Shown here: piece by piece, positions 1-34,632 of the stretch | Layout: the number at the start of each line of letters is the position of its first letter | How positions within the stretch are numbered: the stretch's first letter is position 1 | From: a virus | Direction: 5' to 3' (one strand) | DNA length: 34,632 nt | IMG/VR virus record: IMGVR_UViG_3300034073_002218 | Coordinates: 1 to 34,632 of that record | Position numbers and translations under genes: made by a program | The notes under the pieces: model-generated | Databases searched by the model: none | Seen by the model: only the letters and a program-made list of their open reading frames with translations | What the model was told of the DNA's origin: nothing

Positions 1-2
1 GG

Positions 3-620
3 AAAATAAGCGGAATTTACAAAATAATAAACAAGATTGATAATAAATATTATGTAGGAAGTAGTAAAAATATCTACAAAAGATGGAGAAAACATAAATC
101 CCTTCTTAGACACAATAAACATATAAACGACTATCTTCAAAACGCTTTCAATTTACACGGTGAAATAAATTTTGAATTTGTTATAATAGAAAAATGTTTA
201 GTTGAAAATTTAAAAGATGTAGAACAAAAATATTTAGACATAGCAAAGTCTAATCAAAATAATAATTACAATTTAAATTTTGAATCTTGTGGAGGTGATC
301 ACAGTATCCATAGCATTGAAAAAATTAGATTGGGTAGAATTAATTTTTTTAAAAATCCAAAGAATAGAAAGATTGCCAGTGATATTTCTAAAAAACAATG
401 GGCTAATATTGAATTTAAAGAAACCAGACTTGGAAAAAATCATCCATTGTACAATTCAATGAAATATACATTTTATAATAGAAAAACAAATATTACAGAG
501 CATTGTACAATGAATGAGTTATATACAAAATATAATTTATATAGAAGTAATGTTTGGGCTCTTTGTATGAAAAGAATTAAATCTGTAAAAAATTGGATTC
601 TTATTCATAATCCCGAATAG
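3..620 (+). CDS. GIY-YIG homing endonuclease, 5' end cut by window
   Basis: The open frame runs in from the left edge without a stop, so the start lies outside the window. The first visible residues are KISGIYKIINKIDNKYYVGS, the GIY...YVG core, followed by SKNIYKRWRKHK with the catalytic-type arginine. The C-terminus (about the last 50 residues, from KYTFYNRKTN to NWIL) resembles a NUMOD1-type DNA-binding tail. It is a paralogue of the gene at 22950, with a very similar first 60 residues. The stop lies 20 bases inside the 3' end of the oppositely oriented DNA ligase gene, so the two genes overlap tail to tail. Likely a free-standing homing endonuclease cutting one DNA strand or both at a nearby site; the target is unknown. 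Confidence 0.88.
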   Translation, partial: KISGIYKIINKIDNKYYVGSSKNIYKRWRKHKSLLRHNKHINDYLQNAFNLHGEINFEFVIIEKCLVENLKDVEQKYLDIAKSNQNNNYNLNFESCGGDHSIHSIEKIRLGRINFFKNPKNRKIASDISKKQWANIEFKETRLGKNHPLYNSMKYTFYNRKTNITEHCTMNELYTKYNLYRSNVWALCMKRIKSVKNWILIHNPE

Positions 621-1692
621 CAATTGTATAAGGGAAACGTGGAATTTCATCATCTGGTGTAAGATTAAAATACTTCACCGTAGCACTCTTTCCAATATAC
701 TTATTCTTGTTCTTTAGAAGATCCTTTAAATATTCACGGTCACCCTTAATGTTGCTATGGAACTCAATACCCTTGTGGTTCTTGAATACCATATGACCAG
801 CCATACCGCTCTTGTTTCCTACACCCTCAACAATGTCAAGAATTTTGAATTCAGAATCCTGAAACTCTTTACGCTTGAGGAGGTGTTTGCTACGCTTGTT
901 TTCATAAGGTCCGTCAGTACGAACCATCTGACCTTCGTATCCTTCGTCAACATACTTTTCATACAACTCATTTAAATGTGTAATCGTGTCCACAAGGTGA
1001 GTCGGAACACGACGAACCACATTGTTATTAACAATATAAGTAGTAATGTCACTATTACGGTCACCAAAAGTCTTCGGTAAAATCCAGTCATATATCCAGT
1101 ATTGAATATTCTTTTCACTCTCAGCCAAATCTTCAACGGTAGGTTTAGTCTTCTTTACCAAACTACAAATAGCATTAAAGTCATTGGCAAACTTATCAGC
1201 ATACAATTCACCATCAAGAATTGCATCTGGAAACCTATCAAAGAATGGTTTCAATGCAACTAGTACATGGGGAGCTGAAATAATGGCTTTACCATTACGA
1301 CTCCACATACCATCACGCTTTACAACGCAACGAATACCATCCAACTTAGGTTGGCTATAAACAGGATACTTCAAGTCATCTTTGTAGTCATCATAGTTCT
1401 TTGCCAACATAGGTTCGGTGAAAGAGATTTCATCAATCTTGGTTATATTTTCAACATAACCACTTTCTTTCTTTTTCTTCCAAGTGGCTTTGGCTTCTTT
1501 TGTAGCTTGATCTTCGGCAGAAGTAGCATTCTTCTTGCCAGTATTTTTACCCTCACAAATGGTCCATTCAGTTGTCTGGAGAGCCCCATCAACTTGTCCA
1601 TAATGTGTACGATATTTGTTACCACTAATTTCAATGGTCCAAGTTTGAATAGCACCCGTATTGGTACGAGCGAATAACATAGGTAGTTTCAT
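601..1692 (-). CDS. ATP-dependent DNA ligase with N-terminal WGR-like domain
   Basis: Seals nicks in duplex DNA using ATP. Residues 5-80 form a WGR-like region (YGQVDG, then CEGKNTGKKNATSAEDQA), an arrangement familiar from viral and phage ligases. The adenylation motif PKLDGIR gives the nucleophile Lys116; DGEL near 160, EGQMVR and LLKRKEF match motifs III, IV and V. The OB-fold end (PRFPYTIAIRDYE) looks complete. The open frame extends 17 codons upstream to 1743, but those codons lie in the terminator hairpin of the preceding gene and in this gene's own promoter, so the ATG at 1692 (363 aa) is preferred. It has its own promoter at 1703-1731. The 3' end overlaps the plus-strand homing endonuclease. 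Confidence 0.93.
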   Translation of the reverse strand: MKLPMLFARTNTGAIQTWTIEISGNKYRTHYGQVDGALQTTEWTICEGKNTGKKNATSAEDQATKEAKATWKKKKESGYVENITKIDEISFTEPMLAKNYDDYKDDLKYPVYSQPKLDGIRCVVKRDGMWSRNGKAIISAPHVLVALKPFFDRFPDAILDGELYADKFANDFNAICSLVKKTKPTVEDLAESEKNIQYWIYDWILPKTFGDRNSDITTYIVNNNVVRRVPTHLVDTITHLNELYEKYVDEGYEGQMVRTDGPYENKRSKHLLKRKEFQDSEFKILDIVEGVGNKSGMAGHMVFKNHKGIEFHSNIKGDREYLKDLLKNKNKYIGKSATVKYFNLTPDDEIPRFPYTIAIRDYE

Positions 1693-1702
1693 ATCTTTTA
1701 TA

Positions 1703-1731
1703 ATATTACCACGGCGCAAGAAAAAAGTCAA
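1703..1731 (-). promoter_or_regulatory. Sigma70-like promoter for DNA ligase
   Basis: Read on the minus strand: -35 TTGACT at 1731-1726, 17-bp spacer, extended -10 TGGTAATAT (hexamer 1708-1703), then 10 bases to the ATG. The -35 hexamer is part of the 3' arm of the upstream terminator stem. Confidence 0.75.
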
Positions 1732-1756
1732 GGAGATTTTCATCGTCCTTGACTTT
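1721..1756 (-). terminator. Intrinsic terminator of the DUF262-like gene
   Basis: Perfect 11-bp inverted repeat (arms 1746-1756 and 1724-1734, AAAGTCAAGGA and its complement) with an 11-base loop, followed on the minus strand by six T. Lies 9 bases after the stop at 1765. Confidence 0.85.
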
Positions 1757-1764
1757 GGTGTGGT

Positions 1765-2946
1765 TTAAGCTGACACTGTATTGATTTTTGTTTTATACTT
1801 ATAAACTGCTGTTACGTTTTCGTCTGTCATTACCTTTGACTTAACCAATCCATTGGCCAACAGTTCATATCGCTTCTGACACTTTGGGGTTTCACGACCA
1901 CGGAGCAACGCTGCGTATGTCATCTTTTTGTCGCCAACCTTGTGGTCAGCTTCAGGATTCTTCTTCAAAAGAGTGTTGATTTCCACAAACTTTTTCAGAA
2001 ACATATTCACATCCTTGATCTGATTACGATGACGGTGATAAAACACAAACAAGTCAAACACAGTTTGCTTACTTAGCTTCATACTTTCCTTGAAGATATC
2101 TTCATTTGGAGCAACCCACGTATTAAAGAATTCATCTACGTCATTCTTAAAACAATTTGACTTGCTATTTAGCTCAGAGCCAGTTTCATATTCACTATAA
2201 AGAATACCGTCACTGATGTTCTTCTTGAATCCAAAACTATGGAAGAATGCCATACCAGCAAACTGTGAGTCAATCTTACGACGGTTATAATCCTGTTCTG
2301 AAAAGATTGAAAGAATCCAACTACGGGTGCTGAAATTCTTGTAATAGTTCTCACCCAATTCCCGACAAATCTTTGAGATGGGACTAATAATAGCGTTACG
2401 CTTTTCAGCAGCGTTCAATTCACATCCACTATTTACAGCGATGAAAATGTCACTCAACTGTGAACGAGTAGCCTTGGTATACACTTCCAGTGTAATTGTA
2501 CGAGTAAGAATAAAATCCTTAACTGATTCGTTTAGATCAGCCCACCGCTGTTCACGCTTGATAGTAAACTTATTGCCTAGATTGTCACAATATGTTCCAG
2601 CACGCAATTCCAGTTGGTTAGTAAACAACAATCGTAGGGTAGTAAAACGGTTGTTGCTATCAAGGTTAAGATAGTTAGCTCCCTCGGAAAGCCAATCGGA
2701 ATAATAGTTGATATCTTCCGTTGACAGTGAATTCTTCCGGCATTCAACTACATCAGCAAAAATAAACTTGCTTGGAGCGATTCCCTTAAATAGCGAATCA
2801 AGATAACTGCGTGACTTTGCACCGTCCCAACGTGCAGGACTTTGAAAACTATCGTCGATAAAGACGCTATCGAGAAACTTCTTTACATTGGAGAGTTCCC
2901 AGTTTTCAGTTGTGGACTTAATTGTCTTTTCATTTGTACCGATCAT
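1765..2946 (-). CDS. DUF262-like (GmrSD/ParB-fold) protein
   Basis: 393 aa. The N-terminal half fits the DUF262 pattern: WDGAKSRSYLDSLFKGIAPSK, then LDSNNRFTTLRLLF where family members usually have DGQQRLTTL, then IFIAVNSGCELNAAEKRNAI, matching the usual 'iF..lN..g..L...E.rnA'. DUF262 is the nucleotide-dependent half of GmrSD-type restriction enzymes and of other defence or phage proteins. No HNH nuclease domain is visible at the C-terminus, so this is a DUF262-only protein; the altered Gln-Gln motif suggests changed activity. An AAGGA ribosome site lies about 10 bases before the ATG. It is one of few genes here with a real 5' leader (about 125 bases). Confidence 0.7.
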   Translation of the reverse strand: MIGTNEKTIKSTTENWELSNVKKFLDSVFIDDSFQSPARWDGAKSRSYLDSLFKGIAPSKFIFADVVECRKNSLSTEDINYYSDWLSEGANYLNLDSNNRFTTLRLLFTNQLELRAGTYCDNLGNKFTIKREQRWADLNESVKDFILTRTITLEVYTKATRSQLSDIFIAVNSGCELNAAEKRNAIISPISKICRELGENYYKNFSTRSWILSIFSEQDYNRRKIDSQFAGMAFFHSFGFKKNISDGILYSEYETGSELNSKSNCFKNDVDEFFNTWVAPNEDIFKESMKLSKQTVFDLFVFYHRHRNQIKDVNMFLKKFVEINTLLKKNPEADHKVGDKKMTYAALLRGRETPKCQKRYELLANGLVKSKVMTDENVTAVYKYKTKINTVSA

Positions 2947-3078
2947 ATTATTATTTTCCTTTTATTACTGGATTTGGGTTATGACATAATTGTCTAATTA
3001 ATAATTTTTATCACAGACAGCGTAAGTGCTTTTTGGATTTAAATTAAGAGTTGTGAACCAGTTCCTCACAACAAAATC

Positions 3079-3107
3079 ATCTTAACATTGGTTTCTTTAA
3101 TTGTCAA
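3079..3107 (-). promoter_or_regulatory. Promoter and hairpin-capped leader of the DUF262-like gene
   Basis: TTGACA at 3107-3102, 17-bp spacer, extended -10 TGTTAAGAT (hexamer 3084-3079). The -35 lies in the last codons (Leu-Asp-Asn-stop) of the upstream gene. The predicted transcript start is near 3072, exactly where a 7-bp hairpin begins (arms 3066-3072 and 3050-3056, GTTGTGA), so the mRNA would start with a stem-loop and carry a leader to 2947. Confidence 0.6.
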
Positions 3108-3618
3108 GCGGAACGTTGAGCGTCTTCCAAAATTTTTCGTTGAGAATTTTTACAGGTACTTCGTTTTTTAACTCGAAATTAGGATGTTCATACACATAAT
3201 TGAGCAAACTTTTTGCTGAAATATAAAACAACACCATTTTATCCTCACACAGCTTGATACAAAAATACCCACCGTTGTTGAGAACTTCGGCTTTGTCTTC
3301 CCAAATCAATTTTTTAAGATTGCCTGATGTATGTCCAAGATAAATTGTATTTGTCGGAGATACACGACGAACGTCTACACGAACGGTGGGATCATCTGTT
3401 AATTCAAAATCCCACTTGCTGTTTGCTGGACTCTTTTTGATATTGGTATAACCGCTTTTGGTGGTCAAATAATCCAATATGATTCGTTCAATCAATTCCC
3501 CACATCCGCCAACTCTAACTTGATTGTAAACATAGTCATTAATCATCTTGTATCGTTTCAGTTCTTTAAGAGAAATTTCTCCCAGACTATAAACCTCAGA
3601 TTTGAATTCAATTTTCAT
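3097..3618 (-). CDS. Unknown protein, possible PD-(D/E)XK-like nuclease
   Basis: 173 aa, not recognised. The stretch GELIERIILDYL, then SKWDFELTDD and TVRVDVRRV resembles the helix-E, strand-D, strand-(D/E)xK order of restriction-endonuclease folds, but the lysine position holds Arg, so this is only a suggestion. It starts 11 bases inside the upstream deaminase gene and is probably translated from the same mRNA; GGAG lies 11 bases upstream of the ATG. Its final codons encode the -35 of the next gene's promoter. Confidence 0.6.
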   Translation of the reverse strand: MKIEFKSEVYSLGEISLKELKRYKMINDYVYNQVRVGGCGELIERIILDYLTTKSGYTNIKKSPANSKWDFELTDDPTVRVDVRRVSPTNTIYLGHTSGNLKKLIWEDKAEVLNNGGYFCIKLCEDKMVLFYISAKSLLNYVYEHPNFELKNEVPVKILNEKFWKTLNVPLDN

Positions 3619-4000
3619 TTTTAATTACATCTCCATTAGAATCGCTATACCACACTTCACCCACATTAAATTGCTTGATCACACTTTGACAACCACAACA
3701 CGGCTTGCTGTTGTTCAACTTGCCAGTTCGATCCACCCTAAGAACAACCATTTTAAAATCCCTAAGATCCTCCTTGCCACTCTTCATACACACACTCAAC
3801 TCAGCGTGCAAACCAACCAGTTGATGGTTCTTATAATCGTATTTAAGTGTCTCAGGATGACTCTTACAGCTATTTGTACCAATATGTACAATCTTTCCAC
3901 ACTTAATCAAAAAAGCTATATGACTACACCTATGCTCTAGGTTAAGCGGACACATAGCTTTGGCAATGTCAATGGTACGCTTCAAAATCTTACTGTTCAT
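3608..4000 (-). CDS. Cytidine/deoxycytidylate deaminase-superfamily protein
   Basis: 131 aa from the ATG at 4000. The zinc site is clear: LHAEL (His65, Glu67) and PCCGC (Cys101, Cys104). It is shorter than dCMP deaminase and distinct from the one at 17221, so substrate is unclear; a free nucleoside, nucleotide or nucleic-acid base is possible. The open frame reaches 4042, but those codons cover the promoter (-10 at 4011-4016), so translation from 4000 is more likely. Divergent from the Mom-like gene at 4091; overlaps the downstream gene by 11 bases. Confidence 0.82.
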   Translation of the reverse strand: MNSKILKRTIDIAKAMCPLNLEHRCSHIAFLIKCGKIVHIGTNSCKSHPETLKYDYKNHQLVGLHAELSVCMKSGKEDLRDFKMVVLRVDRTGKLNNSKPCCGCQSVIKQFNVGEVWYSDSNGDVIKNEN

Positions 4001-4010
4001 TACTAAATTC

Positions 4011-4039
4011 ATAATACCAGCGACTTTATAAAAAGTCAA
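4011..4039 (-). promoter_or_regulatory. Promoter of the deaminase operon
   Basis: TTGACT (4039-4034), 17-bp spacer, extended -10 TGGTATTAT (hexamer 4016-4011), 10 bases to the ATG. The spacer holds the palindrome GACTTTTTATAAAGTC, also present in similar form in the promoter at 14664. Confidence 0.7.
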
Positions 4040-4055
4040 CAACCTTTTTTATATT

Positions 4056-4084
4056 TTGAAATTTCGAGGTGGGTATGATATGAT
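4056..4084 (+). promoter_or_regulatory. Promoter of the Mom-like gene
   Basis: TTGAAA, 17-bp spacer, extended -10 TGATATGAT, then only 6 bases to the ATG at 4091. The same leaderless layout as the minus-strand promoters, seen here on the plus strand. Confidence 0.65.
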
Positions 4085-4090
4085 ATATTT

Positions 4091-4798
4091 ATGGAAAATC
4101 TTTATGTTGAAAAAGTAAACAATTTGACTGCCAAAGAATTGATTGTTAAACATCATTATACACACAAATGGACCATAGCTGAGTTGTGTATAGGAATCTT
4201 CGACAAAAGCAAAGGTAGTGTATTTTTTGAAGCGCCTAAGCTGGTTGGGGCGGTTGTATTTGGACCAACTGCTGGTGCTAATGTGGCTAGAAGTGTATCA
4301 CCTTTACTAAATCATTCCAATTTATGGGAGTTGAAACGATTGTGGGTAGAAGATGATTTGGGTAAAAATACTGAAAGTTGGGTTATTGGTCAATGTTTGA
4401 AATATATCAAACTCAATCATCCTGAAATAAAATGTTTGATCAGTTATGCGGATCCTGATGCTGGACACATTGGTACCATATATCAAGCTACTAATTGGCT
4501 GTATCAAAATATTGAAAGACCCAAAGGTACCAGTGGTTATATTGTTAGTTTTGATGGTGGTGTTAAATGGCAACATTCACGTACACTATTTAACAAATAT
4601 GGTACGTTTAACTATAACAAATTAATAGAAGTATTACCTAGACCATTTAAAATCAAAGAATTGTCAGTTAAAGAAAGATATATCTATCCACTGGGAAGCA
4701 AAGTGGAAAAGAAAAATCTGATTAAAAGTTTGAATTATCCCATTATAGAATATCCCAAACTCAAATCAGATAAAGAAACAATAATAGAATTTAATTAA
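4091..4798 (+). CDS. Mom-like DNA-modification acyltransferase (GNAT fold)
   Basis: 235 aa. Resembles the phage Mu Mom family, whose Mu member converts adenine in DNA to a carbamoylmethyl derivative that resists restriction. Family-like features are IVKHHYTHKW near the N-terminus, ELKRLWVEDDLGKNTESWVIG in the middle, and SYADPDAGHIGTIYQATNWL. It stands alone on the plus strand in a minus-strand region with its own promoter. Its stop overlaps that of the convergent gene 4791-5639 inside the palindrome TTAATTAA. The chemical product cannot be read from sequence. Confidence 0.72.
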   Translation: MENLYVEKVNNLTAKELIVKHHYTHKWTIAELCIGIFDKSKGSVFFEAPKLVGAVVFGPTAGANVARSVSPLLNHSNLWELKRLWVEDDLGKNTESWVIGQCLKYIKLNHPEIKCLISYADPDAGHIGTIYQATNWLYQNIERPKGTSGYIVSFDGGVKWQHSRTLFNKYGTFNYNKLIEVLPRPFKIKELSVKERYIYPLGSKVEKKNLIKSLNYPIIEYPKLKSDKETIIEFN

Positions 4799-5639
4799 TA
4801 ATCTTTAACTGAATATTACCCAGTGTAAGATTCTGCACAATAACATTCTTAGCATCAAGCAATTCATACTTGCTATCCACTCGCTTTACTTTACGATTAC
4901 CCTTCTTGCTCTTACGATACACAATAACACCACCACTATAACTTTTAACAATCAGTTGCGCAACTTTCTTACGCCATTCGTAAGCTGAAAAGTTATTGAT
5001 AACATCAATCAAAATAGTACCAGTAATCTTGTTACGAATATCAGTATCAGATTTGATCATAACCAACAAATTATCAAACAATTCAAAATCAGCACTGGAA
5101 AACTCAGTGATCTTCTTACGAAAATATTGATTGAAATATTTGGTAACGTTACTGTCAACAAAATAGGCATTCAAAATCTTATCACAAAACGAACGAATCA
5201 TAACAAGTTCATTGTAACGATCAGTGACTTCACCCCTCGTTTTGATAGCAAAATCAATAATGCCACTTTCCTTCTTCAATTCATACGACTTGTTATTAAG
5301 TGTTACATCACCAGTTTCACCACGTTTGATATTGCTCTTGCGTGAATCACCAAGCATCAAAAACATAGACAACTCACCACGACCAGTTTGATGCTTGATG
5401 TTTTCAGGCAACGCAAGCACATTGTCAATTTTATGTGCATCACTATTAACATCATTCACTTCCTTGAGGAATTCATCCACACTGTCAAATTGAGGAAGCT
5501 TGTTGATGCCAATGTCAGTCAACGATGCAACCAAGTGGTCAACCCTAGAAAGGTGAGACTCAGACTTGTTTTTCTTCTCAAGCTTGAGAAGTCCATTTTT
5601 GATTTGATTGCTAAAAAAGGTGGTAGATTTGGTGCTCAT
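4791..5639 (-). CDS. Unknown protein, possible PD-(D/E)XK nuclease
   Basis: 282 aa from the ATG at 5639. Not firmly recognised. GRGELSMFLMLGDSRKSN followed by GDVTLNNKSYELKKESG has the Glu, Asp, ExK order of PD-(D/E)XK nucleases (Asp in GDV, Glu-Leu-Lys in YELK), which would suit a DNA-cleaving enzyme. The rest is charged and helical. The open frame continues upstream to a TTG at 5669, but this stretch holds the promoter -10 and one arm of a long hairpin. The arrangement next to a Mom-like gene makes a modification/nuclease relation possible, but nothing proves it. Confidence 0.55.
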   Translation of the reverse strand: MSTKSTTFFSNQIKNGLLKLEKKNKSESHLSRVDHLVASLTDIGINKLPQFDSVDEFLKEVNDVNSDAHKIDNVLALPENIKHQTGRGELSMFLMLGDSRKSNIKRGETGDVTLNNKSYELKKESGIIDFAIKTRGEVTDRYNELVMIRSFCDKILNAYFVDSNVTKYFNQYFRKKITEFSSADFELFDNLLVMIKSDTDIRNKITGTILIDVINNFSAYEWRKKVAQLIVKSYSGGVIVYRKSKKGNRKVKRVDSKYELLDAKNVIVQNLTLGNIQLKIIN

Positions 5640-5666
5640 CACAAGTACCAATCTACCACCTTTTTT
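5613..5666 (-). terminator. Long hairpin terminator enclosing the next gene's -10 and start codon
   Basis: Perfect 17-bp inverted repeat, arms 5650-5666 and 5613-5629 (core GGTGGTAGATT), extendable by GGT/ACC past one bulged base. On the minus strand it ends in six T, the form of an intrinsic terminator for transcripts of 5682-6407. The 5' arm contains the extended -10 of the next gene, the loop contains its ATG, and the 3' arm lies in its first codons. Transcripts starting at that promoter would lack the 5' arm. The mirrored arms could also stop plus-strand transcripts. Confidence 0.75.
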
Positions 5667-5677
5667 CAAAATGTCAA
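5650..5677 (-). promoter_or_regulatory. Promoter inside the terminator stem
   Basis: TTGACA (5677-5672), 16-bp spacer, extended -10 TGGTAGATT (hexamer 5655-5650), 10 bases to the ATG at 5639. Confidence 0.7.
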
Positions 5678-5681
5678 CAGC

Positions 5682-6407
5682 TTATTTTAAGCCTTTATAA
5701 GTTTCAATTGGTTTTTTTGTAGCCAAGTCTTGGTCAAGAATGTCAATTGCTTTTTTCTTAGACTTATAAAAAGCGTGGGTCAACAATTTAAGATCCACAT
5801 CTTCAACGTCATATCCCATCTTAATATACTTAACCAACCTCTTTAAAGTTACACTAGGATAGTAAATACTACCTTCATTAAACTTCAATTTATTAGTCTT
5901 GATATCATCTAAAATGCCATTTTCATAAACTACATTGGTACCATCATAAGCAATGCGACATACATTGATATCAAATGACTTAAATAGTTCTTCAATGTTA
6001 TCAAAATACTTGAATGTTACGCACTGAATCTTCCAATCAACATCCATATACTTAATTGTAAGTGTACAATGCCACTCACTGTATATGGTAGATTCAATTT
6101 TTATATATCCCGCAGTAACACTGCTTACACTCAGATCATATACAAACTTTTCAAATTGTTCTTTGTTTTTAAAGAACACATCTACGTCAGCATTTGTTAA
6201 TGGTAACTTACGATAGGTTCTATGTAAACAACCACCAGCAATCCAAGGTCCATTTTCAGTACACTTAGGCAATAACTCAATCAAGTATTCCAACACACTT
6301 GATGTGGGTAAATGCTTTAAAAACAAATTTAACGTGGTCTTTTCTAGTTTCATTGGAACTTTATATGGTTCTTGTGGTAGTTCCACAAATTTAATATCCA
6401 GATTCAT
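5682..6407 (-). CDS. Nucleotidyltransferase, pol-beta superfamily
   Basis: 241 aa. WIAGGCLHRTY, then NADVDVFF, gives the GG and DxD signature of pol-beta-type nucleotidyltransferases; MDVDWKIQCV could supply the third acidic residue. Members add nucleotides to tRNA, other RNA, proteins or small molecules; the substrate cannot be told here. It starts 17 bases inside the upstream small Cys-rich gene, implying translational coupling. Transcription probably ends at the hairpin at 5613-5666. With ligases and end-processing enzymes nearby, an RNA 3'-end role is an attractive but unproven idea. Confidence 0.75.
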   Translation of the reverse strand: MNLDIKFVELPQEPYKVPMKLEKTTLNLFLKHLPTSSVLEYLIELLPKCTENGPWIAGGCLHRTYRKLPLTNADVDVFFKNKEQFEKFVYDLSVSSVTAGYIKIESTIYSEWHCTLTIKYMDVDWKIQCVTFKYFDNIEELFKSFDINVCRIAYDGTNVVYENGILDDIKTNKLKFNEGSIYYPSVTLKRLVKYIKMGYDVEDVDLKLLTHAFYKSKKKAIDILDQDLATKKPIETYKGLK

Positions 6408-6627
6408 AAATCTTCTTCAATACATTAGGATAACAGTTGTCTGGGTAGTCTTTACTATTCTTTCCACTACTATAACTCAAACAAATTGATTGGTCAATCA
6501 CTGGTTCAAACTTTCGTTTGGTCTTGTAAAACATATTTACACTGTTATTGGTGCAAGTCTGATAAAAATCACAACCTACACTCATACACATACCAATATC
6601 ATTTGTCTTGATACTATACTTTTTCAT
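6391..6627 (-). CDS. Small cysteine-containing protein, unknown
   Basis: 78 aa with cysteines at 14, 19, 25, 49 and 65, which could bind a metal or form disulfides. Not recognised. Its ATG lies one base after the T-tract of the upstream terminator, and no TTGAC promoter is visible, so its expression depends on read-through or on an unrecognised promoter in the hairpin region. Overlaps the nucleotidyltransferase start by 17 bases. Confidence 0.65.
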   Translation of the reverse strand: MKKYSIKTNDIGMCMSVGCDFYQTCTNNSVNMFYKTKRKFEPVIDQSICLSYSSGKNSKDYPDNCYPNVLKKIYESGY

Positions 6628-6661
6628 AAAAATAAGGGAAGTACTGTTACATACCTCCCTT
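6628..6661 (-). terminator. Intrinsic terminator after the RNA ligase
   Basis: On the minus strand AAGGGAGGTA pairs with TACTTCCCTT (10 bp with one G-U), followed by ATTTTT. It begins 5 bases after the ligase stop and its tail abuts the next ATG. Confidence 0.75.
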
Positions 6662-6665
6662 TTAA

Positions 6666-7676
6666 TCAGTCCTTGCTTCCTAGAAGATACGTATTGCTAA
6701 TAGCCTTGAAACTAAACTCCTTCTCAAGACCACGTACAACCACACCTTCCCTATCAACTTCCATATTCAATACACTCTTACCTTCAGCATACTTCAACAT
6801 ATAGTCAACAATATTGTTTTCATTTGGAATCACAAACCCATACTTCTCAAGTACAGGCACCATCTGCAATTGCAAACCAAACAATACCCACTCAAGTTCA
6901 TCAAAGAACATACGGCGACCCTTATCAATGTCATAACCAGTAAAGAAGAACAACTTGTGGTCACTCATTCCATACAAATTACCATTGATACCAGCACCAA
7001 TTAGTTCTCCCTGCAAAGCAATATTCTTGCCGTGTTTAGTCATCTTGTCCTTCAATTCAAGCACCTTGGCCATACGCCATAGACTATTGTCATCAGTTTC
7101 AGACAACTCCCAATTACGGCCACAAACCCCAAATACTCCATCCTTGAAGTAACAAGTGAAACTAGTACCATCCAACTTTTCAGTTACATAAGCACGTTCA
7201 CCAACTGGACTAAATCCAACTTCACTCTCAAAGTTCTGAATACGAATTTCCTCAGTCTTTGGAATAAAGCTAGGAAATGTTCCCTTGATCTTTCCAGCCA
7301 ATTGAGCGGGAATAGGAGGTTCATACTTGACAATATCAAGAGCCTCAGTCAAATCATCACCTTCCTTTGGATTACTAATACCCTCTGGAATTGGAGTCAA
7401 TAGACCTTGACTAATTTGTCCACGCAACCTAATGGTCTTGAGACGAAATCCCTCACTAGAACCCATACGCTTGAAGCTACTCTTGCGTAGAAATTCAAAT
7501 TGAGGGCGGATCGGCAAAAAGCTGTCAATTTCGTAATAAACAGCCAAATCACCCACCTTGTATTTAGTCACAGAATCTACTACCCACCAACCCCCCACAC
7601 GATATGCGCAAATTTTATCTGCTCCTTCAATTAACTTGATTTCTTCAATTTTTTTGATTGACGCTAGTTTTCTCAT
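6666..7676 (-). CDS. RNA ligase, DRB0094/Rnl5 type
   Basis: 336 aa, matching the family of Deinococcus radiodurans RNA ligase: an N-terminal OB-like domain (from MRKLASIKKIEEIKLIEGAD and GDLAVYYEIDSFLP to about 115), then a nucleotidyltransferase domain with TEKLDGTSFT (nucleophile Lys167), GVCGRNWEL, LQGELIG, and EGVVVRG. Such enzymes join a 3'-OH to a 5'-phosphate in nicked duplexes containing RNA. The first 32 bases overlap the end of the homing endonuclease upstream, and no own TTGAC promoter is visible, so it is probably read from the promoter at 8762-8790 through the endonuclease gene. Confidence 0.92.
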   Translation of the reverse strand: MRKLASIKKIEEIKLIEGADKICAYRVGGWWVVDSVTKYKVGDLAVYYEIDSFLPIRPQFEFLRKSSFKRMGSSEGFRLKTIRLRGQISQGLLTPIPEGISNPKEGDDLTEALDIVKYEPPIPAQLAGKIKGTFPSFIPKTEEIRIQNFESEVGFSPVGERAYVTEKLDGTSFTCYFKDGVFGVCGRNWELSETDDNSLWRMAKVLELKDKMTKHGKNIALQGELIGAGINGNLYGMSDHKLFFFTGYDIDKGRRMFFDELEWVLFGLQLQMVPVLEKYGFVIPNENNIVDYMLKYAEGKSVLNMEVDREGVVVRGLEKEFSFKAISNTYLLGSKD

Positions 7677-8376
7677 AAAATTTTTTTAAACTATTTTTTA
7701 TTTTTTCTCTCGTCTCTAACGATACACTATGTCCCTTCAAAGTACAAGATGTTTTTCTTCTTTTTTCCGGATTTAGATTTGCATTTCTGATGTTTTCAAG
7801 TGCATCTTTAGAAAAAGATTGTTTTTTCCTTTCAGGTCCTATTTTTTGAGTATTGCCTCTACCAAACAACCATCCATTTGGTATACCCTCATCATCTTTG
7901 AATTTTTTAGATTCTAGTGTTATGGGATTATGATACCATTTTTTACCGATTTTAGATTTAATTTGATTTAATTTATGTTGTACTGACCAAGTGGTACCTG
8001 TTTTAGCTTTTCTCATTTTTTCTCTCGTTTCAATCGAACGAGTTTTTCCTTTATTTAGTTGACTTATTTTTAATCTTGTTTCAGCTGTCATAGGTTGACC
8101 TCCCCATGCATATGGAGTTATATTATAACCTATGTCTCTATTTGTAGAATTAAATTTTTTAATATAAAATTCTTCTTTTTCTCTAGCGTCGTTAAATGTA
8201 AAACATTCTTCTAATATTTCTCGGTTAAAACTATTTTTTCCATATTTTTTAATTGCACTGGTAATTAGTTTTCCACTACCAATGTATCCATCATCAATGT
8301 TATCAGTTTTATGTTGACCTATGTATATTTTATTATTGACTGTACAAGTTGTTTTATATATAATCCATTTCTTCAT
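7645..8376 (-). CDS. GIY-YIG homing endonuclease with NUMOD3 repeats
   Basis: 243 aa. N-terminal GIY-YIG-like core (WIIYKTTCTVNNKIYIGQHK, DGYIGSG) followed by NUMOD3-type DNA-binding repeats (TAETRLKISQLNKGK, SIETREKMRKAKTG, SLETREKIKNSLKK) and the tail element WYHNP...IPNGWLFGR seen in phage homing enzymes. It sits between a small unknown gene and the RNA ligase, and its last 32 bases overlap the ligase start, so insertion placed it as an operon member. Base composition is more AT-rich than its neighbours, consistent with recent arrival. Confidence 0.9.
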   Translation of the reverse strand: MKKWIIYKTTCTVNNKIYIGQHKTDNIDDGYIGSGKLITSAIKKYGKNSFNREILEECFTFNDAREKEEFYIKKFNSTNRDIGYNITPYAWGGQPMTAETRLKISQLNKGKTRSIETREKMRKAKTGTTWSVQHKLNQIKSKIGKKWYHNPITLESKKFKDDEGIPNGWLFGRGNTQKIGPERKKQSFSKDALENIRNANLNPEKRRKTSCTLKGHSVSLETREKIKNSLKKFYEKTSVNQKN

Positions 8377-8434
8377 ACTAATAAGTATGAAAATGAATAT
8401 TGTTAATTACAACTTGCTATCTTATTTTTCTAAA

Positions 8435-8752
8435 TTAATAACTGGTAAACTCAACCTCAAGTGACTTGAAATTAATAGTAGACGGATCTACATTCAAATC
8501 AATTCCATCATTTACAACAAACACCTTCAAGTCCTTCTTGGTATCAAGCGAGGGTCCACCACTACAGCTACAACCAGAGCTGTAACACCAAGTGACGTTA
8601 CCATCCTTGTCAACACCAATCCCCTCATAAGAGTGGTGACCATAACCACCATCCCAATTCTCAATTTCCTTGAAAATTACGATATGGTCATCATCAAACT
8701 TGCTCTTAGGAAGAGTGTCCCAATTCTTTACAATGTAATCTACGATATTCAT
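8435..8752 (-). CDS. Conserved-looking small protein with CSCSGG motif
   Basis: 105 aa, function unknown. The central part NWDGGYGHHSYEGIGVDKDG, then WCYSSGCSCSGGPS, is rich in Gly, His and Cys and could bind metal or be structural. It is the first gene after a clear promoter and is followed by the homing endonuclease and the RNA ligase. An AAGGAG lies 4 bases before the ATG but would be outside, or at the very start of, the predicted transcript. Confidence 0.7.
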   Translation of the reverse strand: MNIVDYIVKNWDTLPKSKFDDDHIVIFKEIENWDGGYGHHSYEGIGVDKDGNVTWCYSSGCSCSGGPSLDTKKDLKVFVVNDGIDLNVDPSTINFKSLEVEFTSY

Positions 8753-8761
8753 TACTCCTTA

Positions 8762-8790
8762 ACTCTACCACGTAGTTTAAACAAAGTCAA
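8762..8790 (-). promoter_or_regulatory. Promoter upstream of 8435-8752
   Basis: TTGACT (8790-8785), 17-bp spacer, extended -10 TGGTAGAGT (hexamer 8767-8762), 9 bases to the ATG. It begins 4 bases after the T-tract of the preceding terminator. Confidence 0.75.
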
Positions 8791-8791
8791 C

Positions 8792-8822
8792 AAAAAACCC
8801 GCCAGATTTCTCTAGCGGGTTT
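8792..8822 (-). terminator. Intrinsic terminator of the SPFH operon
   Basis: 8-bp stem AAACCCGC/GCGGGTTT (arms 8815-8822 and 8795-8802), with T6 at 8797-8792 on the minus strand. It closes the operon 11248-8841. Confidence 0.88.
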
Positions 8823-8840
8823 CTCCACTTATCCTACCAC

Positions 8841-9746
8841 TTATCGGTTGGTATTTCCAACATTAATGAACGGAACCACTCCTCCGCCATTATATACCGG
8901 CAACTTACCATCCCACCTCTGAAGCGCTTCATACTGAACTAGTGCCGGAGTTAGAGACTGAGCCAACACCAAGTTAGCCTTGGACTGAGCCTCTGCCTTA
9001 AGAGCAATACTCCGAGCCTCACCCTCTGCCTTGGCAATGTTACTTTCCTTCTCACCACGAGCCTTCTCAATCACCTGATCCGCCTCAGCCTTACTTTGAC
9101 GCACCTTGGTTTCAGCCTCAATAGCCTTCTGACTCGCCTCTAGTACAGCATTGATACGAGTCTGAACACTCTGATCAACACGAAGACCACCGTGGAAGCT
9201 GATCAACTCAAACCTAAATCCCTTGGGTCCAAGTTGGACGTTGAGATTGCTCTTAACATTATCAAGAAGGTACTGCTTCCTCTCACCAAAGATATCACTA
9301 GCCTTCATAGTACTAGCAACACGATTGAATGCGTTATTCACCTCGTTCCTCATAAATCCGTGGGTAATAATCTCTGGTGACTGACGAAACTCCACAAAGA
9401 TCTGAGGAACCTTCTCAGCTACGAACGTGTAAGCCAGAGCAATATCTGCATTAACCACAGCACCTTCGATGCTGTTGAAGGTCACACTGTCATCGCCAGG
9501 ACTTTCCTTGCTACCACGTTCACGATCCCACACAGCATTCTGCATAAATGTGGGGAACTTATAGATATCCTCAGTGAGAGGATTATAGAATACACCACCA
9601 GTAACCAACGGAAAGTCATTGACTCCCTTCTGGCTACCCCATTGGTTCACCTTGATACCAACATAACCAGGCTCAACCCTATCACAACCAGTAAAGGATG
9701 CAATGGCGACGATACCGGCGATTACACTAACGATCTTCTTATTCAT
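8841..9746 (-). CDS. SPFH (prohibitin/stomatin) domain lipoprotein
   Basis: 301 aa. An N-terminal signal-like segment ends in SFTGC (Cys21), close to a lipobox, suggesting a lipid anchor outside the inner membrane. An SPFH domain follows (about 28-200; GYVGIKVNQWG, SIEGAVVNADIALAYTF), then a long helical coiled-coil rich in Ala, Glu and Lys (about 200-265). SPFH proteins form large membrane-bound rings and often bind membrane proteases. Phage copies are known, but their job is unclear. The start overlaps the stop of the small membrane gene upstream (ATGAATAA). It appears richer in G+C than neighbours, with many C-ending codons. Confidence 0.88.
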   Translation of the reverse strand: MNKKIVSVIAGIVAIASFTGCDRVEPGYVGIKVNQWGSQKGVNDFPLVTGGVFYNPLTEDIYKFPTFMQNAVWDRERGSKESPGDDSVTFNSIEGAVVNADIALAYTFVAEKVPQIFVEFRQSPEIITHGFMRNEVNNAFNRVASTMKASDIFGERKQYLLDNVKSNLNVQLGPKGFRFELISFHGGLRVDQSVQTRINAVLEASQKAIEAETKVRQSKAEADQVIEKARGEKESNIAKAEGEARSIALKAEAQSKANLVLAQSLTPALVQYEALQRWDGKLPVYNGGGVVPFINVGNTNR

Positions 9747-9975
9747 TTTCTTTGTTTTTATTTTCTTCTAGTTTCTTGACCAACTTGGTCACATCACTCT
9801 TTAAGATTAACAGCGACCCGATAAAAAGTCCAGCAAAAAGTGCGGACCCGATAAGATTTGCAACGTCACTCTTTTGATTAATGAATATTACGGATGTGTT
9901 AAAAACGTAAGCACCCACCGTCAAAAGAACAAAATACTTTGCACAATACTTTACAATATTTTTATTACTAAACAT
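9739..9975 (-). CDS. Small membrane protein, two helices
   Basis: 78 aa with hydrophobic segments at about 14-32 and 40-58 and a charged, Lys/Glu-rich tail. Unknown function. It sits directly upstream of the SPFH gene and overlaps it by 8 bases, so it may be an SPFH partner in the membrane. It begins 3 bases after the previous stop, with AAGGAAAA as a possible ribosome site. Confidence 0.72.
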   Translation of the reverse strand: MFSNKNIVKYCAKYFVLLTVGAYVFNTSVIFINQKSDVANLIGSALFAGLFIGSLLILKSDVTKLVKKLEENKNKENE

Positions 9976-9978
9976 ATA

Positions 9979-10368
9979 TTAATTTTCCTTGATATAAAGT
10001 TCTGGAATATCCACAGTCAATGGAATAACTACATCATCCAAAGGTTGGTCTGATTCAGCTCCACCATAATGACCGTGGTGTGTGTTAGGAATAGTCAGAT
10101 ACTCGGTAGTCCAATGTTCACGACATTCCTTGGCGGTCTTCTTCAATGGAGGAAGTTCATTACCATCCTTGTCATATACAATGATATACTGAAAACTATT
10201 ATCATAGGTACAATCGTTGTATTCGCTATGAACTACCATAACCATTGTGGTTGCCTCAGGAGGATAATACTTCTTGGCAAATGCAATGTGTATACTATAC
10301 TTTTGTGTATTAGGAACGTAACCAATCTTGGCTAGATCCTGTAATGTTGCTCTACGATATGTACTCAT
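9979..10368 (-). CDS. Unknown protein
   Basis: 129 aa, not recognised. It contains a beta-rich middle (YSIHIAFAKKYYPPEATTMVMVVH, FQYIIVYDKDGNELPP) and a His-rich stretch TIPNTHHGHYGGAESD that might bind metal. Third gene of the operon from 11248; separated by 3 bases from genes on both sides. Confidence 0.65.
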   Translation of the reverse strand: MSTYRRATLQDLAKIGYVPNTQKYSIHIAFAKKYYPPEATTMVMVVHSEYNDCTYDNSFQYIIVYDKDGNELPPLKKTAKECREHWTTEYLTIPNTHHGHYGGAESDQPLDDVVIPLTVDIPELYIKEN

Positions 10369-10371
10369 ATA

Positions 10372-10758
10372 TTAATACTTTAGAACGTCTTCACGGGTAA
10401 TAGACAGATGTTCCCATTCGTCACCATATAGGTCTTCGTGGATACACTGAGTATCACCAAATAGTTCAATTAGTGATTCAAGCAAGGGATTTGGCTTATA
10501 TTCCTTAGTTGCATTATCCCATTCACGTTCAACTTCTTCACCATCAATCATAAGATTCATATCTTCGTATCCAATATAGAATGAGGTTGCGTCACCGTCA
10601 TTAAATTCGTGGTTATTAAGATACATCTCAATGCTATCCAGCGTAGGATTAGCAACAAAGATCTTCTTTAGTTCAGCCTTAAACTCCTTCTGGAGTTCTG
10701 ACTTAACTGTGTTGAGTTGATTCTTTAGCTCTTCAATTTTCTTAAGTGATTCCTTCAT
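10372..10758 (-). CDS. Unknown acidic protein with N-terminal coiled coil
   Basis: 128 aa. Residues 1-35 form a Lys/Glu/Leu heptad-like coiled coil (MKESLKKIEELKNQLNTVKS), followed by an acidic domain. No family recognised. Second gene of the operon, 13 bases after the DUF6915-like gene. Confidence 0.65.
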   Translation of the reverse strand: MKESLKKIEELKNQLNTVKSELQKEFKAELKKIFVANPTLDSIEMYLNNHEFNDGDATSFYIGYEDMNLMIDGEEVEREWDNATKEYKPNPLLESLIELFGDTQCIHEDLYGDEWEHLSITREDVLKY

Positions 10759-10771
10759 ATGTTTTGTTTTA

Positions 10772-11248
10772 TTAGTCTCCGATTACATTTTTAATACTAC
10801 CACCGAAAGTTTTAGAAGTCAAACCATTTTTAGCACGGGATTTACGACCTTCATCAATCTTCACAAAGCTGGGAGGATGTGAAATGCCATTCTGCATCCA
10901 ACTCTTGAACTCCATTTCAGCCAAATAGTCTTGGGCTGAAGGAATAAACTTATTAGCAAAGTCTTCCAGGCAGTGTTGTTCACCAATATCCCGCACACTT
11001 ACACTGCGTCCATCACTATTAATAATAGTAGGAAAACGATGATCACTAGTTTCAGGTCCACTATTGGCAAACTTTACTCGTTCCAGAATATTACTAAGAA
11101 ACCAACTATTGTGTGTTAGAGCACGATGTCGGTTATCTGCAATGGCACCCTTACTACAATCCATAAAAGCATGAATTGGTTCGTAGTCTTCTGGCTTACC
11201 GCCGAACTTACGAACTGAACTTTGAGCGTGAATGTATGGTTTTGACAT
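10772..11248 (-). CDS. Conserved phage protein, DUF6915-like
   Basis: 158 aa. The pattern HAQSSVRKFGGKPEDYEPIH, then DNRHRALTHNSWFL, INSDGRSVSVRDIGEQHCLEDF and IPSAQDYL matches a widespread phage/bacterial family that I recall as DUF6915; the name should be checked. His-rich conserved positions suggest a helical metal-binding protein. Function unknown. First gene of the five-gene operon that ends with the SPFH lipoprotein. Confidence 0.72.
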   Translation of the reverse strand: MSKPYIHAQSSVRKFGGKPEDYEPIHAFMDCSKGAIADNRHRALTHNSWFLSNILERVKFANSGPETSDHRFPTIINSDGRSVSVRDIGEQHCLEDFANKFIPSAQDYLAEMEFKSWMQNGISHPPSFVKIDEGRKSRAKNGLTSKTFGGSIKNVIGD

Positions 11249-11257
11249 AACAAACTC

Positions 11258-11286
11258 AATCTACCACGGGTTTTATAACAAGTCAA
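11258..11286 (-). promoter_or_regulatory. Promoter of the SPFH operon
   Basis: TTGACT (11286-11281), 17-bp spacer, extended -10 TGGTAGATT (hexamer 11263-11258), 9 bases to the ATG. Starts 5 bases after the T-tract of the terminator at 11292. Confidence 0.78.
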
Positions 11287-11290
11287 AACA

Positions 11291-11319
11291 AAAATCCCCT
11301 CTTTTTACGGAGGGGATTT
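11291..11319 (-). terminator. Intrinsic terminator of the kinase-phosphoesterase operon
   Basis: 10-bp perfect stem AAATCCCCTC/GAGGGGATTT (arms 11310-11319 and 11292-11301), 8-base loop, minus-strand tail TTTTTG. Confidence 0.88.
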
Positions 11320-11325
11320 GTATAC

Positions 11326-11973
11326 TTAATGATGTTTATCTTGCTTAACGTGACTCTTATTCATCATAATCTTCTGAATTTCTGGGAATGACAGCGGCTT
11401 ACCGTGACCATCCCAACCTACATCCAGAATTTTATTGTCTGTACTATCAAGTTGAGTGGTTGGATTGGTGTAGTGGCTGTGACCACTCAATTGCCAAGCA
11501 CCTTTTTGCATTTGATTAAAGATTTGGTGAGGATAGTGATGTAGAACAATCATTTGACCATTCACAATCACTTCCTTGTAATAACCCAGATAAGTAAGCT
11601 TACCAACTGCATATGGGTATACTTCAATATCCTTACGCTGATACTCAAGTGCAACTACGTCTTCATAATTCTTACGAATACAGCTGTTATGATTACCCCA
11701 AATATAAGCAATATTACGACAATTGATTCTAGCCAGAATTTCATTGAACTCAGGCGGGGTAATATTAAGACAAAAATCACCTAGATGAATTAGTGTATCT
11801 TCTGGACGCACCACTTCATTGATCTTTGCAATCAAAGCATCATCGTGTTCATAACGGTTCTTATATCCACGGGATTCGTAGATAAAAACCTTGTCGTGGT
11901 TAAAATGAGTATCACTGGTGAAATACACTCGGTGATCTTCATTATGAATTAATTTTAGTGGTCTTTCAAACAT
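11326..11973 (-). CDS. Calcineurin-like metallophosphoesterase
   Basis: 215 aa. All metal-site motifs are present in order: SDTHFNH (Asp21, His23), LGDF, WGNHN, LHHYP, GHSH. Family members with this layout are common in phages and hydrolyse phosphomono- or diesters, including 2',3'-cyclic phosphates in some cases. The gene starts 8 bases inside the polynucleotide-kinase-like gene, so the two are made together, reminiscent of the kinase-phosphoesterase order in bacterial Pnkp. That link is an inference from gene order. Confidence 0.88.
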   Translation of the reverse strand: MFERPLKLIHNEDHRVYFTSDTHFNHDKVFIYESRGYKNRYEHDDALIAKINEVVRPEDTLIHLGDFCLNITPPEFNEILARINCRNIAYIWGNHNSCIRKNYEDVVALEYQRKDIEVYPYAVGKLTYLGYYKEVIVNGQMIVLHHYPHQIFNQMQKGAWQLSGHSHYTNPTTQLDSTDNKILDVGWDGHGKPLSFPEIQKIMMNKSHVKQDKHH

Positions 11974-12424
11974 AAATTACCTCATCAATACCTTCACTGG
12001 TAGAAGGTTCTTCATACTTTGCCAACATCTTGTCAATTACCCAATCAGGTACAACTCTGCCACCCTCTTGTCCCCTCTTTTGGTTTCTTGCAATTAATCC
12101 AGCACGATCCATCTTGAATACAAGAGCAACTACTTTTGCACCATACTTCTTGGCTGAATTGATGTAGTCAGCTCGTTCCTTGCGATTTACGCTGGTTGCG
12201 TCTACCAATACATTTTTACCATTCTTTAGGTATTCGTCAACCTTTCTTTTGATATGGCCAAAAACAAGTGGCGTTACCGTTTGATCTTCTTCACTTTTAC
12301 CAAATACAGCACGTAGTTCATCACTACTGAGATATTCAATATCTTTTCCTTTAATGAAGTTCTTTGCATAGGTTGACTTACCACTTCCAGGCAAGCCAAC
12401 GGCGATATAAATTGTATTATTCAT
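11966..12424 (-). CDS. P-loop polynucleotide 5'-kinase-like protein
   Basis: 152 aa. Walker A GLPGSGKST (10-18), SSDELR, a Walker B-like LVDATSVNRKERADYI, and a lid region NQKRGQEGGRVVPDWVIDKM with arginines. This is the AAA_33/Pnk kinase pattern shared by the T4 polynucleotide kinase N-domain and bacterial Pnkp, which phosphorylate 5'-OH ends. No phosphatase or ligase domain is fused; a phosphoesterase follows with an 8-base overlap. Likely RNA-end repair, though other small-molecule kinases share this fold. Confidence 0.85.
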   Translation of the reverse strand: MNNTIYIAVGLPGSGKSTYAKNFIKGKDIEYLSSDELRAVFGKSEEDQTVTPLVFGHIKRKVDEYLKNGKNVLVDATSVNRKERADYINSAKKYGAKVVALVFKMDRAGLIARNQKRGQEGGRVVPDWVIDKMLAKYEEPSTSEGIDEVIYV

Positions 12425-12430
12425 ATATGT

Positions 12431-12459
12431 AGATTAACATCTACTTGTTATAAAGTCAA
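12431..12459 (-). promoter_or_regulatory. Promoter of the kinase-phosphoesterase operon
   Basis: TTGACT (12459-12454), 17-bp spacer, extended -10 TGTTAATCT (hexamer 12436-12431), 6 bases to the ATG. The -10 lies in a palindrome, GTAGATGTTAATCTAC. Confidence 0.72.
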
Positions 12460-12559
12460 GAGAAAATTGTAAAGGGTAGGTAAAAGATGTTTATTTGGTG
12501 TGATTGATATAGTATATATGTAATGTAATCAATGGTGGTTACGTAAACAAAGGAAATAT

Positions 12560-12883
12560 ATGTTAAAGTATCTATTAGTATTAACCGCAGCATTTGCTCT
12601 AAATGCTCAAGAAGGTCCAAAAGGTCCACCTCCAGGCAATCGTCCTCCTCGTCCAAAGTTGACAGAGGAACAAAAAGCACAACGTACTGCTTTGATTGCT
12701 AAATATGATGTAAATAAAGATGGTAAGTTAGATAAAGAAGAACGTACCAAAATTAGTGATGATGATCGTAAATTAATGAGAAGTTTTGGACCACCACCAG
12801 GCGGACCAAAAGGTCCAAAACATGATGGTCCTCCTCCAACAAAAGATGGTGATAGACCAACCAAACCACACAAGAAAGACTAA
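12560..12883 (+). CDS. Secreted Pro-rich EF-hand protein
   Basis: 107 aa. A Sec signal peptide (MLKYLLVLTAAFALNA, likely cleaved before QEG) leads to a Pro/Gly/Lys-rich low-complexity chain with one canonical EF-hand loop, DVNKDGKLDKEE (about 51-62). It resembles secreted EF-hand proteins of environmental bacteria more than known phage proteins, so transfer from a host is likely. AAAGGA lies 6 bases before the ATG, so it uses a normal leader. A -10-like TATAGT lies at 12508-12513, but no good -35 is visible. A terminator follows at 12893. Confidence 0.8.
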   Translation: MLKYLLVLTAAFALNAQEGPKGPPPGNRPPRPKLTEEQKAQRTALIAKYDVNKDGKLDKEERTKISDDDRKLMRSFGPPPGGPKGPKHDGPPPTKDGDRPTKPHKKD

Positions 12884-12892
12884 TAAACAAAT

Positions 12893-12921
12893 AACCCCAC
12901 TAAATTAATAGTGGGGTTTTT
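12893..12921 (+). terminator. Terminator of the EF-hand gene, probably bidirectional
   Basis: 8-bp perfect stem AACCCCAC/GTGGGGTT with loop TAAATTAATA and T5 on the plus strand. It also faces the convergent gene 12944-13147. The same stem and loop recur almost identically at 13193. Confidence 0.88.
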
Positions 12922-12943
12922 AATTTTAATGTGATGTGTATTT

Positions 12944-13147
12944 TTATACTAATACAGCGTCATATAACTGGGTTGAATTTGCAGCTGCCAATCGAAGATG
13001 TACTTTGCCATCACTTGATGTGATTACATCAATTACCGTAGCGCCTTTTAAACCAGCTGGTTCAGTGCCTTCTGTAGTTACTTCATTAATCTTTTTGTGG
13101 AAAAGACCTAAATGCTTTTGAAATGTTTCGTTAAGTTTATTGCTCAT
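12944..13147 (-). CDS. Small unknown protein
   Basis: 67 aa, not recognised. An amphipathic N-terminus (LNETFQKHLGLFHKKINEV) is followed by a beta-rich part (GATVIDVITSSDGKVHLRLAA). A single-gene unit between two near-identical terminators. The 45-base upstream region is very AT-rich (TATATATTTATATATAA) and probably holds the promoter, with a short A-rich leader and no clear ribosome site. Confidence 0.65.
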   Translation of the reverse strand: MSNKLNETFQKHLGLFHKKINEVTTEGTEPAGLKGATVIDVITSSDGKVHLRLAAANSTQLYDAVLV

Positions 13148-13183
13148 AATTTATGATTTTTTGTGTTATATATAAATATATAC

Positions 13184-13218
13184 AAAAAATAAAACCCCAC
13201 TAAATTAATAGCGGGGTT
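13184..13218 (-). terminator. Terminator of 13239-13454
   Basis: Minus-strand stem AACCCCGC/GTGGGGTT with one G-U pair and loop TATTAATTTA, then TTATTTTTTG. On the plus strand the same position would be an A-C mismatch, so it is built for minus-strand RNA. Near copy of the terminator at 12893. Confidence 0.8.
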
Positions 13219-13238
13219 AGTGTTAGTTCTTTAAGTGA

Positions 13239-13454
13239 TTACTTCTTACAAATAAACGATGTATATACATTTTCTGCACGTTGCAACGCATCGTGTAACG
13301 GAATATCACCGATATATTCAACTGATTTACCGCTTTTTTCAGCGTTGTAGTGAGCTAACTCTTTTTTGGTAGCCCACTCTTCTCTGGTAATAGAGAGCAT
13401 TTCTTTTAGAATTTCCCAACGTAGTTCGTAGGGAGTTTTATTATTATCTGCCAT
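13239..13454 (-). CDS. Small unknown phage protein
   Basis: 71 aa from the ATG at 13454, which has AAGGA 6 bases upstream. The KTPYELRWEILKEMLSI segment is reminiscent of small helical proteins common in T4-like phages; no function is known to me. The frame extends to 13532, but that part overlaps the upstream terminator and lacks a ribosome site. The leader may fold into a hairpin (GATAG/CTATC). A single-gene unit bounded by terminators. Confidence 0.65.
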   Translation of the reverse strand: MADNNKTPYELRWEILKEMLSITREEWATKKELAHYNAEKSGKSVEYIGDIPLHDALQRAENVYTSFICKK

Positions 13455-13515
13455 ATTTTTCCTTTGTGTTTGTGTGTTATGATAGCCACTATTGACTATC
13501 ACACATACATATACA

Positions 13516-13553
13516 AGAAAAAACCCTACCAATTTATTATAATCAGTAGGGTT
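13516..13553 (-). terminator. Terminator of the Rnl1-like ligase
   Basis: 8-bp stem AACCCTAC/GTAGGGTT (arms 13546-13553 and 13522-13529) followed by TTTTTTCTTG on the minus strand; 6 bases after the ligase stop. Confidence 0.87.
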
Positions 13554-13559
13554 AATGTT

Positions 13560-14657
13560 TTAATTCTTCAACACTTGAAATAGTAACTTTTTATATTCTT
13601 CCTTGCCCAATGGACGATTATCCAAAATTTTGAACAAAAATGAAGCTCTATTAGTATTACCATAAGCTGAAATTACTTGCTCAGCCTGTAACTTACGAGT
13701 AGGTAGAATCTTGAGTCGGTTATTCACAAACTCATTCATACCAACCACAATCATATCCACTTCCTTCTTTGCATCACAAATACGGCTAATCATACCACGG
13801 CACTGCTCAGCCAATTCGTAATCAAAAGTGGTAAAGATATAGTTATAGAAAGTCTGATAGTCAGGCATACATTGTTCTAGCCAAACATCTAATACTTTTT
13901 CTATATTGCTTAGCTCAGACTTTAAATAATGTAATTTTAGATACCATTCAGATTTACATTTGTGAAGCATTTGGTCATTCTTTGAATAAACAACCACACC
14001 TTCCTTACCTCTCCATTGGTCAACATCCTTTAACAGATCTTGAACATCAGAAAAAGTATAAGTAGGAGGACGCTTTAGTTCTAGGTTCGTTGCATATCTA
14101 TCCAAAGAGAATTGATTTGCAAGTGAGTAGTCATCGTGGTTAATCACACCAACCAAATACCAATCAGGTTCATCACCATAATTGAGAACAATCTTGTTGA
14201 TAGGGCTAACCCACTCAAAAAGCCAAGAATAATTCCAAGTATCACTGGTGTATATGTGACTCAACTTGGACAAAATAGTGTTCTTGAAAATTTCAAGTTC
14301 GTGGCCATTAGCCATAGTAGAAGCATCAACAGTTCCACGGGTACGCAGAATATATTGTCCATTATACTTGCTAACAATCAACAATGAACCATCAAGCTTT
14401 TCAACCACAGTTGCATTCTTTAATGAGTTAGGAACAGGAAAGTGATCAGGATTCTCACCCCAGTTAGTAAACTTAGGAAAGCCTGCACTGATAACTTCAC
14501 CGGCATAATTCACAACCACACTACGCATGTGCTTGTTGTCTTGAGTCCACTTGGTGCCGATATGTTGAGGTTGAATCAAATGAACGATTTCACCATTAAG
14601 TGAATGTTCATGCACCATAAATTGGGTGAGGTCAACCTTTTCTATGTCAATCTTCAT
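13560..14657 (-). CDS. RNA ligase, T4 Rnl1-like
   Basis: 365 aa, near the length of T4 RNA ligase 1. MRSVVVNYAGEVISAGFPKF and NWGE precede the nucleophile motif VVEKLDGSL (Lys87); then LRTRGT (motif Ia/II region), WLFEWVSP (IIIa-like), GKEGVVVY (IV) and HKCKSEWYLKLH (V). T4 Rnl1 rejoins tRNA anticodon loops cut by host nucleases. The C-terminal 120 residues would be the family-specific helical domain. Single-gene unit with its own leaderless promoter; one of two RNA ligases in the window. Confidence 0.92.
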   Translation of the reverse strand: MKIDIEKVDLTQFMVHEHSLNGEIVHLIQPQHIGTKWTQDNKHMRSVVVNYAGEVISAGFPKFTNWGENPDHFPVPNSLKNATVVEKLDGSLLIVSKYNGQYILRTRGTVDASTMANGHELEIFKNTILSKLSHIYTSDTWNYSWLFEWVSPINKIVLNYGDEPDWYLVGVINHDDYSLANQFSLDRYATNLELKRPPTYTFSDVQDLLKDVDQWRGKEGVVVYSKNDQMLHKCKSEWYLKLHYLKSELSNIEKVLDVWLEQCMPDYQTFYNYIFTTFDYELAEQCRGMISRICDAKKEVDMIVVGMNEFVNNRLKILPTRKLQAEQVISAYGNTNRASFLFKILDNRPLGKEEYKKLLFQVLKN

Positions 14658-14663
14658 ATGTCT

Positions 14664-14691
14664 AATTTACCACGACTTTACGGAAAGTCAA
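14664..14691 (-). promoter_or_regulatory. Promoter of the Rnl1-like ligase
   Basis: TTGACT (14691-14686), 16-bp spacer, extended -10 TGGTAAATT (hexamer 14669-14664), 6 bases to the ATG. The -35 lies in the end of the upstream gene (Val-Asp-Phe-Pro-stop). The spacer has the palindrome GACTTTCCGTAAAGTC. Confidence 0.78.
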
Positions 14692-15010
14692 CGAAAAATT
14701 TAGAACCAGAAGGTGGATTCATCATTGGTTGGACAGACGCAATTTCGGCGGCACTTATAGTAGGCATTACTTTGTTGATAACTGGGAAAATGATCTTTGA
14801 GAACGGAGGATTTTTCTTCCAATGACGATCCACCTTTTCACGTTGATTTTTGGTTAATGGTCGCCACGTATCCCAAAGAACAGATTTACCATCTTTGGAT
14901 ATAGTTCCCCAACCCTTGAGAAAGTCATGGATACGCTTATTTGCGTATGTAGAAGATATACCAATAGTGTTAGCATTACACTTCTCACGATATCTACGAG
15001 TATTTTTCAT
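14678..15010 (-). CDS. Unknown basic protein
   Basis: 110 aa, not recognised; basic N-terminal half (MKNTRRYREKCN, KRIHDFLKGWG, RPLTKNQREKVDRHWKK) and hydrophobic C-terminal part. The pattern would suit nucleic-acid binding, but no motif proves it. Its last codons encode the -35 of the Rnl1-like ligase promoter. Likely the last gene of the unit starting at 16213. Confidence 0.6.
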   Translation of the reverse strand: MKNTRRYREKCNANTIGISSTYANKRIHDFLKGWGTISKDGKSVLWDTWRPLTKNQREKVDRHWKKNPPFSKIIFPVINKVMPTISAAEIASVQPMMNPPSGSKFFVDFP

Positions 15011-15040
15011 AAAATCAATTCATCAAGACTTTAAAGAAAC

Positions 15041-15448
15041 TCAAGCCAAATATTTCAGAATCAAATAATTGCAAACTAGATGGTAGGTATTATCGCTTAT
15101 AATGTATAGCCAAGTACTAATAAACTTGGGTCTAGCATCTGGATCGGTATTTTTCCAATCATCATAATAACCAGTTACATTACATTTGTCATATGATGGA
15201 TAGGACCAGTCTGGACCTATACGATTTTTATACCACACGAAGTATTTGATGATACACCATCTGTCTTGAACGAAGTGGGTAGCAAATATTAGAAATAATG
15301 CCAATAAATTTTGGGTAAGCAACAAAAATGGTACAGTATATAACAAACAATGAACCAAACAAGGAATGGATCGCTTGTTTTTGTTTAAAGCCATCCAATC
15401 ACTTTGAAAGTAATAGTCTGCTACTAAATGTACCAATAACTGTTCCAT
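15041..15448 (-). CDS. DUF3307-like membrane protein
   Basis: About 135 aa from the ATG at 15448. LLVHLVADYYFQSDWMALNK, then CLVHCLLYTVPFLLL and THFVQDRWCIIKYF match the DUF3307 pattern: paired helices with conserved His/Asp facing each other in the membrane. Three to four hydrophobic segments. Function unknown; phage copies are frequent. It follows the previous gene by 17 bases in the same operon. Confidence 0.75.
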   Translation of the reverse strand: MEQLLVHLVADYYFQSDWMALNKNKRSIPCLVHCLLYTVPFLLLTQNLLALFLIFATHFVQDRWCIIKYFVWYKNRIGPDWSYPSYDKCNVTGYYDDWKNTDPDARPKFISTWLYIISDNTYHLVCNYLILKYLA

Positions 15449-15465
15449 ATAACCCAATCTTGTTT

Positions 15466-15690
15466 TTATCCAATTTGTAATGCATCAACGACATTAGCTT
15501 TAACTTCTTCATTATAGATGGTTGACGCATCCTCATGTTTGCCATAATACCATGCACTATGATAGTTAAGCACAAGCTTGAGATTTTCAAAAGTGTCTAC
15601 ATCATTGTATCCACCTTCATAACCACGAACAACCACACGCAAATCTGGTGGGTACATTTGTAGTCGTTTAATCAATTGATTCACATTCAT
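15466..15690 (-). CDS. Small conserved-looking protein
   Basis: 74 aa from the ATG at 15690, one base after the preceding stop. MNVNQLIKRLQMYPPDLRVVVRGYEGGYNDVD is the pattern of a widespread family of small phage/bacterial proteins of unknown role (helix followed by a beta pair). The frame extends to a TTG at 15702, inside the upstream gene; ATG is preferred. Confidence 0.7.
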   Translation of the reverse strand: MNVNQLIKRLQMYPPDLRVVVRGYEGGYNDVDTFENLKLVLNYHSAWYYGKHEDASTIYNEEVKANVVDALQIG

Positions 15691-15691
15691 A

Positions 15692-16213
15692 TTAATTAAC
15701 AAAAGTTACATTTTCAAATCCAACAATCCAACCACCTTGCTTGGTAGCATTTTCACTAACAGTTACTTGATAAGTGTCTGGTCTAATTCCAGTAATGTAA
15801 TGATCTTCATATTTACGAAGATTCTGTTTCGCATTAACCTTCTTGCCAATCACATCCTCTGGAATGGTCAAAAAGTTTTCTTTAACCCATTGAGCAAACA
15901 TTTCTCTTTCAAGCGAACTCTTCACAAAAAGAGCATCATCCAGAATATCTACCAGTTCAGTGTTTGGTTCAACATATTTGTAATCATGCAAATATTCAGC
16001 AAGTTGATAACCATCCAAATCATAATGACCAAGACACTCAATAATGTCGTCTTCATATGTCGAACGAGGTTCATTAACACCCTCATCTTCATTCCATTTC
16101 TGGTAATTATCAACCAATCGTTTGAATTGGGTATTCGCACGATTGATATTTTTAAGATCAAACTTAGGACGCTTTACTGCATCTTTTAGGTTCATATAGA
16201 TTTGTTCAGTCAT
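15692..16213 (-). CDS. Unknown protein
   Basis: 173 aa from the ATG at 16213. Not recognised; acidic helical middle (YEDDIIECLGHYDLDGYQLAEYLHDY) and a beta-like end (QVTVSENATKQGGWIVGFENVTFV). The frame is open to 16294, but codons before 16213 hold the promoter and lie over the previous gene's end, so ATG 16213 is chosen. First gene of the unit down to 14678. Confidence 0.65.
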   Translation of the reverse strand: MTEQIYMNLKDAVKRPKFDLKNINRANTQFKRLVDNYQKWNEDEGVNEPRSTYEDDIIECLGHYDLDGYQLAEYLHDYKYVEPNTELVDILDDALFVKSSLEREMFAQWVKENFLTIPEDVIGKKVNAKQNLRKYEDHYITGIRPDTYQVTVSENATKQGGWIVGFENVTFVN

Positions 16214-16220
16214 AAGTTCT

Positions 16221-16249
16221 AGATTACCACACACTTTATAACAAGTCAA
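16221..16249 (-). promoter_or_regulatory. Promoter of 16213-14678 unit
   Basis: TTGACT (16249-16244), 17-bp spacer, extended -10 TGGTAATCT (hexamer 16226-16221), 7 bases to the ATG. The TGA stop of the upstream gene is inside the -35. Confidence 0.78.
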
Positions 16250-16446
16250 GATACTTTTGGCAGTTTGTAGTCGGGAATTTGACCGGGAAACCAAAAGAAA
16301 TCTTCATCAAAACTATAAAAAAAGTTCTGATTAATTGCATGATTGTACGCTTCAATCACGGTTCTATCGTTTAACTGACGCTGTTTACCCCTAAATTCCA
16401 TATGAGGATATTTAGATTTAATTTCTTCAGGAACGTGAATGTTCAT
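16246..16446 (-). CDS. Small unknown protein
   Basis: 66 aa from the ATG at 16446, overlapping the upstream zinc-finger gene by 20 bases. MNIHVPEEIKSKYPHMEFRG, then aromatic-rich NFFYSFDEDFFWFPGQIP. Unknown function. Its stop codon TGA forms part of the -35 of the next promoter. A longer frame to 16530 exists but would overlap the upstream gene by more than 100 bases. Confidence 0.55.
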   Translation of the reverse strand: MNIHVPEEIKSKYPHMEFRGKQRQLNDRTVIEAYNHAINQNFFYSFDEDFFWFPGQIPDYKLPKVS

Positions 16447-16657
16447 AATAATCTGGATATTGTTGTCTAATATTATTTTCAACCAGTTGTGATGCTTTTG
16501 AATCAAAGATTTCAGCACCACAAGTGTCACATCGTTGTATGGTTACATCTTTGGTTATACAAGTTCTACCGTCACTTAATTCTGAAAAGTAGTTGATAGT
16601 AACGTCTTTGTATGTACCAGTCTCACATTCAAAACATTGTGATGGCCTAATATTCAT
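16427..16657 (-). CDS. YgiT/MqsA-type zinc-finger protein
   Basis: 76 aa from the ATG at 16657. CFECETGTYKDV, then TKDVTIQRCDTCGAEIF gives the two CxxC knuckles of YgiT-type (MqsA N-terminal) zinc fingers. In bacteria this domain occurs in type II antitoxins, but no HTH half or MqsR-like toxin is visible here; a phage could use it as an isolated regulator or anti-toxin. Coupled by ATGA overlap to the small membrane gene upstream. Confidence 0.72.
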   Translation of the reverse strand: MNIRPSQCFECETGTYKDVTINYFSELSDGRTCITKDVTIQRCDTCGAEIFDSKASQLVENNIRQQYPDYYEHSRS

Positions 16658-16824
16658 TTTTCCGCAATCCAATCGTGAAATCGTTGTGGTAAAAACATAT
16701 ACACAACAATCAATCCAATAGAAATAATTGTAGGTGATACATCCACTTTAAATAACTTATAAAGCAATATACTGGTTAACAATGATACTGCCAAATTAAT
16801 AAAAAATACTAAAAAGATTTTCAT
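16654..16824 (-). CDS. Tiny two-helix membrane protein
   Basis: 56 aa. The product is nearly all hydrophobic: helix 1 about 2-22 (IFLVFFINLAVSLLTSILLY), helix 2 about 30-47 (PTIISIGLIVVYMFL), ending in a charged tail. Both ends overlap neighbours by the 4-base ATGA, a strong sign that it is a real gene in a tight operon. Function unknown. Confidence 0.65.
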   Translation of the reverse strand: MKIFLVFFINLAVSLLTSILLYKLFKVDVSPTIISIGLIVVYMFLPQRFHDWIAEK

Positions 16825-16982
16825 AGAAATAATGCTTGAATGCTTTTTAACTTACGATTCAATTCTTCATTGTGTTTCTCCAACGCTTCAATTTTTTGAA
16901 GCAACCTAGCATTTTCTTTATGTAATGTGTGTAATTGATCCATCAAATCTTGTAAAATTTGTTCGTTACTTTCAAATTCCAT
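16821..16982 (-). CDS. Tiny coiled-coil protein
   Basis: 53 aa, almost entirely one heptad-patterned helix (LMDQLHTLHKENARLLQKIE, ALEKHNEELNRKLKSIQALF). Starts one base after the upstream stop and ends with an ATGA overlap. Probably an oligomerising adaptor; function unknown. Confidence 0.65.
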   Translation of the reverse strand: MEFESNEQILQDLMDQLHTLHKENARLLQKIEALEKHNEELNRKLKSIQALFL

Positions 16983-16983
16983 A

Positions 16984-17196
16984 TTATTCTACCTTTCCAT
17001 ATACAGTTTCAACATCAATATAATAATTAGGCAGTCCATATGGACGAATAGTAAACTTCCAAGTCTTTTCACGGTCCTTGAAGTTATAACCACTGATATA
17101 ACCAATACCACGATTGGTATTTACCTTATCACCACAACGATACGGAAGAGGATTATCAGCCAGTACCTTAGCGAACAACTCATTATTATTGATCAT
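16984..17196 (-). CDS. Small unknown protein, first in micro-operon
   Basis: 70 aa. The RCGDKVNTNRGIGYISGYNF segment suggests a small beta-barrel (SH3/KOW-like) fold, and a conserved Tyr-rich end follows. First gene of the unit 17196-16246, with a promoter 6 bases upstream of the ATG. Confidence 0.65.
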   Translation of the reverse strand: MINNNELFAKVLADNPLPYRCGDKVNTNRGIGYISGYNFKDREKTWKFTIRPYGLPNYYIDVETVYGKVE

Positions 17197-17202
17197 AGAT
17201 AA

Positions 17203-17231
17203 ACTCTACCACACCTTTTTTTAAATGTCAA
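17203..17231 (-). promoter_or_regulatory. Promoter of the 17196-16246 micro-operon
   Basis: TTGACA (17231-17226), 17-bp spacer, extended -10 TGGTAGAGT (hexamer 17208-17203), 6 bases to the ATG. The -35 is in the last codons of dCMP deaminase (Phe-Asp-Ile-stop). Confidence 0.78.
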
Positions 17232-17745
17232 ACACTTTTCCGTCAAAATATGCTTTACATCCTAAAATTCTATCAACGGTATGTACTTCTACCCCAGATT
17301 CATTAAACATTGTGAAAGTGGCATTGTCATGTCCCTTCCATTGTTCTCTTTGTGTTGTATTACACAAATCATTGAATTGTTGATGTATATAAACACATTT
17401 GATTCCACTTTGGATGATTCCCCTAGCACAGTCAGCACAAGGTAAAGCATTGGTATAAAGAATTGCGCCATCGGTGTTTATACCATACTTGGCGGCTGCG
17501 TAAATTGCATTACGTTCTCCGTGTTCATACCATTTGTATTTTTCTGGTCTTTCGTGACGTAATTCATTTTTGTCATCTACTCCGATAGGAATACCATTGT
17601 AGCCTGTGGAAATGATTCGTTTGTCTTTTACAATAAGAGCGCCAATCTTGGTCTTGGGATCTTTGGATTTACTAGCAACCCAATAAACTCCTTGCAAAAA
17701 CCATTCGTTCCAATCCGGTGGTGTATAATTTCTTAATTCATTCAT
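17221..17745 (-). CDS. Deoxycytidylate (dCMP) deaminase
   Basis: 174 aa, full length. Converts dCMP to dUMP, the substrate of the thymidylate synthase at 23659. Zinc site: HGERN (His75, Glu77) and PCADC (Cys103, Cys106); the N-terminal SKDPKTKIGALIVKDKRIISTGYNGIP is typical of the family. Possible extra cysteines (CNTTQ, LGC) could serve a second zinc as in T4 Cd. Leaderless promoter; divergent from the HNH endonuclease and sharing its -35 with it. Confidence 0.92.
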   Translation of the reverse strand: MNELRNYTPPDWNEWFLQGVYWVASKSKDPKTKIGALIVKDKRIISTGYNGIPIGVDDKNELRHERPEKYKWYEHGERNAIYAAAKYGINTDGAILYTNALPCADCARGIIQSGIKCVYIHQQFNDLCNTTQREQWKGHDNATFTMFNESGVEVHTVDRILGCKAYFDGKVFDI

Positions 17746-17751
17746 ATGATA

Positions 17752-17780
17752 ATACTACAATCGTATATATTTTTTGTCAA
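17752..17780 (-). promoter_or_regulatory. Promoter of dCMP deaminase
   Basis: TTGACA (17780-17775), 17-bp spacer, -10 TAGTAT (17757-17752), 6 bases to the ATG. The -35 is shared back to back with the plus-strand promoter at 17774. Confidence 0.72.
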
Positions 17781-17802
17781 TCCCATAAATCTTAACTATA
17801 TA
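17774..17802 (+). promoter_or_regulatory. Promoter of the HNH endonuclease
   Basis: TTGTCA, 17-bp spacer, -10 TATATA, 6 bases to the ATG at 17809. Overlaps the divergent -35 (TTGTCAA reads TTGACAA on the other strand), so only one polymerase may bind at a time. Confidence 0.55.
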
Positions 17803-17808
17803 TTATAT

Positions 17809-18654
17809 ATGAAAACATATAAAATAAAAAATTATCATTATTACAACAGATATGTTAAATTTATTGAGTATTACAAAAAACATCCAATAGACACAAACAA
17901 ATATTTTGAAGAACATCATATTCTTCCAAGATCTATGGGCGGATTAAACCACGACGATAATTTGGTTAATTTAACAGCTAGAGCTCATTTTTTAGCTCAT
18001 TATTTGTTATGGAAATCTTACCGAAACAAAAAAACAGCATATGCATTCAAGTGTATGTCGGCGTTTGTTAAAACAAAAAATGGAAAAAAAGTTAGGTATT
18101 TAAATAGCAGACTTTTTGAAAAATTTGTTTTTTTATCAAAAAAATATTTCGTAGGTAAAAATCATCCATTGTATGGCAAAAGTAAATCTGAAGAATCAAT
18201 TCAAAAACAAAGACTAAAAATACTTGGTAAAAAACAGTCTATTGAACATATAACAAAAAGAAAAGATAGTTTAATTTCATATTATAAAAACAACCCGAAT
18301 GTTAAAAGAGGATTTTCAGGCAGAAAACATTCGGTGGAAACCAAAATTAGAATGAGTCAAACGCAGTCTGGAGTAAAAAAAACTAAACAACACGTGGAAA
18401 AAATGAAGTTACGTCCTCAAAACAATTTGAATACAGAATGTATATATTGTCATAAAATCGGCGAATATAAAAATATGAAAAGATGGCATTTTGATTTCTG
18501 CAAAGAAAATCCTAATAAAAAACAAAGAAAACTAGAATTAATTTCTTGTTATAAATGTGGATTTTCTAGTAACAAAACGCCTAACTTTTTTAGAAATCAC
18601 CAAAATAACTGTAAGTCAGTCCCAAAGTTGGGAATAATATTCAGCGAACAATAA
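17809..18654 (+). CDS. HNH homing endonuclease
   Basis: 281 aa from the ATG at 17809. N-terminal HNH core: EEHHILPRSMGGLNHDDNLV, then LTARAHFLAHYLLW; NUMOD3-like repeats follow (GKNHPLYGKSKSEESIQKQR, GRKHSVETKIRMSQTQSG). The C-terminal part has two zinc-finger-like pairs (CIYCHKIGEY...HFDFC and CYKCGFSS...HQNNC). It is on the plus strand beside dCMP deaminase, and its last 39 bases overlap the end of the convergent gene at 18616. Earlier in-frame starts exist up to 17746 but would lie in the promoter. Confidence 0.9.
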   Translation: MKTYKIKNYHYYNRYVKFIEYYKKHPIDTNKYFEEHHILPRSMGGLNHDDNLVNLTARAHFLAHYLLWKSYRNKKTAYAFKCMSAFVKTKNGKKVRYLNSRLFEKFVFLSKKYFVGKNHPLYGKSKSEESIQKQRLKILGKKQSIEHITKRKDSLISYYKNNPNVKRGFSGRKHSVETKIRMSQTQSGVKKTKQHVEKMKLRPQNNLNTECIYCHKIGEYKNMKRWHFDFCKENPNKKQRKLELISCYKCGFSSNKTPNFFRNHQNNCKSVPKLGIIFSEQ

Positions 18655-19179
18655 CATTCCTTTTTTACGACGTTCTTCTAGTTCTTCATTTTTCTTCAGA
18701 TATTCATCCCAAGCTTGTTTTTGTTCTGGTGTTTTTTCACGTTTGATATTTTTAAAGTAATCATCCATATTGTCAACTTCATATCTAAACATAGGAGTTG
18801 GATTGAACTTTTCTTCATCATGCATATATTCAAATGTCCAAATCAATTCATCCAAGATTTTGTCCCATTGTTCAGGTGTAACCTGCGGTGGGTGTGTATG
18901 AACGTTAATCTTCTTGAAATGCTTTAGTCTGGGAAGAATAAAATTTGTAAGTGTCCAGTCCAAACTCCAACATTCACTATCACTTACACCATAACGCATA
19001 CGTTGATAGGTACTAATAATCCATCGTTTTACATCATAATATTTGTAATATACACGCCATCCATAGGCAATATGATCCAATATCCAATCGCCATATTTGT
19101 TGGTTCTGTACCAAGGTTTCAATTCAGTAGCTTCAGATTTTTCTAAGCTTTCGTTGATTTTTTTAGCGTTGAGATCCAT
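18616..19179 (-). CDS. Unknown Trp/Tyr-rich protein
   Basis: 187 aa. YGVSDSECWSLDWTLTNFILPRLKHFKK is a pattern I associate with phage proteins of unknown role, followed by TPEQWDKILDELIWTFEYM and a charged helical C-terminus (TPEQKQAWDEYLKKNEELEE). Function unknown. Own promoter at 19188-19215. The 3' end overlaps the homing endonuclease end by 39 bases. Confidence 0.72.
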   Translation of the reverse strand: MDLNAKKINESLEKSEATELKPWYRTNKYGDWILDHIAYGWRVYYKYYDVKRWIISTYQRMRYGVSDSECWSLDWTLTNFILPRLKHFKKINVHTHPPQVTPEQWDKILDELIWTFEYMHDEEKFNPTPMFRYEVDNMDDYFKNIKREKTPEQKQAWDEYLKKNEELEERRKKGMLLFAEYYSQLWD

Positions 19180-19187
19180 ATTATTAT

Positions 19188-19215
19188 ATCATATCATAGT
19201 ATATTTGACTGTCAA
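19188..19215 (-). promoter_or_regulatory. Promoter of 18616-19179
   Basis: TTGACA (19215-19210), 16-bp spacer, extended -10 TGATATGAT (hexamer 19193-19188), 8 bases to the ATG. It starts 2 bases after the T-tract of the terminator at 19222. Confidence 0.7.
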
Positions 19216-19217
19216 AC

Positions 19218-19243
19218 AAAAACCCCACATTTTACTGTGGGGT
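19218..19243 (-). terminator. Intrinsic terminator of 19271-19495
   Basis: 8-bp stem ACCCCACA/TGTGGGGT (arms 19236-19243 and 19222-19229), 6-base loop, minus-strand tail TTTTG. Confidence 0.87.
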
Positions 19244-19270
19244 GTGTGATGAATAAACAAACAAATGAAA

Positions 19271-19495
19271 TTATTTAGTGTTCTTTAAACCAGGATGTGC
19301 TTTGTGCCAAGGCATTTCGTGTACAACAGTACCTTGTCCTTGATTCCACTTTGAATCTTGATGAACTGGTTGTGGTTGTTGTTGTGCTTGTGCCATTTGT
19401 TGTGCGGCTAACATAGCATTTGCTGCGCCTGGATTGTTGCTGGTAATACCAACTACTGGATTTTGTGTTTTGATTCCCAAATAAAGACCTGACAT
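19271..19495 (-). CDS. Small Ala/Gln-rich protein
   Basis: 74 aa from the ATG at 19495, with AAAGG 10 bases upstream. The middle AMLAAQQMAQAQQQPQPVHQ is low-complexity; N-terminus MSGLYLGIKTQNPVVGITSN. Unknown; possibly a flexible structural or scaffold-like peptide. Starts 29 bases after the upstream zinc-ribbon gene, ends before a terminator. Confidence 0.6.
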   Translation of the reverse strand: MSGLYLGIKTQNPVVGITSNNPGAANAMLAAQQMAQAQQQPQPVHQDSKWNQGQGTVVHEMPWHKAHPGLKNTK

Positions 19496-19524
19496 AATGT
19501 TATACCTTTCTTTAAGTATAACTA

Positions 19525-19722
19525 TCAAGCTTTGGCTTCATTATACACAAAATTATCACTGAACATAGAATATAAATAATCGTGATGTTTGTCTTCTAAA
19601 AGATACTCTCGTATATCAATTATACGACGGTCATCATCACAATGACATTGCATATAAATCTTATCCCGTTTTATTTTAGCTGCGGTGTCACAATAGTTAC
19701 AAGTAATTTGAAGGTCGTCCAT
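19525..19722 (-). CDS. Small zinc-ribbon-like protein
   Basis: 65 aa from the ATG at 19722. CNYCDTAAKIKRDKIYMQCHC has the two cysteine pairs of a zinc ribbon, followed by an acidic helical tail (REYLLEDKHHDYLYSMF). Function unknown; nucleic-acid or protein binding is possible. Longer frame to 19767 rejected because it runs over the promoter and terminator. Confidence 0.65.
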   Translation of the reverse strand: MDDLQITCNYCDTAAKIKRDKIYMQCHCDDDRRIIDIREYLLEDKHHDYLYSMFSDNFVYNEAKA

Positions 19723-19729
19723 ATACTTT

Positions 19730-19757
19730 AAAATATCATAAACAATGCAAAAGTAAA
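19730..19757 (-). promoter_or_regulatory. Promoter of the zinc-ribbon gene
   Basis: TTTACT (19757-19752), 16-bp spacer, extended -10 TGATATTTT (hexamer 19735-19730), 7 bases to the ATG. The -35 directly follows the terminator stem. Confidence 0.55.
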
Positions 19758-19784
19758 GGGATGTCACAGTTACGTAACATCCCT
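19752..19784 (-). terminator. Terminator of the PPP-like phosphatase
   Basis: 8-bp stem AGGGATGT/ACATCCCT (arms 19777-19784 and 19757-19764) followed on the minus strand by TTACTTTTG. Confidence 0.72.
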
Positions 19785-19815
19785 CTGTAATTTGTTACAA
19801 ATAAACCTTTATTAC

Positions 19816-20595
19816 TTACAGATCTATGTAATTTTTTAACTCCAACTTTCCATCGGTCATTACAAGATACTGATTCATATGACAATCAATACAAATATTA
19901 TTTGCATCTGTAATATTAATGTATCCTTCACTATTGTGTTGTTTAGCTCTACCAGTTTCCCATTGACTAGTATGACCCACAATTTGTTTCAAATCATCAA
20001 TAGGACTAAACTCATGATCAAAATCACACCAAACAATGCCACCAGTTCTATTCATACCGCCTCTACTACGTCCAACTTGATAAAACCAATGAAGATCATT
20101 TGAAAGCAACTTGGAAGATGCTTGTTTTGACTGTTCATCAAGATAATTAAATATATCCGTGTTAGTTTTAATCTGTGGCGGTAATAGTCTAGTATCCAAT
20201 CCAGCGTGGGTCAATAGAATATCATCCAACACAATAAACCAATGAAACTTATTACGAACAGTTCCACGGTCTTTACCCAGCACTTCGTCAATAGTTCTAT
20301 ACTTCCATTCTTCATAACCACTGCACATTGCACTATTGTTGTAATACAGATAATGAATATCGTGGTTACCAAATAAAGTATAGTTCTTTGGGTTGGGTAG
20401 AAACGTGTCTCTTAGATATTTTGTAGTAGCTTCGTAATGAATTGGATCATCATATACAAAGCTATCATACCAATCACCCAAACAGATGTTGATATCAGCA
20501 TCCTCTTTAGTGAGGATCTTATCAAGTTTATTAATATCATTGTGCGGATCTGCCACAATGACAATTTTCTTTTTATCTGAATTAAAATTTAACAT
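19816..20595 (-). CDS. PPP-like metallophosphatase
   Basis: 259 aa. Metal-site motifs in order: VADPHNDI, LGDWYDS, FGNHD, LTHAGLDTR, VGHTSQ. The THAGL and GHT elements resemble the PPP Ser/Thr-phosphatase and ApaH branch more than phage nucleases. It may act on proteins, dinucleotides or RNA ends. Single-gene unit with its own leaderless promoter (only 5 bases from -10 to ATG) and terminator. Confidence 0.85.
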   Translation of the reverse strand: MLNFNSDKKKIVIVADPHNDINKLDKILTKEDADINICLGDWYDSFVYDDPIHYEATTKYLRDTFLPNPKNYTLFGNHDIHYLYYNNSAMCSGYEEWKYRTIDEVLGKDRGTVRNKFHWFIVLDDILLTHAGLDTRLLPPQIKTNTDIFNYLDEQSKQASSKLLSNDLHWFYQVGRSRGGMNRTGGIVWCDFDHEFSPIDDLKQIVGHTSQWETGRAKQHNSEGYINITDANNICIDCHMNQYLVMTDGKLELKNYIDL

Positions 20596-20600
20596 AACCC

Positions 20601-20629
20601 ACTATAACATCGTAGTGTTTAAAAGTCAA
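20601..20629 (-). promoter_or_regulatory. Promoter of the PPP-like phosphatase
   Basis: TTGACT (20629-20624), 17-bp spacer, extended -10 TGTTATAGT (hexamer 20606-20601), 5 bases to the ATG. The -35 lies in the upstream gene's last codons (Leu-Asp-Phe-stop). Confidence 0.78.
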
Positions 20630-20864
20630 GTGTTTTGTTTTTTACTTTGGTGAGTAACCATCTTACCATATCATATTTGGTAGATGGTTCTCCGTATTTT
20701 TTAATTTTATAGTATTCCATTTCCAACTCATATAGTCTTTGAGTTGTATCTAGTTTTTCAGACCATTTGGGATCTGCTAGAGAATTATCTGTTTGTTTCT
20801 CTAGTTTCTCCAAACATTCCACTAAAAACTCATATTCTATTTTGGAAAGAATTACTTTTTTCAC
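20619..20864 (-). CDS. Small unknown helical protein
   Basis: 81 aa starting with GTG, whose last two bases form part of the upstream TGA stop (GTGA). Helical and charged (EYEFLVECLEKLEKQ, RLYELEMEYYKIKKYG). Function unknown. Last gene of the long unit starting at 22896. Confidence 0.62.
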   Translation of the reverse strand: MKKVILSKIEYEFLVECLEKLEKQTDNSLADPKWSEKLDTTQRLYELEMEYYKIKKYGEPSTKYDMVRWLLTKVKNKTLDF

Positions 20865-20980
20865 TTCTCAGTTGATTTGGATTTCTTTTTATCTCCCCAA
20901 TTAATTGAGTCGTAATTTTTATCGTATTGTTTTTTATTGGTTGGTCTGGGTTTGCTCCCCTTGCCGTTCTGGTTGCTCAT
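20861..20980 (-). CDS. Tiny conserved-looking phage protein
   Basis: 39 aa. The product begins MSNQNGKGSKPRPTNKKQYD and continues KNYDSINWGDKKK. 'GKG..PRP', then '(F/Y)D.NYD.I.W' is a pattern I recognise from very small proteins in many phages; role unknown. It overlaps the upstream gene by 47 bases in another frame and the next gene by GTGA. Confidence 0.68.
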   Translation of the reverse strand: MSNQNGKGSKPRPTNKKQYDKNYDSINWGDKKKSKSTEK

Positions 20981-21311
20981 AAAATAATTGATATCCTTGT
21001 TCTATTGTTTCAAAAAAAGTTCCCTTGCTATACATTTCACTAGCGATTGATGTATCACTTTTGAGATATTGAGCATTAACGTTTTTCAAAGTAAATGATC
21101 CATTTGTTTCATCTGTTTTTTCATATCCTACAAATAGAATACTGAAATTTTTCTCATGAAGCACATCATCGAATGCTCCATCGTAGTTTTGGATATATAC
21201 AATATCTTTTTCACTCCACTTATTATCAATACGAGGACATACACATAGTCTGTATTGATTGTCAATGAATGCTTTAAATACAAAAGCATTTGGTTTAGTT
21301 AGTTTATTCAT
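20934..21311 (-). CDS. Unknown protein
   Basis: 125 aa from the ATG at 21311, overlapping the upstream zinc-ribbon gene by 8 bases. Beta-rich first half (AFVFKAFIDNQYRLCVCPRI, FSILFVGYEKTDET) and a Gln/Glu/Thr-rich tail. No family recognised. Confidence 0.62.
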   Translation of the reverse strand: MNKLTKPNAFVFKAFIDNQYRLCVCPRIDNKWSEKDIVYIQNYDGAFDDVLHEKNFSILFVGYEKTDETNGSFTLKNVNAQYLKSDTSIASEMYSKGTFFETIEQGYQLFYEQPERQGEQTQTNQ

Positions 21312-21480
21312 ATTTTTCAGCACATTTACTGCAAAGTTGACCAACACCTTCTACATAGTGATATCGATAGTCAATATGTTTGTCTTTGGGTTCATTTGTT
21401 TCAACACCACATACAATACACTCTTCCATTTTAATTACTTTAAAGTCACCATTGGGTAATTTTTTAATTGTTTTATTCAT
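21304..21480 (-). CDS. Small zinc-ribbon protein
   Basis: 58 aa from the ATG at 21480. ECIVCGVETNE and QLCSKCAEKY supply two CxxC pairs, a likely zinc ribbon. Unknown function. Five bases after the preceding stop; overlaps the next gene by 8 bases. Confidence 0.65.
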   Translation of the reverse strand: MNKTIKKLPNGDFKVIKMEECIVCGVETNEPKDKHIDYRYHYVEGVGQLCSKCAEKYE

Positions 21481-21484
21481 AATA

Positions 21485-21826
21485 TCATTTCCACAAAACT
21501 TGTAATGATACAATCAAACCACACAACCCAACCAATGTCAAAGTTTTTAGGCTTAACCGTTCATTAAAATAAATAGTGGTTAATATGGTGAACATAATTA
21601 TACCAATACTGAACGTAAATATTCTGTTTGGCCACATCTTACCCTCAAAATACTCAGTCAACAATTTAGTTGCGTATATTGATAACATCGTATTGGGTAC
21701 ACTCAACCATATTAACCACATTTCATACTTCTTATAGAAATCGTGAATAAATTGACCATATATCTGGTGCCAACCAACTATATAAACCGCAATCAATATT
21801 GCTACTCCTAATAATAAATGACTCAT
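21485..21826 (-). CDS. Four-helix membrane protein, SMR/EamA-like
   Basis: 113 aa from the ATG at 21826, coupled to the upstream gene by ATGA. Four hydrophobic segments, and the second half (FSIGIIMFTILTTIYFNERL, then LVGLCGLIVSLQVL) has the spacing and acidic/Arg pattern of small multidrug-resistance or EamA-type transporters, which are also about 110 aa. The key membrane Glu of EmrE's first helix is not visible, so transport is uncertain. Confidence 0.62.
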   Translation of the reverse strand: MSHLLLGVAILIAVYIVGWHQIYGQFIHDFYKKYEMWLIWLSVPNTMLSIYATKLLTEYFEGKMWPNRIFTFSIGIIMFTILTTIYFNERLSLKTLTLVGLCGLIVSLQVLWK

Positions 21827-22017
21827 TTTTGTCTTAATATAGTATTGTATTTGTTTACCGTAGACTTGCACAATATATTACCTTTACCTACTTTAGCATA
21901 GGTATTTTCTTCAATATGAACCAAATCATCAGTTTTGATACCTTCACCCTCTTTTAACTTGGTATACTTTTTAATATCTTTATCTGTTAGTTCAACAATA
22001 TTATCAGCGCTCTTCAT
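21823..22017 (-). CDS. Small unknown protein
   Basis: 64 aa; acidic/Lys-rich (LTDKDIKKYTKLKEGEGIKT, DDLVHIEENTYAKVGKG). GAGGAG lies 4 bases before the ATG. Overlaps the upstream gene by 14 bases and the next by ATGA. Unknown. Confidence 0.65.
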   Translation of the reverse strand: MKSADNIVELTDKDIKKYTKLKEGEGIKTDDLVHIEENTYAKVGKGNILCKSTVNKYNTILRQK

Positions 22018-22222
22018 ATTCTCCTCTCATTTCTTTATAGGATATTTTATTAAACATCAATGCGTCACCAATATGAATAAATCGTTCCATATCAGTTGAC
22101 CACGGATGTCTAAAAGCAAACACGGCGTTCGCAATAATGAAATATATAAAGAATATAACTGTTAAATAAGTTAAAGCAGTGTAAAGTTTATATTTAAACT
22201 GTTCTATTATACGATTCAACAT
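22004..22222 (-). CDS. Small membrane-anchored protein
   Basis: 72 aa with one strong membrane segment (about 15-36, TALTYLTVIFFIYFIIANAV) and a polar C-terminal half. Overlaps the cREC-like gene by 29 bases and the next gene by 14 bases. Unknown. Confidence 0.62.
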   Translation of the reverse strand: MLNRIIEQFKYKLYTALTYLTVIFFIYFIIANAVFAFRHPWSTDMERFIHIGDALMFNKISYKEMRGEYEER

Positions 22223-22574
22223 AACTAATAATATTAGATTTACCCACGGGATTCATACTATGTACTTGATACGGAGGATGTTTCACACCCTTTTTCATAC
22301 AATAATCAACCAACCATTTAGCACAATCATATCCAGTCTTTTCTGCATATTGATCATATGGAATGTTATCGCCACGTAAACCGTGACCATAGTGAGCATC
22401 TGAAAGATCGTGATCATATGTTACAAACTTAGGAATTCCTCTGAGTGTAATTAGATCAACAAACTCTTGATAGTTTCTTACTACGCTATAGTGTTGATTA
22501 GGAGGTAGATCCACCCAAGTTACGTGGTTTGGAAGACGTACATCATCCAAAAATAAATTATATTTTGTTATCAT
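22194..22574 (-). CDS. Cyclic-phosphate-processing receiver-like (cREC) protein
   Basis: 126 aa. LFLDDVRLPNHVTW, then FVTYDHDLSD, EKTGYDCAKWLVDYC and VHSMNPVGKSNI fit the family named 'cyclic-phosphate processing receiver domain': a receiver-like fold with conserved Asp pairs and an HS.NP.G..NI end. The family is predicted to act with RNA-repair or cyclic-phosphate systems, matching the kinase, phosphoesterases and RNA ligases of this window. The name and activity are family knowledge, not demonstrated here. Confidence 0.75.
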   Translation of the reverse strand: MITKYNLFLDDVRLPNHVTWVDLPPNQHYSVVRNYQEFVDLITLRGIPKFVTYDHDLSDAHYGHGLRGDNIPYDQYAEKTGYDCAKWLVDYCMKKGVKHPPYQVHSMNPVGKSNIISYVESYNRTV

Positions 22575-22756
22575 TTTTTAATTTTCTCTTCTAAGTATAG
22601 AGTATATCTAGCTTGTTGTCTACAGTTAACTAGTTGAACTCCTAATAAATCTACTTTGACGACACGAATACCTTTTGAACCATATTCGTTCATTATAGTT
22701 TCTAATTCTTCGGTAGTAGATACATTATGTATTCTAACGCTATATTTGTATTTCAT
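22571..22756 (-). CDS. Small unknown protein
   Basis: 61 aa with ATGA overlaps at both ends. Predicted beta-alpha-beta (YSVRIHNVSTTEELETIMNE, GIRVVKVDLLGVQLV). Unknown function. Confidence 0.62.
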   Translation of the reverse strand: MKYKYSVRIHNVSTTEELETIMNEYGSKGIRVVKVDLLGVQLVNCRQQARYTLYLEEKIKK

Positions 22757-22896
22757 CTGCTTGGACGTACCAAACTGCTTAAATCTGGTACAGTATAACC
22801 TTGTTTAATTAGTTCACGGGTTTGTTTTACAAGTCGGTCAAAATAAGCCAACTTCATCTTTATCTCTTCTTTTTCTTTCTTGGTCTGTTTTTTCAT
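22753..22896 (-). CDS. Tiny basic helical protein
   Basis: 47 aa. Begins MKKQTKKEKEEIKMKLAYFD and ends TVPDLSSLVRPSR: a Lys-rich helix and a short tail. Joined to the next gene by ATGA. Probably the first gene of the long unit down to 20619. A -10-like TAAGAT lies 6 bases upstream of the ATG, but no good -35 is seen. Confidence 0.58.
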   Translation of the reverse strand: MKKQTKKEKEEIKMKLAYFDRLVKQTRELIKQGYTVPDLSSLVRPSR

Positions 22897-22949
22897 ATAG
22901 TAATCTTAAATAGATATGTTTTTAGGACTACCATTTAATATTTATTACT

Positions 22950-23681
22950 ATGAATATCATATCAGGCATATACAAGATTGTCAATATCAAAAACGGTAAA
23001 ATGTACATTGGAAGTAGTAAAAATATTAAGAGACGTTGGGGTATACATAAATCATCTTTAAAAAATAATCGCCATCATTCAGTATATCTTCAAAGAGCGT
23101 GGAACAAATATGGAAAAGAAAACTTTATTTATGAAGTTATAAAAGAAATGCCAAATGCATCGGATACTGAGTTATTCAATGAAGAAACAAATTACATCAC
23201 GACATTAAAACCAGACTACAATGTGGGTGGTGTTGGCGGAGGAGATAATTTAACTAACAATCCAAATAGAGAATTAATTATAGAAAAAATCACACTCGCT
23301 GTTCATGCACGTAATGCCAGAATGACTGAACAAGACAAATTAGAAAAATGGAGTAGACCTGGAGAAAAGAACCCAAATTGGAAAGGTGGATTAACTTTTT
23401 GTGAGTGTGGAAATAGAATAAGCAGTACTGCAAATTGTTGTGCAAGTTGTTTTGATAAATCGGGTATAAACAACCCTTTTTATGGAAAACATCATACCTA
23501 TCAAACTAAAGAAAAGCTCCGTAGAATAAATAAGGGAAGATTGCCGCCCAATACAAATCCTATAGTATTGGACGGCGTTTCTTATATTTCACAAGCAGAT
23601 GCTGCTCGTAAATTAGGAGTATCAATTGGCACCATTAGTAATTGGGTTACTGGTAAATTTAAACGGCGACCGACATCTTAA
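22950..23681 (+). CDS. GIY-YIG homing endonuclease
   Basis: 243 aa. GIYKIVNIKNGKMYIGSSKN and RRWGIHK form the GIY-YIG core, close to that of the partial gene at 3. The middle has a Cys cluster (CECGNRIS...CCASC), a probable zinc finger, then NUMOD3-like NPFYGKHHTYQTKEKLRRIN, and a C-terminal NUMOD1/HTH segment (SQADAARKLGVSIGTISNWV). Its stop lies 23 bases inside the 3' end of thymidylate synthase on the other strand. Upstream region is short and AT-rich. Confidence 0.92.
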   Translation: MNIISGIYKIVNIKNGKMYIGSSKNIKRRWGIHKSSLKNNRHHSVYLQRAWNKYGKENFIYEVIKEMPNASDTELFNEETNYITTLKPDYNVGGVGGGDNLTNNPNRELIIEKITLAVHARNARMTEQDKLEKWSRPGEKNPNWKGGLTFCECGNRISSTANCCASCFDKSGINNPFYGKHHTYQTKEKLRRINKGRLPPNTNPIVLDGVSYISQADAARKLGVSIGTISNWVTGKFKRRPTS

Positions 23682-24861
23682 TTGCTGGATGTGGATCGTA
23701 ATCCAACAACTTGATATCTTCGTATTTGAAATCAAATAACGACTTAACTTCAGGATTTAACCACACTTTGGGAAGAGGTCGTGGTTCTCTTGTAAGTTGT
23801 TCTTTGATTGCATCTAGTTGATTAACATAAATATGTGCATCACCGTAAGTGTGAATAAATGTTCCTGGAATCATATTACTAACGTGGGCAATCATCGCAG
23901 TTAACAATGAATAACTTGCTATGTTAAAAGGAATTCCAATTGGAAAATCGCAACTACGCTGGTATAACAAACAATTCAAACGACGGGTTGGAATATTATA
24001 TTTTTCCACTAACTCCAAGTCAGAACTTGGGCGTATTCCATAACTATTTGTTAAATCCAAATCGTTCTTACATTGTTCTTCAGTTAATAACTTTGTTCGT
24101 TCTTCCAGTGTCAATTCTTCTGTATGAAAGTGGAAAAGACAATGGCACGGAGGTAAGGCGCAATGATCTACCCAGTATGGATGCCATGCTGAGACAATCA
24201 TACGACGATCATCTGGATTGGTTTTGAGCTTGTCAATTACTTTTTGTAGTTGATCCACTTGTCCAAAAGTCCAATATTCCGCAGACACACCTTTCACAGT
24301 TGATGATCCAACGAATTCATTGTCTTGTGTATAAAATGGAAAATTTCTCCACATTCCACCATAAGTTCCTTCACCAAGTTCACCCCATTTAGTGGCAAAT
24401 TCTACATCGTTTTTGATTCGGTCAATGAATTTATTTTGTTTTTCCTGTATTGATTTCTTGATACTATCAACCACATCAAAATCTTCTGGTTCTAACTTGG
24501 AAGCCAATACTCGTTTTTCTTGATTAGTTAATAATAATTCATCCACCAACATTAATCCACCCAATGTTGGTTTGACTTTCTGATAACGAGAAAATGCCCA
24601 TTCATTCCAAATACGAACATTATTATCAACCAGATACTTGATGTTGGTATCACCACTGATAAACCAAAGCAATTCATGCACGATTGCTGGCCAATGAACT
24701 TTCTTGGTGGTTAATAGAGGAAATGCGTTTAGATCCACATTGTATTTGGCTTGAGCACCAAAAATACCAATGGTATCTACACCAGTTCGGTTCTTTTTAA
24801 GTCTTCCGTTTGTCAAAATATCATTGACAATTCTGAAATATTCTGTGTCTACTTTGTTCAT
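23659..24861 (-). CDS. thyA: Thymidylate synthase with two insertions
   Basis: 400 aa; makes dTMP from dUMP with methylene-tetrahydrofolate. Core motifs: GRLKKNRTG (phosphate-binding Arg), LLWFISGDTNIKYL, DDRRMIVSAWHP, LPPCHC (nucleophile Cys239), QRSCDFPIGIPFN and HTYGDAHIY. Typical bacterial ThyA is about 264 aa; the extra length lies in two insertions, about 91-160 and 246-293. The C-terminus IKMSVAV matches the usual closing loop (KAPVAI), so the gene is intact despite the endonuclease overlap. Starts 1 base after DHFR's stop. Confidence 0.95.
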   Translation of the reverse strand: MNKVDTEYFRIVNDILTNGRLKKNRTGVDTIGIFGAQAKYNVDLNAFPLLTTKKVHWPAIVHELLWFISGDTNIKYLVDNNVRIWNEWAFSRYQKVKPTLGGLMLVDELLLTNQEKRVLASKLEPEDFDVVDSIKKSIQEKQNKFIDRIKNDVEFATKWGELGEGTYGGMWRNFPFYTQDNEFVGSSTVKGVSAEYWTFGQVDQLQKVIDKLKTNPDDRRMIVSAWHPYWVDHCALPPCHCLFHFHTEELTLEERTKLLTEEQCKNDLDLTNSYGIRPSSDLELVEKYNIPTRRLNCLLYQRSCDFPIGIPFNIASYSLLTAMIAHVSNMIPGTFIHTYGDAHIYVNQLDAIKEQLTREPRPLPKVWLNPEVKSLFDFKYEDIKLLDYDPHPAIKMSVAV

Positions 24862-24862
24862 A

Positions 24863-25354
24863 TCACTTAGTATACTTTATAACTTTGTGTAGGTCAAATT
24901 CTTTTACAACTTCTTTATTAGTAAACAAATCTTCAAATGGTGGCATAAATGTATCACCATCATAACTACCATTTACATACGTAACATAAAATTCTGTAAT
25001 ATATGGTAATAATCTAACATATGTTTTAGATCCACCCGCTACAATTATGTCTGAGTCTTTATTTAGTTCAAACAAATATACATCTTTGATATCAATAATT
25101 TTGCCTGTAAGATCATTCTTATTAATAAGATATTGATTGGGTATATGATTCAGCTCTTCTACTCTTCTAGTCAATACAAGAATTTCTCTATTCTTGAGCA
25201 TAGGAAGAGTATCAAATGTATTTTTACCTATAATAAGTTTTTTACCCATCGTAAATTCTTTGAACCACTTAAAGTCTTCTTTGATACTAGGCCATGGCAA
25301 TCCACCATTTTTGCCTATAACTCTATTTTCCGCCATTGCAATAATTGCTTTCAT
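24863..25354 (-). CDS. folA: Dihydrofolate reductase
   Basis: 163 aa, usual length. Regenerates tetrahydrofolate used by thymidylate synthase. Visible features: MKAIIAMAENRVIGKNGGLPW, Asp27 in KEDFKWFKEFT, IIGKNTFDTLP, VLTRR, and IIVAGGSKTY for NADPH binding. ATGA overlap with the kinase upstream; one base before thyA. Confidence 0.95.
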   Translation of the reverse strand: MKAIIAMAENRVIGKNGGLPWPSIKEDFKWFKEFTMGKKLIIGKNTFDTLPMLKNREILVLTRRVEELNHIPNQYLINKNDLTGKIIDIKDVYLFELNKDSDIIVAGGSKTYVRLLPYITEFYVTYVNGSYDGDTFMPPFEDLFTNKEVVKEFDLHKVIKYTK

Positions 25355-25794
25355 TTAATGTAGTCTAAAATTAATTTAATCGATTCTTCTATTGTATGTT
25401 TATCAGTATCAATGTCAAGATAATTGGTTAGTGGTGGTTCATAATAATCTACCATTTTACCCTCACGTAATCTGTTACTATGTAAATATACTTCTTTAAC
25501 GGTGTGTTTGTTATTGTTTTTTAATGACTCACGTAAATCTCTAAATGGAGATACAAGTGCTACAACTGTATAATCATTGGTTGAATCTGAATTAATTGAT
25601 AAATTGATTGCGGTTTGTACATTTTTACGTCTACCATCTTTACTATAATCTACATTTCGTGTAATTGTTCTTAGTGAGTCGCCATCTATTATTGTTGCGG
25701 TAACATCTTTACGCATTTCGTGTAAACAATGAACTAGTTCTAATGCTAAAGTGGTTTTACCACTATTTGGTTGTCCCGTAAACCATATTATCAT
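25351..25794 (-). CDS. APS-kinase-like P-loop kinase
   Basis: 147 aa. Walker A GQPNSGKTT (7-15), DGDSLR, DYSKDGRRKNVQTA, VVALVSPFRDLRESL and YEPP match the adenylylsulfate kinase (CysC) family. It is shorter than CysC (about 200 aa) and no sulfurylase is nearby, so it may phosphorylate another nucleotide or sugar. Placed between DHFR and two glycosyltransferases with ATGA overlaps. Confidence 0.82.
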   Translation of the reverse strand: MIIWFTGQPNSGKTTLALELVHCLHEMRKDVTATIIDGDSLRTITRNVDYSKDGRRKNVQTAINLSINSDSTNDYTVVALVSPFRDLRESLKNNNKHTVKEVYLHSNRLREGKMVDYYEPPLTNYLDIDTDKHTIEESIKLILDYIK

Positions 25795-26438
25795 AACAAT
25801 ACTTTCTTTTCGTGTTTAACAATAACCTCTGGATGTACCCAAACATTTATACCTTGTTCTTTAACCAAATGACAGAAGCTTACATCTTCCATCGTAAATT
25901 CAGTAACATTGCCAAACTGTTTCCACATTGGTCTAAACCAAGGATACTTTAGTTTTTCAAATACACCCTTCTTTATAAGTATGAAGCCAAATCCAGTGTA
26001 ATCCACAACAAAAGGATCACTGTGTTCTTTTAATTTAGACGGTGTTAAAAATTCAAAACTACCATATTTTTTGAAATGATCTTCATTCCAATCTTTGACT
26101 GTAGCATAGTGTTTACCATCTTGCATTAGATATAGACCAGATGCAATTTCCTTTCGCATATTGTATAGTTTGACGAAGTTATCTATACTGAATATGTTGT
26201 CACTATCAATCCATAACATATAATCATAATCAACTCTGCCTTGCCACGGCTTTTGATTTTCTCCAGCATTAGAATCACCACCCAAACACATATTACGTAC
26301 ATAATAAATGTTGCAAGATTCCCTACGAGATAATATTGGAGTGATTTTGTTTTGAATACACCAATTATAAAATGGTATAAAGCTATCTAACCATTGACCA
26401 GAGAAATTATTGCCAGGTAAACAAATTATTAATCTCAT
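25791..26438 (-). CDS. GT-A glycosyltransferase-like protein
   Basis: 215 aa. YDYMLWIDSDNIF has the DxD metal/nucleotide-sugar motif, followed by VVDYTGFGFILIKKGVF and FTMEDVSFCHLVKEQG with the acidic acceptor-site pattern and a late VKHEK. Paralogue of the next gene upstream. Probably adds sugars to phage DNA, protein or host surface glycan; substrate unknown. ATGA overlaps on both sides. Confidence 0.8.
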   Translation of the reverse strand: MRLIICLPGNNFSGQWLDSFIPFYNWCIQNKITPILSRRESCNIYYVRNMCLGGDSNAGENQKPWQGRVDYDYMLWIDSDNIFSIDNFVKLYNMRKEIASGLYLMQDGKHYATVKDWNEDHFKKYGSFEFLTPSKLKEHSDPFVVDYTGFGFILIKKGVFEKLKYPWFRPMWKQFGNVTEFTMEDVSFCHLVKEQGINVWVHPEVIVKHEKKVLL

Positions 26439-27181
26439 ACTGTAAACAGTTTGTTTTGTTGATAAAAGTTACCTTTATACCCCTTCCAACCATAGTGTGT
26501 CAAGTTGCAAGTTGTATCTACATATATATCACCACCAATACTTCTATACAGATTACAAAAGCCATAATCTTCACTTTCATATCGTTTGGTTTGTTCATTT
26601 ATTTTACACGGGAAGAAATCATAGAACTTGTCCCCATATCCCATATACCCGTCAATATCATTCTTGTATGCTATATTAGGTATTTCTCTAGCAATCTGAT
26701 TAAAGACACGTTTCTTGAACAACATAAAACCAGTAGCCGCATAATTTACTTTCTCTATGGTTTTAACATCTTTCCCAAACTTAATTTCAGTAGCAAAGTC
26801 AGTACACACTTCTTCAAATCTATCGCCAATTGTTTCGGGTCCACTTTGTGCCAATAACTTTACTTTGGATGAATTGATATATTTCTTTGGGTATAATCCT
26901 GAAACAACATCTTTATCAGCTTTCAATAACGAAAAGAAACTGTCTGGTTCAAAACTGATATCACTATCAATAAACATCATATAGTCACAATCAGGTTGAT
27001 TTAGAAAACTAGCAGCTGCAGCATTTCTAGCTCTAGCAATCAAACTTTCAAAGTATATACAATCCAAAGCAAATGATATACCTCTCTTTTGTCCTTCAAA
27101 GATTAACTTCATCACACTAAACATAAAGTGCGATATCACTGTATGATTATAACATATAACCGGCAAATAAACTTTGGTCAT
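26435..27181 (-). CDS. GT-A glycosyltransferase-like protein, paralogue
   Basis: 248 aa. CDYMMFIDSDISFEPDSFF (DxD), VVSGLYPKKY, VNYAATGFMLFKKRVF and ESEDYGFCNLYRSIGGDIYV, then LTHYGW, align in order with the downstream gene, so the two arose by tandem duplication. ARARNAAAASFL near the N-terminus is typical of such phage-encoded transferases. Both likely work in one pathway. Confidence 0.82.
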   Translation of the reverse strand: MTKVYLPVICYNHTVISHFMFSVMKLIFEGQKRGISFALDCIYFESLIARARNAAAASFLNQPDCDYMMFIDSDISFEPDSFFSLLKADKDVVSGLYPKKYINSSKVKLLAQSGPETIGDRFEEVCTDFATEIKFGKDVKTIEKVNYAATGFMLFKKRVFNQIAREIPNIAYKNDIDGYMGYGDKFYDFFPCKINEQTKRYESEDYGFCNLYRSIGGDIYVDTTCNLTHYGWKGYKGNFYQQNKLFTV

Positions 27182-27185
27182 AACT

Positions 27186-27653
27186 TTATTCTGTTTGTAC
27201 TTCTGATTCTTTATTTTCTATAATGTCATTGGTATAACCTTCGTATTTTACCTCACCAATAACATTGATAATAAATTTGTTGGTAATAGTTCCCTCCAAG
27301 TTGCTTGTAACAATATAACTTTCTTGTACACTACCATCAAGAAAAAACACAATCTTTGTGGCACTTGTTTCTAATATCTTTAGATCATTTGTTACCGCAT
27401 CTAATAAATAAAAGTCTTCAAATGAACTATACATATTATAATCTGGATCAAATGTAAGTTCAAATTCTTTTTGTCTAAATGCGGATTGATACTTTAAATT
27501 AATTAAATAAGTCTTTAGATTTTCTCTAGCTTCAAAGTATCTAGTATTACCCACCAAACTATCATAGTTAATAACAATTGCACCAATAATACCAAGCAAT
27601 ATGGTTATTGCTAATACCAATTCAATTAGTGTAAATGCTTTACTTCTTTTCAC
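27186..27653 (-). CDS. Type IV pilin/pseudopilin-like protein
   Basis: 155 aa. KRSKAFTLIELVLAITILLG is the class III signal of type IV pilins and pseudopilins: prepilin peptidase cut before Phe, with Glu at +5, then a long hydrophobic helix. The rest (FEARENLKTYLINLKYQSAF, beta-rich C-terminus) resembles GspH-type minor pseudopilins. Unusual in a phage; it could modify a host pilus or secretion system used for entry or superinfection. It overlaps the GIY-YIG gene by 14 bases. Confidence 0.82.
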   Translation of the reverse strand: MKRSKAFTLIELVLAITILLGIIGAIVINYDSLVGNTRYFEARENLKTYLINLKYQSAFRQKEFELTFDPDYNMYSSFEDFYLLDAVTNDLKILETSATKIVFFLDGSVQESYIVTSNLEGTITNKFIINVIGEVKYEGYTNDIIENKESEVQTE

Positions 27654-27897
27654 GTATTAGTTTTAGTTTTTGTTGACGGTTCAATTGTTTGATTTGATAC
27701 TCCCTCTTCATTGCTTCACTCTTAGTATCAAAACATTCAGTATATACTAATCTAACTGGTAGTCTAGTTTTAGTATATTTAGCACCACACCCTTTATTAT
27801 GATTACCAACTCGTTTTTCAACATCATTAGAATAACCACAATAAAGGGTGTTGTCACCACAAATAACTATATAACAACAATGATTCTTATCAACCAC
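27640..27897 (-). CDS. Single-domain GIY-YIG nuclease, YhbQ/UPF0213-like
   Basis: About 85 aa. YIVICGDNTLYCGYSNDVEKR, then GCGAKYTKTRLPVRLVYTE and EAMKREYQIKQL match the compact YhbQ/UPF0213 family, not the homing endonucleases with DNA-binding tails. Start is uncertain: GTG at 27897 or TTG at 27906, both overlapping the stop of the previous gene; no ATG is available. Probably an endonuclease acting in DNA repair or on structured DNA. Confidence 0.82.
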   Translation of the reverse strand: MVDKNHCCYIVICGDNTLYCGYSNDVEKRVGNHNKGCGAKYTKTRLPVRLVYTECFDTKSEAMKREYQIKQLNRQQKLKLIREKK

Positions 27898-28243
27898 GAA
27901 TATCAAGTTTTGCTTTAGGCCAAGCTGTTCCTAATCCAATATTACCATTAGAACAAATGGTTAAGTTACTTGGATTTGATGTAACTGATTCTGGTTTATT
28001 TAGTGGGGAATGAATATTGATTGAAATATTTTCACTATTATTAACTCTGATTGTAAAGTTATCACTATCGGCAAATGACATTACACAACTAGCACCACTA
28101 CTATGTGTAAATACCAACTTATCACAATATACAACTGTTTCTGGTGTAATTGGTTCTGATGCTTTAACACTTGAACCAGCAACAACACCTGCGATTCCGC
28201 CAAATAGGGTGGCGAAGAACCCTTTACGATTTAGTTTTTCCAT
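27890..28243 (-). CDS. Exported protein with tail-fibre-like C-terminal motif
   Basis: 117 aa. N-terminus MEKLNRKGFFATLFGGIAGV resembles a twin-arginine signal with Arg-Lys, ending near VKASEP. The C-terminus CSNGNIGLGTAWPKAKLDIRG matches the 'GN(V/I)GIGT..P..KLDV.G' motif that is common in tail fibres just before a chaperone domain; here the protein stops exactly after it. It may be the end of a fibre gene that gained an export signal. First gene of the operon leading to thyA. Confidence 0.65.
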   Translation of the reverse strand: MEKLNRKGFFATLFGGIAGVVAGSSVKASEPITPETVVYCDKLVFTHSSGASCVMSFADSDNFTIRVNNSENISINIHSPLNKPESVTSNPSNLTICSNGNIGLGTAWPKAKLDIRG

Positions 28244-28251
28244 ATACTAAT

Positions 28252-28280
28252 AATATATCAATATACAACAACTAAATCAA
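28252..28280 (-). promoter_or_regulatory. Promoter of the 28243-23659 operon
   Basis: TTGATT (28280-28275), 17-bp spacer, extended -10 TGATATATT (hexamer 28257-28252), 8 bases to the ATG. Confidence 0.6.
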
Positions 28281-28284
28281 TATT

Positions 28285-28602
28285 TTATTTCTTAAAAAGA
28301 TCTTTGATACTAACTCCGTGTTTGTTTTCTTTGAATGACCAAATAGAGGGTTTCTTTTTTAGATAAAGATCTTGATTAGCATATAGTTCTTTTACACAAT
28401 TATCTGTCTTTACAATAACAACTTTATGTTTACCATCATCATCCAACTGATTTTTGAATGTAACCAAATGTCCATCTGACCAAGCCATTTGTTGTTTACA
28501 TACAATACAAGTTCTGCCAGACTTTTTCTTAGCAAAAATAGCTGCGTTTACATTCGTTGCGGTAATAACCATCAACCCAATAATTACATATAGTTTATTC
28601 AT
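28285..28602 (-). CDS. Small exported CxxC protein
   Basis: 105 aa. Sec signal peptide MNKLYVIIGLMVITATNVNA, probably cleaved before AIF, then SGRTCIVCKQQMAWSDGHLV with a CxxC pair that could bind metal or be redox-active. Function unknown; exported to the periplasm if the signal works. Own promoter at 28614. Confidence 0.72.
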   Translation of the reverse strand: MNKLYVIIGLMVITATNVNAAIFAKKKSGRTCIVCKQQMAWSDGHLVTFKNQLDDDGKHKVVIVKTDNCVKELYANQDLYLKKKPSIWSFKENKHGVSIKDLFKK

Positions 28603-28613
28603 ATAACTAAATT

Positions 28614-28642
28614 AGTATAACATACAATGTATTAATGGTCAA
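28614..28642 (-). promoter_or_regulatory. Promoter of the exported CxxC gene
   Basis: TTGACC (28642-28637), 17-bp spacer, extended -10 TGTTATACT (hexamer 28619-28614), 11 bases to the ATG. The -35 is in the final codons of the upstream gene (Val-Asp-His-stop). Confidence 0.72.
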
Positions 28643-29669
28643 CTCCTAAATAATAAAGTACACGTTGTAAAATATATTGATGGGTATCAAACCATTTTGT
28701 GTTTCCCATTTGATACTTTGGTATTTTACTCAAATCAATTTTATCCGCATATATGGCGAATGAGGATAAATAAGCATCTTCACAATTTGCATGTTGTTCA
28801 TAGTGATTTGGCATAGGTATCATCAACAATGGTTTCATTTGATATATAGCCTCCGCACTTGTTTCAAATCCACCACTACAAATTACTGCCTTACATACTT
28901 TCATCTTTTCTTGAAATAGTTTACCGTCTAAATTGTATAACTTTACATTTGGTAGTTCATCGTATTGTTTGGTTAGTTTTGTAAAACATTCAATTTTTAT
29001 ATCTGGATGTTTTTTAGCTTCACTAAACAATTGGGGTAACATATCTTCATTCATTAGATATACCAACACAAAGTCTTCTTGTTTATTAGATATGCCATAA
29101 CTTTCGGTTCGCAAGATAGGAGGACTTACTATCATTTCTTCATCATTAAATTCATAATAACTTAATGCTACAATCTTAGCTCTTATACTTGTGATCTTGT
29201 TTATTATATTTAAAAATAATTTTTGAACTGGATAACCATTTATTCGTGGATAGATAGATGAATCCATTGCGTATTGATGCCCAAAGCTTACATACTTTAT
29301 GTTTCTAAAGAATAACGAGGTTAGACCTACCAACGGTTCATAATAGTTAAATATAGCATCAGGCTTTTCTTTTCTGATGACATTACAGATTTTAATAAAT
29401 GACAAAATCAATCGGGGTAATTCCAATGTATTCTTTAGTAGAGTCTTCCAAATTATAACTCTACCTTCCTTGTCAAACACAAAATCAAAACTATCGTGTT
29501 GTATTATGTTAAATTCGTCAGTGAAATATTTTGGTAATTTATTTTTAAATGGTTTTCCTACTAAATTACAAATAACATTTATACCTTGTTTTTCTAAAAA
29601 TTGCTTAGTAGCAATAGCTTGTGTTTGATGTCCATTGCCACTTATACAAGTTCCAAATATGATTTTCAT
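28632..29669 (-). CDS. GT-B glycosyltransferase (MurG/MJ1255-like)
   Basis: 345 aa. FGTCISGNGHQTQA at the N-terminus and KAVICSGGFETSAEAIYQMK, then MPNHYEQHANCEDA, match GT-B transferases of the GT28/MJ1255 type that use nucleotide sugars, often on lipid acceptors. Four bases after an LpxH-like phosphatase, a pairing seen in bacteria, so both may change a lipid-linked glycan of the host envelope. Last codons encode the -35 of the next promoter. Confidence 0.85.
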   Translation of the reverse strand: MKIIFGTCISGNGHQTQAIATKQFLEKQGINVICNLVGKPFKNKLPKYFTDEFNIIQHDSFDFVFDKEGRVIIWKTLLKNTLELPRLILSFIKICNVIRKEKPDAIFNYYEPLVGLTSLFFRNIKYVSFGHQYAMDSSIYPRINGYPVQKLFLNIINKITSIRAKIVALSYYEFNDEEMIVSPPILRTESYGISNKQEDFVLVYLMNEDMLPQLFSEAKKHPDIKIECFTKLTKQYDELPNVKLYNLDGKLFQEKMKVCKAVICSGGFETSAEAIYQMKPLLMIPMPNHYEQHANCEDAYLSSFAIYADKIDLSKIPKYQMGNTKWFDTHQYILQRVLYYLGVDH

Positions 29670-29673
29670 AATT

Positions 29674-30381
29674 TCACTTTATTAATTTAATTTCACCGTC
29701 CAATGTTTCAATTATATATGATGTATTTTCCCCAACAATAAAGCTACCACAATTGTAATATTTAACACCTTCAATTGTAGTAATCTCAGGCTTGTGTATA
29801 TGACCACACAAAATACTATCATAACCACTATTCTTACAATAATTAACAACCGTTGTTTCATAATTGCTTATGTATTTAACGGCTTCTTTTGCTCTTTGTT
29901 TCAAGAAATTACTGAAACTAAACTTGAATATTCTAAATAGTTTATTTACTGACAAACTATAATCATATATTACTGCCCCAATATGTTGTATCCACTTGTT
30001 TTTAGTTACCAATCCATCAAATTGATCTCCGTGGATAATCAATATCTTTTCATTTTTTAATGTGGTATGATTGGTTTCTCTTACAATTTGAATATTATCA
30101 CCAAAGTACATATCAGTAAATGGTTCAATAAAATCATCGTGGTTACCCCACACATAATACACTTGCGTACCTTTTCTGCTCATACGCAATATCTTTTGTA
30201 ATATTGTATTATAATTGCTATTCCACTTGAATTTTCTACTCAATATCCAACCATCTATAAAGTCTCCCACTATATACAAATATTCACACTCTACTTCACT
30301 CAGTAACTTCAGTAATTTTTCGTGGTTGCAATAATCACTACCTATATGACAATCACTTACAAATAATGCTCTTACTTTCAT
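29674..30381 (-). CDS. LpxH-like metallophosphoesterase
   Basis: 235 aa, near the length of LpxH. Motifs: VSDCHIGSD, GDFIDGW, WGNHDD, IIHGDQFD and CGHIHKPE, plus a Lys/Arg-rich middle helix region (LFRIFKFSFSNFLKQRAKEA) as in membrane-binding LpxH-like enzymes that cleave UDP-diacylglucosamine. Substrate could differ. Paired with the GT-B transferase 4 bases downstream. The 54 bases upstream hold an imperfect hairpin (GTGAC, GTTAC arms) but no convincing promoter. Confidence 0.85.
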   Translation of the reverse strand: MKVRALFVSDCHIGSDYCNHEKLLKLLSEVECEYLYIVGDFIDGWILSRKFKWNSNYNTILQKILRMSRKGTQVYYVWGNHDDFIEPFTDMYFGDNIQIVRETNHTTLKNEKILIIHGDQFDGLVTKNKWIQHIGAVIYDYSLSVNKLFRIFKFSFSNFLKQRAKEAVKYISNYETTVVNYCKNSGYDSILCGHIHKPEITTIEGVKYYNCGSFIVGENTSYIIETLDGEIKLIK

Positions 30382-30435
30382 TATTTAATAAATATTGATA
30401 TATGTGTGACAGACTCGTTACGATTGTAACGTCAC

Positions 30436-30969
30436 TTAGACATAAACTTGAGCAATATCAACAATTGCTTTCAATTCATCTACAAAATCATCATAATTGT
30501 CATGCAGTGATACAAAGTAATCATCAGTAATGTCACAAACATTCTCACTAAGATCTTTAGCATTCTTCATTGCTAGTTTAATCTGTAGTTCCACATCAAA
30601 CTTACGAGAATACTCTGGTTCACAATATACTATAATATCTTGTTTGGTAGTAACATAAATGTTGCGTTCCAATGCTGCACCCAATTCAAACAATGTAATT
30701 GGACATAGTGTTTCTTGCGCAAAGTAAAACACTAGAATATTAGCTTCATGTAGATACTTGTGTTCCCACTTGATTTGTTCTTCACTGACCTTTGGATTAT
30801 TGATATCAAAGTCTTTACGACGGGGATTATAAATCGTTACATTATAATCCTTCAACTTTTCAACCAACTTGGATTGCCAATCTTTGCAATTGCTAATACC
30901 ACCACCCAAAAATAGTGTGGGAATACCTGACTTGCCTTTATGCTTATTAGGAGCTTCAATATATTTCAT
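30436..30969 (-). CDS. Nucleoside 2-deoxyribosyltransferase-like protein
   Basis: 177 aa. TLFLGGGISNCKDWQ, YNPRRKDFD, EEQIKWEHKYLHEANILVFY and ETLCPITLFELGAAL match the Nuc_deoxyri_tr2-type family, which cleaves or transfers N-glycosidic bonds in nucleosides and nucleotides. The LFELG Glu is the expected nucleophile position. Downstream of PRPP synthetase, so likely in nucleotide or NAD metabolism; exact substrate unknown. Three bases after the HAD-like gene. Confidence 0.8.
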   Translation of the reverse strand: MKYIEAPNKHKGKSGIPTLFLGGGISNCKDWQSKLVEKLKDYNVTIYNPRRKDFDINNPKVSEEQIKWEHKYLHEANILVFYFAQETLCPITLFELGAALERNIYVTTKQDIIVYCEPEYSRKFDVELQIKLAMKNAKDLSENVCDITDDYFVSLHDNYDDFVDELKAIVDIAQVYV

Positions 30970-30972
30970 AAA

Positions 30973-31395
30973 TTATTTGTTGTTAACATTAGTCAACGCT
31001 TCATAAATCTCACGCCAATCTTTGGCGCCATCAAATCCAGCCTTATCATCAAGTAGGAAATTAAAGTAAAACTTGTCTTGAAAATCACACAATGATGTAT
31101 TAGGACACTCTGAATTGCAATTGATAGCGTTAAAATTCAAATCAAAACGTTGAACCACATCTTGAATTGATGTCATATAACTGCTTGTCCAAAGAATAGT
31201 ATAATGATCTGGACTATTGTATAGATAATCAAGAGTTTCCTTGGCATATGGATAAATGACTGCTCCACTATTGAATCGGTTGTATGTACCACTAATGATG
31301 GTATCATGTAAGTCAATACACCAATACAACTTTTCCCATTTACGTTCAACCTTTTGACTTTGAACGTGTTGAATAATTTGAGTCCAAGTTTTCAT
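30973..31395 (-). CDS. HAD-superfamily phosphatase-like protein
   Basis: 140 aa. YWCIDLHDTIISG stands where HAD enzymes have DxDxT; ILWTSSY supplies the Ser/Thr motif and FLLDDKAGFD the late acidic pair. The second Asp of the first motif is His here (Asp-Leu-His-Asp-Thr), so the general acid may be altered. Probably acts on a phosphorylated nucleotide or sugar. Four-base overlap with PRPP synthetase. Confidence 0.75.
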   Translation of the reverse strand: MKTWTQIIQHVQSQKVERKWEKLYWCIDLHDTIISGTYNRFNSGAVIYPYAKETLDYLYNSPDHYTILWTSSYMTSIQDVVQRFDLNFNAINCNSECPNTSLCDFQDKFYFNFLLDDKAGFDGAKDWREIYEALTNVNNK

Positions 31396-32351
31396 ACAAA
31401 TAGTTCACTTACACTTTCATTCTGGTTGATACTACGAATAGCCTTAGCAAACAACATACTTACATCCAATTCTGTAACATTAGCTGGTTTGAATCCAATA
31501 TTACCCCACGTATTTGTTGTATTACTATGAATAAATTCATCAATACTATTATTCTCCGCCAACCGTTTGATGCCAGTCTCAGTCAAACAACCATGCGTAA
31601 CAGCACAAGTTACCTTTACAGCACCTTGTTTCTTACATTCATTGGCCGCTTGAACCATAGTACCAAGACTTTCTGTAAGATCATCAATAATAACTACGTG
31701 TTTATCTTTTACATTACCTACAACATTTTGTAATTCAACCTTGGTATCACTTAGACGTTTCTTACTAATAAATCCAAAATCACTTCTTAGTAGATCCGCA
31801 TACTTTTCAACCCTCTTTACAGCACCAACGTCAGGTGCCATCAATACAACACTATCCCTATAAGCCAATGAATGATACTTGGTACTAATATAATCACTCA
31901 ATACTGGTTCAAATGTAAGATGATCAAATGGTAGATTAGTAAAACCACCCACTTGTGGACTATGTAGATCCATAGTTACCACCCTATCAATACCAGCAGT
32001 AGCAATCAAATCCATTACTAACCTAGCTGTAATGGGAACACGGCTCTTATCCTTACGATCTTGACGGGCATAACCAAAGTATGGAATTACCGCAGTAATT
32101 CGTTCTGCACTAGCACGCCTAGCCGCATCAGCCATAACAAGCAACTCCATTAGGTTTTCATTGGCTGGATTGGTAATGCCTTGAATTAAAAATACATCAC
32201 TACCACGAATGTTTTCCTTGAATTGACAATAGGTTTCACCACTTGGAAATTTGTGGTGGTAGATCTTTCCTAGTGGTTCATTTAGATTTTGTGAAATCCG
32301 TTGAGCCAATGGTAGATTGCTTGTACCTGCAAATAGTTTAATAGTTTTCAT
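31392..32351 (-). CDS. prs: Ribose-phosphate pyrophosphokinase (PRPP synthetase)
   Basis: 319 aa, full length. Makes PRPP from ribose 5-phosphate and ATP. FPSGETYCQFKENIRGSDVF, IPYFGYARQDRKDKSRVPIT, VTMDLHSPQVGGF and the PRPP loop VIIDDLTESLGTMVQAA are clear. In this phage it would feed nicotinamide phosphoribosyltransferase at 32772. Overlaps Pth2 and the HAD-like gene by 4 bases each. Confidence 0.95.
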   Translation of the reverse strand: MKTIKLFAGTSNLPLAQRISQNLNEPLGKIYHHKFPSGETYCQFKENIRGSDVFLIQGITNPANENLMELLVMADAARRASAERITAVIPYFGYARQDRKDKSRVPITARLVMDLIATAGIDRVVTMDLHSPQVGGFTNLPFDHLTFEPVLSDYISTKYHSLAYRDSVVLMAPDVGAVKRVEKYADLLRSDFGFISKKRLSDTKVELQNVVGNVKDKHVVIIDDLTESLGTMVQAANECKKQGAVKVTCAVTHGCLTETGIKRLAENNSIDEFIHSNTTNTWGNIGFKPANVTELDVSMLFAKAIRSINQNESVSELFV

Positions 32352-32722
32352 AGAAGTTTTAGATGTTTAGTGATGGGGTCAATTACAGAACTATAATCTG
32401 GTCCGATAGCTAGACAAGTTAAAGTAGGTTTATCAAAACCGCCGGTTTCTTCAATGTATTTGACTGATAGACCCTTTGCCACAGCATTATATCCAATGTC
32501 AAGCAGTTCCTTTTCATCGTTTACACCCACACAAACCTTGAAGAAAGTGCCATATACCCATTCTTTTTCAACTTTACTCAGAAGAAGTGATTCTCCATTA
32601 TATCCACGGACTAGATGGGTAAGAAATGCAATGCTTGCGTGAGCACCTTGAGTAACCATTTTACCCTTACTCATATTGAGGTCTTTGCGCATTACAATAA
32701 CTTGTTTAACTTTGTCAGTCAT
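32348..32722 (-). CDS. Peptidyl-tRNA hydrolase, Pth2 type
   Basis: 124 aa. KQVIVMRKDLNMSKGKMVTQGAHAS is the Pth2 signature, with CVGVNDEKELLDIGYNAVAK, KYIEETG and CLAIGPDYSSVID following. Pth2 is typical of archaea and eukaryotes but occurs in phages and some bacteria; it releases peptides from peptidyl-tRNA. Its ATG comes 5 bases after a hairpin, without a TTGAC promoter. First gene of the unit down to 30436. Confidence 0.9.
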   Translation of the reverse strand: MTDKVKQVIVMRKDLNMSKGKMVTQGAHASIAFLTHLVRGYNGESLLLSKVEKEWVYGTFFKVCVGVNDEKELLDIGYNAVAKGLSVKYIEETGGFDKPTLTCLAIGPDYSSVIDPITKHLKLL

Positions 32723-32753
32723 AAAAAGAAGCGGTTTTAATTAGGATCACCGC
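32723..32753 (-). terminator. Possible terminator after the NAMPT gene
   Basis: 5-bp stem GCGGT/ACCGC (arms 32749-32753 and 32731-32735) followed on the minus strand by TTCTTTTT, which abuts the Pth2 ATG. The loop has the -10-like TAATTA, so a start inside it is possible. Confidence 0.5.
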
Positions 32754-32771
32754 AAACCTTTGTTTTTTCAA

Positions 32772-34166
32772 TTACAGAGCTGCATTCTTACGAACGGTAG
32801 CAAAGTCAACTTCATTGACCAATACGCCATTATAAAAAACAACCTTCAAATAATCCTCACCAGGATCATTCTCACCAACAGTCTCAAATTCACCATCAAC
32901 CTTGATCAACTTGAGCTTGCCCTTCTTGGATGCCTTGGAAACATCCTTGGGATTCTTCTGAATGTCATACCACTGACCATCACGATACTGAGCACTACAC
33001 TTGAAAGCACAACGCTGAGTATCACGGTTAACCTTCTGCAACAATCCACCACCCATACCAAAACAAGCAATGTTTTCAGTTGCAAATCCAGCCTTGGTAA
33101 CAGCATACAGAATCTTCTTGATACCATCAATATCAATTCCGTCACCCCAAAGAACACGAACCGATGGATCGATAACCTTGTAACCCTTGCTGTTGATAGT
33201 TCCGCCGATATTCGCCCACAAATTCTCCACGATCCAAACCATTTCACCTTCAGGAGTAGGATGGGTAGGAGTAATAGAGTCAGGACGAACCACAAATACA
33301 CCATCACGAGCAAGAATACGATCCTTAAACTTAGTACCAACAATGTTGCTAACGAAATTATAAATATCATAGCTGTCAGCAACAACCGACAAAATACCCG
33401 TAGGATATTCATTCAACAAATTTTCAACAACCTGTTCTTCACCATTCTTACCAAGAGCAGTCATAACAGAGTGCTCAGTAGCAGCAACAGAAAACGCCAA
33501 ACCATTAAGATCGGCATTATAATAGTTCACGGCTACTTCCATAGCCACTACCGTATCAGTCCCCAAGAAGTTAATCAAATGAGCAGCCCCCCCGATACCC
33601 GCAGATTCCCAAGAGCTAGCTCCACGGAATCCAAAGTCATGAAGTCCAAAGTTAAGCAATCCACCATCAGAGGTAAGAGTAAAATACTCATTCAAAGTAA
33701 CCTTAACTTCACGGGACAGTGAAGCCACCGTAATAGGATACCAAACCTGAGACAAAATAGTCTCCAAGAAGTTAGTAAGCCAGAAACAGTTATTGTCAGT
33801 GTTTTCAATAGTCATCAACACATTGTTGATAGGAACAACAGTTCCTTCCTCAACTGCCTTGATAACAACAGGCAGCTTACCGCCGTGAGAATTGAGAATA
33901 TATTCCCAACCTTCACGGTTGAAATACTTCTCACTACCAAAGTGTGCCTTACACAACTTAGCTGCATTTTCAATCTTTTCACGGGTAACAACTACACCCT
34001 CAAGATGATTCTTAATAATATACTGAAGTCCAAAGAATGGAGTTTCAGCAAACTTAGCACCCTTACGACATTCAAAGTAACTATAAACCTTTTCAGTGCC
34101 AGCGGGATACTGATTCCAGTGATTCAACTTATAGGAATCCGTAGTCAAACAAATGTTCTTATTCAT
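32772..34166 (-). CDS. nadV: Nicotinamide phosphoribosyltransferase
   Basis: 464 aa, full length. Makes NMN from nicotinamide and PRPP. TDSYKLNHWNQYPAGTEKVYSYFE, FGLQYIIKNHL, LHDFGFRGASSWESAGIGG, VVADSYDIYNF, VRPDSITPTHP, VLWGDGIDID and GMGGGLLQKVNRDTQ match the NAMPT family. With PRPP synthetase and the Nudix protein it forms an NAD+ salvage set known from several phages. Unlike most genes here it has a leader of about 45 bases. It uses many C-ending codons. Confidence 0.96.
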   Translation of the reverse strand: MNKNICLTTDSYKLNHWNQYPAGTEKVYSYFECRKGAKFAETPFFGLQYIIKNHLEGVVVTREKIENAAKLCKAHFGSEKYFNREGWEYILNSHGGKLPVVIKAVEEGTVVPINNVLMTIENTDNNCFWLTNFLETILSQVWYPITVASLSREVKVTLNEYFTLTSDGGLLNFGLHDFGFRGASSWESAGIGGAAHLINFLGTDTVVAMEVAVNYYNADLNGLAFSVAATEHSVMTALGKNGEEQVVENLLNEYPTGILSVVADSYDIYNFVSNIVGTKFKDRILARDGVFVVRPDSITPTHPTPEGEMVWIVENLWANIGGTINSKGYKVIDPSVRVLWGDGIDIDGIKKILYAVTKAGFATENIACFGMGGGLLQKVNRDTQRCAFKCSAQYRDGQWYDIQKNPKDVSKASKKGKLKLIKVDGEFETVGENDPGEDYLKVVFYNGVLVNEVDFATVRKNAAL

Positions 34167-34218
34167 AATTTTATCTTTCTGTATTGATTTTTATCTGTAC
34201 CTTAATCTTTACTCTTTT

Positions 34219-34247
34219 ATAATAACCCAGACTTCACTCAAAGTCAA
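34219..34247 (-). promoter_or_regulatory. Promoter of nadV, with leader
   Basis: TTGACT (34247-34242), 17-bp spacer, -10 TATTAT (34224-34219), then 52 bases to the ATG. The upstream gene's TGA stop is inside the -35. The leader is A-rich with only a weak AGAAAG ribosome site. Confidence 0.72.
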
Positions 34248-34632
34248 GGCATATTTCCGTCAATCTCAGGCTGAATAAATGTATCTTTCAGCTTGATATT
34301 GTTAACAAACTTTTCATTAAACATATCAATCAAAACGTGATGGCCATCAACAATATCAGCTTTATTCAGATTATTGATAGAAACCCACTTCACTTCGGCA
34401 ACATCATCTGCACCCTCTGGTTTGCCAAACACATACTTTGCAACAAACAATGCAGTCTTGATCTTGTCAATTTCTCCACGATAACGCCAATCATTAATTA
34501 ATGTGGAACCCAGATACGTGATGTTACCCACTTCAACCCCAGATTCCTCCAGCACTTCACGTTTAGCGTCTTCTTCAAGTGAAATAGAATTGGGATCGCT
34601 GAATCCGCCAATCAACCGCCACTTCTTTTCCT
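34244..34632 (-). CDS. Nudix hydrolase domain, 5' end cut by window
   Basis: The frame runs to the right edge without a start; the visible part is about 128 aa. KKWRLIGGFSDPNSISLEED, then AKREVLEESGVEVG, is a Nudix box with intact REVLEESG; the first Glu of GX5E is not in its usual place. The C-terminus continues to IDGNMP. Next to nadV it may be the C-terminal half of a NadM/NatV-type NMN adenylyltransferase-Nudix fusion; the part outside the window would decide. Confidence 0.85.
   Translation of the reverse strand, partial: EKKWRLIGGFSDPNSISLEEDAKREVLEESGVEVGNITYLGSTLINDWRYRGEIDKIKTALFVAKYVFGKPEGADDVAEVKWVSINNLNKADIVDGHHVLIDMFNEKFVNNIKLKDTFIQPEIDGNMP

Follow-up and report, generated by a model that had tools for sequence, protein, structure and literature searches.

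An orphan gene encoding a 282-residue protein has its start codon enclosed by a perfect 17 bp inverted repeat in the window analysed here, the 34,632-base virus record of an uncultured phage. On balance we favour the reading that this repeat functions at the RNA level, silencing read-through transcripts and so insulating the gene from the one upstream. The reading is based on the fold of the read-through RNA, which lies far beyond that of shuffled sequences while the gene's own RNA is unfolded, on the retention of the hairpin in three lineages, one of which (L006) keeps it together with promoter and start, and on a deaminase gene that repeats the design with other sequences. Counting against it, promoter function constrains the 5′ arm and the encoded protein the 3′ arm.

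RNA arriving from the nucleotidyltransferase-like gene upstream would contain both arms and close into a long hairpin that presents the start codon at its tip. The closed hairpin would block translation initiation on this RNA, much of which would probably end at the T6 in the window phage. RNA from the gene's own promoter would begin at about 5643, downstream of the 5′ arm; it would have an unfolded 5′ end and would be translated with almost no leader ahead of its start codon. Transcription of the convergent mom-like gene, on the plus strand, is probably also terminated by the hairpin. The features are listed in Table 1.

Table 1. Positions of the genes, promoter elements and repeat arms at the start of the 282-aa gene.
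Feature	Position	Strand	Details
mom-like DNA modification gene, convergent	4091–4798	+	PF25680, E 2.1e-43
Orphan gene, 282 aa, putatively controlled by the element	4791–5639	−	always adjoins mom in the contigs found
3′ arm of hairpin	5613–5629	−	ends in T6; codons 4–9 (K-S-T-T-F-F) of the 282-aa gene
Spacer of repeat	5630–5649	−	contains ATG (5639–5637); partly self-paired in the predicted fold
Predicted transcription start of the 282-aa gene	5642–5644	−	6–8 nt after the -10, from promoter geometry
5′ arm of hairpin	5650–5666	−	holds the extended -10 TGGTAGATT (5658–5650) and some of the promoter spacer
-35 box TTGACA of internal promoter	5672–5677	−	spacer of 16 to the -10; class TTGACt-N16/17-TGGTAnnnT-N6..10-ATG
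Upstream gene, nucleotidyltransferase-like	5682–6407	−	PHROG 1614, E 2.9e-10; putative source of read-through RNA

Geometry, predicted folding and promoter of the repeat

The arms of the repeat read AAAAAAGGTGGTAGATT (5′ arm, 5666–5650) and AATCTACCACCTTTTTT (3′ arm, 5629–5613) on the minus strand, are 100% complementary and stand 20 nt apart, with the ATG at 5639 inside the spacer and a T6 in both directions (TTTTTTAGC on the minus strand, TTTTTTCAA on the plus strand). This confirmed the repeat as described in an earlier sequence-only reading, which had also placed the extended -10 in the 5′ arm and the first codons in the 3′ arm; both were found there, as TGGTAGATT at 5658–5650 and as codons 4–9, the fourth being only partly within the arm. 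To estimate chance expectation, the window was simulated 40 times with a first-order Markov model that preserves its dinucleotide make-up, and perfect repeats with a loop of up to 45 were considered. The longest perfect inverted repeat in these simulated windows was 13 bp, compared with the 17 bp observed; the repeat is far beyond chance, and it exceeded every other start-spanning repeat at the 671 gene starts of the window and of 14 related contigs.

The minus-strand RNA from 5666 to 5613 gave a fold of -27.6 kcal/mol (z -7.8), a stability reached by none of 200 shuffled sequences, and the plus-strand RNA a fold of -30.6 kcal/mol (z -9.6). The spacer is predicted to pair further (GGU/ACC and CUU/GAG), which makes the whole a single long stem, closed by an apical loop of 5 nt and carrying the start codon at its tip. 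The predicted fold of RNA beginning at 5643 has an essentially unfolded 5′ end.

The internal promoter was identified as TTGACA-16-TAGATT, a sigma70-like promoter with an extended -10. Its class was present in 17 of 17 related records and a reversed control pattern was nearly absent. Promoters of the form TTGACt-N16/17-TGGTAnnnT stand 6–10 nt ahead of many genes, in the window at 1731, 4039, 8790, 11286, 14691, 16249 and 17231 (minus), and also in related contigs. Sigma70 promoters usually start transcription 6–8 nt after the -10, and because the ATG of this class lies 6–10 nt after the -10, almost leaderless mRNAs with leaders of about 0–5 nt are predicted; the leader of the 282-aa mRNA would be about 3–5 nt. 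With the start placed from the promoter class in this way, RNA from the gene's own promoter should lack the 5′ arm and so should not form the hairpin. The earlier proposal that read-through RNA carries both arms and own-promoter RNA lacks the first is thus supported by the promoter class. Shine-Dalgarno-like motifs were found before 8.0% of gene starts and 5.8% of internal ATGs in the phage group, GGAG, GAGG and AGGA were absent before the 39 promoter-class starts tested, and an AAGGTGG in the 5′ arm stands 16 nt from the ATG of the 282-aa gene. Because the group has almost no Shine-Dalgarno excess, structure at the AUG is a likely handle on translation.

How far coding and promoter constraints alone generate the pairing was assessed by synonymous recoding of the 282-aa gene. 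Recodings as stable as the native hairpin numbered 9 of 300 in the window, 14 of 300 in L001, 54 of 300 in L005 and 12 of 300 in L006, giving only moderate support for the hairpin. The mean fold of the recodings was already -19 kcal/mol, and promoter and amino-acid constraints account for part of the pairing. This would be expected if the repeat were not selected as a hairpin at all, the promoter and N-terminal codons being constrained separately, or one arm having been copied by a template-switch mutation, with the pairing functionless. The promoter at 17231 has a similar A-rich spacer, GGTGTGGTAGA, and no second arm, which also fits this explanation, as does a 12-bp start repeat that its relatives have not kept. 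The latter lies at the sulfotransferase start of contig L125 (15610–15648, minus strand), where a hairpin with T8 over the ATG has the shape of a textbook terminator; it was rejected as a conserved case, the long form being missing in the other 30 homologous loci, and start-spanning repeats can, to judge from this locus, arise transiently. A functionless repeat is nevertheless improbable, given that three lineages keep the hairpin through indels and amino-acid changes and that a second gene, the deaminase, has the same design in other sequences.

Across the phage group, strong spanning repeats (weight of at least 22) were about four times commoner at gene starts (8 of 671) than at internal ATGs (4 of 1305), the starts being small numbers that include several terminators of preceding genes or members of the 282-aa gene family. 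A start hairpin had been expected on every gene of the promoter class. This was rejected, since most have none: strong start hairpins occurred among 52 instances of the class only at the 282-aa gene and at the deaminase gene of L013. A long inverted repeat also lies inside a small 88-aa ORF (27784–27854), with differing sequence at L114:7908–7960 and L141:17685–17735.

The hairpin as a probable termination signal

Termination signals were ranked by d, the d'Aubenton-Carafa score, calculated by its generally known formula. The hairpin has a GC-containing stem with a U-tract directly after it and scored +9.8 on the minus strand and +17.1 on the plus strand, ranking 9 and 6 among the 436 T-tracts of the window. 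The nucleotidyltransferase-like ORF stops 15 nt ahead of the hairpin and 4 nt ahead of the -35, these 4 nt being the only free space between stop codon and promoter. The ordinary terminators of the phage likewise lie just after stop codons, several of them abutting or overlapping the -35 of the gene that follows (1756–1724, 8825–8792 and 11319–11292), and insulation of gene from gene is therefore a theme of this genome. The terminator at 1724–1756, AAAGTCAAGGA/TCCTTGACTTT with T6, provides with its 3′ arm and T-tract the -35 box and the beginning of the spacer of the DNA ligase promoter, and a longer ATG of the ligase ORF, at 1743, lies in its loop. At 8792–8825, 11292–11319 and 19222–19243 the T-tract of the terminator is continuous with the TTGAC of the promoter that follows.

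The position and scores of the hairpin are consistent with a plain rho-independent terminator, whose sole role would be to end transcription of the nucleotidyltransferase unit, of mom or of both at the T6, the overlap with promoter and start codon being mere compaction. On the plus strand it is the first good terminator behind mom, a point not made in the sequence-only reading, with none better between the mom end and 5661, and published measurements show that terminators can function within the first 100 bp of coding sequence (PMC4824070). According to the same study, a terminator can be repressed by ribosomes that finish at a stop codon very close to it (PMC4824070), which counts against this role. 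The minus-strand score was +13.0 in L001 and +5.4 in L005, where stem and U-tract are kept, and fell below zero in L004 (-3.2) and L006 (-8.4), where the hairpin is retained. The deaminase start hairpins of related phages have no U-tract at all. We consider a plain terminator rather unlikely as the whole explanation.

For the earlier claim that the repeat is a terminator, this means that termination is plausible in the window, whereas it is not the whole story, the hairpin having outlasted the termination signal in two relatives and occurring on deaminase starts without one. The common denominator is, as far as the folds predict, a start-codon hairpin formed only in upstream RNA and not a terminator as such. 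Hiding of the start codon appears to be the best-kept property, with termination likely in the window's version and not in all relatives.

Persistence in relatives and a similar design at the deaminase gene

The 282-aa gene was found in six other contigs (L001–L006). L001–L003 differ from the window by a synonymous C to T change in the 3′ arm, converting a G-C pair to G-U in the RNA, and L004 has one further change that introduces a mismatch. In L005 and L006 (79% identical proteins) the hairpin is kept with small bulges or mismatches, and it has thus persisted in three lineages despite indels, substitutions and amino-acid changes. The consensus fold contained 23 pairs. Paired changes in related phages, which the sequence-only reading had looked to as evidence, were seen to the extent of one pair changed on both sides; the covariation term was about zero because the sequence set, three lineages of the 282-aa gene, is small. 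No relative was found in which the gene order is intact and the repeat lost: L001–L005 retain both, and L006 retains the hairpin with promoter and start even though a 126-aa ORF separates the nucleotidyltransferase gene from the 282-aa gene.

L012 and L013 lack the 282-aa gene at this place, and their deaminase gene directly follows the nucleotidyltransferase gene. In L013 a hairpin of 23 pairs surrounds the deaminase ATG (-34.6 kcal/mol), quite unlike that of the 282-aa gene in sequence and with the same layout, its 5′ arm covering the -10 and its 3′ arm falling in the opening codons; only 1 of 1000 synonymous recodings was as stable. Weaker start hairpins were observed in L016 (49 of 1000 recodings as stable) and in L025, where a stem of 10 bp includes the AUG (129 of 1000), and little hairpin was found in L012 and L024. 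The deaminase start has no hairpin in the window or in L001, where divergent mom precedes it and there is no co-directional gene, so that deaminase hairpins were confined, in small numbers, to places where read-through from a gene in the same direction is possible. No U-tract accompanied any of them, and the L013 hairpin scored d = -24.6.

These comparisons also bear on a role of the repeat as DNA. The sequence-only reading had suggested that it might extrude or bind a dimeric protein over the -10, and neither received support, the 5′-arm sequence recurring in the promoter at 17231 with no second arm. Cruciform extrusion was set aside because of the 20-nt spacer and the imperfect arms of the relatives. 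An operator, at which a dimeric protein, perhaps the 282-aa product, would bind both arms over the -10 and repress the promoter, would suit the symmetric arms over the core promoter, whose centres are 37 bp apart or about 3.5 helical turns. It is nonetheless very unlikely: the DNA symmetry has been lost in relatives in ways that RNA partly tolerates (G-U in L001–L003), a half-site stands without a partner at 17231, and the deaminase hairpins share position and not sequence, which leaves no common operator.

Silencing of read-through RNA may extend beyond the 282-aa gene. Tentatively, this group of phages without Shine-Dalgarno signals could repeatedly build start-site-selective switches from the -10 and the first codons, in which RNA from the neighbouring gene is silenced and own-promoter RNA is free of the hairpin, so that about 65 bp would suffice for an insulated gene with almost no leader. 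In places, such a switch hairpin would also terminate the neighbour's RNA. If the favoured reading of the 282-aa element is correct, promoter-in-hairpin control of the T4 type reaches phages that do not use Shine-Dalgarno sequences and have almost leaderless mRNAs, promoter, start and terminator form a very compact insulator within about 65 bp, and the N-terminus of a protein is made to encode an RNA arm.

Comparison with known systems and a probable gene cassette

In T4 the initiation regions of gene e (lysozyme) and soc are closed in a hairpin only in RNA coming from upstream, and a promoter inside the hairpin gives RNA without the 5′ arm, which is translated (PMC3014915). The homing endonuclease genes I-TevI, I-TevII, I-TevIII, segB and mobE of Aeh1 follow the same hairpin logic (PMC2988022). 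The 282-aa element resembles gene e and I-TevI in the predicted fold, in which RNA initiated upstream encloses the initiation region in a stable hairpin, and in the placement, by sequence, of a promoter whose RNA would lack the 5′ arm. As in the homing endonuclease hairpins, this logic would serve an accessory gene embedded among the other genes of a unit. The element differs from gene e, and in ribosome site and promoter also from the homing endonuclease hairpins: T4 masks a Shine-Dalgarno sequence in the stem whereas the 282-aa gene has none, the T4 promoter is a late promoter (TATAAATA) and here it is sigma70-like with an extended -10, and the 282-aa mRNA is predicted to be almost leaderless, with a coding 3′ arm that carries T6. 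The element therefore appears to work like the T4 start hairpins and not to be a member of them, the Shine-Dalgarno in the stem and the late promoter being absent.

Rho-independent terminators share with the element a GC-containing stem and T6 just past a stop codon, with a positive score. Unlike them it holds the -10 and start codon of the next gene, has a long stem with a folded spacer, and does not keep its U-tract in all relatives. A direct precedent for a terminator overlapping the next start codon was not found in the literature searched, which is no proof of absence. A parallel with the 17-bp repeats found in mycobacteriophages of Cluster O was considered and rejected, because these are copies of a single fixed motif spread over the genome with no tie to gene starts (PMC4351075).

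The 282-aa product has no match in phages and no significant Pfam, PHROG or PDB match; unlike in the I-TevI group, no nuclease domain was recognised in it by these searches. A search with the alignment gained no further relatives. The AlphaFold model, made with four sequences, was poor (mean pLDDT 37), and a GDVTL-x(4)-YELK segment resembles PD-(D/E)XK by eye only. The gene forms a convergent pair with the mom-like gene (4091–5639). L005 and L006 have both genes together, and L012 and L013 lack the pair between their nucleotidyltransferase and deaminase genes; the two genes are probably a gene cassette. Four other ORFs of the window (3–620, 7645–8376, 17746–18654 and 22950–23681) resemble free-standing GIY-YIG or HNH homing endonucleases by eye, and these are dispersed between its metabolic genes.
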